Shown here in pieces: positions 1 through 52,514 of a DNA stretch of 52,514 nucleotides (its first letter is position 1; every line of letters begins with the position of its first letter). A model generated the notes under the pieces. That model was not told the origin of the DNA and ran no database searches. It worked only from the letters and a program-made list of their open reading frames with translations. Both the position numbers and the translations under genes were made by a program. The stretch comes from Verrucomicrobiota bacterium (GTDB taxonomy: Bacteria > Verrucomicrobiota > Verrucomicrobiia > Chthoniobacterales > SZAS-18), in contig JANXRG010000109.1 in the NCBI GenBank assembly GCA_025353105.1, positions 1 to 52,514 of the forward strand, read 5' to 3'.

Positions 1-880
1 CCGTAGTGAGCGCGAGTCCGCACCGGCGCAGAAAGCACACCAAACCAAGCAGGGAGAGCCGGCCAGCCGCCAGGCGCGACGGGAGCCGCGCGGCATCGCG
101 CACGACGATCAGCGACGCCTCGTCCTCCGCGGAGCCTAGCAGCACCGTATCGCAATCCGCGCGCGCGTGCAGCAAGTGAAGCGCCTCGCCGAATTTTTCC
201 GACGGCCACACGCCGGAGGGCTGACGGCTGGTGACGAACGCGGCGACAACCGGACGCGCACCGAGGGCGAATTCCCGCCACAATCCCGCCGCTTCCTGCT
301 CGTGTGAAGCGCCCGGATAAACGATCGGCCGCAGCGTCCAATCGGGCGCGAGACCGGTGAGGTGAGAAACGAGATCACGAAAATAGGCCGGGTAGGACTG
401 AGGTCGCCGAATCGGGACGGGATGGGTCACCAACGCCGAGAAACCCTTGTGTACATAGGCGGCCCGATTCGGAATCCCCCGTCGCCAAGCGGCGATCGTC
501 TCGCGCCAGGAGGCACCGCTGTTGTAACAAACGATTGCATCGAATTCGGCGGCCAGCACGGCCAAATCGCGTGGGTCGCACGTTCCGGCGAGATGGGGAT
601 TGCCCACCAGCACCGCGGCGGCCAGGGGCGGTGCCGCGTAAATCCACTCGCAATTCGGCAAGCCCCGTTGAAGGGCCGGCAGGCTCGCTGTGTTGTAAAG
701 CACGTCGCCGATGTGGCTGGCCCCGAGCAATAACGCGCGCCGCCACGCCTGCGGCGGACGCGGTGTCGGGAGACGCCGAAGCGCCGCCGCGCCGCGGAGC
801 GCTGGGCCCGCGAGCTCGCTCAGGCACGCGACCCGATAGTTCGCGGCATTGCGAAAAGACGTACGATCGGGCCAGCGCAT
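1..880 (-). CDS. GT9 glycosyltransferase (heptosyltransferase-like), 3' end beyond window
   Basis: An open frame on the minus strand runs off the left edge, so the C-terminus is missing; about 293 residues are visible. Near the N-terminus it reads LLLGASHIGDVLYNTASLPA, the first Rossmann strand and G-D loop of ADP-heptose:LPS heptosyltransferases. Later it reads AAFVTSRQPSGVWPSEKFGE and then TVLLGSAEDEASL, matching the nucleotide-sugar-binding half of the family. The start is put at the ATG at 880, the first in-frame ATG; upstream codons remain open towards position 950 without a better start. The gene is divergent from the O-antigen ligase-like gene and probably belongs to the same surface-polysaccharide island. 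It would transfer a heptose or other sugar to a lipid-linked core or glycan on the cytoplasmic side. Its exact substrate cannot be read. Confidence 0.8.
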   Translation of the reverse strand, partial: MRWPDRTSFRNAANYRVACLSELAGPALRGAAALRRLPTPRPPQAWRRALLLGASHIGDVLYNTASLPALQRGLPNCEWIYAAPPLAAAVLVGNPHLAGTCDPRDLAVLAAEFDAIVCYNSGASWRETIAAWRRGIPNRAAYVHKGFSALVTHPVPIRRPQSYPAYFRDLVSHLTGLAPDWTLRPIVYPGASHEQEAAGLWREFALGARPVVAAFVTSRQPSGVWPSEKFGEALHLLHARADCDTVLLGSAEDEASLIVVRDAARLPSRLAAGRLSLLGLVCFLRRCGLALTT

Positions 881-972
881 GACGCGATAGAGAATGACCG
901 GTGCGGGGACGACGGCAAGCCGGCAACATTCCCCTTGAGAGCGTTCATGCCCACCGGCAGAGTCCCCGGCAG

Positions 973-2472
973 ATGTCTCCGGTTCTCGCGCGCCTGCCCT
1001 ATTACTCCGCCCTGCTGGTCGGGTTGATGGGGGCGCTGTTTCTTGGAGCCGCGCTGGGTTCCGACGATTACCTAACCGTCGTCCTCGCCGCCACGTCCCT
1101 TTTCTCGGCGATTTGGATCATCATGTCTGGCGAACGTTGGTGGGTGCCCATGGGTTTCGCGCTTGGCATCGGCGGTTTTTTCACGATTCCTTGGAAGCTG
1201 TATCCGCACGAAATCGCCCTCGCGTTGTGCGGTCTCGCCATCCTGCCACGCATCCCGTTCAAATCCACTAGCCTGAAGAGGAATCGACCCCGACTTCCCA
1301 CCATCTTCTTCGTCCTGTTTGCCTACCTTGTCATCCATTTCGCGATTTCCGCCGGCCGGGAATGGGACACGGGCGGCCTGGGGAATATCTCGCGCGCGTA
1401 CCTCAACGCGATTTGGCCATTCATCTTTGGGCTCGCTTTCTACCTCTATGGATCCTCCAGAGTGATCGGGGCGGCCCTGCGTGCGATGTATCTCGCCCTG
1501 CTGATTCGGATGGCGTTCGGTTTCGTCAATTATTTCTTCGACGAGAACTTTGCCGTACCGCTCATCAATTATTCGATCGACCCGCAGGACTTGCGCACAT
1601 CGGGAACGATGTTGCTCATCCTCTCGACTCTGATGCTGATTTCGACCACGGGCCCGGTCGCGCGAGTTGGCCACACGCTAGTCGCGTTGATTTCGGCCTA
1701 TGCCTGCCTCGTCGGCGGCTCTCGCGCTCAGATTGCGGCGTTGCTCCTCTATCCGCTGATCCTTTCCGTGATCTTTCGCAAATGGACCCAACTCCTCGTG
1801 TCGCTGGCCGGCGCCGGTCTGTTGCTCGTCGCCATCAATCTCAGTCCGCAGTCGCTCGAATCCTTGCCGTACCGAATCCAGCGCGGTCTGAGCGTACTGA
1901 TAATCGGACCGACGATCGAAATTGACGTGCAGCAGGACGTCAAGGGCAGCGACGAGTTCCGTCGCGTGCTCAGCGCGGAAGGACTGAAACGATGGACGGA
2001 AAGCAGGCAGTCGTTGCTCTTCGGGACAGGAATTCGACGGTTCGATGAGAATGTCATGATGTTGGCGGCTCGCTTTGAGATGGATCCGTTCACGTTGTTT
2101 ATCCAAAGCTCAGCTGACGTGGGAGCCTATGAAACCGCGCTTTGGACGCTCCTGGCAGTGCTCGGGATCGTGGGGCTACTGCTATACGCGTGGCTGTTGC
2201 TAGAGCTGTTGCGCTCGATTCTGCCTGCCCTGAAGAGCTGGCGCCTCCAGGGTCCCGACTTTGTCATCGTCACGTGGGCCGGCATGTCGATGATTGGCGT
2301 GTATTTTACGTGCGTGTTATTTGGTGGCTACCCCAGTTTTGAAATCTTCCTGGCCATCCTGGCGAAGGGAATGATCGAGGATCTCCGCAAGGACCAGCGA
2401 CCCGCGAATGCACCGGCCGTTTCCAGCCTGCCTTCCATCACGCTGCCCCAGCCCGAGCCGGTCGCAACCTGA
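973..2472 (+). CDS. O-antigen polymerase/ligase-like (Wzy/WaaL-type) membrane protein
   Basis: The 499-residue protein has about eleven hydrophobic segments spread over its length. A long, more polar loop around residues 310-375 lies before the last membrane segments, which is typical of Wzy polymerases and O-antigen ligases. The short motif GGSRAQIAALL near residue 260 resembles the GSR stretch of that superfamily. The frame is open back to 901, but the ATG at 973 begins the hydrophobic N-terminus directly, so it is preferred. Its neighbours are glycosyltransferases on both sides, which supports polymerising or ligating surface glycan in the inner membrane. It ends 3 bp from the stop of the convergent GT2 gene. 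Polymerase and ligase cannot be told apart from sequence alone. Confidence 0.72.
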   Translation: MSPVLARLPYYSALLVGLMGALFLGAALGSDDYLTVVLAATSLFSAIWIIMSGERWWVPMGFALGIGGFFTIPWKLYPHEIALALCGLAILPRIPFKSTSLKRNRPRLPTIFFVLFAYLVIHFAISAGREWDTGGLGNISRAYLNAIWPFIFGLAFYLYGSSRVIGAALRAMYLALLIRMAFGFVNYFFDENFAVPLINYSIDPQDLRTSGTMLLILSTLMLISTTGPVARVGHTLVALISAYACLVGGSRAQIAALLLYPLILSVIFRKWTQLLVSLAGAGLLLVAINLSPQSLESLPYRIQRGLSVLIIGPTIEIDVQQDVKGSDEFRRVLSAEGLKRWTESRQSLLFGTGIRRFDENVMMLAARFEMDPFTLFIQSSADVGAYETALWTLLAVLGIVGLLLYAWLLLELLRSILPALKSWRLQGPDFVIVTWAGMSMIGVYFTCVLFGGYPSFEIFLAILAKGMIEDLRKDQRPANAPAVSSLPSITLPQPEPVAT

Positions 2473-2475
2473 CTG

Positions 2476-3432
2476 TTACTTCCCGCCTGCCCGCTGCAAC
2501 GCGTTGGCCCGCGGATCGCCCGCCGGACATCCCCGCACCGCGCCGAGCCAGAGAGCCCGCACGAGGCCCGACATATTCCTCGGCGTCCAGCCATGCGCGC
2601 TGAAGAACCGGAACGAATTCCCCGGCAACGTGCGCAGCATTCGCCGGCCGTGTCGAAGCCGGAAGCCGGTAAATCCGAGATTTTGCATCATCGCGAGATA
2701 GCGGATCCGCTCCGAGTCCCGGGCGACCGGATTTGTGACGGGCGCCTGCAAATGTTGAACGACCACGGAAGGCACAAACGCGGATGGAAACCGCGCCGTG
2801 AGTCGCAGGCTGAACTCCAGGTCCTCGCCTCGCACCCAGTAATCGCCGCGCGGCGGGCCGACGCTCCGCAGCGCGCGCGCGGTCACGAGCAGGCAGACGC
2901 CGGGGCTCCAGGAAAATGCCACCGGCCGGGAACCGCATCGCTGGAGGTATTCCGCCGGTGTGTCCACCTGGCGAATCGCCCGCCACGGCTCCGCCCGCAA
3001 CAATCCCGGAAACCAGCCGATCCGTCCTGCTCCGTCGACCACCATCGGATAAATCACATCCGCGCCCGCGGCTTCACCCGCCGCGAGGAGGCGCGCGAGC
3101 GTCTCGGGCTCGACCACCGCGTCGTCGTCGAGAATCCAGACGTGCGTGAGGCGGTCGCCGTATTCTTCAATCGCGTGATCGATGGCCAGTCTCAAGCCGC
3201 CCCCGCATCCGAGATTCACCGGCGGCACCAACCGCGCTGCCTTTTCACCCAAGGAAGCGACGACCTCGCGGCTTTCCTCGTCGTTTCCATTGTCCGTCAC
3301 AACGACGGCCTCGAGCGGGGCGCGAATGCCACCGAGGCTCGCAAGCAACCGGCGGAGCTCGACCGGCCGGCGAAAGGACGCGATCACCGCAACGACCACC
3401 GCGGAATCGGAGGGGGGTGGCGTCAGGTCCAT
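2476..3432 (-). CDS. GT2 family glycosyltransferase
   Basis: The 318-residue protein starts with the GT-A nucleotide-binding strand (VVAVIASFRRPVELRRLLAS), followed by the metal-binding acidic motif ILDDDAVV near residue 90. The later GEDLEFSLR stretch is the acceptor-side acidic motif seen in rhamnosyl- and galactofuranosyl-transferase-like GT2 enzymes. No membrane helix is evident, so it should act in the cytoplasm or at the inner face of the membrane. The frame is open far upstream, but the extra N-terminal sequence is unlike any domain and lies opposite the next gene. The ATG at 3432 is chosen; ATGs at 3468 and 3471, just after a GGAAAG, are plausible alternatives. It is divergent from the other GT2 gene by about 145 bp. 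Confidence 0.8.
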   Translation of the reverse strand: MDLTPPPSDSAVVVAVIASFRRPVELRRLLASLGGIRAPLEAVVVTDNGNDEESREVVASLGEKAARLVPPVNLGCGGGLRLAIDHAIEEYGDRLTHVWILDDDAVVEPETLARLLAAGEAAGADVIYPMVVDGAGRIGWFPGLLRAEPWRAIRQVDTPAEYLQRCGSRPVAFSWSPGVCLLVTARALRSVGPPRGDYWVRGEDLEFSLRLTARFPSAFVPSVVVQHLQAPVTNPVARDSERIRYLAMMQNLGFTGFRLRHGRRMLRTLPGNSFRFFSAHGWTPRNMSGLVRALWLGAVRGCPAGDPRANALQRAGGK

Positions 3433-3577
3433 GGCTTCGGAAATTGGATCGTCATCGTGACGCCGCATCATCTTTCCAGCGTCCACCCTGACCAACAAGA
3501 CAATTGGCGGTGCCGGCGGATTCCCCTTCTCCCTGACCGGCCGTTGCGGCAACGTCAGGCCAGCTCCGCATCGCCCG

Positions 3578-4579
3578 ATGAGCCGACCGCCCCTTCTTTC
3601 GCTCTGCATCCCAACGTACGCGCGTCCGGGCCCGCTCGCGCAGTTGCTGGAGAGCATCGCCGCACAATGCACCGATGATCTCGAGGTGCTCATCGCCGAG
3701 GATCCGAGCGAGCGGGACGACACGTCGCCCGTTGTCGACAAAATGCGGGCGCTAATACCGGGTCTCCGGTCCTGGCGGAATGCCGAGCGGTTGAAGTTCG
3801 ACCGCAATCTGATCGGGCTCCTGGCCCAAGCCCGGGGGGAATACTGCTGGCTGGTCAGCGATGATGACGTCATTGAATCCGGCGGGGTGGCGGCGGTCAT
3901 CGCCGGCTTGCGCACGCATGGCCCGGTGACGGGCGTCACTTTGAACCGCAACAACTACGACAGCACGCTGACCACCCGGATTTACGGCCGTCCGTTTCAC
4001 CAGCGCGAAACGCGCATCTTCACCAACGCGGACGAAATGTTCATCGGCCTCCTCGATCAAATCGGCCTGCTCTCCTGCCAGATCCTGAGCCGGGAAACGT
4101 GTGCCCGCGTCCTGGGATCCGCCGAGGTCGACGCGTTCATTGGCAGCGGCTACGTGCAGCTCTTCGTCATGATGCGCATGATGTCACTCGAGCCGCGCTG
4201 GCTGTTTCTCGCCGACCGGTGCGTGGGCTGGCGCGCCGACAACGACTCCTTTGTCGAGCGCGGACAACTCGGCCGTCTGCGCATGGACGTGGAAGGATAC
4301 GAGCAAGTGGCTGCGGCGATTTTCACCCGCGAGAGCGAAACGTACCGGCAAGCGCTGGCCGAGGTGGCTCGTTCGCACGTGCGGCATCACATCGTGCGCG
4401 CCAAGCTGGGAGGCGCCTCGTGGGCGTACTCCCGCGAGGCGCTGTCAATTTGTGTTCAACACTACGCGAGCTTCCCGTCGTTTTGGCTGAAGACCTTTCC
4501 CCTTCTGCTCATGCCGCGCGCCGGGGTGCGCCTGGCGCGCTCTGGTTATCAGGGCCTGAAACAGCTCCTGGGCTGGTAA
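3578..4579 (+). CDS. GT2 family glycosyltransferase
   Basis: The 333-residue protein opens with PPLLSLCIPTYARPGPLAQL, the classic GT2 N-terminus. Residues near 95 carry WLVSDDDVIESGG, the DXD-type metal site. The C-terminal third is basic and partly hydrophobic (FWLKTFPLLLMPRAGVRL), which may attach it to the membrane. Similar proteins include abequosyltransferase-type O-antigen enzymes, so a role in adding a sugar to a lipid-linked oligosaccharide is likely. The downstream GT9 gene begins 15 bp after its stop, so the two are probably cotranscribed. The start ATG at 3578 directly precedes the conserved strand, although no clear ribosome binding site is visible. Confidence 0.8.
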   Translation: MSRPPLLSLCIPTYARPGPLAQLLESIAAQCTDDLEVLIAEDPSERDDTSPVVDKMRALIPGLRSWRNAERLKFDRNLIGLLAQARGEYCWLVSDDDVIESGGVAAVIAGLRTHGPVTGVTLNRNNYDSTLTTRIYGRPFHQRETRIFTNADEMFIGLLDQIGLLSCQILSRETCARVLGSAEVDAFIGSGYVQLFVMMRMMSLEPRWLFLADRCVGWRADNDSFVERGQLGRLRMDVEGYEQVAAAIFTRESETYRQALAEVARSHVRHHIVRAKLGGASWAYSREALSICVQHYASFPSFWLKTFPLLLMPRAGVRLARSGYQGLKQLLGW

Positions 4580-4594
4580 AACCCCGCCGCCCGC

Positions 4595-5614
4595 ATGGAA
4601 CCAATGCCCCGGAAGAAACTGCTCGTCGTGGAGCTCTGGGGTATTGGCGATCTCGTCTTCGCCACGACGCTGCTGCGCCAGGCCATCCGCCAATACGACG
4701 TGACGTTGCTCGCGAAGCCGCACGCGCGGCCGCTGCTCGAAAAGACGATGCCAGAACTGCAGCATGTCACCTGGGACGCGCCGTGGACGGCCTTCACCGG
4801 AAAGTACCGCTGGTGGCGCTGGCATTGGCGGGAAATTTTGGTTCTGCTCGCGAATCTGCGAGGCCGACATTTTGATGCTGCCGTGTCCGTGCGAGACGAC
4901 CCGCGCGATCACGTCCTGATGCGGATGATTGGCGCGCCGCGCCGGATCGGGTTCCCGCGGCCGGGAGTAAACCGCTGGCTGACCGAACGTCTGCGCCGCC
5001 TCCCGGGTTCGCAGCACAAGGTGGAGGACTGGCGCATGCTCGCCGAGAAACTCGGGCTCGAAGGCGCCGCTCGGGCCACGCCCGCGCTCTTGGCCACGCG
5101 GCCGGAAAATCGCGGTTCCATTCCGCGCGTCTGCCTGCACGTCGGCGCGCGCATCGCCGTGCGGCGCTGGCCGATCGCGTCGTTCACGGAATTGATTCGT
5201 CGGCTGCGCGCACGATTCAAATTTCATCTCACGCTGGTGCCCGATCCCGACGGCCACGGCGCCGAACTCGCGCCTCTGGCGGACGAATTCCTACCCAGGC
5301 TCGATCTGGATCAGCTCGTAACGTTGCTGGCGGCCAGCGACATGCTCATTTGTAACGACAGCGCGCCGGGTCATCTCGCCGCGGCCGTCGGCACGCCGGT
5401 CCTCGCGCTGTTCGGGCCGACCGATCCGGTCCGTTATCGTCCGTGGGGCGACGCACATCGCGTTGTAATTCGCGATCTGTGTCCGCACCGGCCTTGCTTC
5501 GACTACTGCAAATTTCCCGAGCCCTATTGCCTGACGCGTCTGACGCCGGACGCAATCTGGCCGGAGGTGGAGGCGTGGTTCGCGGCCCAAATCTCAAAGG
5601 GAACGGCCACGTAA
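4595..5614 (+). CDS. GT9 family glycosyltransferase (heptosyltransferase-like)
   Basis: The 339-residue protein has the full GT9 layout. The N-terminal KLLVVELWGIGDLVFATTLL gives the GDLVF loop. The C-terminal domain carries CLHVGARIAVRRWP followed by NDSAPGHLAAAVGTPVLALF and a GPTDP, the hallmark of ADP-heptose:LPS heptosyltransferases. A Cys-containing tail (CPHRPCFDYC) is common in this family. It would add a heptose or related sugar to the LPS core or a similar acceptor. A second methionine three codons in is an equally good start. It lies 15 bp after the GT2 gene, and a separate GT9 gene stands at the left edge of the window, so the island has at least two such enzymes. Confidence 0.88.
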   Translation: MEPMPRKKLLVVELWGIGDLVFATTLLRQAIRQYDVTLLAKPHARPLLEKTMPELQHVTWDAPWTAFTGKYRWWRWHWREILVLLANLRGRHFDAAVSVRDDPRDHVLMRMIGAPRRIGFPRPGVNRWLTERLRRLPGSQHKVEDWRMLAEKLGLEGAARATPALLATRPENRGSIPRVCLHVGARIAVRRWPIASFTELIRRLRARFKFHLTLVPDPDGHGAELAPLADEFLPRLDLDQLVTLLAASDMLICNDSAPGHLAAAVGTPVLALFGPTDPVRYRPWGDAHRVVIRDLCPHRPCFDYCKFPEPYCLTRLTPDAIWPEVEAWFAAQISKGTAT

Positions 5615-5652
5615 ATCGTTAGACTTCCAAACCGTTCCTCTTTCCCCGTTTT

Positions 5653-5738
5653 CTTCGAACCGAGCGAAGCGAGATCGCCTTTCAAACGTATTTCCGAGAT
5701 CAAAAGGCAATTTCGAATCTCGAATTTCGAGTTTCTCC
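5653..5738 (-). repeat. Dispersed intergenic repeat, copy 1 (family F)
   Basis: Read on the minus strand this stretch contains GAAATTGCCTTTTGA, then GTTTGAAAGGCGATCTCG and CTTCGCTCGGTTCGAAG. The same blocks occur in the same order on the plus strand at 21928-22005, and a decayed version lies near 11900-11985. It fills most of the gap between the GT9 and WecG-type genes. No function is known to me. Confidence 0.75.
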
Positions 5739-5743
5739 AACCC

Positions 5744-6550
5744 ATGCTCCATCTCGGCAAACGCAACGTCCTCGGAATCCAGGTCGATGCCATCGACTAC
5801 GAATCGGCCGTCGCTCAGATTCTCGCCGCCGCCCGCGAGGGTCGCGGGTTCAGCGTGTCAGCGCTTGCGGTGCATGGGGTCATGACCGGCGTTGATGATC
5901 GCGAACACCAATTCCGCCTGAATCATTTCAACCTGATTTGCCCCGATGGCCAACCGGTGCGGTGGATGTTGAATTCCGCCCACGGCGCTGCGCTCGCCGA
6001 TCGCGTCTACGGGCCATTTCTGACGCTGCGCGTTTGCGAATCCGCGGCGCGCGATGGCTTCGGCATCTTTCTCTTCGGCGGAACCGTGGATTCACTCGCG
6101 GCGCTCGGCGCAAATCTGCGGCAGCGCTATCCGACGCTCGTCATCGCGGGCACGCGGCCCTCCCGGTTTCGGCAGGCGACACCTGCCGAAGTCGATGAGG
6201 ATGTCGCCGCCATTCGAAACAGCGGAGCAAAGATCTGCCTGTGCGGAATCGGCTGTCCGCGCCAGGAGGTGTGGGCGTACGAGATGCGCGATCGGTTGTC
6301 CATGCCCGTCCTCGCCGTTGGTGCGGCGTTTGATTTTCTTTCAGGGGCGCAACCAATGGCGCCTGCGTGGATGCAGTCACGCGGTCTGGAATGGCTCTAT
6401 CGCCTCGGCGTTGAACCGCGGCGTCTTTGGCACCGCTACCTTGTGCTGAGTCCCCGCTTCGTCTGGCATGCCACTCGGCAGATCATTTTTAAACGAGCGT
6501 ACGATCCAACGCGGGCGATCCAACCTCGTGAATCGATGCGCTTCGGCTGA
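5744..6550 (+). CDS. WecG/TagA/CpsF family glycosyltransferase
   Basis: The 268-residue protein is a close match to the family that includes WecG (UDP-ManNAcA transferase) and TagA (UDP-ManNAc transferase). It reads NVLGIQVDAIDYESAVAQIL at the start and ICPDGQPVRWMLN around residue 70, which holds the conserved Asp-Gly-x-Pro. FGIFLFGGTVDSLAAL follows, then ICLCGIGCPRQEVWAYEM and GAAFDFLSGAQPMAPAWMQ, a conserved C-terminal block. It probably adds the second sugar to an undecaprenyl-diphosphate intermediate at the inner membrane. It closes the surface-polysaccharide island. The upstream 129 bp are mostly a dispersed repeat, so it may have its own promoter or rely on readthrough. Confidence 0.88.
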   Translation: MLHLGKRNVLGIQVDAIDYESAVAQILAAAREGRGFSVSALAVHGVMTGVDDREHQFRLNHFNLICPDGQPVRWMLNSAHGAALADRVYGPFLTLRVCESAARDGFGIFLFGGTVDSLAALGANLRQRYPTLVIAGTRPSRFRQATPAEVDEDVAAIRNSGAKICLCGIGCPRQEVWAYEMRDRLSMPVLAVGAAFDFLSGAQPMAPAWMQSRGLEWLYRLGVEPRRLWHRYLVLSPRFVWHATRQIIFKRAYDPTRAIQPRESMRFG

Positions 6551-6555
6551 GTCGG

Positions 6556-6590
6556 AAATGCCGAAGTGCGAATGCCGAACGCCAAAGTGA
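6556..6590 (+). repeat. 7-bp-period array (GAATGCC/GAACGCC family)
   Basis: Five units in register: AAATGCC, GAAGTGC, GAATGCC, GAACGCC, AAAGTGA. The array begins 5 bp after the stop codon of the WecG-type gene. Related arrays are at 8052-8086, 8333-8346, 10631-10658, 11081-11150 and 40537-40558. Confidence 0.75.
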
Positions 6591-6613
6591 GGACTCAGAA
6601 ATCGGGAGCCGGA

Positions 6614-6681
6614 GTGACAACCACAAAAGAGTACAAAGAACGCAAAAGAGGCCAGACAGAATAAATCTCACGCGGAGGCGC
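6614..6681 (+). repeat. 68-bp dispersed unit, copy 1 (family C)
   Basis: Begins GTGACAACCACAAAAGAG and ends CTCACGCGGAGGCGC. It aligns over its whole length with 6919-6984 in the same orientation, with the last 15 bases identical. The copy continues with CGAGACGCGGAGGAAA, which the second copy lacks. Confidence 0.7.
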
Positions 6682-6735
6682 CGAGACGCGGAGGAAAGCA
6701 GGACGCATCATCAACGGAACTCCGTGATCCCCGAC

Positions 6736-6885
6736 TGGGGAGCGCATGCGTCTCGCGTGCTGACCTCGGCGTCTCGCCGAGGTTGCGTGCTCGCTTCTCG
6801 CGATCGACGTCAGTCAGATTTAAGTCAATGAAGGAACGCCCGGCGAGACGCCGGTCGGGTGCAGGCGGGACGCCCGCGCTCCCCA
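6736..6885. repeat. Large imperfect inverted repeat (44-bp arms)
   Basis: The arms are 6736-6778 and 6842-6885. Both read TGGGGAGCGC, then a GCGTC-YCGC stretch, then CGGCGTCTCGCC when the right arm is reverse-complemented. The left arm also holds its own perfect hairpin (CCTCGGCG/CGCCGAGG, 6764-6782). Transcribed RNA would fold back strongly. It may be a foldback element or a bidirectional terminator. Confidence 0.7.
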
Positions 6886-6918
6886 ATCCAATTCCGAATT
6901 CGGAAATCGAGGACCAAC

Positions 6919-6984
6919 GTGGTAACCAAAAAAGCACAAAGAGCCCTAGAGAGACCGGGCAGAATGGATCTCACGCGGAGGCGC
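6919..6984 (+). repeat. 66-bp dispersed unit, copy 2 (family C)
   Basis: Begins GTGGTAACCAAAAAAGCAC and ends GGATCTCACGCGGAGGCGC. It is the second copy of the unit at 6614-6681. Confidence 0.7.
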
Positions 6985-7048
6985 AGGTGCTTCAGGTTGT
7001 CGCCAACCGGATGCGCTCAGGGCGGCTCCGCCGCCAGATATTTTTGCC

Positions 7049-7069
7049 ATCGCGTCGGGCCGACGCGAT
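7049..7069. repeat. Perfect 9-bp hairpin
   Basis: ATCGCGTCG and CGACGCGAT pair around a GGC loop. There is no T-run next to it, so it is not a classic terminator. Confidence 0.6.
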
Positions 7070-7141
7070 CCACCATTGTCCCGCGCGGCCTATCGCCCTG
7101 CTCGCCATCGTTCCTCGACAGCGGTTGCTTTCGGTCCGCTG

Positions 7142-7172
7142 ATTCGTGTTCATTCGTGTAAATTCGTGGTTC
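7142..7172 (+). repeat. TTCATTCGTG-type array (family A)
   Basis: Three roughly 10-bp units (ATTCGTGTTC, ATTCGTGTAA, ATTCGTGGTT) lie just downstream of the BtpA-family gene. The same family occurs at 8159-8190 (inverted) and 8285-8322. Confidence 0.75.
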
Positions 7173-7251
7173 CCGCTTTCTGACTTTCGATTTTTCCCCG
7201 CGCATCGCAGGACTTCTCGTCTGACTCGAATCTCGACTCGCAGCTCCCCCA

Positions 7252-8046
7252 TCACCCCAGTGCCGCGCGCAGCGCCGCGACGCGCGAGGCGTCCACCGGG
7301 TTTGAGACGAGTCCATCCCGCTTCAGCGAGGTGCCGACGATGAATCCGTTCGCCAGCTTGAGGTACGGCTCGAGCGTGTCGACGGAGACACCGCTCCCCA
7401 GAAGAATGGTCGCGTCCGGACAGGCCCGCCGTACCCGACTCAGGTCACTCGGATCTGCCGACCTGCCGGTGCTGACGCCCGTGACAATCAACGCGTCCGC
7501 GAGCCCGCGCTCGACGGTGTCGCGCGCCGTCTCCTCGATGCTGAAATCCGCGAGGGGCCGCCCGTGCTTCACATGCACATCAGCAAAGATACGGGTCTGC
7601 GGGCACAAGGCCGCGCGCTGCCGGAGCGTTTCGTGCGCCGCGCCCTCCACGATGCCCTGATCCGTGACCATCGCGCCGGTGTGAACATTCACCCGGATAA
7701 AGCTTCCACCATGCACGGCGCAGAGCGCGAGCCCAGTCGCGGCATCGTTGCGCAGGACGTTGAACCCGAGCGGCAGGCCGCGCAGGTCGTCGCGGACGGC
7801 CACGGCCGCCGCACTCAACGCCGCAATGGTGACGGGCGCCACGGTGCCTTTGCGGAAGGGCACGTCGCCGAAATTTTCCAGGATGACGGCGTCGGCCCCG
7901 CCCTCACGATAGGCGGCCGCGTCGAGTCGGGCTGAGGCCACGACCGAACCGAAATCGCCATCCCAACGCGGCGAACCCGGCAGCGGCCGGAGATGGATCA
8001 CGCCGATGAGCGATTTGGCGGAAGAACCAGGGAAGAGATTTGCCAT
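7252..8046 (-). CDS. BtpA/SgcQ family TIM-barrel protein
   Basis: The 264-residue protein matches the BtpA family along its length. It has LIGVIHLRPLPGSPRW at the N-terminus, GGADAVILENFGDVPF near residue 50 and LGFNVLRNDAATGLAL near residue 95. VNVHTGAMVTDQGIVEG follows, then IFADVHVKHGRPLADFS, VTGVSTGRSADPSDL and the phosphate-binding-like GSGVSVDTL. BtpA was linked to photosystem I stability in cyanobacteria, but homologues are widespread in non-photosynthetic bacteria, where the function is unknown and an aldolase-like or isomerase-like activity is only suspected. It is a standalone gene here, divergent from the SSS symporter with a repeat-filled space between them. Confidence 0.85.
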   Translation of the reverse strand: MANLFPGSSAKSLIGVIHLRPLPGSPRWDGDFGSVVASARLDAAAYREGGADAVILENFGDVPFRKGTVAPVTIAALSAAAVAVRDDLRGLPLGFNVLRNDAATGLALCAVHGGSFIRVNVHTGAMVTDQGIVEGAAHETLRQRAALCPQTRIFADVHVKHGRPLADFSIEETARDTVERGLADALIVTGVSTGRSADPSDLSRVRRACPDATILLGSGVSVDTLEPYLKLANGFIVGTSLKRDGLVSNPVDASRVAALRAALG

Positions 8047-8051
8047 AGGGG

Positions 8052-8086
8052 GAATGACGAGCGCCGAATGCCAAATGCCGAACTGT
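8052..8086 (+). repeat. 7-bp-period array, left outer arm
   Basis: Units GAATGAC, GAGCGCC, GAATGCC, AAATGCC, GAACTGT. It is inverted relative to 8333-8346. Confidence 0.7.
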
Positions 8087-8107
8087 TTCGGAGACGGCGA
8101 TGGGAAG

Positions 8108-8141
8108 TTAACCGCAGATTAACACAGATTTCCGCAGATTT
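8108..8141 (+). repeat. CGCAGATT array (family B)
   Basis: Three copies of CRCAGATT spaced 10-11 bp apart after GTTAAC. Its reverse complement is present at 8246-8277, and a further copy is at 11771-11797. Confidence 0.8.
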
Positions 8142-8158
8142 TTTGGACAGAAGGATGA

Positions 8159-8190
8159 ACCAAGAATTTCACACGAAAAGACACGAATTT
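8159..8190 (-). repeat. TTCATTCGTG-type array, inverted (family A)
   Basis: On the minus strand it reads AAATTCGTGTCTTTTCGTGT and then GAAATTCTTGGTT. It pairs with 8285-8322. Confidence 0.75.
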
Positions 8191-8245
8191 ATTCAATAAG
8201 CTGGGACTTACATCGATCGTTCTGCAGTCTCTCCGCCTAGGAAGA

Positions 8246-8277
8246 AATCTGCGTAAATCCGCGTCAATCTGTGGTTC
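8246..8277 (-). repeat. CGCAGATT array, inverted (family B)
   Basis: On the minus strand it reads GGAACCACAGATTGACGCGG and then ATTTACGCAGATTT. It is the inverted partner of 8108-8141. Confidence 0.8.
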
Positions 8278-8284
8278 CATCCGC

Positions 8285-8322
8285 GAATTTTCATTCGTGT
8301 TCATTCGTGTTCCTTCGTGGTT
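8285..8322 (+). repeat. TTCATTCGTG-type array (family A)
   Basis: Three units TTCATTCGTG, TTCATTCGTG, TTCCTTCGTG followed by GTTA. The exact 10-bp spacing puts every unit on one face of the helix. Confidence 0.8.
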
Positions 8323-8332
8323 ACTCCGATTC

Positions 8333-8346
8333 GGCATTTGCCATTT
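8333..8346 (-). repeat. 7-bp-period array, right outer arm
   Basis: Units GGCATTT and GCCATTT are inverted relative to the units at 8052-8086. They close a roughly 295-bp foldback element. Confidence 0.6.
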
Positions 8347-8372
8347 CACCCGCGCTGCCTTAATCGGCGCGG

Positions 8373-9974
8373 ATGTCGATTTCGTGGGCGCTGGATGGCG
8401 CCATCATCGTCGGTTACTTCACGCTCATCGTCGGGCTTGGGCTCTACATGGGTCGCAAGGAGGATTCCATGCACGATTTCGCCCTCGGCGGGCGCAAGAT
8501 TCCCTGGTGGGCCGTGCTCGCCTCGATCGTCGCGGCCGAGACCAGCGCCGGAACGTTTCTTGGCACCCCCGGCGAGGGCTACACGCTGCGCAATTACACC
8601 TACCTCCAGCTCGCGTTCGGCACGATCATCGCACGCGTCATCATCGCGTTCGTGTTCATCAAGCCGTACTACGATTACAACGTTTATTCGATCTACGAAT
8701 TCCTCACCGTGCGCTTCGGCACCGGATCGAAGAACGCGGCCAGCGCGGTGTTCCTCGTCACGCGCGTCCTCGCCAGCGGCACCCGGCTCTACGTCGCCGC
8801 CATCATCCTCGTGCTGACCTACGAGCTGTTCACCGGCGCGCGGCCGGACAAACACAGCGAACTGTTCATCTACCTCGCGGCGATCACCTTCGTGGTTGTC
8901 CTGACCGCGATCTACACCACCCTCGGTGGCATCAAGGCGGTAATCTGGACCGATCTTATCCAGGCCGTCATCATGCTCGGCAGCGCGCTCGCGGCGATCT
9001 GGCTGCTCTTTCGCGCCATTCCGGGCGGCATGGACACCATCACCGCGCGCCTCAGCGGGCCGCACGACCTGCAGGTCATCGACAGCGGCATCGAGGCGGG
9101 AAAATCTTTTTGGCAGAACGCGAAGGGCATCCTTGAATCCGAGTACACGATGTTCGCGGCGTTGCTCGGCTCGACTTTCACGACCATGGCCACGCACGGC
9201 ACCGACCAGGACATGGTCCAACGCATGCTCACAGCCAAGGACGTCAAGCGCAGCCGCCTTTCCCTGATTCTATCGGGTCTCGCGGACATTCCGATCGTCG
9301 TGATCTTTCTCACCATCGGCGTCCTGCTCTGGGTGTTTTATCAAGCCAGCCCCGATCCAAACCTGCCGAAGAAGACGAACGAGATTTTCTCCTATTACAT
9401 TCTCAACGGTCTGCCGCCGGGTATGCGCGGACTTCTCATCGCCGGGATTTTTGCCACGGCGATGGGCTCGCTCAGCACGGCGCTCAACGCCCTCGCGACA
9501 AGTTACACGCGCGACTGGCATGAACCGTATTTCGCAAAGAATCGCGGCGACGCCGCTTCCCTGCGCACCGTGCGCTGGGCAACGGTCGTGTTTTCGGCGC
9601 TGATGATCGTCGTCGCAGCGGCCACCGCATATTTCGTCATCATCCGCCCGGACAAGCGCATCGTCCCCATCGCGCTCGGCATCTTCGGCTACACCTACGG
9701 TTCGCTGCTCGGCGTGTTTCTCGTCGGCATGCTGACCAAGAAGCGGGGGAACGATTTTGGGAATCTGCTCGCGATGATCCTGGGATTCATCGCGGTGGCG
9801 CTTCTCAGCGGGCTGCCGAACGATCTCGCCCGGCTCTTCGGCCGCGACTTGTATGCGCAGCCCGACTGGCTGCCGGTCATCGAATTCCCCTGGCGTATTT
9901 TCTTCGGCACCATCGTGACGTTCACCGTGGCCTGCGGGTTCCGCACCCAGCTGGCGGAGGAAAGAGTTTCGTGA
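8373..9974 (+). CDS. Sodium:solute symporter (SSS) family transporter
   Basis: The 533-residue protein has about thirteen hydrophobic segments typical of the SSS/LeuT-fold family. The first helices read IIVGYFTLIVGLGLYMGRK followed by DFALGGRKIPWWAVLASIVA. AETSAGTFLGTPGEGY corresponds to the substrate and sodium-site region of TM1-TM2. GTDQDMVQRMLTAKD and the FATAMGSLSTALNALATSYT block around residue 360 are the typical GTDQ and Ser-rich sodium-binding elements. It would import a solute with sodium at the inner membrane, but the substrate cannot be read. Its stop overlaps the GTG start of the CAP-domain gene (GTGA), so the two are translationally coupled. Confidence 0.88.
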   Translation: MSISWALDGAIIVGYFTLIVGLGLYMGRKEDSMHDFALGGRKIPWWAVLASIVAAETSAGTFLGTPGEGYTLRNYTYLQLAFGTIIARVIIAFVFIKPYYDYNVYSIYEFLTVRFGTGSKNAASAVFLVTRVLASGTRLYVAAIILVLTYELFTGARPDKHSELFIYLAAITFVVVLTAIYTTLGGIKAVIWTDLIQAVIMLGSALAAIWLLFRAIPGGMDTITARLSGPHDLQVIDSGIEAGKSFWQNAKGILESEYTMFAALLGSTFTTMATHGTDQDMVQRMLTAKDVKRSRLSLILSGLADIPIVVIFLTIGVLLWVFYQASPDPNLPKKTNEIFSYYILNGLPPGMRGLLIAGIFATAMGSLSTALNALATSYTRDWHEPYFAKNRGDAASLRTVRWATVVFSALMIVVAAATAYFVIIRPDKRIVPIALGIFGYTYGSLLGVFLVGMLTKKRGNDFGNLLAMILGFIAVALLSGLPNDLARLFGRDLYAQPDWLPVIEFPWRIFFGTIVTFTVACGFRTQLAEERVS

Positions 9975-10627
9975 CCACGCAACGCCTCAGCCTCAGCCTC
10001 GTTGTCGCCAGCGCGCTGTGGTTCGCCGCCCGCGCGCCCGGCGCGCCCGCGCGCAAGCCAAGCGGAGCGGATGACGCGATCGACCTCGCACATTTTCACC
10101 GGGAAGTCGCCGCGCGCGCAATCTTTGAGGAATCGAATCGCCGGCGCACCGCCGCGGGATTACCGCGCCTCGCGCCGCTGGCGGCGGCGCAGTCGGCCGC
10201 GCTTTGGCAGGCCCAATTCATGGCGCAAGCCGGGGCGATTTCGCACGTCAATACGAGCGACCGCGCACGGCGCACGCTGGAGGATCGAATTCGCGCCGCG
10301 GGCATCACCTTCCGATTTATCGCCGAGAATGTGGCGGTGAATTTTGCGATCGACTACGAGGCGCGCCGGCCGGTTTACCCGCGGCGGGGACCGGCGGGCG
10401 AGGCGCTCTTCAGCTACACGGGCGACGGTCCGCCGCTCCGCCCTCACACCTACGCGAGCATGGCGCGCGCGGTGGTCAGCCAGTGGATGAACTCGTCCGG
10501 TCATCGACAGAACCTGCTCTCGCGCGAGGCGAAACACCTTGGCTGCGCCGCCGTGCCCGGCCTGCGGGATCTGCACGGAGGCCTCGGAAGCATCTATTGC
10601 GCGCAGGTCTTCACCGCGCTGCGGTGA
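9971..10627 (+). CDS. Secreted CAP (SCP/PR1) domain protein
   Basis: The 218-residue protein has a GTG start overlapping the symporter stop by 4 bp. An N-terminal hydrophobic stretch (LSLSLVVASALWFAARAPG) looks like a signal peptide. The CAP fold follows: an Ala-rich helix with ARAIFEESNRRRTAAGLPRL, then GAISHVNTSDRARRTLEDRI with a CAP-type His, then FIAENVAVNF, SQWMNSSGHRQNLLS with the second His, and KHLGCAAVPG. Bacterial CAP proteins of this type are secreted, and their molecular role is mostly unknown. Coupling to a sodium symporter is unusual and suggests a shared role outside the cell or at the periplasmic face, though simple operon packing is equally possible. A 7-bp repeat array begins only 3 bp after its stop. 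Confidence 0.83.
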   Translation: MTTQRLSLSLVVASALWFAARAPGAPARKPSGADDAIDLAHFHREVAARAIFEESNRRRTAAGLPRLAPLAAAQSAALWQAQFMAQAGAISHVNTSDRARRTLEDRIRAAGITFRFIAENVAVNFAIDYEARRPVYPRRGPAGEALFSYTGDGPPLRPHTYASMARAVVSQWMNSSGHRQNLLSREAKHLGCAAVPGLRDLHGGLGSIYCAQVFTALR

Positions 10628-10630
10628 AGA

Positions 10631-10658
10631 GAATGCCGAACGCCGAACGCCGAACGAG
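10631..10658 (+). repeat. 7-bp-period array, left arm of the S23-type element
   Basis: Units GAATGCC, GAACGCC, GAACGCC, GAACGAG start 3 bp after the CAP gene stop. It is inverted relative to the ten-unit array at 11081-11150 on the other side of the four-helix-bundle gene. Confidence 0.8.
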
Positions 10659-10672
10659 GCGCTTGGCACGTT

Positions 10673-11044
10673 TTACTCGCGAACGGTCGTCTTGCGAGAG
10701 TAGCCCGAGGCGGTGATTCGGGAGGCAGACATGATCGCGAGAATTTCTTCGGCTTCACTCTTGAGGGGCGCAATCGATCCGACGGGGAGGATTTTCCCAT
10801 CGCCAATCAATTCGAGCCAGTAGATGCATTCATCAGCTTCTTCCTCAACGATGCCGAGCTTCGCGATGAATTCAGCCTTGGATCGGCCTCGGCAGGCTGC
10901 CCGGTAGTTCGCGCCAACGGAAGTTCCGGCACGTCCAATCTGGTTCGCAATGATCTTTCCTGATTTCGTATTTGGCAAAGCCTCGACCAATTTGAGGACC
11001 CGCAGCGCAAATAATTTTGTTCGATTTTTCAGTTCAGTGCTCAT
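10673..11044 (-). CDS. Four-helix-bundle protein, 23S rRNA IVS (S23) family
   Basis: The 123-residue protein has the S23 layout: LKNRTKLFALRVLKLVEALP, then GKIIANQIGRAGTSVGANYR (the conserved QL-R-A-SV-NY-like block), then KAEFIAKLGIVEEEADECIY and WLELIGD. This family is encoded in intervening sequences of 23S rRNA genes in Leptospira, Coxiella and others, and is related to Avd of diversity-generating retroelements. Stand-alone copies such as this one occur in many genomes with no proven function. The frame continues upstream into the 7-bp repeat array as repeated PNAE-like residues, so the internal ATG at 11044 is taken as the start. The gene sits between inverted repeat arrays that fill the gap between two convergent genes. 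Confidence 0.85.
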   Translation of the reverse strand: MSTELKNRTKLFALRVLKLVEALPNTKSGKIIANQIGRAGTSVGANYRAACRGRSKAEFIAKLGIVEEEADECIYWLELIGDGKILPVGSIAPLKSEAEEILAIMSASRITASGYSRKTTVRE

Positions 11045-11080
11045 GCGGGCAGCGTCACACGGGTCAAGACGGCCAGTCGA

Positions 11081-11150
11081 GCCATTCGCCATTCGCCGTT
11101 CGGCATTCGCCGTTCGGCATTCGGCATTCGGCATTCGGCATTCGGCATTT
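11081..11150 (-). repeat. Ten-unit 7-bp array, right arm of the S23-type element
   Basis: Exactly ten heptamers in register: GCCATTC twice, GCCGTTC, GGCATTC, GCCGTTC, GGCATTC four times and GGCATTT. The array touches the TAA stop of the MOSC gene. On the minus strand the units read GAATGCC and GAACGGC, complementary to the array at 10631-10658. Confidence 0.88.
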
Positions 11151-11623
11151 TAGGCCTCCCGCCGGACCACGCCGTCGGTCAAGATCTTCGCCCGCAAACC
11201 GCCCTCGCCCTGGAGCGCCTGCTCGGCGCCCGCACAGAAAGCCTGGTCCATCCAATAGCATGGGGCCGATTCCTGCGTGCCGAGGAAGCGCACGCCCTGG
11301 ACTTCAAACTCGCGTCCGATCAGCGCGTTCAGGTCCACGCCGCGTGTGACGAGATTTCGCCGGAACGATTCCAGGCCCTTGTCCGTGACTTGAAATTTCT
11401 CGCATAGGCGTTCCCAAGTCTCCTCCGCAAAGAACGTCACCTGGCCCTTGTGATTCTCCTTGTGGTCGAGGAACCGATCGCCCTCGAGCCCGCGCCCCGC
11501 GAGGCATTTCACCTCGTCGACCTCGATGACCGGCGCGGTGCCCGGCTCCTTGCCGTGGTGCCCGAAATAATTGTGCGCGGGCGAAATGAAGATGTGGCGG
11601 ATGCGAATGGCCGGGGAGTCCAT
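11150..11623 (-). CDS. MOSC domain protein
   Basis: The 157-residue protein is a single MOSC domain, the fold found at the C-terminus of molybdenum cofactor sulfurases and in YiiM/YuaD-like proteins. It reads VKCLAGRGLEGDRFLDHKEN, FFAEETWERL, then FRRNLVTRGVDLNALIG (the conserved R-N-hydrophobic-T-x-G element) and the C-terminal APCYWMDQAFCAGAEQAL and GGLRAKILTDG. The Cys in APCYWMD matches the conserved MOSC cysteine. It probably handles sulfur or delivers molybdenum cofactor in the cytoplasm. The modAB, fdhD and molybdopterin oxidoreductase genes just downstream on the map fit this role. Its last codon abuts the repeat array bounding the S23-type element. Confidence 0.87.
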   Translation of the reverse strand: MDSPAIRIRHIFISPAHNYFGHHGKEPGTAPVIEVDEVKCLAGRGLEGDRFLDHKENHKGQVTFFAEETWERLCEKFQVTDKGLESFRRNLVTRGVDLNALIGREFEVQGVRFLGTQESAPCYWMDQAFCAGAEQALQGEGGLRAKILTDGVVRREA

Positions 11624-11770
11624 GCCGTCAATGTGCGCGCCACGCGTAAAATCTCAATGGTGAGTCGACGGCCAGCGGGTTAACCACCGTCACGCGCCCC
11701 GGTGGCGGCGTGAGACAGCCGGTCAGGCCGAAGACGGGTTGCGGCGCATTGCACGGGAGTGGAATGCGGC

Positions 11771-11797
11771 AAATTAACGCAGATTTCCGCAGATTAT
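11771..11797 (+). repeat. CGCAGATT array (family B)
   Basis: AAATTAACGCAGATTTCCGC then AGATTAT: two CGCAGATT units 10 bp apart. It is nearly identical to 8117-8141. Confidence 0.75.
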
Positions 11798-11899
11798 TTT
11801 TCGATTAGAAATCACAAGAAACGCGCTTTCAGCTGACGTTCCCACTTCCGATCTCTGACTTTGAACAAAATTAGCCGGACTTAGAAAATTTTCGGAGAG

Positions 11900-11985
11900 A
11901 CCGATCTGGGTTTCGCACAGCCGAGTGCCGCGATACGGCACGAGACAGCCTTTCAAACTTCGACCGTTCCTAAAAAGGCAAAGCT
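11900..11985 (-). repeat. Decayed copy of dispersed repeat family F
   Basis: On the minus strand the GTTTGAAAGGCTGTCTCG segment matches the core of the elements at 5653-5738 and 21928-22005, but the flanks have diverged. Confidence 0.5.
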
Positions 11986-12090
11986 CACGGAACCCACGGA
12001 GAAGCAAAGACGAGAAGGAAAAGCGACCTCATCCAATTCCTGAGATTCTGTTAATTCCGTCTAGTCAGTCCCGTTGATCTCAGCGCCCTT

Positions 12091-12174
12091 CGACCTCCGA
12101 CTTCCGACCTCCGACTTCTGACTTCCGACTCCCGACTTCCGACTTCTGGCTGTCGACCCTCGACCCTCGACGTT
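12091..12174 (+). repeat. Twelve-unit 7-bp array (CGACTTC/CGACCCT)
   Basis: Twelve heptamers in register: CGACCTC, CGACTTC, CGACCTC, CGACTTC, TGACTTC, CGACTCC, CGACTTC, CGACTTC, TGGCTGT, CGACCCT, CGACCCT, CGACGTT. It ends 14 bp before the stop of the thioredoxin-like gene. Short pieces of the same pattern appear near 7175, 32485 and 40611. Confidence 0.85.
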
Positions 12175-12188
12175 GGACTCATCTTCCT

Positions 12189-13085
12189 TCAGCTCTGATC
12201 CAGCAGATGGCCAAATTGTTCCATGGCTTTTTCCGCGCCGACAAATTTGTTGCCCTCGTAGCTGCTGACGACGACGCGGCCGCGCTCGTCCACCACCACC
12301 AGATTGGGCACGTCGGAACCGCCAAACTGCTGGCGCAGCCGTCCAATCACCTCGCGTTGATCATAATCCACCGCGAGCCACGGCATCTGCATTTCGCGAA
12401 CGTGGTAGGCCATCTCCTTGGCGGAGCGATCCGTGGGGACAAAAATAACCTCGAATTTCTCTGAGTCCCGGCGGTGCGTTCCGTAAAACTGCGCGAGGCG
12501 CGGCGTGAAGGCCCGGCAGGCATCGTCGCTGCGGGTGGCGAAATACAGGGCGATGAACCTCTTGCCCACGAGACCGGCCCCGGATTGCGGCGCGACCGAA
12601 TCCCCTCGGAAACCGATCAGGCCATCGCGCAGAAATGCGCCGAGCGGATTTTGGATTGGACCGGCGGGACCCCCGGCCACCGGTGGAACGTTTCCGGGAG
12701 CCGCTGCGCCAGCGGCGGCTGGGGGCGGTGCAACCGGACGCGAGGCCGCCGCAATGCGGACCTGATTGGACGCAGCGCCCGCCAGCAGATCGGTTTGGGA
12801 GGCAGGCAGCGTGACCGCTGCACCCTGGTATTCAAGTTGGACCGTCGCGCCTTCGACCGCGACGACTTTCATCAATTGCCCCGCCGGCAGCGTCACCGTG
12901 GTGGGCGCACCGCCGCTTGGTCGGAGCGTGACCTGCGCGGGTCCCTTCGTGATCACCTGCTTGGGCCACAGCTCGGGATGCGCGGAGACGTATTCGACCG
13001 TGAGGCTCGTGGCCGCCCCCTGAGCGTGCGCGCCTGCGGCCAACGCAACCAGCAGGCCAAAGCGAAGGAGGGAGGAAAACTTCAT
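12189..13085 (-). CDS. Exported thioredoxin-like protein with N-terminal SH3-like region
   Basis: The 298-residue protein has a signal peptide (LLRFGLLVALAAGAHAQG), so it should act outside the cytoplasm. Residues about 30-105 look like a small beta-rich SH3-like domain (VTLPAGQLMKVVAVEGATVQ). An Ala/Pro linker follows (about 112-145), then a nucleoredoxin/tryparedoxin-type thioredoxin domain: GKRFIALYFATRSDDACRAF, FEVIFVPTDRSAKEMAYHVR, MPWLAVDYDQRE, VPNLVVVDERGRVV. The active site reads S-D-D-A-C rather than CxxC, leaving only Cys190, so ordinary dithiol chemistry is unlikely. The ATG at 13085 is chosen because the signal peptide starts there, although the frame is open to 13157. It lies 90 bp after modB in the same direction. 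Confidence 0.8.
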   Translation of the reverse strand: MKFSSLLRFGLLVALAAGAHAQGAATSLTVEYVSAHPELWPKQVITKGPAQVTLRPSGGAPTTVTLPAGQLMKVVAVEGATVQLEYQGAAVTLPASQTDLLAGAASNQVRIAAASRPVAPPPAAAGAAAPGNVPPVAGGPAGPIQNPLGAFLRDGLIGFRGDSVAPQSGAGLVGKRFIALYFATRSDDACRAFTPRLAQFYGTHRRDSEKFEVIFVPTDRSAKEMAYHVREMQMPWLAVDYDQREVIGRLRQQFGGSDVPNLVVVDERGRVVVSSYEGNKFVGAEKAMEQFGHLLDQS

Positions 13086-13175
13086 CTCGACAATTTTGGG
13101 GATTCCAACCGCGGGGGGCCGGGTGACCACTAAATTCAGAAGCGGATTTAATGCCAACGCGTCGTCCGCGCCGCG

Positions 13176-13895
13176 TCAAGGATGGTGGTTCGGCGCCTTG
13201 ACCCGTTGCAACACGGCCATCGCCAGCAAGAGCGCGAACGAGGTCAGCAGCAGGACCGCCGCATAGGCGTGCGCCACGTTGTCATTCATTTTCTGCACTT
13301 CATCGTAGAGGGCGATCGACGCGACTTTGGTCCGACCCGGCAGGGCGCCTCCGATCATGAGCACGACGCCGAATTCCCCGAGCGTGTGCGCAAACGCGAG
13401 CGTCAGGCCGACCGCGACCCCGCGTTGGGCCAGCGGAAGATGGACGCGGAAAAAAACGCTGAGCGCCGAGGCCCCGAGCGTTTGTCCGGCCTGCAACAAA
13501 TCGGGCGACACGCCCTTGAGCGCGGCCTGAAAGGGCTGCACGGCAAACGGCAACGAGTAAAAGACCGATCCGATAACGAGCCCGGTGAAAGTGAAAGAAA
13601 GCGTCCCACCCGTGAGCGCAACCCACCAACTCCCGGGTGCGTGCTGCGGCGAGAACGCGACGAGCAGATAAAACCCGATCACGGTGGGCGGCAGCACGAT
13701 CGGCAACGTGACGAGCGCCTCGATAATCGGAATCCATCGGGAACGCGAACGGTTCAACCAGTACGCGAGCGGCAGCCCAAGGACGAACAGCACCAAGGTC
13801 GTCACCGCCGCGAGTTCAAAGGTCAGCCCCAAGGCCTGCCAAAGGCCCGGGGGAATCCCGAGAAATAAAGCGTCGGCAGGCGGCATCCGGCTCAA
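13176..13895 (-). CDS. modB: Molybdate ABC transporter permease ModB
   Basis: The 239-residue inner-membrane protein has about five hydrophobic segments. It carries the ModB/CysT-type cytoplasmic loop GQTLGASALSVFFRVHLPLA (the EAA-like coupling loop), preceded by GVSPDLLQA, and ends with LALAFAHTLGEFGVVLMIGG-type sequence and IALYDEVQ, all typical of molybdate permeases. It overlaps modA by 4 bp (ATGA), so the two are translationally coupled. The ATP-binding partner ModC is not next to it: the next gene in the same direction is a thioredoxin-like protein. The ATPase must come from elsewhere in the genome or be shared with another transporter. Confidence 0.9.
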   Translation of the reverse strand: MSRMPPADALFLGIPPGLWQALGLTFELAAVTTLVLFVLGLPLAYWLNRSRSRWIPIIEALVTLPIVLPPTVIGFYLLVAFSPQHAPGSWWVALTGGTLSFTFTGLVIGSVFYSLPFAVQPFQAALKGVSPDLLQAGQTLGASALSVFFRVHLPLAQRGVAVGLTLAFAHTLGEFGVVLMIGGALPGRTKVASIALYDEVQKMNDNVAHAYAAVLLLTSFALLLAMAVLQRVKAPNHHP

Positions 13896-14677
13896 TCTGG
13901 CAGACGGAAGCCGAATCGGTCAAAGATTGCCCGCGCTTCCTTCGATTTGAGGAAGGCCAGATAACGCCGCGCCGCGTCGTTTCTCGCCCCGCGATTCGTC
14001 AGCACCGCGCCTTGTTCGAGCGGCTGATGGGCCTCCGCGGAAATTTCCACGTAGCGACCGACCCCGGCCAGGCGCGGGGAAAGCACCAGCGAGAGCGCCA
14101 CCACGCCAGCGTCCGCGTTGCCCGTCTCCACGAACTGCGCGGTCTGCACGATGTTTTCTCCGAGCACGAGCTTCGGCGCCACCGCTTCCCAGAGCCCGGC
14201 GTGTTCGAGTGCCTGCTTTGCCGCGCGGCCATAGGGTGCGTGGTCGGGGTTCGCGATCGCAAACCGCTTCACTGCTCCCGTGGCCATCAACGCCAGTCCC
14301 GCGCTCAAGTCGAGGTCGGCCCGCGCGGACCACACGACGATGCGGCCGATCGCATAGGACGAGAGGCTGCCCGGATCGGCGAGGCCCGCGGCGATCAACT
14401 CCCTCGGATACAGCAGGTCTGCGGACAGAAAAATATCATAAGGGGCTCCATGCTGAATTTGCGCGAAGAAGTTCCCGGACGAACCGGTCGAAACCTTCAG
14501 TTCCACCGCGGGCTCAGATTTCAAAAACCCGGTGTTCAGCGCGTCGAGACAGTAGACAAGGTCGGCGGCAGCCGCGATCTGCACCGTTTCTGCCGCCCGG
14601 GCCGCCGGCATTCCGGCCAGGCCGCCCAGGAAAGCGAGCGAAGTCAAAACCCCGCCTGATAATTTGAGCATCCCCAT
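13892..14677 (-). CDS. modA: Molybdate-binding periplasmic protein ModA
   Basis: The 261-residue protein has an N-terminal signal peptide ending near PAARAAET. It shows the ModA pattern: VQIAAAADLVYCLDALNTGF, then KVSTGSSGNFFAQIQHGAPY and DIFLSADLLYPREL, where the SSGN and AxxDxF oxyanion-binding residues lie. AIANPDHAPYGRAAKQAL and AGVVALSLVLSP follow, matching the P-xx-PYG and second-domain blocks. It captures molybdate (or tungstate) for the ModB channel. It heads the modAB pair and is divergent from fdhD across a 229-bp region carrying a perfect palindrome. The pairing with fdhD and a molybdopterin enzyme makes molybdate the likely ligand. Confidence 0.9.
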   Translation of the reverse strand: MGMLKLSGGVLTSLAFLGGLAGMPAARAAETVQIAAAADLVYCLDALNTGFLKSEPAVELKVSTGSSGNFFAQIQHGAPYDIFLSADLLYPRELIAAGLADPGSLSSYAIGRIVVWSARADLDLSAGLALMATGAVKRFAIANPDHAPYGRAAKQALEHAGLWEAVAPKLVLGENIVQTAQFVETGNADAGVVALSLVLSPRLAGVGRYVEISAEAHQPLEQGAVLTNRGARNDAARRYLAFLKSKEARAIFDRFGFRLPD

Positions 14678-14755
14678 GGCAAGCGCAAGATTCGGCAGAC
14701 CGGCGAATCGGCAAAGAAAAAGACCGAAAAACCGCGCCTACCGCCAATCGGAAAA

Positions 14756-14773
14756 GAAATTGCATGCAATTTC
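14756..14773. promoter_or_regulatory. Perfect 18-bp palindrome, candidate operator
   Basis: GAAATTGCATGCAATTTC is identical on both strands and lies in the divergent modA/fdhD region, 10 bp upstream of a TTGACA hexamer. It is AT-rich against a GC-rich background. A dimeric regulator of molybdate or formate genes would fit, but no regulator gene is in the window. Confidence 0.5.
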
Positions 14774-14783
14774 GCATCGTGCC

Positions 14784-14812
14784 TTGACAGTCGAAAACGC
14801 GGCCCGTAAATC
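14784..14812 (+). promoter_or_regulatory. Candidate sigma-70-type promoter for fdhD
   Basis: A consensus TTGACA (14784-14789) is followed after 17 bp by TAAATC (14807-14812). The -10 match is only partial. It points towards fdhD. Confidence 0.4.
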
Positions 14813-14859
14813 CCTTGGGTGGTATCATTCGCAGGTCAGGTAACGTTGCTTTTAGCACC

Positions 14860-14910
14860 ATGAACGCGGAGATTCGCCTCCCCGCGCCCGAGAAACACCC
14901 CCGGTTGTGA
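14860..14910 (+). CDS. Possible 16-codon leader ORF overlapping fdhD start
   Basis: ATG at 14860 opens MNAEIRLPAPEKHPRL and ends at TGA 14908-14910, which overlaps the GTG start of fdhD (GTGA). The arrangement would couple fdhD translation to the leader. There is no strong ribosome binding site in front of it, so it may be chance. Confidence 0.25.
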   Translation: MNAEIRLPAPEKHPRL

Positions 14911-15776
14911 CCGACCGCAGTTACGTCACCGTAAACGTGCAGAAGATTGTCGGAGCGAAGGCTGCGACGGTCCCAGACGCGCTTGCCGCCGAGGAGCCGC
15001 TGGAAATCCAGCTCGGCTATGAGCGCAAGGGCTGGCACGTGCACAAGACCGTGTCGATCACAATGCGCACGCCGGGACACGACTTCGAGCTGGCCGCCGG
15101 GTTCCTTTTCACCGAGGGCATCCTGCGCCGGCCCGATCAAATCGCGCAGATTCGGTGCGAGCCCGCGGACGCCGAAAACGGAAACACGGTCCGAATCGAA
15201 CTGAAACCCGGCGTGCCGGTGGATTGGCAGCGTCTCGAACGGCATTTTTACACGTCGTCGAGTTGCGGCGTCTGCGGCAAGACCAGCATCGAGGCCCTGC
15301 GTAGCGCGGGCCTCGGCAGCAAACCGATCTTCGATTCGACGTCGCCCATCGTCGACGCAGCCACGATCCACGAATTACCGAATCGCCTGCGCGAGGCTCA
15401 GTCCGTATTCGATCGCACGGGCGGTCTCCACGCCGCCGCGCTGTTTGAGCCGAATGGTCGTCTCATCGCCTTGCGCGAAGATGTCGGACGTCACAATGCC
15501 GTGGACAAGCTGGTCGGTTCGCAATGGCTCACCGGCCGCACGCCGCTGCTCCATGCCATTCTTTTTGTCAGCGGCCGCGCGAGCTTCGAACTCATGCAAA
15601 AGGCGCTGATGGCCGGCATTCCCATGCTCGTGGCCGTCGGCGCGCCCTCGAGCCTCGCCGTCGCGCTCGCGGAGGAATTTGGCGCGACGCTCATCGGCTT
15701 CACCCGCGACCAACGCTTCAATATCTACACGAACGCGTCCCGCATCCGCAGCGCCGCATTCGTCCCGGTTGTTTAA
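14907..15776 (+). CDS. fdhD: Formate dehydrogenase accessory sulfurtransferase FdhD
   Basis: The 289-residue protein carries the FdhD signature SSSCGVCGKTSIEAL, with the sulfur-transferring Cys pair at residues 120 and 123. TPGHDFELAAGFLFTEGI precedes it. RTGGLHAAALF, LREDVGRHNAVDKLVGS and SGRASFELMQKALMAGIPML follow, all typical of the family. FdhD moves sulfur from IscS to the molybdenum cofactor so that formate dehydrogenases become active. The start is a GTG at 14907, the only start near the conserved region. The molybdopterin oxidoreductase gene begins 22 bp downstream, so this accessory protein very probably serves that enzyme. Confidence 0.93.
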   Translation: MTDRSYVTVNVQKIVGAKAATVPDALAAEEPLEIQLGYERKGWHVHKTVSITMRTPGHDFELAAGFLFTEGILRRPDQIAQIRCEPADAENGNTVRIELKPGVPVDWQRLERHFYTSSSCGVCGKTSIEALRSAGLGSKPIFDSTSPIVDAATIHELPNRLREAQSVFDRTGGLHAAALFEPNGRLIALREDVGRHNAVDKLVGSQWLTGRTPLLHAILFVSGRASFELMQKALMAGIPMLVAVGAPSSLAVALAEEFGATLIGFTRDQRFNIYTNASRIRSAAFVPVV

Positions 15777-15798
15777 GCCAATCTTAGTTCCTTTTCCC

Positions 15799-18282
15799 AT
15801 GAGCGCCCCCAACCAACTTCACAAGGATGGTCCCGAAACTCCGGAACCAACTGCCCCGTCGGCGAAATCGGCCACCTCGCTCGAGCCGCAACCACACACG
15901 CCGGGCGCGCAGACGCCGATTGAAACCGACGGCACGAAGTTCGGCGCGGCCAGCGCCGCCGCCGCGGGCCTGAAGGCGGTCATGGGTACCGGCACGTTCG
16001 CTTGGGGTCAGATGGGCGTGATCCGCGGAACGGAGGCAATGCTGAAGCTGAATCAGGTCGATGGCTTTGATTGCCAATCCTGCGCCTGGCCGTCGCCCGA
16101 CTCCGATCGGCACGCGTTCGAATTCTGTGAAAACGGCATCAAAGCCATGGCCGACGAAGGCATGCGCGGGAAGGTGAATGCCGAGTTTTTCAAGGTAAAC
16201 AGCCTTGCCGACCTCGGCGCGACGTCGGACTACTGGCTCAACCAACAGGGCCGCCTCACCGAGCCGATGGTCCGCCGCGCGGGCGCGTCGCATTACGAGC
16301 CGATTTCGTGGCCCGCCGCGTTCGCCCTTATCGGCACCGAGCTGAACAAGCTCGCGTCGCCGGGAGAAGCCGCGTTCTACACCTCCGGCCGCACCAGCAA
16401 CGAGGCCGCGTTTCTCTGGCAGCTTTTTGCGCGGCAGTTCGGGACGAACAACCTGCCCGACTGCTCGAACATGTGCCACGAGTCAAGCGGCACCGCCCTC
16501 AACGAGGCCATCGGCATCGGCAAGGGCTGCGTCACGCTCGACGATTTCACCAAGTCCGACTGCATCTTCGTCGTGGGTCAGAATCCTGGCACCAATCATC
16601 CCCGCATGCTTTCATCGCTGCAGGACGCCAAGGCGAACGGGGCAAAAATCGTCTCGGTGAATCCGCTGCCGGAAATCGGTACCAATCGCTTCAAGAACCC
16701 GCAGCATTTCAAGAATCCCATCACCGCGATTCCCGCGCTGCTCGGCAAGGGAACAAAGCTCAGCGACCTCTGGCTGCCCGTGCGCATCCACGGCGACATG
16801 GCGCTTTTCAAGGGCATCATGAAGGAGATGCTCGCCGCCGAGGAGGCGAATCCCGGCCGCGTCGTGGATCGCGCGTTCGTCACCCAGTTCACCAGCGGTT
16901 ATGAGGCACTCGTGGCCGACCTGAACGCGTCGTCGTGGGACCGCATCGTGCGGGACTCGGGCCTGACCCGCGAGCAGATCAAGCAGGCGGCCGACATCGC
17001 CATCCAGAGCAAGCGCATCATCTGTTGCTGGGCCATGGGCCTGACGCAGCATGTCAAGGCGGTTGGCACGATCCAGATGATCATGAATTTCCTGCTGCTC
17101 GGCGGCAACATCGGCCGCCCCGGCGCCGGCCCGTGCCCCGTGCGCGGCCACTCCAACGTGCAAGGCGATCGCACGATGGGCATCTTCGAGCGCGTGAGCG
17201 ATGCGTTCCTCGACAAGCTCGGCCAGGAATTCAATTTTGCCCCGCCGCGCGAACATGGCACCGACACGGTGAACGCCATCAAGAAAATGCATTCGGGCGA
17301 CATCAAGGTTTTCATCGCGATGGGCGGCAACTTCCTGTCGGCGACGCCCGACACCGAATTCACCGCGCAGGCACTCACCCGATGCGATCTCACGGTGCAA
17401 GTTTCCACCAAGCTGAATCGCGGTCACCTCATCACCGGCAAACAGGCGCTCATTCTGCCGTGCCTTGGCCGCAGCGAAACCGACGCGCAAGGCGGCGGCG
17501 AGCAGTTCGTCACGGTCGAGGATTCGATGAGCGTCATCAATCCGTCGCGGGGCCACCTCGAGCCGGCGTCCGGCACGCTGCGGAGCGAGCCGGCGATCGT
17601 CGCAGGCATCGCCACCGCCACGCTCGGGACGAAGACCACCGTGCCGTGGGACGAGTTGATCGCGAACTACGATCTCATCCGCGACCGCATCGAGCGCGTC
17701 ATCCCGGGCTTCGAGAAATACAACGAGCGCATCCGCCGCGGCGTGTTCTACCTGCCGAACGCGGCGCGCGACCGGCGCGTTTTCAACAACGCCGGCGGCA
17801 AGGCGAAGTTCACCGTCCACGAGCTGCCCAACATCGACCCGGAGCCGGGCCAGTTCGTCATGATGACGATGCGCACGCACGATCAGTTCAACACGACGGT
17901 CTACGGCCTCGATGACCGATATCGCGGCGTGTACAACGGCCGGCGTGTCGTGTTCATCAACCGCGACGACATGAAGGAGCACGGCTTCACCGCGGGACAA
18001 CTCGTCGATCTCACGAGCCATTTCCGCGGCGAGGAGCGGCAGGCGCCGCGCTTCCTGGTGACCCCGTACGAAATCCCGCGCGGCGCGGTGGCGACTTATT
18101 TCCCCGAGGCGAACGTGCTGGTGCCGGTCGACAGCGTGGCGGAGCGCAGCAACACGCCCACTTCAAAATTTGTCATCGTCACCCTTAAACCAACGGCCGA
18201 CGTGGTCGGTGCAGCGCAGGCCATCGTGCGGGACGCGCGGGAGACCGCAAAGGCCCGCGAGACCAAGCTGCAGCCCGCCTGA
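15799..18282 (+). CDS. FdhF/YdeP-type molybdopterin oxidoreductase (formate dehydrogenase alpha-like)
   Basis: The 827-residue protein matches the YdeP-type branch of the formate dehydrogenase alpha family. Near the N-terminus GFDCQSCAWPSP and FEFCENGIKAMADEG supply Cys92, Cys95 and Cys110, a set typical of this branch. NNLPDCSNMCHESSGTALNE contains Cys226-His227 at the position of the Sec/Cys-His of formate dehydrogenase H, so it is a cysteine rather than selenocysteine enzyme. CIFVVGQNPGTNHPRM and GRPGAGPCPVRGHSNVQGDR are molybdopterin-guanine-dinucleotide contact blocks, and the beta-barrel domain ends the protein. The start at 15799 is the ATG that follows fdhD; the frame is open earlier but overlaps fdhD. 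No electron-transfer subunit is adjacent, so its electron partner is unknown. Confidence 0.88.
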   Translation: MSAPNQLHKDGPETPEPTAPSAKSATSLEPQPHTPGAQTPIETDGTKFGAASAAAAGLKAVMGTGTFAWGQMGVIRGTEAMLKLNQVDGFDCQSCAWPSPDSDRHAFEFCENGIKAMADEGMRGKVNAEFFKVNSLADLGATSDYWLNQQGRLTEPMVRRAGASHYEPISWPAAFALIGTELNKLASPGEAAFYTSGRTSNEAAFLWQLFARQFGTNNLPDCSNMCHESSGTALNEAIGIGKGCVTLDDFTKSDCIFVVGQNPGTNHPRMLSSLQDAKANGAKIVSVNPLPEIGTNRFKNPQHFKNPITAIPALLGKGTKLSDLWLPVRIHGDMALFKGIMKEMLAAEEANPGRVVDRAFVTQFTSGYEALVADLNASSWDRIVRDSGLTREQIKQAADIAIQSKRIICCWAMGLTQHVKAVGTIQMIMNFLLLGGNIGRPGAGPCPVRGHSNVQGDRTMGIFERVSDAFLDKLGQEFNFAPPREHGTDTVNAIKKMHSGDIKVFIAMGGNFLSATPDTEFTAQALTRCDLTVQVSTKLNRGHLITGKQALILPCLGRSETDAQGGGEQFVTVEDSMSVINPSRGHLEPASGTLRSEPAIVAGIATATLGTKTTVPWDELIANYDLIRDRIERVIPGFEKYNERIRRGVFYLPNAARDRRVFNNAGGKAKFTVHELPNIDPEPGQFVMMTMRTHDQFNTTVYGLDDRYRGVYNGRRVVFINRDDMKEHGFTAGQLVDLTSHFRGEERQAPRFLVTPYEIPRGAVATYFPEANVLVPVDSVAERSNTPTSKFVIVTLKPTADVVGAAQAIVRDARETAKARETKLQPA

Positions 18283-18413
18283 CCGAGTGCGACGAAACCC
18301 ATAAAGATTTGGGCGCGGCGGCATCCGCCGCGCCCGAAGCCCGGACCAATTTGTTCCGGCGCTCCCCGCAACAAACGAAACGCCTTAAACCCCCAAAACA
18401 GAAAACCACACCC

Positions 18414-19808
18414 ATGGGATTCCTCGATCGAGAAGCAACCGTGGCGGACTCCAGCTATTCGCGCTGGCAGTTCCCCACCGCCGCCATCGCTGTGCAAATG
18501 TGCATCGGCGAAATTTACGGCTTCAGCGTCTTCAACGTGCCGTTGACGCGGCTCATTGGCATTAAAGAATCAATCAAAGGCCAGGATTGGACCATTCCCG
18601 AAGTGGGATGGATTTACTCGATCGGTCTGATCATGCTCGGTCTCTCCGCCGCCGTCTTCGGCAAATGGGTCGAGCGCAGCGGTCCGCGCAAGACGATGGT
18701 CGCAAGCGCTCTGTGCTTTTGCGGCGGCCTCTGGATCGGCGCCCTCGGCGTCTACTTCCACAACATTTGGCTCCTTTATCTCGGCTATGGGTTTATTGGC
18801 GGCATCGGCCTTGGCCTTGGTTACATCGCACCTGTCTCGACGCTGATTAAGTGGTTTCCGGATCGTCCGGGCATGGCCACGGGCTTCGCCATCATGGGCT
18901 TCGGCGGCGGCGCGCTGATCGGCGCTCCGCTCGGTAATCTGCTCATGGAACGATTCAAGACCGCGACATCGGTCGGAGTTGGCGAAGCCTTCCTCGCGAT
19001 GGGCGCGATTTACATCGTGTCGATGATGTTCGGCGCCTTTACCGCAAAAGTTCCGGCACCCGGATGGAAACCCGCCGGTTGGACCGCACCCCCGCAGAGC
19101 GCGAACCTCATGATCACGCAGAGCCACGTCTCGGCGGATGAAGCGATTAAGACCCGGCAGTTCTGGCTACTTTGGGTCGTCCTCTGCATGAATGTCAGCG
19201 CCGGCATTGGCATCCTTGGGCAAGCCTCCCTGATGTGTCAGGATATGTTCGGCACGACCGCGGCTGTGGCCGGCGGTCTGGTCGGATTGCTCTCGATCTT
19301 TAATATGGTCGGGCGCTTTTTCTGGTCTTCGACATCCGACTACACCGGCCGGAAGGGCGTCTATATCATCTACTTCTGTCTCGGCATGCTTTTGTACATC
19401 CTGATTCCATGGACGCAGAAGACCGGCGCCGTTTCGCTGTTTGTCCTCGTGACGTGCATCATCATCTCGATGTACGGTGGCGGCTTCGCGACCATTCCAG
19501 CTTATCTCCGCGATATGTTTGGAACCTATCAAGTCGGCGCGATCCACGGCAGACTCATCACGGCCTGGTCGGTGGCGGCCATCATTGGCCCGGTGGTGAT
19601 CAACTACATTTCGACCGCGAAAAAGACGGCCGGCGTCTCTAAGGAACTTGTTTACAACGATTCGATCTACATTTGCGCGGGCATGCTGCTGGTCGGCTTG
19701 ATTGCCAATCTGCTCGTGAGTCCGGTGAGTGCCAAACATCACTACACGGACGAAGTCGCCGGAGCGCCGGCCGCGTCCAAACCATCCGCAGTCGCGGCAA
19801 AGGCCTAA
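18414..19808 (+). CDS. OFA (oxalate/formate antiporter) family MFS transporter
   Basis: The 464-residue protein has twelve predicted membrane segments. The N-terminal helix reads QFPTAAIAVQMCIGEIYGFS and is followed by VFNVPLTRLIG, a typical OFA opening. GLGYIAPVSTLIKWFPDRPG and MATGFAIMGFGGGALIGAPL are the family's central motif, matching the oxalate:formate antiporter OxlT and YhjX-like proteins. The ATG at 18414 is chosen over an upstream start because it directly precedes the soluble N-terminus. It follows the formate dehydrogenase-like gene by 131 bp and is followed by a 48-residue small membrane protein. Moving formate or another small carboxylate across the inner membrane is the natural job here. 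Confidence 0.87.
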   Translation: MGFLDREATVADSSYSRWQFPTAAIAVQMCIGEIYGFSVFNVPLTRLIGIKESIKGQDWTIPEVGWIYSIGLIMLGLSAAVFGKWVERSGPRKTMVASALCFCGGLWIGALGVYFHNIWLLYLGYGFIGGIGLGLGYIAPVSTLIKWFPDRPGMATGFAIMGFGGGALIGAPLGNLLMERFKTATSVGVGEAFLAMGAIYIVSMMFGAFTAKVPAPGWKPAGWTAPPQSANLMITQSHVSADEAIKTRQFWLLWVVLCMNVSAGIGILGQASLMCQDMFGTTAAVAGGLVGLLSIFNMVGRFFWSSTSDYTGRKGVYIIYFCLGMLLYILIPWTQKTGAVSLFVLVTCIIISMYGGGFATIPAYLRDMFGTYQVGAIHGRLITAWSVAAIIGPVVINYISTAKKTAGVSKELVYNDSIYICAGMLLVGLIANLLVSPVSAKHHYTDEVAGAPAASKPSAVAAKA

Positions 19809-19828
19809 ACCCCGAAGGAGAAAAACAA

Positions 19829-19975
19829 ATGAACGCCAAAGCACTCATCTGCTGGATTCTCGTCAGTATCCCTCTCGGCTGGGGACTTTATCAGTCCATT
19901 CAGAAATCAAAGCCGCTATTCGCTGGAACAACGGCCATCGCCCCGGGCAAGCCCGCCGAGGCGCCGAAGAAGTAA
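19829..19975 (+). CDS. Small single-helix protein, MFS transporter small subunit type
   Basis: This 48-residue protein starts at ATG 19829, 7 bp after a strong GGAG ribosome binding site. It reads NAKALICWILVSIPLGWGLY, one membrane helix, then QSIQKSKPLF, a spacer and a basic APKK end. Short proteins of this kind lie directly after OFA-family transporter genes in many bacteria and are annotated as MFS transporter small subunits. The spacing of 20 bp from the transporter and the terminator right after it support a real two-gene unit. It probably stabilises or regulates the transporter in the inner membrane; that role is inference. Confidence 0.8.
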   Translation: MNAKALICWILVSIPLGWGLYQSIQKSKPLFAGTTAIAPGKPAEAPKK

Positions 19976-19995
19976 CCTCTGAATTCCTCCCTGTC

Positions 19996-20037
19996 ATCGC
20001 CGGGTCGATCCTCGTGGTCGGCCCGGCGATTTTTTTT
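19996..20037 (+). terminator. Rho-independent terminator
   Basis: ATCGCCGGG and CCCGGCGAT pair perfectly (19996-20004 with 20022-20030) and are followed by a run of eight Ts (20030-20037). It closes the formate/molybdenum transcription unit. Confidence 0.9.
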
Positions 20038-20087
20038 GGGCGAACCGGCCTTGTCGCCGGCCTCGCTGAGGCCGGAGCAGAACGAAT

Positions 20088-20276
20088 GGTGGAACGCGAC
20101 CGCGCGCGTTGCCCTTTCTTTGATAGGGACGTTTTGCCGAAACGTCCCAAACATCGCGGATGGGATGGCTCTCCGGATAAAGTCGTGTTCCGGCCTGGCA
20201 TGCCAAAGCGGACAATTTCGGACGACCGCGGACGGTCGTCCCTGCCCCTTTTGGCAACGCACGGTCGCGTTCCACC
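20088..20276. repeat. Family G element, full copy with internal hairpins
   Basis: The ends are GGTGGAACGCGACCGCGCGC then GTTGCC (20088-20113) and GGCAACGCACGGTCGCGTTC then CACC (20253-20276), inverted to each other with about two differences. Inside are two perfect hairpins: GGGACGTTT/AAACGTCCC (20126-20148) and GGACGACCG/CGGTCGTCC (20220-20241). Shorter members are at 21862-21921 and 30697-30800. Confidence 0.75.
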
Positions 20277-20363
20277 TTGGCCGCTTGCAACGTTTCCACC
20301 GAATCGACCTGCCGCGGACCGACCCGCCGAAACCCTGCCAGAGCGGTCTCCGCCTAACCAAAG

Positions 20364-20381
20364 CGGAGGCAAGCCTCCGCA
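20364..20381. repeat. 8-bp hairpin GCGGAGGC/GCCTCCGC
   Basis: A perfect stem with a two-base AA spacer. There is no T-run. Confidence 0.5.
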
Positions 20382-20480
20382 CGCCAAAATCCTCCCATTC
20401 ATTTCGAGTTTTCCGCCGGCAGATGATCGCGGCGGCGTATCCGTTGACCAGGTCGCTGAATCGTTCATAACCATTCGAGC

Positions 20481-21674
20481 ATGCGCGCACGCCCGATCAT
20501 TCCGCGATCCGTCTGGGTTCTGGGTTTCGTCAGTTTGCTTATGGACACCTCTTCGGAGATGATCCACAGCCTCCTGCCGGTTTTCATGGTGACCACGCTT
20601 GGAATGAGCGCCCTGAGCGTGGGCTTCGTCGAAGGCGTCGCCGAGGCGACCGCGCTCATCGTGAAGGTCTTCTCGGGGACGCTCAGCGACTATCTCGGGA
20701 AAAGAAAGTCGCTGACGGCGGTTGGCTACGGACTCGGCGCGATCACGAAACCAATTTTCGCGCTGGCCAGCAGCGTCGGTTGGATTCTCTCAGCCCGGGT
20801 CGTCGACCGAATCGGCAAAGGCATACGCGGCGCGCCGCGCGATGCGCTCGTGGCGGACCTGACTGTGCCGGAAATCCGCGGCGCGGCCTTCGGATTGCGC
20901 CAGTCGCTCGACTCCGTGGGCGCGTTCGCCGGCCCCAGCCTCGCGCTGGTCTTGATGGTTCTCTGGCACAATGATTTTCGCGCCGTGTTCTGGGTCGCGG
21001 TGATTCCCGCCGTGGTTGCGATGGCTCTCCTGCTCGCGGGCGTGAAGGAGCCGAATCGCTCGACGTCCGTGTCGACCGCCAAGAAGATTCGGTGGAGTTC
21101 GCTGCGAGACTTTTCGCCGGACTACTGGTGGCTCGTGGGCCTCGGCGGACTCTTCACTCTGGCCCGGTTCAGCGAAGCCTTCCTAATATTGCGTGGGCAG
21201 CAGTTAGGCTTGCCGATCGCGTTCGCGCCCGTCGTTCTCATCGTGATGAATCTCGTCTACGCGGCCTCCGCGTATCCGATCGGGAAGCTCGCGGACACTT
21301 TCAGCCGCCCGAAACTCCTCGTCGCCGGCCTCTTCGTTTTGCTCGCCTCCGATCTGGTGCTCGCGTTTTCTATGGGCCGCGTTTGGCTTCTCGCCGGCAT
21401 CGCGGTTTGGGGTCTGCACCTGGGGCTGACGCAGGGCGTGCTCGCCGCGATGATCGCCGATTCGTCACCGGAGCACCTGCGTGGATCCGCCTTCGGCTTC
21501 TTCAATCTGGTCAGCGGCATCGCGCTGCTGATCGCCAGCGTGCTTGCCGGCTGGCTCTGGGACCGCTTCGGAGCGCCCTGGACTTTTGGCGCGGGGGCGG
21601 TGTTTTGCGGGCTTGTCCTGCTCCTGCTCGGCGCGAGAGGAATGGCGCGCGGCGCTCCCCGCGCGAAAGCGTGA
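20481..21674 (+). CDS. MFS transporter
   Basis: The 397-residue protein has twelve hydrophobic segments. It opens with SVWVLGFVSLLMDTSSEMIH and LLPVFMVTTLGMSALSVGFV, followed by SGTLSDYLGKRKSLTAVGYG, the D-x-x-GKRK loop between helices 2 and 3. SARVVDRIGKGIRGAPRDAL is a distinctive block of an MFS subfamily common in environmental bacteria. The second half starts near YWWLVGLGGLFTLARFSEAF. The substrate cannot be assigned. It starts at ATG 20481 after the repeat region and is the only gene of its transcription unit, with a repeat-rich gap before the fluoride operon. Confidence 0.82.
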   Translation: MRARPIIPRSVWVLGFVSLLMDTSSEMIHSLLPVFMVTTLGMSALSVGFVEGVAEATALIVKVFSGTLSDYLGKRKSLTAVGYGLGAITKPIFALASSVGWILSARVVDRIGKGIRGAPRDALVADLTVPEIRGAAFGLRQSLDSVGAFAGPSLALVLMVLWHNDFRAVFWVAVIPAVVAMALLLAGVKEPNRSTSVSTAKKIRWSSLRDFSPDYWWLVGLGGLFTLARFSEAFLILRGQQLGLPIAFAPVVLIVMNLVYAASAYPIGKLADTFSRPKLLVAGLFVLLASDLVLAFSMGRVWLLAGIAVWGLHLGLTQGVLAAMIADSSPEHLRGSAFGFFNLVSGIALLIASVLAGWLWDRFGAPWTFGAGAVFCGLVLLLLGARGMARGAPRAKA

Positions 21675-21861
21675 CAGCGACGAACCGGCATTTTTGTGCA
21701 CGCGTCGTGTAAGCTGACTGCACGATTGTAGACGGCCTCGATGAGAGCCGGCGCGGGTGTGACATCGCATTCATGCGCCGTCTGCGACCGCGGCCAAGTT
21801 TTCTCACGCACGATGGATCCAGGTGGATCGGACGCCCCGCGCACGATGGCAAAGGGTTTGA

Positions 21862-21921
21862 CAGCCCGCGGGCGCGGGCTGCATTTGTCTTCGCCAACGC
21901 GCTCGGAGATCGCGTTCCACC
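21862..21921. repeat. Family G element, right half only
   Basis: CAGCCCGCG/CGCGGGCTG hairpin (21862-21881) followed by CAACGCGCTCGGAGATCGCG then TTCCACC (21895-21921). These match the centre and right end of 30697-30800. The left terminal repeat is missing. Confidence 0.7.
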
Positions 21922-21927
21922 AGGCCC

Positions 21928-22005
21928 TCGATTCGAAGTTCGAAATTGCCTTTTGACCCGGGAGAAAAGTTTGAAAGGCTATCTCGCTTCGCTCGGTTCG
22001 AAGGA
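21928..22005 (+). repeat. Dispersed intergenic repeat, copy 2 (family F)
   Basis: Contains GAAATTGCCTTTTGA (21942-21956), GTTTGAAAGGCTATCTCG and CTTCGCTCGGTTCGAAG, in the opposite orientation to 5653-5738. Confidence 0.75.
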
Positions 22006-22182
22006 AGGGCGGAAAAGATTCAACGAGCGGAAAGTCGAAACGGCCCCAGCCACCCGCAAGCCGGTTGGTTCAAACTTGCATTCTCATACCTAGAATTTTC
22101 TTCGCGTTTCGACCTTTGAGTTTCCCGTCGTCCGGCCAATTTCCCGCTTGCCGGCTCGCGCGGGTTCATTAGCATCCGGAAT

Positions 22183-22252
22183 CGGCAATGGAGTTTGCCA
22201 TCCCGCCCACGGGAAAACCGCCTGGACAGTTTTCAGCGCTGATGACTCCTGT
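22183..22252 (+). promoter_or_regulatory. Fluoride (crcB-type) riboswitch aptamer
   Basis: The region reads CGGCAATGGAGTTTGCCATC, CCGCCCACGGGAAAACCGCC and, after a short helix, GCGCTGATGACTCCTG. This matches the fluoride aptamer consensus: the GGNNATGG opening, the AACCGCC element and the terminal CTGATGRCTCCTG. It lies directly in front of the fluC (crcB) gene. The 3' CTCCT can pair either within the aptamer pseudoknot and stem or with the AGGAG just before the gene. Confidence 0.93.
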
Positions 22253-22281
22253 TAGACGTCAGCTTCGTCTTCAGGAGTATT
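22243..22281 (+). promoter_or_regulatory. Riboswitch expression platform sequestering the fluC ribosome binding site
   Basis: ACTCCTG (22245-22251) pairs with CAGGAGT (22272-22278) around a hairpin. The AGGAG (22273-22277) is the ribosome binding site, 8 bp before ATG 22286. Only a short ATTTCTT follows the stem, so control of translation start is more likely than intrinsic termination. Confidence 0.75.
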
Positions 22282-22285
22282 TCTT

Positions 22286-22675
22286 ATGCTGAGTTACTTG
22301 TGGATCGCAATCGGCGGCGCGCTGGGCACGATCGCGCGTTTTTGGTTTTCCGGATTTGTCGCGCAACGATTCGGCGAAAGCTTCCCGTTCGGCACGCTGC
22401 TCGTGAACATCAGCGGATCGTTCGTCATCGGATTCTTCGCGACCCTGACCGGACCGGACGGACGCGTGCTCGCCGCACCCTCGTTCCGCCAGTTTTTCAT
22501 GATTGGCGTATGCGGTGGCTACACGACTTTTTCCTCGTTCAGTCTGCAAACTCTCAACCTCGCGAACGACGGCGAGTGGCTTTACGCGGGCTTCAACATC
22601 GTCTTTTCGGTCGTCCTCTGCCTCGTGGCCGTCTGGCTGGGCCACCTGGCGGCCACGCTGCTCAGCCGCACCTGA
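22286..22675 (+). CDS. crcB: Fluoride channel FluC/CrcB
   Basis: The 129-residue protein has four membrane segments and the Fluc motifs: IGGALGTIARFWFSG at the N-terminus, FPFGTLLVNISGSFVIGFFA with the pore Asn, and FMIGVCGGYTTFSSFSLQTL carrying the Phe-box and the sodium-site GGYTTFSSF. Fluc channels work as antiparallel dimers and let fluoride leave the cell passively. A fluoride riboswitch directly upstream confirms the function. The gene starts at ATG 22286, and the next gene begins 3 bp after its stop. Confidence 0.95.
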   Translation: MLSYLWIAIGGALGTIARFWFSGFVAQRFGESFPFGTLLVNISGSFVIGFFATLTGPDGRVLAAPSFRQFFMIGVCGGYTTFSSFSLQTLNLANDGEWLYAGFNIVFSVVLCLVAVWLGHLAATLLSRT

Positions 22676-22678
22676 CCT

Positions 22679-23026
22679 ATGCCAAACGCCATCCCACGCG
22701 ACGCCTTGCTCGTCCGCATCTTCATCGGCGAAAGCGATCGCCACGGACATCGTCCGCTTTACGAGGCGATTGTGCTCAAGGCGCGCGAGATGCAGCTCGC
22801 AGGCGCCACCGTGTTGCGCGGGCCGATGGGCTTCGGCGCCGCCAGTCGCATCCACACCGCCAAGATCCTGCGGCTATCGATGGACCTGCCGATCGTGATC
22901 GAAATCGTGGACAGCGATGAAAAAATCAACGCCTTCCTGCCGGTGCTTGAGGGCATGATCGGCGGCGGCCTGGTGACGTTGGAAAAGGTCCAAGTCATCC
23001 AATATCGGCCACCCAAATCGCCGTAA
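22679..23026 (+). CDS. DUF190 family protein of the fluoride operon
   Basis: The 115-residue protein matches DUF190: ALLVRIFIGESDRHGHRPLY, EAIVLKAREMQLAGATVLRG, PMGFGAASRIHTAKILRLSM and DLPIVIEIVDSDEKINAFLP. The fold resembles PII/GlnB-like ferredoxin-type proteins and it is presumed cytoplasmic. DUF190 genes are often next to crcB, so a regulatory or supporting role in fluoride resistance is likely; the mechanism is unknown. It lies 3 bp after crcB and 1 bp before the antiporter gene. Confidence 0.88.
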   Translation: MPNAIPRDALLVRIFIGESDRHGHRPLYEAIVLKAREMQLAGATVLRGPMGFGAASRIHTAKILRLSMDLPIVIEIVDSDEKINAFLPVLEGMIGGGLVTLEKVQVIQYRPPKSP

Positions 23027-23027
23027 G

Positions 23028-24248
23028 ATGGAAGTTTCACCCTGGCAAAATATCTGGTTTGTCGCGGCCGTGTGGATGGCGCTGGCGTTGGCCGCCAGCC
23101 TGATTTCCATCCGGACCGGCATTGCGGTGGCGCTGATCGAGATCCTCGTCGGGGTCGCCGCCGGCAATTTCCTTCATCTCCAGGCCAATGCCGAATGGAT
23201 CAATTTTCTGGCCCTGCTGGGCAGCGGCATGCTGACCTTTCTGGCCGGCGCGGAAATCGATCCCGTTTCGCTGCGCGCCAATCTCCGCGCGAGCGCGCTG
23301 ATTGGAGTTGCGTCATTTGCCCTGCCGTTTCTCGGCTGTTGGTTCTTTGCGCAATTCGTCCTCGGATGGACTCTGCCCGAAGCCCAAATCGCCGGCATCG
23401 CGCTCTCGACCACCTCGGTCGCCGTCGTGTACGCCGTCATGATCGAGGGCGGATACAGCGACACCGCGCTCGGCAAAACCATCCTGGCCGCGTGCTTCAT
23501 CACGGACTTCGGGACCGTGCTGGCTCTGGGAGGTCTGTTCGCCAATTTCAATCTCTGGCTGTTGGTTTTCGTCGTGATCACCTGCGTCGTGCTTTGGTAC
23601 ATGCCGCGCTGGACGCAGGGTCTCATTACCCGTCTCGGCGCCACGCGGGTCAGCGAGCCGGAGGTGAAATTCATCCTCCTTGTCCTCTTCGCCCTCGCCG
23701 CGCTCGCCACCACGGCAAAAAGCGAAGCCGTGCTACCGGCATATCTCGTTGGCCTCGTGGTGGCGGGCGTTTTTTTGCGCGACAAAACGCTGGTCCACCG
23801 GATGCGCAGCATCGCCTTCGCAATTTTCACACCGTTCTATTTCATCAAAGCCGGACTCTACGTTTCTCTTCCGGCGGTGTGGACAAGCCTCGCCGTCATC
23901 GGGGGATTCCTGATGTTGAAAATGGTGACGAAAGCCGGCGGCGTCTGGCCCCTGGCGCGGCGCTATCACATGCGACCGCGCGAGGCAACTTACACGACCC
24001 TGCTGATGGCCACCGGACTGACCTTCGGGACGATTTCCGCGCTATTCGGACTGCAGAACAAGATCATCAAGCAGCAGCAATACACGATTCTGGTGACGAC
24101 GGTGATCCTCAGCGCTTTTGTCCCCACCTTGATCGCGCAGAAGTTTTTCCAGCCCAGCATGCGAACGATGCACGCGTGGGGGCGGCTCTACCGCCGCAAA
24201 CGCGGGGCGAGGAATTCCGCAGCCGAACTGGCTGAGGCGGAGGGATAG
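23028..24248 (+). CDS. CPA-type cation:proton antiporter in the fluoride operon
   Basis: The 406-residue protein has about twelve membrane segments with the CPA2/Kef layout. It reads GIAVALIEILVGVAAGNFLH near residue 30, then GIALSTTSVAVVYAVMIEGG and GKTILAACFITDFGTVLALG, where the TSVAVV and ITDFG stretches are the crossed-helix ion-binding elements. KSEAVLPAYLVGLVVAGVFL lies in the second half. No NAD-binding TrkA domain follows. Cation:proton antiporters are known partners of fluoride riboswitches. Here it is cotranscribed after crcB and DUF190, so it probably offsets proton or cation stress during fluoride exposure, or carries fluoride itself. Confidence 0.87.
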   Translation: MEVSPWQNIWFVAAVWMALALAASLISIRTGIAVALIEILVGVAAGNFLHLQANAEWINFLALLGSGMLTFLAGAEIDPVSLRANLRASALIGVASFALPFLGCWFFAQFVLGWTLPEAQIAGIALSTTSVAVVYAVMIEGGYSDTALGKTILAACFITDFGTVLALGGLFANFNLWLLVFVVITCVVLWYMPRWTQGLITRLGATRVSEPEVKFILLVLFALAALATTAKSEAVLPAYLVGLVVAGVFLRDKTLVHRMRSIAFAIFTPFYFIKAGLYVSLPAVWTSLAVIGGFLMLKMVTKAGGVWPLARRYHMRPREATYTTLLMATGLTFGTISALFGLQNKIIKQQQYTILVTTVILSAFVPTLIAQKFFQPSMRTMHAWGRLYRRKRGARNSAAELAEAEG

Positions 24249-24281
24249 TCCGTCCGTTTTACGACGGTGTGCCGCGCGGGT

Positions 24282-24713
24282 TCACGAGGGCCGGAGCGCG
24301 ATCAGGACCGCTCCCGCGACGATCAAGCCGCCGCCCAGCCACTCGTGCCAGGTGAGTTTCTCGCCGAGAAAGAGTGCCGCCAGCGCGAGCGTGAACACCA
24401 CGCTCAACTTGTCGATCGGCGCGACCTGCGACGCCTGACCGAGTTGCAACGCGCGGAAATAACAGAGCCAGCTCAGGCCGGTGGCCATGCCCGAGAGCGC
24501 GAGGAACAGCCAGCAGCGCGCGCCGAGCAGCCGCACCTCGCCGCCACCGCCGGTGGCGAAGACAATCGTCCAAGCGAAGATCAGCACGACGCCGGTGCGC
24601 ACCGCGGTGGCGAGGTTCGAGTTCACACCCTCGACCCCAAGCTTCGCCAGGATCGCGGTTGCCGCGGCAAACACCGCCGAAGCACCCGCCCAGAGCAGCC
24701 AGGAATTGCGCAT
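24282..24713 (-). CDS. EamA-domain (DMT) small transporter
   Basis: This 143-residue protein holds a single EamA domain with five hydrophobic segments. It starts with SWLLWAGASAVFAAATAILA, then KLGVEGVNSNLATAVRTGVV and LSWLCYFRALQLGQASQVAP, and ends with LAALFLGEKLTWHEWLGGGL and IVAGAVLIALRPS. The ALQLGQAS and LGEKLTWHEWLGGGLIVAG motifs are typical of the second EamA repeat. Such half-size transporters work as dimers and may export small metabolites. The frame is open to 25286 but overlaps the next gene, so the ATG at 24713 is used. It is convergent with the antiporter gene, with 33 bp between the stops. Confidence 0.82.
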   Translation of the reverse strand: MRNSWLLWAGASAVFAAATAILAKLGVEGVNSNLATAVRTGVVLIFAWTIVFATGGGGEVRLLGARCWLFLALSGMATGLSWLCYFRALQLGQASQVAPIDKLSVVFTLALAALFLGEKLTWHEWLGGGLIVAGAVLIALRPS

Positions 24714-24754
24714 GATTCGGTTTCCGTTGTTCGCCGCGCGGCGAGCCAGAAATT

Positions 24755-25684
24755 TCAGCTCCGCCAGCGCGCATGCTGAATATCCGCGATCGTCGGCTCG
24801 GTCCGCAAGTCCGCCGCGACCACCGCCGCAATCTCCGCGCCGGCGGGAGAAATCTCCACGTTGAACCGCGCGGGCTCCTTCCACGGCAGTTCGGGCGTCT
24901 CGGTCGATCCCACGCAGTAAAAAAAGACGCGACCCATGTTCTCGATCAACAGCGCGCTTTCGGTCACGCGCACGCCCGGCGATTGTTTGTCCGCCGTAAG
25001 ATGGATTTCCATCCCGCGGCTCGAAAAGCCAGCTCCCGGGATTTCGACGCTCGCGCGACAGCCGTGCAGCGGCACGACGATGCGCGCGTCGCCGCGCGGC
25101 ACGACGTACAGCGCGGCATCCAATGTCCACCGAAAAGTCGCCTTTGTCCGCGGGTGGACATTGCGGAAGAACGTCAGCTCGGCCTCGAGCACCTCGAAAT
25201 GCGGCAACTCCCCCATGGGCGTGAACAGGCGCACCAAGTCGAGTCGCGACGCCGATCGAACCACCTGCCTTTCGCGGTCGAACCATGGCACCTCCAGCGT
25301 GTCCGCCGGAGATTTAAGCCGAACGACGAACGGCGCCCGCGTGGTCTCAATCCCGAGGACGACGCAGCTGGTGCCATCGCCGCCCGTAACTGCGAGCGCG
25401 TCGATTTCCGGCATCAGACCATCGAAATGCGGCCGCAGCGACGCCTGCCATTTCGCCAGGCCGGAGAGATCACACGTGCGACGTTTGCCGCCGCGAGCGA
25501 CGCCGACGATCCAGAGTAGCCGGCCGCCACGCGCGGCGTTTGCCTGCGCCGCGAGACGCCGCGCGGCCGGAGCGGGCTTCGGCCACGTCAGCATCGCGTC
25601 ACAGCCGGCCTCGGGCGCTTCGCCGCGATCGAGCCGCTCGATCTGGCGGAGGCCGAGGAACTCAAGATCGCGGGCGGACTTCAT
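24755..25684 (-). CDS. Uncharacterised protein with an AlbA_2-like N-terminal half
   Basis: The 309-residue protein is not recognised with certainty. Residues about 40-120 resemble the AlbA_2 (Schlafen-type) domain: AAQANAARGGRLLWIVGVAR, then a GLAKWQASLRPHFDGLMPEI stretch, then SCVVLGIETTRAPFVVR with the usual terminal strand. The C-terminal half (RVTESALLIENMGRVFFYCV) looks beta-rich and carries no known motif. No signal peptide or membrane segment is seen, so it is probably cytoplasmic. The start is the ATG at 25684; the earlier part of the frame overlaps the hppD gene on the other strand. It lies 41 bp before the EamA gene in the same direction. Confidence 0.55.
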   Translation of the reverse strand: MKSARDLEFLGLRQIERLDRGEAPEAGCDAMLTWPKPAPAARRLAAQANAARGGRLLWIVGVARGGKRRTCDLSGLAKWQASLRPHFDGLMPEIDALAVTGGDGTSCVVLGIETTRAPFVVRLKSPADTLEVPWFDRERQVVRSASRLDLVRLFTPMGELPHFEVLEAELTFFRNVHPRTKATFRWTLDAALYVVPRGDARIVVPLHGCRASVEIPGAGFSSRGMEIHLTADKQSPGVRVTESALLIENMGRVFFYCVGSTETPELPWKEPARFNVEISPAGAEIAAVVAADLRTEPTIADIQHARWRS

Positions 25685-25903
25685 GGGGCCAAGATGCAGA
25701 GCAGGAGCCCTGCCGCGAAGGAGATTTTGGTGGTTGCCGCAGCGGGCCCCCAGTCCCTTTCCCCCTTGCCTTCGCGCGCGCCCGGGCTTTTCTTTCGGGT
25801 AACCGCCGCATCTCCGGCTCCCCCGGCCGGACAGCAGCCAGCCCGTCGACTCCCGCCGGGCTGAATACCCTTCCACTTCTGACTGACCCGGAACCCTTCT
25901 GCC

Positions 25904-27001
25904 ATGCCCAAGGATCCCCTGGATTTCCATGCCATCGACCACGTTGAGTTTTACGTCTCCAACGCGCGCCAGGCCGCTCATTTTTACCGCAGCACACTCG
26001 GGCTCCAGCCGCGCGCCTATGCCGGTCTCGAAACCGGGGTCCGCGACCGCGCCTCTTGGCTGATCGAGCGCGGCCACGTGCGTTTCGTCCTCACCTCACC
26101 CATCCAGCCCGACCTCCGCCGGGATATTTCAGAGCATATCGCGAAGCACGGCGACGGCGTGAAGGACATCGCGCTGCGCGTGCTCGACGCGAAGGCGGCC
26201 TACGACGAGGCGATGCGCCGCGGCGCCACCAGCGTACAGGAGCCGACCGCGTTCGAGGATGGCAACGGCCGCTTCGTGCGCGCGAGCATCGCCACCTACG
26301 GCGACACGATTCACAGCTTCATCGAGCGCGAGAACTACCGAGGCTTCATGCCCGGATTCCGACCGGTCGAGAATCCACCACCGGCACCCGACACCGGCAT
26401 CGCCGCGATCGATCACATCGTCGGCAACGTCGAACTGGGCGCGATGGACAAATGGGTCGGATTTTATCGCGACGTCCTTGGCTTCACCCAGCTCACGCAT
26501 TTCAGCGACAACCAGATCAGCACGGATTTCACCGCGTTAATGAGCAAAGTGATGCAGAATGGTGCCGGGCGAATCAAGTTCCCGATCAACGAGCCGGCCG
26601 AGGGCAAGCGGAAGAGCCAGATTGAGGAGTATCTCATCCACTACGGCGGCCCGGGCGTGCAACACATCGCACTCGCCACCAAGGATATCGTCGCCACGGT
26701 GGATACCTTGCGGAACGCCGGAATCAATTTCCTGCGCGTGCCGCAGACTTATTACGACGACCTTCCGGAACGGATCGGGCCGATCCTCGAGGACGTGAAG
26801 GACCTCGCCGCGCGGGGCATTCTCGCCGACAAGGACGACGAAGGTTATCTGCTGCAAATCTTCAGCCAGCCCATGCAGGATCGGCCGACGCTCTTTTACG
26901 AGGTCATCCGCCGGCACGGCTGCAAGGGCTTTGGCGTCGGAAACTTCAAGGCGCTCTTCGAAGCCATCGAGCGCGAACAAGCCCTGCGCGGAAACCTTTG
27001 A
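25904..27001 (+). CDS. hppD: 4-hydroxyphenylpyruvate dioxygenase
   Basis: The 365-residue protein has two VOC-type halves. The first starts DFHAIDHVEFYVSNARQAAH. The catalytic half carries the iron ligands: AAIDHIVGNVELGAMDKWVG (first His), GPGVQHIALATKDIVATVDT (second His) and FYEVIRRHGCKGFGVGNFKA, with the Glu of the FYEVI block as third ligand. The KGFGVGNFKALFEAIE tail is the HPPD C-terminal signature that closes the active site. It converts 4-hydroxyphenylpyruvate to homogentisate in the cytoplasm. The gene opens the tyrosine catabolic run and is followed 31 bp later by hmgA. Confidence 0.95.
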   Translation: MPKDPLDFHAIDHVEFYVSNARQAAHFYRSTLGLQPRAYAGLETGVRDRASWLIERGHVRFVLTSPIQPDLRRDISEHIAKHGDGVKDIALRVLDAKAAYDEAMRRGATSVQEPTAFEDGNGRFVRASIATYGDTIHSFIERENYRGFMPGFRPVENPPPAPDTGIAAIDHIVGNVELGAMDKWVGFYRDVLGFTQLTHFSDNQISTDFTALMSKVMQNGAGRIKFPINEPAEGKRKSQIEEYLIHYGGPGVQHIALATKDIVATVDTLRNAGINFLRVPQTYYDDLPERIGPILEDVKDLAARGILADKDDEGYLLQIFSQPMQDRPTLFYEVIRRHGCKGFGVGNFKALFEAIEREQALRGNL

Positions 27002-27032
27002 AACCAAGAAGTAATCCCCTCCCCATCATACT

Positions 27033-28199
27033 ATGCCGTTTTACTTCAAACTTGGTGAAATCCCACATAAGCGGCACACCCAATTCCGCAAGCCCGACGG
27101 CTCACTGTACCGCGAAGAGGTCATGGGACTCGAGGGTTTCCACGGCGTGGAATCCATCCTCTACCACCACTATCTGCCGCCGCGCGTGGTGAAGGCCGAC
27201 CGCCTTGGCAGCGCCGCGATCGAGTACACCGACTTCGGCGCGCTGCGTCATCGCGCCCTCGAGACCGAGGCGCTCAAGCCGGGCCGCGATCCGGTGGCCG
27301 CGCGGCGCGTCTTGATGGGCAACAGCGACGTCACGCTGAGCGTCAGCCGCGCCGAGGGCGGCATGGATTATTTCTATCGCAACGCGCAGGCCTATGAAGT
27401 GTGGTTTGTCCACGAAGGCAGCGGCGCGCTCCATACGCAGTTTGGTCGCATCGATTTCACGCCCGGCGATTACCTCGTCATCCCGTTCGGCGTGACGTGG
27501 CAAATGAAGATTTCCACGCCCGAAGCCCGATTCTTCGTGATCGAATCAAAAAGCCAGATCGTGCCGCCCAAGCGCTACCGCAATGAATTCGGCCAATTGC
27601 TCGAACATTCCCCATATTGCGAGCGCGATATCCGCCCACCGACTGAGCTGGAGACCCATCTCGAGCGGGGCGAATTTGAGGTGCGGGTGAAAGTGCGCGA
27701 CACCTTCACGCGACACATCCTCGATTATCATCCCTTCGACGTCGTCGGCTGGGATGGCTACCTGTATCCGTGGGCGATCAGCATCCACGATTTCGAGCCC
27801 ATCACGGGCCGCGTGCATCAGCCGCCGCCCGTCCACCAGATGTTCGAGGGCCGGAATTTTGTCGTCTGCTCGTTTGTGCCGCGGCTGTTCGACTACCATC
27901 CACAGGGCATCCCCGCGCCGTACAACCACAGCAACGTGAACAGCGATGAGGTGATTTACTACTGCGACGGAAACTTCATGTCGCGCAAGGGCATCCGGAA
28001 ATTCGATCTCACGCTGCATCCCAGCGGCCTCCCGCACGGACCGCAACCGGGCGCGACCGAGGCGTCGATCGGCGCCAAGGAGACCGCGGAGCTTGCGGTG
28101 ATGGTCGACACATTTAATCCGCTCGAAATTACCCGCGAAGCGGTTGCGATGGAGAAGCCGGAGTACCAGGCCTCGTGGATGATCGGCGACGGATTGTGA
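27033..28199 (+). CDS. hmgA: Homogentisate 1,2-dioxygenase
   Basis: The 388-residue protein starts FKLGEIPHKRHTQFRKPDGS, the family N-terminus. It is shorter than the roughly 430-residue proteobacterial enzymes but keeps the cupin core. Iron-binding residues lie in YNHSNVNSDEVIYYCDGNFM (His and Glu) and LTLHPSGLPHGPQPG (His). HDFEPITGRVHQPPPVHQMF is another family block. It opens the ring of homogentisate to maleylacetoacetate. It lies between hppD and a MITE-like insertion that separates it from the rest of the pathway genes. Confidence 0.94.
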   Translation: MPFYFKLGEIPHKRHTQFRKPDGSLYREEVMGLEGFHGVESILYHHYLPPRVVKADRLGSAAIEYTDFGALRHRALETEALKPGRDPVAARRVLMGNSDVTLSVSRAEGGMDYFYRNAQAYEVWFVHEGSGALHTQFGRIDFTPGDYLVIPFGVTWQMKISTPEARFFVIESKSQIVPPKRYRNEFGQLLEHSPYCERDIRPPTELETHLERGEFEVRVKVRDTFTRHILDYHPFDVVGWDGYLYPWAISIHDFEPITGRVHQPPPVHQMFEGRNFVVCSFVPRLFDYHPQGIPAPYNHSNVNSDEVIYYCDGNFMSRKGIRKFDLTLHPSGLPHGPQPGATEASIGAKETAELAVMVDTFNPLEITREAVAMEKPEYQASWMIGDGL

Positions 28200-28209
28200 G
28201 GGCGAGGCT

Positions 28210-28486
28210 AGGAGCCCGTTGAAATACTGGCATGACCCGCGTTACTGTCGATTATTTGCCTGGGCAAGGAGCGCGCGAAGCGGCTGGATCCAAAGTGACC
28301 CTGCCCGAGCGCGGCGACGCCACCCAAGCGAAAAAGCGGCGCAACCCGGAGGGCGAGCGTGGCTTGGGCCGTCTGCCGGGGTTGCTCGTCGGTCGCGGGG
28401 TCGATGGAACCCGCTCCCTCCTCGCGCCACCGCCAGCCAGCCCAAGCGACGCTCGCGCGGGCCATGCCAGTATCTCAAGAGGCTCC
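28210..28486. mobile_element. MITE-like element between hmgA and the next gene
   Basis: The ends are inverted repeats of about 32 bp: 28210-28241 and 28455-28486, both reading AGGAGCC, a few variable bases, then TTGARATACTGGCATG and RCCCGCG. The element is about 277 bp and fills nearly all of the 304-bp gap. Open frames of 70-90 codons cross it on both strands, but none resembles a transposase. It would be mobilised in trans. Confidence 0.7.
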
Positions 28487-28503
28487 TTCGGCTGCTGATC
28501 TAA

Positions 28504-29430
28504 ATGACCTCCGCGCCCGCCGCTCTCCGCGCCTTGCTGGCGAATGCGATCGACTACGCCGGGTTGTTTCCCCCGGCTAGCCTGCCGCTGGAGAAGGCAT
28601 TACGGAATCAGGCGAGCTACGTTGACAGTGCCGAGACGTGGATGCTTGGCGCCTTTGTGCTTCCGGTGGAGCAGTTCGACACCGCCGCTCCATTTGTGGG
28701 ACAGTTTGATCCGGCCCATCCGTTGCGCGTCTCCGCACTCGGCCGCAAAACGGACGACGCAGAGGCATTTCGACGGCAGCTCGGCGAAATCGTCGCCGCC
28801 ATTCAAAAATTTGAGATTACGCACGGCGCCCGCGTCCGGATCGAGCAGGTGGAAATGCCACTTCCCCCCGACGCCGATGCCGCCTTGCTCCGGGACGCCG
28901 GCGCGGCCCTAGCCTTCTCGCGCGCCAGGATGTTCTGGGAAACACCCGTGGCCGAGTCGGCGGCGGCGATGGACGTGATCGCGAGTCAACGCGTCCGACA
29001 GCCCGGTTCGGATGCTGGCTTCAAGCTTCGCACCGGCGGCACCGCGGCCGCGGCGTTTCCCACGACCGCGCAGGTCGCGGAGGTCCTCGTCACCGGTGCA
29101 AGGCATCCGGTCCCGATGAAGTTTACCGCGGGATTGCATCATCCAATCCGTCACTTCAACGCCGAGATCGGCACCAAGATGCACGGCTTCCTCAATGTCC
29201 TTGGGGCCGGCGTGTTTGCGCGCGAGCACGGTTGGGATGTTGCCCAAACGGCCTCGATGCTTGCGGACGAGGATCCGGCCGCCTTACATTTCTTTGATGC
29301 CGGTCTCACCTGGCGACATTGGCGCATCGCGACCGACCGCATTTTGGTGCACCGCCAGTTCATCACTTCGTTCGGGAGCTGCAGCTTCGATGAACCACGG
29401 GATGACCTTCGCGCCCTTCACCTGCTTTGA
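28504..29430 (+). CDS. Uncharacterised conserved protein in the tyrosine catabolic cluster
   Basis: The 308-residue protein has no assigned function. It begins with an AIDYAGLFPPASLPLEKALR block and a RNQASYVDSAETWMLGAFVL stretch that I recall from unannotated proteins of several phyla. The later SDAGFKLRTGGTAAAAFPTT, HPVPMKFTAGLHHPIRHFNA, TKMHGFLNV and FITSFGSCSFDEPRDDL blocks look like TIM-barrel strands with conserved Lys, Arg and His residues, which suggests an enzyme. No signal peptide or membrane helix is present. It sits directly between hmgA and fahA, and its stop lies 2 bp before the fahA start. Because no maleylacetoacetate isomerase gene is visible, a role in that step is possible, but this is inference. 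Confidence 0.6.
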   Translation: MTSAPAALRALLANAIDYAGLFPPASLPLEKALRNQASYVDSAETWMLGAFVLPVEQFDTAAPFVGQFDPAHPLRVSALGRKTDDAEAFRRQLGEIVAAIQKFEITHGARVRIEQVEMPLPPDADAALLRDAGAALAFSRARMFWETPVAESAAAMDVIASQRVRQPGSDAGFKLRTGGTAAAAFPTTAQVAEVLVTGARHPVPMKFTAGLHHPIRHFNAEIGTKMHGFLNVLGAGVFAREHGWDVAQTASMLADEDPAALHFFDAGLTWRHWRIATDRILVHRQFITSFGSCSFDEPRDDLRALHLL

Positions 29431-29432
29431 TC

Positions 29433-30698
29433 ATGCCCGCTCCCCAACGCTCCTTTGTCGACGTCGCGCCTGACTCGCATTTTCCGATTCAGAATCTGCC
29501 GTTTGGCGTTTTTGAGCCGAGGACGGGCGGTTCATCGCGCGTCGGCGTCGCGATCGGCGACTACGTCCTCGATCTCTGCACGTTGGAGGACCGCGGGCTG
29601 TTCGTCACTCCCGAATTCCAAGGTCACCGAGTCTTCGGCGATCCCGCCTTGAATGCCTTCCTCGCCCTGGGCCGGCCCGCGTGGCGAAAAGCGCGCGAGA
29701 TTATCCAGTACCTGCTCAACGCGGAGACCGCCGCGCTGCGCGACGATGCGGCGTGGCGGGCGCAGGCCCTGATCCCGCAGGCCGACGTGCGCATGCGGTT
29801 GCCCGCGCGGATTGGCGACTACACCGATTTCTATTCGTCGTACCATCACGCGAACAATGTCGGAACGATGTTACGCGGCGCGGAGAACGCGCTCATGCCG
29901 AATTGGAAGCACCTGCCGGTTGGCTACCACGGCCGGGCGAGCTCAATCGTCGTGAGCGGCGCCAACGTCCGGCGTCCCTGCGGCCAGACCAAGGCGGCGG
30001 ACGCGCCCGCGCCGAGCTTCGGCCCGACGAAAAGCCTGGATTACGAATTGGAAACCGCGTTTCTCATCGGACCCGGCAGCGCGCTCGGCGAGCGGATCCC
30101 GATCGATCATGCCACGGATCACATCTTCGGCCTCGTCCTGATGAACGACTGGAGCGCGCGCGACGTGCAGGGCTGGGAATACCAGCCGCTCGGCCCGTTT
30201 CTCGCGAAGAATTTCTGCACGAGCATTTCGCCGTGGGTCGTGACGCTCGAGGCCCTCGAACCCTTTCGGAGGCCGCTGCCACCGCAAGATCCGGAACCCC
30301 TGCCCTACCTGCGGGCCAAGCGGGATGCGACTTACGATATCCAACTCGAAGCGCGGCTGCAGACGGCGAAGATGAACTCCCCTTACGTCATCACGCGCAC
30401 CAATTTCCAAAATTTGTATTGGAGCATCGCGCAACAGCTCGCCCATCACGCGGTCGGTGGCTGCAATCTTCAACCCGGCGATCTGCTGGCCAGCGGCACG
30501 ATCAGCGGTCCGACTGAGGAGTCACGCGGCTGCATGCTCGAGCTGACATGGCGCGGCGCAAATCCGCTCACGCTGCCGAACGGTGAGGTACGCCGCTGGC
30601 TTGAGGATGGCGATCGCCTGACGATCACGGGCTGGGCGCAGGGCGAAGGATTCCGCGTCGGATTCGGCGAGGTGACGGGGCGAATCGTGCCGGCCTAG
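29433..30698 (+). CDS. fahA: Fumarylacetoacetase
   Basis: The 421-residue protein has the two FAH domains. The N-terminal domain includes PFGVFEPRTGGSSRVGVAIG. The catalytic domain has IGDYTDFYSSYHHANNVGTM (metal-ligand Asp and catalytic His), KSLDYELETAFLIGPGSALG (metal-ligand Glu pair) and LMNDWSARDVQGWEYQPLGP with the second Asp. GTISGPTEESRGCMLELTWR ends it. It cleaves fumarylacetoacetate to fumarate and acetoacetate, the last step of tyrosine breakdown. The ATG at 29433 follows the stop of the preceding gene by 2 bp; a TTG two codons earlier is less likely. A repeat element starts inside its stop codon. Confidence 0.95.
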   Translation: MPAPQRSFVDVAPDSHFPIQNLPFGVFEPRTGGSSRVGVAIGDYVLDLCTLEDRGLFVTPEFQGHRVFGDPALNAFLALGRPAWRKAREIIQYLLNAETAALRDDAAWRAQALIPQADVRMRLPARIGDYTDFYSSYHHANNVGTMLRGAENALMPNWKHLPVGYHGRASSIVVSGANVRRPCGQTKAADAPAPSFGPTKSLDYELETAFLIGPGSALGERIPIDHATDHIFGLVLMNDWSARDVQGWEYQPLGPFLAKNFCTSISPWVVTLEALEPFRRPLPPQDPEPLPYLRAKRDATYDIQLEARLQTAKMNSPYVITRTNFQNLYWSIAQQLAHHAVGGCNLQPGDLLASGTISGPTEESRGCMLELTWRGANPLTLPNGEVRRWLEDGDRLTITGWAQGEGFRVGFGEVTGRIVPA

Positions 30699-30800
30699 GT
30701 GGAACGCGATCTCCGAGCGCGTTGCCAAAAAAACAAATGCAGCCCGCGTCCGCGGGCTGCCACACCCATCGTCAACGCGCTCGGAGATCGCGTTCCACCT
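30697..30800. repeat. Family G element with perfect 28-bp inverted ends
   Basis: AGGTGGAACGCGATCTCCGA then GCGCGTTG (30697-30724) is matched perfectly by its reverse complement at 30773-30800. Between them is a perfect GCAGCCCGCG/CGCGGGCTGC hairpin (30739-30760). It starts inside the fahA stop codon and ends 4 bp before the stop of the convergent glycerate kinase gene, so it also could act as a bidirectional terminator. Confidence 0.85.
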
Positions 30801-30804
30801 GCCG

Positions 30805-31947
30805 CTATAGCCGTCCGCCAATCTTCACCCAGCCCGCTGCGCGCGCCGCGGCAGAACGAAGCAATTCCCGTCCGCGCGAAACCGATTCCTCGAAGCTCAA
30901 CGGTCCTGGAGCCAGCGGAATCACCGCATTGAACAGATCCCGCAGACCCTGTTCGGCGCTGGGCTCGACCGCCACGCGGCCCGCGAATGCCGCCACAAAT
31001 TTTCCGTGTTTTTTCGCCAGCAAGGCGACTCCGGCGGGACCCTTTCCCTCGAGGGTCTGTCCGTCGAGGCTTCCCTCGCCCGTCAGCACCAAGTCCGCGT
31101 CTTGAACGGCCTGTTCCAACTGGATGAGGTCGGACACCAGATCAAAACCCGGCTGCAATTGCGCCTCGCAATAGCTCAACAATCCGAAGCCCAGGCCGCC
31201 CGCCGCACCCGCACCGGGCGCCTCGCGAAAATCGTGACCCAGGCAATCGCGCGTCACGTCGGCGAGGCGCTCCAACCCGTGTTCCAGTCGCGATTGATCC
31301 GCGCCTCGAAGGCCCTTTTGCGGACCGTACACCGCGGTCGCGCCACGGTCGCCCAGCAAAGGATTACGAACGTCGCAGGCCACCATCACCGGCGGCATTT
31401 TCGAATCTGGTGCCACGACGCGCGCCAGCCGCAGGAGTCCGGTGGGACACGGCTCGATTTCCGCACCGGCCGCATCAAGAAATTTGTAACCCAGAGCCGC
31501 CGCCATACCCACGCCGCCGTCATTCGTCGCGCTTCCACCAATCCCGACGATCAGTCGCGTCGCGTGCGATTCGTGGATTGCGTGCGCCATCAGCTCGCCG
31601 GTGCCTCGGGTGGTTGATCGCCACAAGTCGCGCTCGTCGGCCGAGACGCGCGCCAGCCCCGATGCTTCGCTCATCTCCATCACGGCGGTTCGTCCGCCGG
31701 CCTCCTCCAACATTGCATAGCGGGCCGCCACCCGGCGGCCCAGTGGGTCCGCCACTGTCACCTTCACCCACCGGCCGTTTCGCGCCGCACAAACAATTTC
31801 CGCCGTGCCCTCGCCTCCATCCGCAATAGGTAACAGATGAAATTCCGCTTGTGGGAAAACGACGCGCCAGCCTTCGGAAATCGCTTCGGCGGCCTCATGC
31901 GCGCTGAGCGAGCCCTTGAATTTGTCCGGGGAGACGAGAATCCGCAC
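30805..31947 (-). CDS. Glycerate kinase (GarK/GlxK family)
   Basis: The 380-residue protein starts VRILVSPDKFKGSLSAHEAA, the family N-terminus, with a GTG start at 31947; an ATG at 31989 would add 14 residues with no family similarity. HLLPIADGGEGTAEIV is the ADGGEGT active-site block. IVGIGGSATNDGGVGMAAAL and LVLTGEGSLDGQTLEGKGPA are the other two hallmarks, with nucleotide and glycerate-binding residues. It phosphorylates D-glycerate, usually to 2-phosphoglycerate, in the cytoplasm. It is convergent with fahA and follows the EF-hand gene by 60 bp in the same direction. Confidence 0.92.
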   Translation of the reverse strand: MRILVSPDKFKGSLSAHEAAEAISEGWRVVFPQAEFHLLPIADGGEGTAEIVCAARNGRWVKVTVADPLGRRVAARYAMLEEAGGRTAVMEMSEASGLARVSADERDLWRSTTRGTGELMAHAIHESHATRLIVGIGGSATNDGGVGMAAALGYKFLDAAGAEIEPCPTGLLRLARVVAPDSKMPPVMVACDVRNPLLGDRGATAVYGPQKGLRGADQSRLEHGLERLADVTRDCLGHDFREAPGAGAAGGLGFGLLSYCEAQLQPGFDLVSDLIQLEQAVQDADLVLTGEGSLDGQTLEGKGPAGVALLAKKHGKFVAAFAGRVAVEPSAEQGLRDLFNAVIPLAPGPLSFEESVSRGRELLRSAAARAAGWVKIGGRL

Positions 31948-32007
31948 GGGTGCAATGCTTCCGTGCTGCGCCGCGCGCGTAAAGGGCAATCATGGCCGCG
32001 GCCGCGG

Positions 32008-32367
32008 CTACCTGGTTGGCGCCATCGGAGCGCCCGCCGCCCTGGCGGCCCGCCTCTGGGCTTTGCGATCGGCGCGCATCCTGGCGCGTTCCGTTGGATC
32101 CAGCTTGCCGTCACCATTCGTGTCGTACTGCTTGAGACGCGCCGCCCGGTCGCGCTGCATGGCGGCACGTTCGTTCGCGTCAAGCTGGCCGTCACCGTTC
32201 GCGTCGTACTTCCGCAGCATGTGCGCGTGGACCCTGGCTTTGCGCGCGGCGGCGTCGGTTGCAACTGCAGTGGCGGGCGCAGCCGGGGTCGCCGGCGTTT
32301 GCGCGCGCGCGCAGGTGACAGCGAGGACGCAGCCCAGACAGGCGGCGAGGCAAGGAATCGTTTTCAT
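32008..32367 (-). CDS. Exported protein with two EF-hands
   Basis: The 119-residue protein has a signal peptide (LAACLGCVLAVTCARAQ) followed by a Pro/Ala/Thr-rich spacer. Then come two classical calcium-binding loops, KYDANGDGQLDANERAA and QYDTNGDGKLDPTERAR, spaced 27 residues apart with Asp-x-Asn-x-Asp-Gly-x-Leu-Asp-x-x-Glu. A highly basic Arg/Ala/Lys tail follows. The protein should bind calcium in the periplasm or outside the cell; its partner is unknown. The start ATG at 32367 begins the signal peptide. It is divergent from glgC by 190 bp. Confidence 0.82.
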   Translation of the reverse strand: MKTIPCLAACLGCVLAVTCARAQTPATPAAPATAVATDAAARKARVHAHMLRKYDANGDGQLDANERAAMQRDRAARLKQYDTNGDGKLDPTERARMRADRKAQRRAARAAGAPMAPTR

Positions 32368-32557
32368 ATTCCCTTCAACCACGCCCCCTCCCACCGGTTG
32401 CAAACATTTCGCCACCGGGAGCCGCTCGGAGACCGCCCCCGCTGACGGTCGATTGTCCCCCACGCATCCCCGGACTTCTCGAGACCGCTTGGCCTTCGAC
32501 GCTCGACTCTTCGTCCTCCTGCTTGCCACGGAACGCGGGCTCGGGAATGATGTCCGC

Positions 32558-33871
32558 ATGTCCGCTCTGACCGTTCACATCGCGATCCGCAAGACGCTCG
32601 CTGTGATCATGGGTGGCGGCGCGGGCACGCGGTTGTTTCCACTGACGAAGGATCGCTCCAAGCCGGCCGTGCCGCTCGCGGGAAAGTATCGCCTCGTCGA
32701 CATCCCGATCAGCAACTGCATCAACAGCGGGCTGCGCCAAATTTACATTCTGACGCAATTCAACAGCACGTCGCTGCACCGCCACATTCACGCGAGTTTC
32801 CAGTTCGGCGGATTGAACCCCGATGGCGGCTTCATCGAGATTCTCGCCGCGCAACAAACGCCCGAAGGCTCCTCGTGGTACCAGGGTACGGCCGACGCGG
32901 TGCGGCAAAACCTGCGCTACTTCCTCGAGGTGCCGGTCGATCACTACATCATCCTGAGCGGTGATCAGCTTTACCGCATGGATTACCGCGACTTGCTCGA
33001 CCAGCACATCGAGAGCGGCGCGGAGCTGACGATCGGCACCGTGCCCGTTCACCGCGAAGCCGTGCCTTCCCTGGGCATCATGCAGAGCGACGCCGCACGT
33101 CGCATCACGCGCTTTGAAGAAAAGCCCAAGGATCCTGCGGTGATCGATCAACTCTCCATCCCCGCCGAACTGATGGCGGAGCTAGGTCGCAAGCCCGAGG
33201 ACGGCGCGATGTTCCAGGCCAGCATGGGCATCTACGTGTTCAACCGGCAGGTTCTCGTCGATGCACTCAACAACAATCTGATCGATTTCGGCAAGCACAT
33301 CATCCCCGCCGCGATCCGCGAGCGAAAAGTCCACAGCTACATCTTCCAGGGCTACTGGGAGGACATTGGGACGATTCGCGCATTCTTCGACGCGAACCTC
33401 CAGCTGACAGACTTGATTCCGCCGTTCAATTTTTTCGATTCGAACGCGCCCATCTATACGCGTCCGCGTCTCCTGCCCGCCAGCAAGGTCAACACCGCCT
33501 CCGTGCGCCAGACAATTTTTTCGGACGGTTGCATCGTGACCGACGCGTTTCTGGATCGCTGCGTCATCGGCATCCGCAGCATCATCGGCGCGGGCACGGT
33601 CATCCGGGAGAGCGTCGTGATGGGCGCGGATTTTTACGAGGCTGACACGCACCGTTACACGGCCGTGCCCGAGGGCATGCCCGCGATCGGCATCGGGCGC
33701 AACTGCAACATCCGGCGCGCGATCATCGACAAGAACGCGCGCATCGGCGACGGCGTGGTCATTTCCCCCGAGGGCAAACCTGAGAACTTCGACGGCGAAA
33801 ATTTCCACATCCGCGACGGGATCGTGGTTGTCGAGAAAAACGCCGTGATTCCAAGCGGGACGTGGATTTGA
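32558..33871 (+). CDS. glgC: Glucose-1-phosphate adenylyltransferase GlgC
   Basis: The 437-residue protein has the ADP-glucose pyrophosphorylase layout. AVIMGGGAGTRLFPLTKDRS followed by KPAVPLAGKYRLVDIPISNC is the nucleotidyl-transfer loop with catalytic Arg and Lys. HYIILSGDQLYRMDYRDLL contains the metal-site Asp. FEEKPKDPAVID and GYWEDIGTIRAFFDANLQL bind the sugar, and a left-handed beta-helix domain closes the protein. The length and sequence are closest to the plant/cyanobacterial type, which is usually regulated by 3-phosphoglycerate and phosphate. It makes ADP-glucose for glycogen. The start at 32558 is the ATG nearest the conserved strand; the long upstream open frame overlaps other genes. 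Confidence 0.93.
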   Translation: MSALTVHIAIRKTLAVIMGGGAGTRLFPLTKDRSKPAVPLAGKYRLVDIPISNCINSGLRQIYILTQFNSTSLHRHIHASFQFGGLNPDGGFIEILAAQQTPEGSSWYQGTADAVRQNLRYFLEVPVDHYIILSGDQLYRMDYRDLLDQHIESGAELTIGTVPVHREAVPSLGIMQSDAARRITRFEEKPKDPAVIDQLSIPAELMAELGRKPEDGAMFQASMGIYVFNRQVLVDALNNNLIDFGKHIIPAAIRERKVHSYIFQGYWEDIGTIRAFFDANLQLTDLIPPFNFFDSNAPIYTRPRLLPASKVNTASVRQTIFSDGCIVTDAFLDRCVIGIRSIIGAGTVIRESVVMGADFYEADTHRYTAVPEGMPAIGIGRNCNIRRAIIDKNARIGDGVVISPEGKPENFDGENFHIRDGIVVVEKNAVIPSGTWI

Positions 33872-33893
33872 GACCCGCGGACCGGTCCCCGCG

Positions 33894-34283
33894 ATGACGA
33901 TCCGGACTTTGGCCCGGTGGCTGTTGGGTCTCGCCTTTGTCGCTGCCGGCGTGCCGCATTTCACCCGTGCGGATATTTATCTTCCGATGATGCCGCCAGA
34001 TCTGCCATGGCCTCGCGAACTTATTTTCGTCAGCGGCCTTTTCGAGATTCTCGGCGGCTTGGGCGTGCTTTGGCCAACTGAAAAAATTCAGCGCGCGGCG
34101 GGTCTGGGGTTGATCGCGCTGCTGGCCGCGGTTTTTCCAGCCAATCTGCACATGGCCCTCAATGATGTGCCGATGATGGGCCTGCATTTCTCGTCCGCCA
34201 TCCGCTGGGGTCGGTTGCCGCTGCAGTTTATGCTGATGGCTTGGGCGTGGTGGGCGACGCGACCGCGCCAAATTCGGCGCTGA
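33894..34283 (+). CDS. DoxX-like membrane protein
   Basis: The 129-residue protein has four hydrophobic segments and the DoxX pattern: RWLLGLAFVAAGVPHFTRAD, LIFVSGLFEILGGLGVLWPT, LGLIALLAAVFPANLHMALN, and LPLQFMLMAWAWWATRP at the end. The AGVPHF and NLHMAL elements match DoxX-like proteins. These inner-membrane proteins are linked to quinone- or thiol-dependent processes in a few cases, but most are uncharacterised. It lies 22 bp after glgC, so it is probably cotranscribed. Confidence 0.8.
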   Translation: MTIRTLARWLLGLAFVAAGVPHFTRADIYLPMMPPDLPWPRELIFVSGLFEILGGLGVLWPTEKIQRAAGLGLIALLAAVFPANLHMALNDVPMMGLHFSSAIRWGRLPLQFMLMAWAWWATRPRQIRR

Positions 34284-34310
34284 CTCCGGCTCGCCCTCAG
34301 CGAGACCCCC

Positions 34311-34793
34311 CTACGATCGACGTACATAACGCCGGACCTCAAATTCTGCTGTCTCGTGGAGGATCTCCTTGGGCGTGAACATCGATGCAAATTCCGGGAA
34401 ACGAGTGTCGCCGTTCGCCTCAAAAGGCAGATGGGTGAGCCAGAGTTCCGCGCAGCGCGGCAGCAGGCGCGCGTAGATCTTGGCGCCGCCCGCGATAAAT
34501 ATCTTCTCCACCGCAATCGACGATGGATCAAAACCGTCGAGATCGGGTACGACCACGACACCCGACGCAAAAGCGGCCGCCCGATTCCGCGTGACCACCA
34601 GATTCAAGCGGCCCGGCAGCGGCTTACCGATCGACTCGAACGTCTTTCGGCCCATCAATACGGCGTGCCCGAGTGTCGCGCGTTTGAACCATTTGAATTC
34701 CTCCGGCAGCCGCCACGGCATGTGACCGGCATTGCCAATCACGCCATTGCGCGCGACCGCCGCAATCGCGATGAGGGGAGGAGATGCAACCAT
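34311..34793 (-). CDS. folA: Dihydrofolate reductase FolA
   Basis: The 160-residue protein has the DHFR signature: IAIAAVARNGVIGNAGHMPW with the Trp of the Met20 loop, RLPEEFKWFKRATLGHAVLM with the catalytic acidic Glu27-like residue, and GRKTFESIGKPLPGRLNLVV for NADPH binding. FIAGGAKIYARLLPRC is the GGxxxY element. It regenerates tetrahydrofolate, which is needed by the thyA product two genes away. It is convergent with the DoxX-like gene and follows the NADH dehydrogenase fusion gene. Confidence 0.95.
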   Translation of the reverse strand: MVASPPLIAIAAVARNGVIGNAGHMPWRLPEEFKWFKRATLGHAVLMGRKTFESIGKPLPGRLNLVVTRNRAAAFASGVVVVPDLDGFDPSSIAVEKIFIAGGAKIYARLLPRCAELWLTHLPFEANGDTRFPEFASMFTPKEILHETAEFEVRRYVRRS

Positions 34794-34832
34794 CGGATTG
34801 GGGCCGTTACATCGGACGGCCGCACGTGTCCA

Positions 34833-36848
34833 TCACTTGAGCGACTGCAGAACGTGGCCGATCAGCCGCCGCATCCGTAGGCAGCCGGCGATCCGCTTGT
34901 CGTTCTTCCCCGCGACGACCGGCAGCCATTTCAAGTTGTGCTCAAGCAGCATCGCCTCGGCCGTCGCGCAATTGTCATCCACCGTGATCGCCAGCGGGTT
35001 GCGCACCATGAACTCCGAGGCGGGCGCGTCGCCCGAAAGTCCCGCGCTGTGCGCCCGGATGAGATCCGTCATCGTGAGGACCCCGTCAAGTCCCTGGCCA
35101 TCCGACGAAACGTAGAGAAACTCGTGGGCGTGCTCCACGAACGTGCGCGCCACGTCGCGCAACGGCGTCGCCGGCAAAATAATCGGGGTCGGCGCGGGCC
35201 TCATCAAATCGCCCACGCGGGTCAGCTTCAAGAATTCGCGGGCCTTCGGGTTGTGCTCCCAGACGTCGACCGAGCGGCGGTTGAGCGTCTGGGCCAGCGC
35301 ATCACGCAACGGCGTCAGCGCCTTGGACACCTGCGTGAACACATTCTTGCCCATCACGAGCACTTCGACCGCCGTGCGGGCGCGGGGCGACGCATTTCGC
35401 GGCTGGTTGCTGAGCAGCGCCTGCTCGCCAAAAAACGCGCCGGGGCCAAGCACCGCCAGCACCTCCTCCTCGGACCGCCCGGGCGTCATGCGGAGGATTT
35501 CCACCTCGCCCGATTCGATGACGTAGAAATTCGCCGGGGCATCGCCCTGTCGGAAAACAAAATCGCCCGGTTGATAATGCGCGTGCGAAACGCGGTCCGT
35601 CAGCTTCGTGCGCAGGTGGGCGAGATCGCGCGGGAACAGCAGCGCCCATCCCCAATCAAACCCGACCTGAAATCGCCGCGACCACGACGGGAGCTTGAGG
35701 AGATACACCCCGCGCCAGACGAACCAGGCGAGGAAACCGGAGAGGTGCAGGCCCATCATCTCGGCCACCGCGGAGTGTCCCCCGATCGAGCAAAGCTGGC
35801 CGAGTACCTTGAAGGAAAATGGTCGCGAGGGCTCGCCCTGAACGATGCGAAAGATGTTTGCGGCGCATTGCGTCCCCTGCCGCTCCGCGAACTGACCGGT
35901 TGGCGGCGACGGTTGCCCGTCCTGGGCATTGATGATCGCGGCACAATCGCCAACGGCCCAGACGTTGCCGGAGCCGCGCAGCCGCATGTCCGGATCGGTG
36001 ACCAGGCGGCCCTTCGCTTTTTCCGCGTCGAGCCGCATGACAATCGGCGCCATCGAGCTGCCAATCGTGCAGACGATCGTCCCGCCGCGGATGAATTCAC
36101 CGTCGGCAAATCCCACCCCCTCCGGCGAGGCGACGGCGACGCGGGCGTTGAGGCAAAGTCGGACGCCGGTCGCCTCCATCTTTTTTTGTGCGAAGGCCCG
36201 CAGCGACGGCGTGATTTCGGGGAGAATCTGGTCGCGCGAGTGAACCAGGATCACCTGTGCATCCTCGGCCTTAAAATTGCGGAAGAGGCGCGCGCTGCCC
36301 CGAACCAGGTCGTTAATCTCGCCCGCCACCTCGACGCCACTGTAACCGCCGCCGACGATGATGAACGAGAGATACCAGCGCCGGCGCTCCGCGTTCGGGC
36401 AGACCTCCGCGCGCTCCATTCGCTCCATCACGTGCGAGCGCAGCGCGATCGCGTCGCCCACGGTCTTCAGCGCGAACGCGTGGTCCGCCATCCCGGGCAC
36501 GATGTTCATGTCCGACACGTTGCCGCACGCGATGACGAGATGATCGAAAGGCAGACATTGCGTCGAGCCGTCCTCGCTTTCGTACTCGATTTGGTTGGCT
36601 GTCCGATCGATTCGAAGCACCTCCTCCGTGCGGCACCACACGCCGCGAAGCAGATCGCGCAGTGGCACCACGACGTCGAACGGATTGAGCGAGGAGCCGA
36701 CGGCGTCGGCCAGCAGCGGGCTGAAGACGAGATGATTCTCCTGGTTGAAGATCACGATCTCCGCCTCTTCCGTGGAGAAGAGACGGCGCAGGGACTTGGC
36801 GCATTTCACGCCCGCGAAACCGCCGCCGAGGATGATGATGCGCAGCAT
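34833..36848 (-). CDS. NDH-2-like FAD oxidoreductase fused to cNMP-binding and CBS domains
   Basis: The 671-residue protein joins three modules. Residues 1-410 are a type II NADH dehydrogenase-like flavoprotein: RIIILGGGFAGVKCAKSL (FAD), FIIVGGGYSGVEVAGEI (NADH) and GNVWAVGDCAAI (third FAD contact), with a hydrophobic stretch near 365-390. Residues about 421-520 form a cyclic-nucleotide-binding domain (YQPGDFVFRQGDAPANFYVI and the phosphate-binding GAFFGEQALLSNQPRNASPR). Residues about 545-671 hold a CBS pair (VGDLMRPAPTPIILPATPLR and SEFMVRNPLAITVDD). It should move electrons from NADH to quinone at the inner membrane, possibly gated by a nucleotide signal. It lies 39 bp before folA in the same direction. 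Confidence 0.88.
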   Translation of the reverse strand: MLRIIILGGGFAGVKCAKSLRRLFSTEEAEIVIFNQENHLVFSPLLADAVGSSLNPFDVVVPLRDLLRGVWCRTEEVLRIDRTANQIEYESEDGSTQCLPFDHLVIACGNVSDMNIVPGMADHAFALKTVGDAIALRSHVMERMERAEVCPNAERRRWYLSFIIVGGGYSGVEVAGEINDLVRGSARLFRNFKAEDAQVILVHSRDQILPEITPSLRAFAQKKMEATGVRLCLNARVAVASPEGVGFADGEFIRGGTIVCTIGSSMAPIVMRLDAEKAKGRLVTDPDMRLRGSGNVWAVGDCAAIINAQDGQPSPPTGQFAERQGTQCAANIFRIVQGEPSRPFSFKVLGQLCSIGGHSAVAEMMGLHLSGFLAWFVWRGVYLLKLPSWSRRFQVGFDWGWALLFPRDLAHLRTKLTDRVSHAHYQPGDFVFRQGDAPANFYVIESGEVEILRMTPGRSEEEVLAVLGPGAFFGEQALLSNQPRNASPRARTAVEVLVMGKNVFTQVSKALTPLRDALAQTLNRRSVDVWEHNPKAREFLKLTRVGDLMRPAPTPIILPATPLRDVARTFVEHAHEFLYVSSDGQGLDGVLTMTDLIRAHSAGLSGDAPASEFMVRNPLAITVDDNCATAEAMLLEHNLKWLPVVAGKNDKRIAGCLRMRRLIGHVLQSLK

Positions 36849-36935
36849 GGGAAGCTCTTTCGCTGCCGCCAGAAAGAGCGAAAACAGACCGTCCGCACAA
36901 GCGAATTCCGCTTTTCCCGATCCACCGTGCAGCCG

Positions 36936-37730
36936 TCAGACCGCAATCGGCGCGCGGATCGCCGGATGCGGATCGTAACCGACGAGTGACACGTCCTCGA
37001 AGCGAAACGCGAACAGATCCCGCACGGTCGGATTGAGCCGCAACATCGGCAGGGAGCGCGGCTCACGCGAAAGCTGTTCGCGCGTCTGCTCGAGGTGATT
37101 CGAGTAGAGGTGCAAATCTCCAAACGTATGCACAAAGTCGCCCGGGTTCAGTCCGCAGACTTGGGCCACCATCATCGTCAGCAGCGCGTACGAGGCCAAG
37201 TTGAACGGGACGCCGAGGAAAAGGTCCGCGCTCCGCTGGTAAAGCTGGCAACTCAATTCACCCTCGTTTACGAAGAACTGAAAAAACGCGTGGCACGGTG
37301 GCAACGCCATGCGATCGAGTTCGCCTGGATTCCACGCGGTGACGATATGCCGGCGGGAATGGGGATCGCGGCGGATCGACTCGAGCACCGTGGTGATTTG
37401 ATCGTGCGTGCGCCCGTCGGGGCCACGCCAGTCGCGCCACTGCGCGCCGTACACGCGTCCAAGATCGCCATCGGCCTTGGCCCACTCGTCCCAAATCGTC
37501 ACGCCGTTCGCGCGCAGGGTTCCGGCGTTTGTGTCGCCGGCCAGGAACCACAGCAGCTCGTGCACGATGGATTTGAAATGGACCTTTTTGGTCGTGAGGA
37601 GCGGGAAACCCGCGCGCAGGTCAAAGCGCGCCTGCGCTCCGAACACCGCAATGGTCCCCACGCCCGTGCGGTCGGAGCGGGGCCGGCCATGTTCCAGCAC
37701 GTGGCGAAGGAGGCGGTGATATTCGAGCAT
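36936..37730 (-). CDS. thyA: Thymidylate synthase ThyA
   Basis: The protein is 264 residues, the length typical of bacterial ThyA. It reads [20 protein letters not shown] at the start, then [20 protein letters not shown] and [20 protein letters not shown]. The active-site Cys lies in [14 protein letters not shown], with [20 protein letters not shown] and [13 protein letters not shown]-like sequence following. It methylates dUMP to dTMP using methylenetetrahydrofolate and so depends on the folA product. The ATG at 37730 is chosen over the long open frame above it. It is divergent from the dienelactone-hydrolase-like gene. Confidence 0.95.
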
Positions 37731-37784
37731 CGGGCTTGCGGCGTGGTCGGGTCTGGTAGTTAATCGCAGCCTATGACCCGCGCC

Positions 37785-38588
37785 ATGAAGAAAATCATCC
37801 TCGCCGCCATTCTGCTCGTCGGCGCAAGCACCGCGGTTCAAGCCCAGACCAAGGACGAAGATCGCGAGATTGTCACGCAGATGTTCGCCTACAAAATCGG
37901 AGGGGAAGAATTCGAAGGCTACATCTCGCGCCCCGCCAAGCTCGACGGCCGCGCGCCCGGCGTGCTCGTGATGCACGACTGGACTGGCGTCGGCGAATTC
38001 GTCCGGGCCCGCGCGATGAACCTCGCCGAGCGCGGCTATGTCGCCTTCGCGATCGACGTCTACGGGAAGGGCAAGCGCGCCAAAGATTCCGCCGAGGCCG
38101 CGGCGCTGGCCATGCCGTTCTACAAGGATCGCGCGTTGCTCCGCGAGCGCTGTCAGGCCGCCCTCGCGGAGCTGGTCAAGCGGGACGATGTCGATCCGAC
38201 GCGGATCGGCGCGATGGGATTTTGCTTTGGCGGCGCGGCCGTGCTCGAGCTCGCGCGCAGCGGCGCCGATCTGCGGGCCGTTGTCACGTTCCACGGTTCG
38301 TTGGCCACGCCAAATCCGGCGGATGCGAAGAACGTCAAGGGTCGTCTGCTCATCCTGCACGGCTCGCTCGATCCGCTCGTTCCGCCCGCCGACGTGGCCG
38401 CGTTCATGACGGAGATGAACGCCTTCAAGATTCCCTACCGGCTGGTGGCGTATCCGGGCGCGGTCCACGCGTTCACGAATCCCGATGCCGGCAGCGATCT
38501 CTCCAAGGGCGCCGCCTACAACCTGGAAGTTGCGGTCGCCGCCTACCGGGAGATGCAGCGCTTTTTCGAGCTGACGCTGACGCCCTAG
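37785..38588 (+). CDS. Exported dienelactone hydrolase family protein
   Basis: The 267-residue protein has a signal peptide ([20 protein letters not shown]) and an alpha/beta-hydrolase domain of the dienelactone hydrolase type. It shows [20 protein letters not shown] and [11 protein letters not shown], then the nucleophile elbow [16 protein letters not shown] with a Cys in place of Ser (GFCFGG), as in true dienelactone hydrolases. [20 protein letters not shown] gives the Asp and [16 protein letters not shown] gives the His. It should hydrolyse an ester or lactone outside the cytoplasm; its substrate is unknown. An ATG four codons upstream (37773) is an alternative start. Confidence 0.85.
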
Positions 38589-38698
38589 GGAGAGCAGAAA
38601 ACGTTGCGAGCGACCATTCGAATTCGCTTTGCTTTCTCGCCTCCAACTTTCTTCGAGTGTCGGGTTTGAATCCTCGAGTTTCGTTTCGGGTCGGGCCG

Positions 38699-39412
38699 TC
38701 AGGACTTTCCCGGACCGGGATTGACGAGTTGAAAATTCGGCCACAACCGGGGGATGAAATCCTCCACCATCTTCGCCGTCGCGGCTTCGGATCGTCCGTA
38801 TTTTGAGAAGCCCTCGGTGACCGTTGCGGCCACGGTTACGTACGCCCAGCGTTGGTTCTGGCCGTAGAGCAGCCGGTCGCGAACATCTAACATCGTCCGC
38901 TTGAGGTGGTCCGCCGTGACATCGTGCGAGCCCACGAACCAATAGTAATTCAAATTGCGGAATTTCACGCGTCGGGGCGCCTGGCTCGCATCGGCCGACT
39001 TGAAAGTTCCTTCACCCTCGTTCGAGAGCTTGGTCATTTCCAAAGCGCCTGCGGGCACCAACGGCACGGACACCCGCGCGGAATTCACCACGTTCAAGCC
39101 CTGGGCCGGCAGGCAGCGCTCGGGACGATGAATCGACGTGCTCATGTCCTGCCCCGACAGCACGATGCTCACGTAAATCTCGTCGCCGAAAGTATTTCGA
39201 TAAACCTTGCGCGCGAATTCCGTGTCCTTGGCGAGGGCCTCGCGCTCGCGCGCGGTCACCTCGACGTCGACTCCCTCCCAGTCGCCGACCCGCGCCGGCA
39301 GCTCCAGTCGGATGCCCGCCGTCCCGACCCCGGGTTTCCGCGGAAACAGAAACACGACGGCCAGTCCAAGTGCGATGGCCGCGACGGCCAACATGAGTCG
39401 TCTAGTAATCAT
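38699..39412 (-). CDS. Exosortase-associated EpsI-like protein
   Basis: The 237-residue protein matches the EpsI family that accompanies exosortases. A single N-terminal helix ([20 protein letters not shown]) anchors it. Then follow [40 protein letters not shown] and [20 protein letters not shown], the HxPE-C block typical of Eps[19 protein letters not shown] follows. It acts with the exosortase in the inner membrane and periplasm, probably in polysaccharide assembly or target processing. Its start overlaps the exosortase 3' end by 11 bp. Confidence 0.87.
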
Positions 39413-40466
39413 ACGAAGTGGGGTTCGCCTTCGCTTCCGGCGCCACCGGCTGCAAGCCCTCGGAAAGTTTCGCGCGGACGGCAGACGGTTTCAGGTTCAC
39501 GATCCTGCTCGCGCAATACATCGCGATGAACGCGAACGGAAACGAAACCACGAACGCCGAAATGGTGTGGAAAGTGCCACCCGCAAATTTGGGATCGAAG
39601 AACCTGGCGACCGCCATGATCACGGTGATCCGCGCAACATTCCCGACGATCGCAAAGACGGCGGACAGCGCGAACAGCACGAGCTTCTTCCACACCCGAT
39701 CCTGCGTGAAGTGCACGAAGATGGCGGTCAGCATGGTGATCGCCATGAGCGAGTTGATGCCGCTGCAACCGCCGATGATTTCGAACTCGAAGCTATTGTC
39801 CACGGCTCGCATCGTGGTTCCGAAAGGCGCGATCTTGATGCCGATGAAATTGCACAGTGCGCTCGAGAGTGCCGTCACGATGAACTGCAGCCGGAAGGTC
39901 GCCTGCTCGATGAAGTTGAGCGGCACGGCAAAGAGCAGGAACATCGTCGGGAAGAGGAGCACGCGCGCGACGTGACGGCCCCAGACATAGAGGATTAACC
40001 CGAAGATAAGGGCGGGCAGCGCGATCAGGGCCAGCCGCGGCTGCAGGGTGCGGGCCGCCATCAAAAACAGCAAAACGCCGCCCGCGATCCACCACGGTCC
40101 CCATTTCGAGCGGCCGACGGGGACCGTCGCCAACTTCGGCAGCGCGTGGAGGAACAGGAAAAGCGTGATCCAGGGGATAATGACGCCGTGCTCGTAATTC
40201 GTCTCGGGATTCCAGGCGGTCCACGCCCAGCCAAAGGCCGAGTGCAAATGATCCGAAAACAGACGGAGCAAGCCGAAGAAAACGACGAGAACCACGGCGA
40301 ACGCCGCGACCCAACCCGCCGACCGCGGGTCCCGCGTGATCCACTCCCCAATCAGGGCACGCCGCACCTTGAACCAGTTCGCAATCTCTTCCGAAAGCGG
40401 AGGCATCGGAGGACGCGGAGGTACGACCGGGGTAGGAAGGGCTTCGGTGGACATCGACGGAATCAT
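39402..40466 (-). CDS. Exosortase (archaeosortase/exosortase family)
   Basis: The 354-residue membrane protein has at least eight hydrophobic segments. The catalytic triad is complete: Cys234 in FEIIGGCSGINSLMAITMLT, Arg279 in AIVGNVARITVIMAVARFFD, and His300 in GGTFHTISAFVVSFPFAFIA. The N-terminus is Pro-rich. Exosortases cleave PEP-CTERM-type sorting signals and pass the protein to the cell surface; the pairing with an EpsI-like protein fits. I see no PEP-CTERM protein in the window, so the targets are elsewhere. A start at 40454 is also possible. Confidence 0.92.
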   Translation of the reverse strand: MIPSMSTEALPTPVVPPRPPMPPLSEEIANWFKVRRALIGEWITRDPRSAGWVAAFAVVLVVFFGLLRLFSDHLHSAFGWAWTAWNPETNYEHGVIIPWITLFLFLHALPKLATVPVGRSKWGPWWIAGGVLLFLMAARTLQPRLALIALPALIFGLILYVWGRHVARVLLFPTMFLLFAVPLNFIEQATFRLQFIVTALSSALCNFIGIKIAPFGTTMRAVDNSFEFEIIGGCSGINSLMAITMLTAIFVHFTQDRVWKKLVLFALSAVFAIVGNVARITVIMAVARFFDPKFAGGTFHTISAFVVSFPFAFIAMYCASRIVNLKPSAVRAKLSEGLQPVAPEAKANPTSYDY

Positions 40467-40697
40467 GAAAACGGCACCCGCCCCGCGATCTTGGCCGGGA
40501 TTCGCGGCACGGCAAGCCCTTGCGTCGCGCTCGGCGCTCTGAATGCCGAACGACGAACGAATCGACCGCGAACCGGGACAAAACCCGATGGCGGCGAGGA
40601 CGATTCATCACTCGTCATCGGATTTCGACCTTCGGGCTTTGTCCTAGCGGCCGCGGTGCGCGGTCCCAGGACGCCCGCGTGAAGGTGGCCGACCCGC
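40467..40697. other. 231-bp intergenic region with decayed repeats
   Basis: It contains a short 7-bp array (40537-40558: GAATGCC, GAACGAC, GAACGAA), a CGACCTTC-like segment near 40611-40635 and a GGCCGCGG-rich tail. No gene was found. Confidence 0.55.
40537..40558 (+). repeat. Short 7-bp-period array
   Basis: GAATGCC, GAACGAC and GAACGAA in register, followed by TCGACCG. It is a decayed member of the array family at 11081-11150. Confidence 0.55.
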
Positions 40698-41810
40698 TCA
40701 ATACGCCTCGACCGGCGAGCGCTTTCCGTCGTCGGAACTCCGAGCGAGCGCGCCGTGCTCGCCCAGCGTGTCGACGCGCAGATTCCAAATCTCCGCATCG
40801 ATCAGCCGGAACGTCTCCTCGCTGAATTCCGGCACCGGCGGAGCGAGGCGCGCTTTGAAATCCGCCACCGATTCCAACGCCCGATCGCGGGCCACCGCCG
40901 AGACCAAATCAATCGCGCGCCGCGCGTCGTCAAGCATTTGCACGCGGTGGCAGATCATCGCCAAATCATTGCCCGCCTCGATCGAAAGCCGGATTGCCTC
41001 CTCGAAGCCAAAGCCTTTCACGATGGCACCCATGTCGAGATCGTCGGTCATCACCAGCCCGCGATATCCCATTTCGCCGCGCAGCAAATCCGTGATGATC
41101 TCCGGAGACAACGACGCGGGAAGCCCCGACCCGGAATCCAGCGCCGCATAATAGGCATGGCAGACCATGACGCTGTCGAGCTCCGGCCCGAGCGCCCGAT
41201 AAGGGGCGAGTTCCAGCGCGTCGAGTTCCGGGCGCGTGGCGCCGATCGTCGGCAGCTCATGATGCGCATCGGCGCGCGCCCGCGTGTAGCCGGGGAAATG
41301 CTTTCCGCAGCTCGCGATGCCAGCGGCCCGGAGCGCTCCGTTGAAGGCGCCCGCCAACCGCAGGACCTGATCGAGATCCACGCCGTAGCACCGGCCGCGC
41401 AGCGAATTGTCCACGGTCTCGTCGTCGCTCAGACAGAAATCGAGCACCGGGCAAAGATCGAGATTGAAACCGAACAGACGCAGCAGCCGTCCGGTGATGT
41501 CGCCATGCCGCTGGACGAGGCGGACGTCGTTCCGCGCCCGGAGCTGGCTCGCGCTGGGAGGTTCGTGTCCGATGACCTTGAGGCGCGAAACGCGGCCGCC
41601 CTCCTGATCGATCGTGATGATCGGTTCCACCACGCTGAGACCGCGAAGATCGTCGACCAACTTGCGGAGCTGGACGGGGCCCGTGATATTCCGCGTGAAG
41701 AGAATGAACCCGCCGGGCTGCACGCGACGGAGGATTGCCGCGGTGGCGGAATCAAGTTGGGGGCCGGGGACGCCGACAAGGAGCAGTTGACCGGGAGGCT
41801 GGGCGCTCAT
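40698..41810 (-). CDS. nagZ: Beta-N-acetylhexosaminidase NagZ (GH3)
   Basis: The 370-residue protein has the one-domain NagZ layout. GGFILFTRNITGPVQLRKLV and EPIITIDQEGGRVSRLK are the substrate loops. ASCGKHFPGYTRARADAHHE contains the KHFPG dyad and the Asp-x-His general acid/base loop of NagZ (here DAHHELP). GLVMTDDLDMGAIVKGF holds the nucleophile Asp. It removes GlcNAc from muropeptides in peptidoglycan recycling and is cytoplasmic, as no signal peptide is seen. It is divergent from the DUF1343 gene with 28 bp between the starts. Confidence 0.92.
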   Translation of the reverse strand: MSAQPPGQLLLVGVPGPQLDSATAAILRRVQPGGFILFTRNITGPVQLRKLVDDLRGLSVVEPIITIDQEGGRVSRLKVIGHEPPSASQLRARNDVRLVQRHGDITGRLLRLFGFNLDLCPVLDFCLSDDETVDNSLRGRCYGVDLDQVLRLAGAFNGALRAAGIASCGKHFPGYTRARADAHHELPTIGATRPELDALELAPYRALGPELDSVMVCHAYYAALDSGSGLPASLSPEIITDLLRGEMGYRGLVMTDDLDMGAIVKGFGFEEAIRLSIEAGNDLAMICHRVQMLDDARRAIDLVSAVARDRALESVADFKARLAPPVPEFSEETFRLIDAEIWNLRVDTLGEHGALARSSDDGKRSPVEAY

Positions 41811-41838
41811 AAATGCGCTTCACTACTACCCAAACCCG

Positions 41839-43035
41839 ATGCGCGCGAAACTCCTCATTCGGTTCGTCCTGCTCCTCGCCCTGACCGTTCCCGGCTTCGC
41901 CCAGGTGCTTCCCGGCATCGACGTGTTGCGCGCGCGCGGCTTCGACACACTGCGCGGCAAGCGGATCGGATTGATCACGAACCAGACCTCGCGCACCGCC
42001 AGCGGCGAGCCGACCCGCGCGGTGCTGGCGCGGGCGCCGGGCGTGCAGCTCGTCGCCCTCTTCGCGCCCGAGCACGGCATCGACGGCACCATTGGCGCCG
42101 GCAAGAAAGTGGGCACGACGCGTGACCGCGAGACCGGCCTGCCGGTGTACTCGCTCTACGGCGCGACGCGCAAGCCCTCCCCGGAGATGCTGCGCGGCCT
42201 CGATGCCCTGGTCTTCGATCTGCAGGACATCGGGTGCCGCAGCTACACGTATCTGAGCACGATGGGACGCGCGATGGAAGCGGCCGGCGAGGCGGGCATC
42301 GAGTTCATCGTGCTGGACCGACCCAACCCGCTCGGCGGCCAGCGCGTCGAGGGCCCGCCCATCGAGAAGGAGTGGATTTCGTTTGTCGGACAGTTTCCCG
42401 TGCCATACGTGCACGGGCTCACGGCCGGCGAAATGGCCGGCATGGCGAACGAGCGGAACTGGCTCTCGGCCCGCTGCCGGCTCGTCGTCGTGCCGATGAA
42501 GGGCTGGACGCGTGCGATGGTCTGGCCCGACACCGGTCTTCGCTGGATGCAAACGTCGCCCAACATTCCGAATGCGAACTCGCCCTTTTACTACGCGGCC
42601 ACCGGGATTGCGGGGAATCTGGGCAACCTCGATCTCGGCATCGGCACGGGCGCACCCTTCCAGCGGTTCGCCGCCCCGGGCATCGACGCCGCGGCCCTCA
42701 GCCGGCGGCTGACATCGGTCTTCCCCGGCCTGCGATTCGGTCCGATCTCGGCCGACGGTGGACGATCCGGGGTCGCAATCGGCATCCCGCCTCGCAATGG
42801 CGCCAACCTTTCCGCCCTGAACATCTATCTCATGTCCGAAGCGGTGCGCGTGAGCCCGCGGGTGCTCGACAAGCCGAGCCGTGATCGCGACGGCATCCTA
42901 TTCAAGATTTACGGCAGCCGGTCGATTGAGTCGCAATTGCGCAATGGGACCGCGCCGGCGCACATCATCGCCGGCTGGGACGGACCCGTGGCGCGCTTCC
43001 GCGGTGAGCGCTCGGCTCATCTCCTTTATCCGTAG
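41839..43035 (+). CDS. namZ: DUF1343 (NamZ-like, GH171) exported protein
   Basis: The 398-residue protein has a signal peptide (LIRFVLLLALTVPGFAQ) and matches DUF1343: GKRIGLITNQTSRTASGEPT, LVALFAPEHGIDGTIGAGKK and VFDLQDIGCRSYTYLSTMGR, then EFIVLDRPNPLGGQRVEGPP and PNANSPFYYAATGIAGNLGN. In Bacillus subtilis the DUF1343 protein NamZ is an exo-acting N-acetylmuramidase working with NagZ. The divergent nagZ gene here supports the same peptidoglycan job. The Glu in the APEHG block and the Asp/Glu pairs in the following blocks are candidate catalytic residues. The symbol is inferred from family and context. Confidence 0.85.
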   Translation: MRAKLLIRFVLLLALTVPGFAQVLPGIDVLRARGFDTLRGKRIGLITNQTSRTASGEPTRAVLARAPGVQLVALFAPEHGIDGTIGAGKKVGTTRDRETGLPVYSLYGATRKPSPEMLRGLDALVFDLQDIGCRSYTYLSTMGRAMEAAGEAGIEFIVLDRPNPLGGQRVEGPPIEKEWISFVGQFPVPYVHGLTAGEMAGMANERNWLSARCRLVVVPMKGWTRAMVWPDTGLRWMQTSPNIPNANSPFYYAATGIAGNLGNLDLGIGTGAPFQRFAAPGIDAAALSRRLTSVFPGLRFGPISADGGRSGVAIGIPPRNGANLSALNIYLMSEAVRVSPRVLDKPSRDRDGILFKIYGSRSIESQLRNGTAPAHIIAGWDGPVARFRGERSAHLLYP

Positions 43036-43130
43036 CGCGGAAAATTACTTGAGAGTTGTGCGCCGACGGTGGACAGAGCGCCAGTTGCCGCCCTGGCGAC
43101 CTGATTCCCTCATCCCGATCCCCCTTCCCT

Positions 43131-43718
43131 GTGCCCGAACGCATCGGCCTCTATGGCGGCACCTTCGATCCCGTGCATCACGGGCATCTCATCCTCGCGC
43201 GAGATGCGGCCGAGCAGTTGATGCTCGACCGCGTGCTGTTCATCCCCGCCGCGGTCTCTCCGCATCGAACCGATCTGCCGCCGACCGCATCCCAGGCGCA
43301 GCGTCTCGCGATGCTGCAGATGGCCGTTGCGGTCGAGCCGCGGTTTGTCGTCGATGAGTGCGAGCTGCACCGGCCGGAGCCCTCGTACACGTTCGACACA
43401 GTGAAGCAAGTCGAGTCGCGATATCCGGGGGCGCGCCTTTACCTCCTGCTCGGCGCCGACCAGCTCCCGCGCTTCCCCACCTGGCACCGGTTCACGGAGC
43501 TGCGCTCGATCATCACGTTCGTCGTTTTCAACCGCGCGATCGGCGCCGAGGAAGTCCTCACGGCGGCGTACCCCACGCTGCGCCGCCGGCTGGACATCTC
43601 CGCGACCGAAATGCGCAAGCGGGTTGCCAGCGGTCTGTCCATTCGTTACCTAGTCCCTGGCGAAGTCGCCGATTACATCGAGAAGCACCAACTCTATCGG
43701 GAGGCTAACCCACCATAA
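43131..43718 (+). CDS. nadD: Nicotinate-nucleotide adenylyltransferase NadD
   Basis: The 195-residue protein starts with GTG at 43131 and reads IGLYGGTFDPVHHGHLILAR, the GTFDPxHxGH nucleotidyl-transfer motif. SVVxPHRT-like sequence (AVSPHRTDLP) and ISATEMRKRVASG, the second nucleotide-binding motif, follow. YLLLGADQLPRFPTWHRFTE is another NadD block. It adenylates nicotinate mononucleotide on the way to NAD. The upstream part of the frame (from 43056) has no family similarity. Its stop overlaps the likely start of rsfS by 3 bp. Confidence 0.93.
   Translation: MPERIGLYGGTFDPVHHGHLILARDAAEQLMLDRVLFIPAAVSPHRTDLPPTASQAQRLAMLQMAVAVEPRFVVDECELHRPEPSYTFDTVKQVESRYPGARLYLLLGADQLPRFPTWHRFTELRSIITFVVFNRAIGAEEVLTAAYPTLRRRLDISATEMRKRVASGLSIRYLVPGEVADYIEKHQLYREANPP
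43699..43704 (+). promoter_or_regulatory. Ribosome binding site for rsfS
   Basis: GGGAGG, 10 bp before the ATA at 43715 and inside the 3' end of nadD. It is the main reason for placing the rsfS start there. Confidence 0.6.
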
Positions 43719-44101
43719 ACTCGGACCAGTTTGCGCGGCACATTGCGGAGTCGGCGGCGGACAAGAAAGCCGGGGACATTGTGATCCTCGACCTGCGGGG
43801 CATCTCGACGTTCACGGATTTTTTCGTGATCTGCTCCGGCACGTCCGAGCCCCACCTCAAGGCGATCGCGGGCGAAGTGCGCGAGCAGATGCACGAGAAG
43901 TTTGGCCAGAAGACCACTTTCGCCGACGGTCTGCCCGCGAGTCACTGGGTGATTCTCGATTATTCCGATGTCATGCTGCACGTGCTCACGGCGGAGAAGC
44001 GCGCCTTCTACGCGCTCGAGAGCCTGTGGGGCGACGCGAAGCAAATTCGCGTCGGCGAGCCGGCCCCGGCGCCGCGCCCGCGGCGACCGCGGAAGAGTTG
44101 A
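43715..44101 (+). CDS. rsfS: Ribosomal silencing factor RsfS, probably starting at AUA
   Basis: The 128-residue protein is RsfS/YbeB-like: DQFARHIAESAADKKAGDIV, ILDLRGISTFTDFFVICSGT, PASHWVILDYSDVMLHVLTA and RAFYALESLWGDAK. It blocks ribosome subunit joining by binding uL14. The conserved N-terminal block is coded upstream of the first usual start (GTG 43781), and the frame has a stop at 43706, so translation must begin between them. The ATA at 43715 fits: GGGAGG lies 10 bp upstream, and it overlaps the nadD TAA as ATAA. The only alternatives in that stretch are ATT codons. The pairing with nadD is usual for rsfS. Confidence 0.82.
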   Translation: MNSDQFARHIAESAADKKAGDIVILDLRGISTFTDFFVICSGTSEPHLKAIAGEVREQMHEKFGQKTTFADGLPASHWVILDYSDVMLHVLTAEKRAFYALESLWGDAKQIRVGEPAPAPRPRRPRKS

Positions 44102-44129
44102 CGCCCGCAGACAAAGAGACGTCGAGGCC

Positions 44130-44315
44130 ATGCAACTGCTCGTCGAAACCGAAATCGAATGCCCTTGGTGTTTTGAGCAGTTTCCCCTGGTGATCGATAC
44201 GTCGTCGGGCGACTACGAGATGATTGAGGATTGTTCGGTTTGCTGCCGCCCGATTCAGCTGGAGATTCGGTGCAGTCCCGGTCGGTTGGACGACGTGCAG
44301 GCAAACCCCGGCTGA
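44130..44315 (+). CDS. CPXCG-motif cysteine-rich small protein
   Basis: This 61-residue protein carries two zinc-ribbon-like Cys pairs: IECPWCFEQFPLVID and EDCSVCCRPIQLEI. It matches the CPXCG small-protein family of unknown function, which is common in bacteria and presumably binds zinc. The ATG at 44130 lies 28 bp after the rsfS stop. It is probably cotranscribed with nadD and rsfS, and the next gene follows 34 bp later. Confidence 0.8.
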   Translation: MQLLVETEIECPWCFEQFPLVIDTSSGDYEMIEDCSVCCRPIQLEIRCSPGRLDDVQANPG

Positions 44316-44349
44316 CGCACCCCCGCACCCCCGCTCCCCGCGCCCAAAC

Positions 44350-45174
44350 ATGTTCCAGCACGACGCGATCGCCCGGTTGTTGCGAGACAACGATCCCGCC
44401 ACGGTGCAGCTCGTGAAAAGTCAGCTGCTGCAGAATCCCGCTGACAACGCCGCGCACATCCGCGATTTGCTCGGCCGCACCGACGACGCCGTCGTGAGCG
44501 CCCACGCGCGCGACATCCTTGCCACGATCGAGGCCGCGCAGGCGGGCGAGGAATTCGATCTGCTCTGCCGCTTTTTTCCGGAGGACGGCGACATCGAATC
44601 AGCCTGCTGGCTGCTCGCGCGCTGCCTCGCTCCGGGCATCGACATCGAGTCCGCCGCGCGGCTGCTTGACCAATGGGGACGCGACCTCACGTCGCGGCTG
44701 GCCCGGCTCAAGGGGGACGACGAGCGCGTGGCGGAGCTGGGTGGTTTCCTCGGCGGCCATGTCGGCCTGCGTGGAAATACCGAAAATTATTATCATCCCG
44801 ACAACTCGATGCTCCCGCGCGTCATCGAGTCAAAGCTCGGTATTCCGATTTCCCTCACGTTGCTCTACATCCTCGTTGGCCGCCGCGCGGGCGTGCGGGT
44901 GGAGGGCATCAACCTACCCGGCCATTTCATCGCGCGGGTCGGAGAGATTCTCTTTGACCCGTTTCATCGCGGTCGTGTGTTGAGCGCGTCAGACTGCGAG
45001 GGCATCCTGCGCAAACAAAACCTGCGCCCGCACGCGAGCTACCTCACGGTCGCCAGCTCACGCCTAATCCTCATCCGCACCCTCGCCAATTTGCTGTATA
45101 TTTTCCAGGAGACGAATCGCGACGCCGACCGCGACCGTGTCGCCGAGTGGCTCAAGGCGCTGGACCGCGACTAG
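44350..45174 (+). CDS. SirB1/transglutaminase-like protein
   Basis: The 274-residue protein matches the SirB1 group: an N-terminal helical part with AAHIRDLLGRTDDAVVSAHA, then NTENYYHPDNSMLPRVIESK and LGIPISLTLLYILVGRRAGV with a GINLPGHFIAR block (the transglutaminase-like His). ILFDPFHRGRVLSASDCEG follows, then a C-terminal TPR-like end (LIRTLANLLYIFQETNRDAD). The transglutaminase Cys is replaced by Ser in the PISLTLLY block, as in most SirB1 proteins, so it probably does not catalyse protein cross-linking. Function is unknown. It starts at ATG 44350, before the first helix. Confidence 0.8.
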   Translation: MFQHDAIARLLRDNDPATVQLVKSQLLQNPADNAAHIRDLLGRTDDAVVSAHARDILATIEAAQAGEEFDLLCRFFPEDGDIESACWLLARCLAPGIDIESAARLLDQWGRDLTSRLARLKGDDERVAELGGFLGGHVGLRGNTENYYHPDNSMLPRVIESKLGIPISLTLLYILVGRRAGVRVEGINLPGHFIARVGEILFDPFHRGRVLSASDCEGILRKQNLRPHASYLTVASSRLILIRTLANLLYIFQETNRDADRDRVAEWLKALDRD

Positions 45175-45221
45175 GCGGGCGGCGGGCGGGTTGGCGCTCG
45201 AACTGATACATTGCTTCCCCC

Positions 45222-46487
45222 ATGCGCATCGAAGTCCTGAACACCGGGTCGGAACTGCTCCTCGGTGCGGTCGTCAATACGCATCTCGCCTTTCTTGGCC
45301 AGCAACTTTTCGGCATCGGTCTGCGCATCGACCGACAATCCTGCGTGCCGGACGGCCCCGTCATCGGCCCGGTCATGCGCGAATCCTTCTCGCGCTGCGA
45401 CGTCCTGCTCGTCACCGGCGGACTGGGGCCGACGTCCGATGACATCACGCGCGAACTGGTCGCCGGCTTTTTCGACCTGCCACTGGAGCGCGACGAAGCC
45501 GTGTTCGCGCTCATCAAGGATCGGGTCGCCAAGTTTGGTCGCGAAATCAATGAAAGCCTGGCGCGTCAGGCGGACGTGCCGCGGGGGATGACCATGCTGC
45601 CCAATCCCCACGGCACCGCGCCCGGCCTGTACCTGCCGGCGCGAACGCACCAGGGTCAGGCGACGCCACACATCTTCCTGCTGCCGGGCCCACCGCGTGA
45701 GTTGCGTCCGATGGTGCTTCAGGAGGTGCTGCCGCGCTTGCGTGAGCTGCGCGCGAAGGCGGGCGGCGCGCCGGAGACGATGAAGGTGTTTCGCATTGTC
45801 GGACTCGGTGAATCGCAGGTGGAGGAGATGGTCGGACCTGCCCTGCAGGCCATGCCGGACTTGGAGCTGGGCTATTGCGCCCGCAGCGGCGAGGTCGATG
45901 TACGGCTGATCGGCCCGGCGGAAACAGTGGCCCGCGCCGCGGCAATCGTGCGCACCGAACCCGCCCTCCGCGAGCATCTCATCTCGGAGACGAACGAAAC
46001 GATCGAGGAGATCATCGTGAACTTGCTGCGCGGACGCGGCGCCACGCTTTCCTCCGCCGAGTCCTGCACGGGCGGACTGCTCGCACATCGCATCACCAAC
46101 GTGCCGGGCGCGTCGAAGGTCTTCATCGCCGGCCCCGTGACCTACGCGAACTCGGCGAAGGTCCAGGCACTGGGTATCGATCCCGCGCTCCTCGAAGCGC
46201 ACACGGCCGTGAGCGAGGAAGTTGCCCGGGCGATGGCGCTGGGCGTGAAGCACACGTTCCAAACGGACTTCTCGGTCGCGACCACCGGCGTGGCGGGCCC
46301 GGAAGGCGGCACGCCGGAATCGCCGGTCGGCACCGTGTTCATCGCCGTCGCCGGACCCGGCGATGAAATCGAGGTGAAGCGCCGCCAGTTTTTCGTCAGC
46401 GACCGCGAGACTTTCAAGCATCTCGCATCGCAGGCCGCCTTCTATCTGCTCCGACGCAAGCTGCTGCTCTGCGCAAAATCTGACTAG
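45222..46487 (+). CDS. cinA: CinA: competence/damage-inducible protein with NMN deamidase domain
   Basis: The 421-residue protein has both CinA domains. The N-terminal MoCF-like half reads IEVLNTGSELLLGAVVNTHL and VLLVTGGLGPTSDDITRELV, then MLPNPHGTAPGLY and FLLPGPPRELRPM. The C-terminal PncC half has GATLSSAESCTGGLLAHRIT, TYANSAKVQALGID and TGVAGPEGGTPESPVGTVFI. The PncC half deamidates nicotinamide mononucleotide; the N-terminal half is an ADP-ribose pyrophosphatase in some species. With nadD three genes upstream, the region favours NAD recycling. It ends by overlapping the convergent GT4 gene by 4 bp. Confidence 0.93.
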   Translation: MRIEVLNTGSELLLGAVVNTHLAFLGQQLFGIGLRIDRQSCVPDGPVIGPVMRESFSRCDVLLVTGGLGPTSDDITRELVAGFFDLPLERDEAVFALIKDRVAKFGREINESLARQADVPRGMTMLPNPHGTAPGLYLPARTHQGQATPHIFLLPGPPRELRPMVLQEVLPRLRELRAKAGGAPETMKVFRIVGLGESQVEEMVGPALQAMPDLELGYCARSGEVDVRLIGPAETVARAAAIVRTEPALREHLISETNETIEEIIVNLLRGRGATLSSAESCTGGLLAHRITNVPGASKVFIAGPVTYANSAKVQALGIDPALLEAHTAVSEEVARAMALGVKHTFQTDFSVATTGVAGPEGGTPESPVGTVFIAVAGPGDEIEVKRRQFFVSDRETFKHLASQAAFYLLRRKLLLCAKSD

Positions 46488-47701
46488 CCGGCCGAGATTT
46501 TCCCGGGAAAACCCACGCCACCTTGTGCGGAACGCCGCCGGGCGGTGATCAACTCGTCGTAGATTGCGAAGATGCGTTCGAAGGCCACGCTCCAATCGTA
46601 CCGGGCCGCCACCAGCGCCGCGGCCGCACGGCCCATCGAACGGAGATCGCGCGCGGCCATGCGCTCGATCGCATCCGCGAGCGCGGCGGGTGAATTCTCC
46701 ATGGCCCAGTCCTCCAGACCGGAGAAGACGATGCGATCCATGCGACTGCCGCGAATTCCGCACACCGGGGTGCCGCAGGCCTGGGCCTCAAGCGTGACGA
46801 GTCCAAAAGTCTCCAGAACGCCTGGATGCACGAATAAATCCGCCGCGCGATAGAGCCGCGCAAGTTGCTCCGCTTCGATCGTCGGCTGCCATGTGACTGC
46901 CCGCGTTGTCTCACGCAGCGCAACCACCTCGTCACGATAGTTCCCGTCGCCGGCGATCAAAAGATGATAACGGCCCGGGCCGCGCCGGTGTAACGCTCCA
47001 AACGCGGCGAGCAGGGTCGCGACATTTTTTTCCGGCGCAAGCCGGCCAAGGTAAAGCAGCAGGCAGACATCCGCCGCGACCCCCAGCTCCGCGCGCGCAG
47101 AATCCGCCGGGGCATCGGACAAAAAAAACCTTGCCCCGTCCATCCCCAGTTCGGCAACCGACGTGTTGTTGACGCCCCAGTCCTGCAAGATCTCCGCGAG
47201 CGCCGGCGATGGCACGAGCGTGCGATCAAAATCGTTGTACGTGTGCCGCGTGTAGCGGCGGGCGACGTCCATGACCAATTGGGCGCCAAAATCGCCGACC
47301 CATCTCCGCGCTGCGGGCAGGACATACGCCTCGGCGAAATGCGAGTGGTAGTAGCCGACCACGGGGATGCCGAGCGACCGACCGGTGTTCTGCGCGCGCC
47401 AGGCCAGCTGATAGGGATCGCTACACTCGATCAGATCCGGGTGCTCACTTTCGATCACGTTCGACACCGCCGCAAGATTGAGCAGCGCGCGATATTGCGT
47501 GGCGCGCGAAATCATCGGCGCGCGAATCTCATGCACCCGCGCCGTCCCGTCAGCACGCTGGCAGGTCTCCGCGCCCGGGACGATCAGCACATGCTGCCAA
47601 TTCGGCCGGTGGCGGCGCATCCAGGCAATCTTCTCGCCGACATATCGTTTCACGCCCCCGCTGGCGGGCGAATAGAACTGGGTGAGATCACAAATCTTCA
47701 A
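46484..47701 (-). CDS. GT4 family glycosyltransferase
   Basis: The 405-residue protein has a GT-B fold. Its N-terminal half opens KICDLTQFYSPASGGVKRYV, the glycine loop typical of GT4. The C-terminal half has LLYLGRLAPEKNVATLLAAF with the conserved Lys, HLLIAGDGNYRDEVVAL, and the E-x7-E signature in VHPGVLETFGLVTLEAQACG. It probably transfers a sugar, likely mannose-like, from a nucleotide donor on the cytoplasmic side. It is similar to the mannosyltransferase-type GT4 enzymes found with polysaccharide and glycolipid genes. It converges on cinA. Confidence 0.87.
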   Translation of the reverse strand: MKICDLTQFYSPASGGVKRYVGEKIAWMRRHRPNWQHVLIVPGAETCQRADGTARVHEIRAPMISRATQYRALLNLAAVSNVIESEHPDLIECSDPYQLAWRAQNTGRSLGIPVVGYYHSHFAEAYVLPAARRWVGDFGAQLVMDVARRYTRHTYNDFDRTLVPSPALAEILQDWGVNNTSVAELGMDGARFFLSDAPADSARAELGVAADVCLLLYLGRLAPEKNVATLLAAFGALHRRGPGRYHLLIAGDGNYRDEVVALRETTRAVTWQPTIEAEQLARLYRAADLFVHPGVLETFGLVTLEAQACGTPVCGIRGSRMDRIVFSGLEDWAMENSPAALADAIERMAARDLRSMGRAAAALVAARYDWSVAFERIFAIYDELITARRRSAQGGVGFPGKISAG

Positions 47702-47775
47702 AGCCTTGGGCGGCAGTCTGGCTCACATCGGCCTCGCCGGGAAGCCGCGAGCATCTGCCCGCAATTCACGGGCGA

Positions 47776-48573
47776 TCATTTCTTTCCGACCGCCTCGACG
47801 CGCAGGCCGTCGACCTTCCACCGCACGCCGTCCGCGGTGTCGACATAGATCGGCAGACGATGGAGAAAGCTCAGGTAGACGTGCGACTCCAGCGGTCGTC
47901 GCGAGGCGAGGTGCGTGATGATGATGCCCTCGTTTTGTTTTCCCGCGGCCGCGCTGGCAGGCAGCGTGATGCAGATCCGGTAAAGTCGCTCGGCGGAAAT
48001 TCCGCGATTGCCGTCGCGCGAGACGACGAAACGGTAGTGCCCGCCGACCACAACTGAACCGGGCTCAGTCGGCTTGGCGATCGCATAGATCAGAAACGCG
48101 TCGATCTGTGGATGGTCAAAAATTGCGAAGCCGTACAAAGTTGAACAGGGCTGCACGACCCCGCTCATCGCGCGCAGGCGGGCCCGGAACTGCCCCTCCT
48201 CTGCCGCGGTCAGGCGTTCACCGGCGAGTCGCCGGAATTGCGGGGCGGCTCCAGCAACAAATGCGACCTCAAACGCATTTGCGATCGCGCCGTTCTCCTC
48301 GCGGACGAAGCGTATGCGTTCCGCGGCGCGGTCTCGAACCACGATCCAGCCGCGCACCTGCTCCTTTGCGAAATCGATTCCCCTGGTCCGCGCCATCCCA
48401 GTCGCCACGTTCACGCGCTGATCCTGCTCATAGATTTGCTTCCCGAGAAACGGCACGAGCGCCTCCGGGAAATCCTGCGCGAGTGGCTCCGTCTCCGCGG
48501 GCGGCGCGCCTTGTCCATGCGACGCCAGCGGCAGGACAAAGGAAAGGAGCAGAGCCAGCCAACGCGTTTTCAC
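47776..48573 (-). CDS. Uncharacterised exported protein
   Basis: The 265-residue protein has a signal peptide (RWLALLLSFVLPLASHGQ) and is otherwise unrecognised. The mature part alternates predicted strands (KEQVRGWIVVRDRAAERIRF, SVVVGGHYRFVVSRDGNRGI) with few cysteines; one Cys lies in QPCSTLYGFAIFD and another in RLYRICITLP. No catalytic motif is visible. It should act in the periplasm or at the outer surface. It lies 63 bp after the AttH-like gene in the same direction and 74 bp before the GT4 gene. Confidence 0.6.
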   Translation of the reverse strand: MKTRWLALLLSFVLPLASHGQGAPPAETEPLAQDFPEALVPFLGKQIYEQDQRVNVATGMARTRGIDFAKEQVRGWIVVRDRAAERIRFVREENGAIANAFEVAFVAGAAPQFRRLAGERLTAAEEGQFRARLRAMSGVVQPCSTLYGFAIFDHPQIDAFLIYAIAKPTEPGSVVVGGHYRFVVSRDGNRGISAERLYRICITLPASAAAGKQNEGIIITHLASRRPLESHVYLSFLHRLPIYVDTADGVRWKVDGLRVEAVGKK

Positions 48574-48636
48574 CCGCGAACGTGCACCCGATCGGTAGAC
48601 CGGTCGCGGGGGAACTTTCCCATCGGTCCGGCCTCC

Positions 48637-49791
48637 TCATTTCAACGCGCTGAGCTCTTCCGCGTAGCCCGTCAATTCCATGTAGCCGACGCCAGTCAAC
48701 GCCCGGCCCGCGCGGGTTCCCGTCGCGCGCACCGCGCCCTCCCAATAATTGATCACGCCAAGCGAGAGTTCTTGGTCTGCAAGCGGCGTCTCCACGCGCA
48801 CCGCAAGTCCCAACGACGGAATCGAAAGTTCCCACGCGATGGGATAATTTCCCTTGGTTCGCTCACTCTTCCAACGCTTCCCGGCCACCAGCGCGAAATC
48901 CTCGCGACGCAGATGCGTCGTCCCGCCGTTGGCATCCACGAGCGTTCCGCTGGAGTTCGGGTCGATCGATCCATCGCGGCGGCGCAGGGTGTACAACATC
49001 AACTCGGTGCCATCATCGAACTGGAAGCAAAACCAATCCCAGCCCACCTGGTCCCTGCCGAGTTGATTCGACGCCCACTCATGATCGAACCAGCTCGTTC
49101 CCGTCACCATAAATCCACGCCCATCGACGGCCAGCCGCCCGGTGGTCTGCAGCCGCGGGAAGGAGTAATAGTGCGAGGCGTTGCGCGCGCCTTCGGCCTT
49201 TTGGCTCACGCCGTTGATGCCGTGCACGACGGGCGGTTTGTCCGCCCGGAGCAAAAAATCGATCTCGATCTTTTCCGTTCGCGCCGCGATGCGCCATGAT
49301 CCGTCGGCCTGCGGAGTGAGCTGCCAGCCATCGATCCAAGCCAACGGCTGACCCGCCGCGGACGGGTCGCCGAAGCCGGCCTCGCCAAATGCGCCGCGCG
49401 TCACCTTCGAATCAAAATGGAACCGCTTCCCGTCGATTTCCGAAATCGCGAAATGCGCAAACTTGAAATCCTCCACCGCGAAGCGCGACGCACCCACCGG
49501 CGCCGGATCCCCCGCCGCAGGCCGAATGCCCTGCCGGAAAAACGTCAACTCATAGCCGAACGCGCGACCCGATTTTGCGTCGCGGAGATTTCCCGTGAAG
49601 TACCACCACTCGGTCTTGAAATTGCGATGGGGACCGTGGTCTCGCGGGAACTCGTATTTCCATCCGGGCGTCGCAAATGTCCAGCCCGCGTCGTCGCCTC
49701 CCCCCGTCGATGTCCCGGCTCCCGCGCCAGCGGCATTGACTGACGCAAAGGCGAGCGACAGCCCTGCAACGCGCCAAATCAGGATTCGCAC
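48637..49791 (-). CDS. AttH/CrtC-like lipocalin-domain exported protein
   Basis: The 384-residue protein begins with a hydrophobic stretch (LIWRVAGLSLAFASVNAAG) that acts as a signal peptide. The GTG at 49791 is taken as the start because it precedes this stretch; the frame is open to 49905. The mature part shows the AttH/hydroxyneurosporene-synthase pattern: NFKTEWWYFTGNL, FGYELTFFRQGI, MVTGTSWFDHEWASNQLGRD, QVGWDWFCFQFDDGTELMLY and NYWEGAVRATG. Proteins of this type bind or modify hydrophobic ligands; related CrtC is a carotenoid hydratase. The two lipocalin-like halves are complete. The ligand is unknown. Confidence 0.78.
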   Translation of the reverse strand: MRILIWRVAGLSLAFASVNAAGAGAGTSTGGGDDAGWTFATPGWKYEFPRDHGPHRNFKTEWWYFTGNLRDAKSGRAFGYELTFFRQGIRPAAGDPAPVGASRFAVEDFKFAHFAISEIDGKRFHFDSKVTRGAFGEAGFGDPSAAGQPLAWIDGWQLTPQADGSWRIAARTEKIEIDFLLRADKPPVVHGINGVSQKAEGARNASHYYSFPRLQTTGRLAVDGRGFMVTGTSWFDHEWASNQLGRDQVGWDWFCFQFDDGTELMLYTLRRRDGSIDPNSSGTLVDANGGTTHLRREDFALVAGKRWKSERTKGNYPIAWELSIPSLGLAVRVETPLADQELSLGVINYWEGAVRATGTRAGRALTGVGYMELTGYAEELSALK

Positions 49792-49901
49792 GGGGGAGCC
49801 TAGGGCGTGGAAACACCCAGTCAAACTTCGGGTGGTGGTTCGCGTTGCCCCCACGCCTCCCGAACGTTGCCGCGCACGCGCAAGCCGCGCTGGAACCGCG
49901 A

Positions 49902-50657
49902 TCAACGCCGGAACTTCATGAAGAGTTGATTCGCTTCTTCAAGCGTCTCCTTGCTGCCCACGTCGAACCACGTGCCGGGCACGCGCCACGTCTTTACCGG
50001 CACGCGCGGAAAGAGCCATTGCACCAGGCGGCCGGGTTGATCCGGGTTGTTCCCCTCCGCGATGTATTCCGCGATCCGCCGCACCACCGCCTTCGGGTAG
50101 AAGTAGAGGGCGATGCTGATCAGCGTGCTGGGCGGATCGGCGGGCTTTTCCACGAACTGCGTGATGACGCCCGATTCATCGACCGCCACGACGCCGTATT
50201 TCTTCGCCTCCTCGAGCGTGCCGACGTCATACACCCCGATGGCGGGACCGGACAGCGTGCGGCAAAAGCGGCCGAAATCCTCGAGGCTTTGCGAAAAGAG
50301 ATTGTCGCCCGCCACCACGACGAGATCGCTTTGGTCGAGACCGAAGCGCTGGATGACCAGATTCATGTCGCCGATCGCGCCAAGTTTGTCGGCGTCGCCG
50401 GTCGTGCCATCATTCACGATTTCAAACTGCAGCCGGGACTGGCCCCTGGCATAGCCCTCCGCCCAGGCCTGAAAATGCGCGGCGAATTTGGCGTTGGTGA
50501 CGACATAGACTTTTTCGATTCCGTCGATGGGCGCCATGTTGTCGAGTACCCACTCCATCATTGGCTTGCCCGCAACGGGCAGAAGCGGCTTGGGCTGATT
50601 GAGCGTCAGGGGATACAGCCGCGTGGCATAGCCGGCGGCAAGGATGAGCACATTCAT
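49902..50657 (-). CDS. Sugar nucleotidyltransferase (glucose-1-phosphate thymidylyltransferase-like)
   Basis: The 251-residue protein is a one-domain NTP transferase. VLILAAGYATRLYPLTLNQP followed by KPLLPVAGKPMMEWVLDNM is the nucleotide-binding loop and lysine motif. DLVVVAGDNLFSQSLEDFGR contains the metal-binding Asp of the AGDNLF block, and FVEKPADPPSTLISIALYFY is the sugar-binding Lys-Pro block. It should make a nucleotide sugar, probably dTDP- or UDP-glucose-like, for surface glycan. It has no beta-helix domain, unlike GlgC. The gene lies 62 bp after the small gene at 50720. Confidence 0.85.
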   Translation of the reverse strand: MNVLILAAGYATRLYPLTLNQPKPLLPVAGKPMMEWVLDNMAPIDGIEKVYVVTNAKFAAHFQAWAEGYARGQSRLQFEIVNDGTTGDADKLGAIGDMNLVIQRFGLDQSDLVVVAGDNLFSQSLEDFGRFCRTLSGPAIGVYDVGTLEEAKKYGVVAVDESGVITQFVEKPADPPSTLISIALYFYPKAVVRRIAEYIAEGNNPDQPGRLVQWLFPRVPVKTWRVPGTWFDVGSKETLEEANQLFMKFRR

Positions 50658-50719
50658 GGGGGAAACCGGGATCGGCGCGCGAGGCAGGCAGAATCAGGCA
50701 GCGGCGGGCGCGGGTCGCC

Positions 50720-51031
50720 TCAACCGCGGCGGCGACGGCGTTGCTCGGGCTCGCGCGCGCGCCCCTTGACGGCGTCGCGCAGTTCCTTCGCGCAGACCGG
50801 ATTCACCTTGAAGTCTGCTTTCTCCACGTCCTCGATCGAACGCAAACGATCGATCGTGCTGACGATGTAGTCGAACATCAGCAGGCCTTCGAGTGTGCCG
50901 ATGAGCTCCGCCGGTTCGAGGTCATTGCCGAGACGATCCAGCAGCGACGTGCCTTTGATCGGGATGCCGGACAACCCAATGGCCTTCAAGACGGTTGTGT
51001 CGCCACCGCTCAGGGAGATTTCGCGCGCCAT
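50720..51031 (-). CDS. Uncharacterised small protein with arginine-rich tail
   Basis: The 103-residue protein is not recognised. LKAIGLSGIPIKGTSLLDRL and PAELIGTLEGLLMFDYIVST suggest a winged-helix-like fold, although there is no clear motif. SIEDVEKADFKVNPVCAKEL contains the only Cys. The last twenty or so residues are strongly basic (Arg-rich), which may bind nucleic acid or membranes. No signal peptide is present. It begins 49 bp after the stop of the gene that starts at the right edge, in the same direction. Confidence 0.5.
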   Translation of the reverse strand: MAREISLSGGDTTVLKAIGLSGIPIKGTSLLDRLGNDLEPAELIGTLEGLLMFDYIVSTIDRLRSIEDVEKADFKVNPVCAKELRDAVKGRAREPEQRRRRRG

Positions 51032-51080
51032 GCCAGAAGCTTGACCCCGCCGCGTCAGGTTGGCAATGTTGCGATGCGAA

Positions 51081-52508
51081 TCAGCGTTGCGCGGGTGGCT
51101 CCGGCGGCTGGGGCGGCAGCTTCGCGGCGGGAAGGGACAGCGGTTCCGCTGGCTTGGCGGGAGCCGCTGGCTTTGGTGCGGACGCGGCGGGCGGCGATTG
51201 TCGGCCGGATCCGCCCGGCGGCGAAACCGCGCGCGGAATGGCCTTGATCATCGGGACGAGCGGCCCAACCGGCAGGGTTGGAGTCGACGACGCCGGACGC
51301 CCGAGCGCCGGGAGCACCTGGGGAGTCGTGTCGCTCCGATTTCCCGGCCCGCTGAGAAACGGCGTGCGGCTCAGCGGCGGCCGCGCCGGCCCGTGGGTCG
51401 CCTCCGGATTGGGGCGTGGCGGCGCCGGTAACACCGGCGTCACGGGTCGGATTTGACCCGCGGTCGCGGGCGGCGGCGCGGCGGCGATGGGTGCGATCCG
51501 CGCGGGCGGTAGCGCCGCCAGTGGAGAAGGGGGGACGGGCAGCACAATAGAATCTTCCGTCCCGGCAGGGGTCACAGGGACAGCCGCGATCGCGACAACC
51601 GGCGGCGCGCTGGCGGCGGGCCGCGGCGGGATGACGCTCGGCGGCGGCGGTTGTATCACCGGCGGGCGCGACGGGTCGTCGAGCGCCATGGACGGCAGTG
51701 TCGTTGCGTCAGCTTCCGCAGACGCATCAGGTGCCAGCGCCAGATCGACGTCTATGGCCGATTCAGCGGTTGGCTGCTCGTCTTCTTCCTCGTCGTCCCA
51801 TTCGAGCAGCTCAAACTCCGACGGCACCCGTTCCTTTCGACCAGGGCGCACAATGGCCAGATCCACGACGATGTCCTGGTTCTTCCACGGAATGTTGGGA
51901 ATCTCGAGCGGAAACGAGACCTTGAAATCCGGAGTTGCGCGCCGCGTCGCCGCCGCGGTCCAACCCATCACGTGAAACTCGTGCTTGCCTCGCCGCCAAG
52001 GGGTCGGTGACTCGTCGGCGTCGGCGACGAAATCGACGTACAGCGACGCGACCTCGCCGGGAAGAAGGATGAGCGGAAACACCTCCATTTCCTCAAACGA
52101 CGACGACCCCGACGGATTCAGGCAGAGCGTCTTCCAATGAAACGTCCGCCGGACGCCGTCGGGCGCCACCACCACGGTGTCCAGGTGCCCGACCGTTTGC
52201 GAATGGCGCGTCATGTTCGCGACGCTCAATCGCACGCGGAATCGCTCGATGATGCGCAGCCGGTTGACGCTCACGCCGACCGCTCCCGCCGTGTGGATCG
52301 AAATTCTTCGCGGACGAAGGAGCCGCGCGATCACATCGGCCCCAAGCAAATACATCAGACCCAGCAAATTGACGGCTCCGAGGGCAAAGAGAAGGGTTTC
52401 CAGCCGCGTCGGTTCGGTGCCGGGAAAGAGCCATTGCAACGCGCTCGCGAGCCAACCATGCGCGGAGGTCGTCGTCTCGGAAACCGGGGGACGGGGTGAC
52501 GCGGCCAC
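51081..52508 (-). CDS. Uncharacterised membrane-anchored protein with Pro/Ala-rich C-terminus
   Basis: The 475-residue protein is unrecognised. One hydrophobic segment near residues 38-62 (LFALGAVNLLGLMYLLGAD) anchors it. Residues about 70-230 form an ordered, beta-rich region with a CLNPSGSSSFEEMEVFPLIL stretch. It is followed by an acidic block (LEWDDEEEDEQ) and then by some 230 residues of Pro/Ala-rich low-complexity sequence, probably disordered. It may be an adhesin-like or structural protein, but nothing proves it. The start lies 7 bp from the window edge, so an upstream start cannot be excluded. Confidence 0.5.
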   Translation of the reverse strand: MAASPRPPVSETTTSAHGWLASALQWLFPGTEPTRLETLLFALGAVNLLGLMYLLGADVIARLLRPRRISIHTAGAVGVSVNRLRIIERFRVRLSVANMTRHSQTVGHLDTVVVAPDGVRRTFHWKTLCLNPSGSSSFEEMEVFPLILLPGEVASLYVDFVADADESPTPWRRGKHEFHVMGWTAAATRRATPDFKVSFPLEIPNIPWKNQDIVVDLAIVRPGRKERVPSEFELLEWDDEEEDEQPTAESAIDVDLALAPDASAEADATTLPSMALDDPSRPPVIQPPPPSVIPPRPAASAPPVVAIAAVPVTPAGTEDSIVLPVPPSPLAALPPARIAPIAAAPPPATAGQIRPVTPVLPAPPRPNPEATHGPARPPLSRTPFLSGPGNRSDTTPQVLPALGRPASSTPTLPVGPLVPMIKAIPRAVSPPGGSGRQSPPAASAPKPAAPAKPAEPLSLPAAKLPPQPPEPPAQR

Positions 52509-52514
52509 GGACGG

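What the first reader, a model, noticed from the sequence alone, without database searches (positions are those of the whole stretch)
10628..11150. S23-type four-helix-bundle gene enclosed by inverted 7-bp repeat arrays: an IVS-like mobile unit between convergent genes
The sequence shows an S23-family gene (10673-11044) bounded by 7-bp arrays that are inverted to each other: GAATGCC/GAACGCC units at 10631-10658 and ten complementary units at 11081-11150. The left array starts 3 bp after the CAP gene stop and the right one touches the MOSC gene stop, so the whole space between two convergent genes is this unit. S23-family proteins are known from 23S rRNA intervening sequences, which also have complementary ends around the gene. 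Inference: the unit is a free-standing relative of those elements and the RNA could fold into a long stem closed by the arrays. I know of no description of this arrangement.
Basis: partly seen in the sequence, partly recalled or inferred. Interest (0 to 1): 0.75.

Follow-up and report, generated by a model that had tools for sequence, protein, structure and literature searches.

The report
One-gene mobile unit with seven-base-repeat ends
A small gene known mainly from insertions inside ribosomal RNA genes turns out, in most of the bacterial examples checked, to sit between two mirror-image arrays of a 7-base repeat, and in close relatives the gene plus both arrays is present or absent as one block, so it behaves like a tiny mobile element of a little-described kind.

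Summary
The S23-family gene (10673-11044, minus strand) fills the gap between two convergent genes and lies between a 7-bp array (10631-10656) and its inverse (11083-11149). The pairing is stronger than any control in the window (21 against at most 17). It is not a one-off. All six S23 genes in this genome have paired arms of period about 7, each pair with its own sequence. Across many phyla 53 of 77 S23 genes have matched inverted arms (period 7, sometimes 8), against 5 of 311 neighbouring genes. A true 23S rRNA intervening sequence (Azospirillum) has the same ends. On cyanobacterial plasmids the gene with both arrays is present or absent as a block, with TTCTA and GTAAT duplicated at two sites, and gene-less relatives share the ends. 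At one Flavobacterium site several species carry different repeats, yet the two arms match within four of five. The protein is under purifying selection. Best reading: a minimal mobile element bounded by self-matching repeat arrays, of which rRNA intervening sequences are the ribosomal form. The enzyme that moves it is unknown. A second family (GxxExxY nuclease-like genes) has the same layout with period about 9. Mobility of this particular copy was not shown directly.

The parts
10631..10658 (+). left 7-bp array (GAATGCC, GAACGCC x2-3), left arm of the inverted pair
10673..11044 (-). S23 / four-helix-bundle gene (123 aa; PF05635, TIGR02436), sole gene of the unit
11081..11150 (+). right 7-bp array (CATTCGG and variants, 9.6 copies), inverse of the left array
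10628..11149 (-). whole unit; it fills the gap between two convergent genes
   Evidence: unit nature inferred from relatives
9971..10627 (+). flanking gene: CAP/cysteine-rich secretory family; not part of the unit
11150..11623 (-). flanking gene: MOSC domain; not part of the unit
6557..6583 (+). dispersed gene-less array of the same GAATGCC repeat family (shares 13-mers with the unit's arms)

Best explanation
The 10628-11149 segment is a minimal mobile element: one S23 (Avd-like four-helix-bundle) gene whose terminal inverted repeats are two opposed arrays of a 7-bp repeat. Shown in relatives: gene plus both arrays is present or absent as one block; same-type units sit in unrelated surroundings with homology stopping at the arrays; gene-less relatives share the ends; a true 23S rRNA intervening sequence has the same ends. 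Supported by few cases: about 5 bp of target is duplicated on insertion, next to a stop codon. Shown: arrays lose or gain whole units; the two arms of most units match each other although the repeat differs between units, even between species at one orthologous site; the protein is under purifying selection. Inferred: the arms are kept alike by inversion or gene conversion between them, or by template switching in the hairpin; the S23 protein binds the repeat arms or the folded nucleic acid and helps movement; cutting and joining are done by an enzyme supplied in trans; 23S rRNA IVSs are units that landed in rRNA, where RNase III trims the stem.
For: All six S23 genes of this genome have own-pair scores 13.5-26 against 8-15 for cross pairs. 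21 of 38 in the phylum sample score >=16 against 2.3% cross. In many phyla 53 of 77 score >=16 against 5 of 311 control genes and 1.6% cross; periods 7 and 8 are the only ones enriched. 23S rRNA IVS of Azospirillum with the same ends. Empty sites: Trichormus/Scytonema against Nostoc linckia, Aulosira, N. carneum with GTAAT duplicated; Nostoc plasmids with TTCTA duplicated, and TAATG/TTATG at a third site. Related units (78-82% identical) in other contexts, homology ending at the arrays. Gene-less and internally deleted relatives with the same ends. Array change of two units between near-identical insertions. Orthologous Flavobacterium site with different but matched arms. S23 gene 90% identical but inverted relative to its flanks. 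dN/dS 0.01-0.16. Arm 13-mers dispersed in the genome: 31 and 18 clusters for two of the six units against nulls of at most 4; the other units are near their nulls.
Against: No target duplication or empty site could be identified for this copy. No transposase, integrase or RT among the seven genes scanned around it. About 30% of S23 loci show no clear arm pair at this threshold, including one of the five orthologous Flavobacterium loci (L161, own score 11). Two further empty-site comparisons gave no exact boundaries (sites C and D). S23 itself has no known nuclease motif, so the moving enzyme is missing from the model.
Confidence: 0.75

Rival explanations
1. Hairpin-loop parasite: the 7-bp inverted arrays are independent, gene-less repeats already spread in the genome, and the S23 gene inserts into the loop of such a hairpin, as it replaced a loop in rRNA helix 45.
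For: Gene-less period-7 hairpins outnumber S23 units in this genome (19 short-loop pairs in 1.10 Mb) and the GAAACTC family shares its arms with one S23 unit. In rRNA the unit occupies a former loop (PMC4990558).
Against: At the resolved empty sites there is no pre-existing array; gene and both arrays arrived together. Related units carry related gene and related arrays into new contexts.
Confidence: 0.15
2. RNA-level element: the arms are kept complementary because the transcript folds into a long stem that is cut out (RNase III) or protects the mRNA, as for IVSs; spread is secondary. Not fully exclusive of the best explanation.
For: Sense RNA of the window unit folds with an array-closed stem, z -4.9 against -2.8 for the other strand. 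Units sit inside operons: cas6/cas4, an iron-sulphur assembly gene/sufB, nrdB/nrdA, a sugar operon. rRNA IVSs are removed by RNase III (PMC4990558).
Against: Arm mismatches on the sense strand are A-C more often than G-U (133 against 85), opposite to selection on a sense RNA stem, though array registers blur which bases truly pair. Here the unit lies between convergent genes, where excision serves no transcript. Inverted copies persist.
Confidence: 0.2
3. The arrays are ordinary simple repeats or regulatory sites of the flanking genes and S23 is an unrelated neighbour.
For: 7-bp repeats are the commonest 5-11 nt repeats in bacteria and have been read as regulatory sites (PMC4679880, PMC2700814).
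Against: Control genes in the same loci: 5 of 311 against 53 of 77 S23; mostly private matching; co-insertion of gene and arrays.
Confidence: 0.02

Closest known systems
23S rRNA intervening sequence (IVS) with S23 ORF, e.g. Coxiella burnetii
   Same: Same protein family; one gene between complementary ends; Coxiella IVS has tandem GACAGAT heptamers varying in number between strains and a 28-bp terminal stem (PMC4990558); Azospirillum IVS has the same inverted 7-bp arrays.
   Different: The window unit is not in an rRNA gene. Array ends as a general, self-matching feature, block presence/absence and target duplication were not found described.
MITEs / small dispersed repeats of cyanobacteria and other bacteria
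   Same: Short inverted-repeat-ended, intergenic, dispersed, gene-less forms with the same ends.
   Different: Here a conserved protein under selection is carried, and the inverted ends are short-period arrays with unit-specific sequence.
REPIN/RAYT and IS200-type systems
   Same: Hairpin ends plus one small gene.
   Different: RAYTs encode a Y1 transposase; here only S23 is encoded. An apparent ~5-bp target duplication is not expected of that family (own knowledge).
Avd of diversity-generating retroelements; S23-fold structures 2GSC, 2RLD
   Same: PDB 2GSC and 2RLD match by sequence; Avd kinship is from own knowledge.
   Different: No reverse transcriptase among the neighbouring genes scanned.
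Heptanucleotide/octanucleotide repeat elements (Geobacter putative regulator sites, Beggiatoaceae TAACTGA)
   Same: Short-period tandem repeats, in Geobacter often in pairs on opposite strands (PMC2700814; PMC4679880).
   Different: Interpreted there as regulatory; no link to S23 genes or mobility found in the passages read.

Membership tests
23S rRNA IVS (S23 type) | encodes an S23 / 23S_rRNA_IVP protein | tested here: met
   PF05635 59.9 bits, TIGR02436 79.8 bits
23S rRNA IVS (S23 type) | complementary ends that can close a stem | tested here: met
   24/26 paired arm; RNA fold z -4.9
23S rRNA IVS (S23 type) | located inside an rRNA gene | tested here: not met
   flanked by CAP and MOSC genes; no Rfam match 7900-12600
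23S rRNA IVS (S23 type) | removed from the precursor RNA by RNase III | not testable with these tools
   needs RNA data
DNA transposon / insertion sequence | terminal inverted repeats | tested here: met
DNA transposon / insertion sequence | moves as a unit and duplicates the target | tested here: inconclusive
   block presence/absence at several sites in relatives; GTAAT and TTCTA duplications at two, TAATG/TTATG at a third; not resolvable for this copy
DNA transposon / insertion sequence | encodes its own transposase | tested here: not met
   only an S23 gene lies between the arrays
Diversity-generating retroelement (Avd) | adjacent reverse transcriptase and template/variable repeats | tested here: not met
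   seven genes scanned, 7252-13895: none is an RT; template/variable repeats were not searched for

The most novel reading that the evidence does not exclude
S23 units and GxxExxY units are two members of one undescribed class of single-gene bacterial mobile elements whose ends are self-matched inverted arrays of short repeats, with a period set by the gene (7-8 bp for S23, about 9 bp for the GxxExxY PD-(D/E)XK-like nuclease), arms rewritten in concert, many gene-less offspring, and rRNA IVSs as the ribosomal branch. Mobility was tested only for the S23 members.
Probability: 0.5. Interest if true: 0.88.

Novelty: new variant of a known kind. Interest (0 to 1): 0.78.

Why it matters
Where rRNA intervening sequences come from and how they spread has been open since 1990. 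The evidence here suggests that the ribosomal ones are a special case of a widespread intergenic mobile unit, gives sites with empty and filled versions for direct tests, and offers a source for many of the 7-bp repeat arrays that litter bacterial genomes. It also poses a clean puzzle: how two arrays 400 bp apart keep the same, unit-specific sequence.

Tried and rejected
Synteny of the CAP-MOSC site in congeners: the two congeners with a CAP relative lack the neighbourhood, so no empty site for this copy. G-U wobble test for selection on a sense RNA stem: negative, though array registers blur homology of pairs. Other genes as regular cargo of period-7 arms: in 1.10 Mb only S23 genes recur as cargo; a regulator gene between two neighbouring hairpins and pairings between adjacent hairpins were set aside. 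GxxExxY nuclease as obligate helper of S23 units: rejected, 24 of 60 S23-positive genomes lack it (hand count), although the two co-occur more than expected. The plasmid search gave the leads to empty sites; sites C and D gave no exact boundary. The polarity statistic (AG more than CT in 70 units, less in 3, of 78) says that one strand of the repeat reads toward the loop, not that the gene has a fixed orientation, because the two arms are mirror images. Literature searches found no description of the general arrangement, in an open-access library only.

Full report
Observation. The sequence is as described. The S23-family gene at 10673-11044 (minus strand; PF05635 59.9 bits; TIGR02436 79.8 bits) fills the space between a CAP gene (stop 10625-10627) and a convergent MOSC gene (stop 11150). 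A 7-bp array lies at 10631-10656 (3.7 units) and its inverse at 11083-11149 (9.6 units). The best arm pairing scores 21 (24/26 bases). The maximum is 16 among 1342 gene-sized placements elsewhere in the window and 17 among 1000 shuffles.

It is general in this genome. The assembly has six S23 genes. All six lie between complementary arms of period about 7, each with its own repeat: GAATGCC here, and GTCGAAG, GGTTATT, ATTTCAG, GAAACTC, GAATGAC at the others. Own left-right scores are 13.5-26, cross scores between units 8-15. The lowest, at the GGTTATT unit, is 13.5 and only a little above its own cross pairs (at most 10.5).

It is general across bacteria. S23 genes occur in 221 of 289 sampled genomes of the phylum; in the fetched loci 21 of 38 have own arms scoring >=16 against 2.3% of cross pairs. 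In 77 named loci from many phyla 53 score >=16, against 5 of 311 other genes in the same loci and 1.6% of cross pairs. Flanks show period 7 (53%, controls 11%) or 8 (16%, controls 1%); every other period from 4 to 12 is near zero. These loci were picked for strong S23 matches, so the rate for all S23 genes may differ. One strand of the repeat, usually the purine-rich one, reads toward the loop in most units.

The link to rRNA intervening sequences. One plasmid hit, Azospirillum lipoferum AZO_p2, is an S23 gene inside a 23S rRNA gene (the Rfam LSU match spans it), and its ends are inverted arrays of CAGAGGA/CGGATGA-type heptamers. For Coxiella, tandem GACAGAT heptamers that vary in number and a 28-bp terminal stem are published (PMC4990558). 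So the anatomy is shared by at least these two rRNA cases; the general rule was not found in the literature searched.

Block presence/absence. Trichormus plasmid C and a Scytonema plasmid carry a unit at a site that is empty, at 97-99% identity, in Nostoc linckia, Aulosira, N. carneum and others: AAAAAGTAATTAACAAAT becomes AAAAAGTAAT[unit]GTAATTAAC, the unit including both arrays. On Nostoc plasmids a second site reads GGTTCTAGGTTATG when empty and GGTTCTA[unit]TTCTAGTTATG when filled; a third has TAATG against TTATG. Two more insertions, one of them absent from many related plasmids, gave no exact ends. Units 78-82% identical sit in other surroundings and the homology stops at the arrays. The same group of plasmids holds gene-less relatives of roughly 170-220 bp with the same ends, one of them an internally deleted S23 unit. 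Scytonema and Trichormus copies differ by 14 bp in the left array, two units.

The arms change together. Five Flavobacterium species have an S23 unit at one orthologous site (flanking genes 71-89% identical). The repeats differ between species groups (AGTAGCTG, CTAAGGTT, AAAGGTTC types), yet the two arms match in four of the five: own scores 16-27.5, most cross scores 7.5-15. Two of the species share the AGTAGCTG repeat and so cross-match (18 and 27), one further cross pair reaches 16.5, and the fifth species, L161, has no clear pair (11). In another genus the S23 gene is 90% identical but inverted relative to flanks that are about 83% identical, as expected from recombination between the arms, although two independent insertions are not excluded. 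Two different S23 units occupy one operon site with 96-98% identical flanks, and others lack it. The coding sequence is constrained (dN/dS 0.01-0.16, ten pairs, several with saturated dS).

Mechanism. I favour a DNA-level mobile unit: inverted array ends, apparent ~5-bp duplication, one protein needed for persistence, enzyme in trans. The duplication rests on two exact sites and one near match. RNA-level maintenance is a live rival, because the sense RNA folds well (z -4.9; other strand -2.8) and units sit in operons, but mismatches do not favour G-U (85 against 133 A-C). In this genome 19 gene-less period-7 hairpin pairs were found in 1.10 Mb. Of the six units, two have arms whose 13-mers recur well above shuffled words: GAAACTC 31 clusters against 0-3, GAATGCC (this unit) 18 against 1-4. 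Three others show weaker counts (9, 9 and 4 against nulls up to 4, 4 and 1), and the GGTTATT unit has none. So dispersal of arm sequence is clear for two families and uncertain for the rest.

A second family. GxxExxY genes (PF13366/TIGR04256, with an intact D...ExK motif) are also enclosed by unit-specific inverted arrays, mostly of period 9: 14 of 16 and 23 of 27 against 2.5-3.7% of cross pairs, and 0 of 34 control ORFs in the second set. The window holds a gene-less nest of such arms at 8050-8346: the middle, period-10 pair scores 20, the outer and innermost pairs only 13.5 and 10.5. S23 units occur without GxxExxY in 24 of 60 S23-positive genomes (hand count), so the latter is not an obligate partner.

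Limits. Mobility of this very copy is inferred. Score thresholds were chosen by me. Literature coverage is open-access only.

Noticed in passing
window 8050-8346: Gene-less nested set of inverted arms between the BtpA and SSF genes: outer 7-bp GAATGCC-type arms (score 13.5), inner period-10 ACCGCAGATTAACACAGATT arms (score 20), innermost CACACGAA/ATTCGTG arms (score 10.5).
   Followed up: partly
L302-L350 (relatives); G000:C35, C50, C51, C97: GxxExxY (PF13366) genes are enclosed by matched inverted arrays of period 8-10, mostly 9: 37 of 43 loci tested.
   Followed up: partly
window 12091-12171: Tandem CGACTTC then TCGACCC repeats in one orientation only, no inverted partner seen.
   Followed up: no
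L219, L221, L225, L228, L229, L239-L241: In one genus the S23 arms are long (about 100 bp) and alternate a 7-8 bp repeat (such as ATATCGT or TTTCGTC) with small hairpins of differing sequence.
   Followed up: no
L115 (Anabaena sp. 90 plasmid pANA02): An S23 unit with AGGTGAC arrays sits between cas6 and cas4 of a type I-D CRISPR operon.
   Followed up: no
L217 vs L218: Two different S23 units at the same sugar-operon site although the flanks are 96-98% identical.
   Followed up: partly
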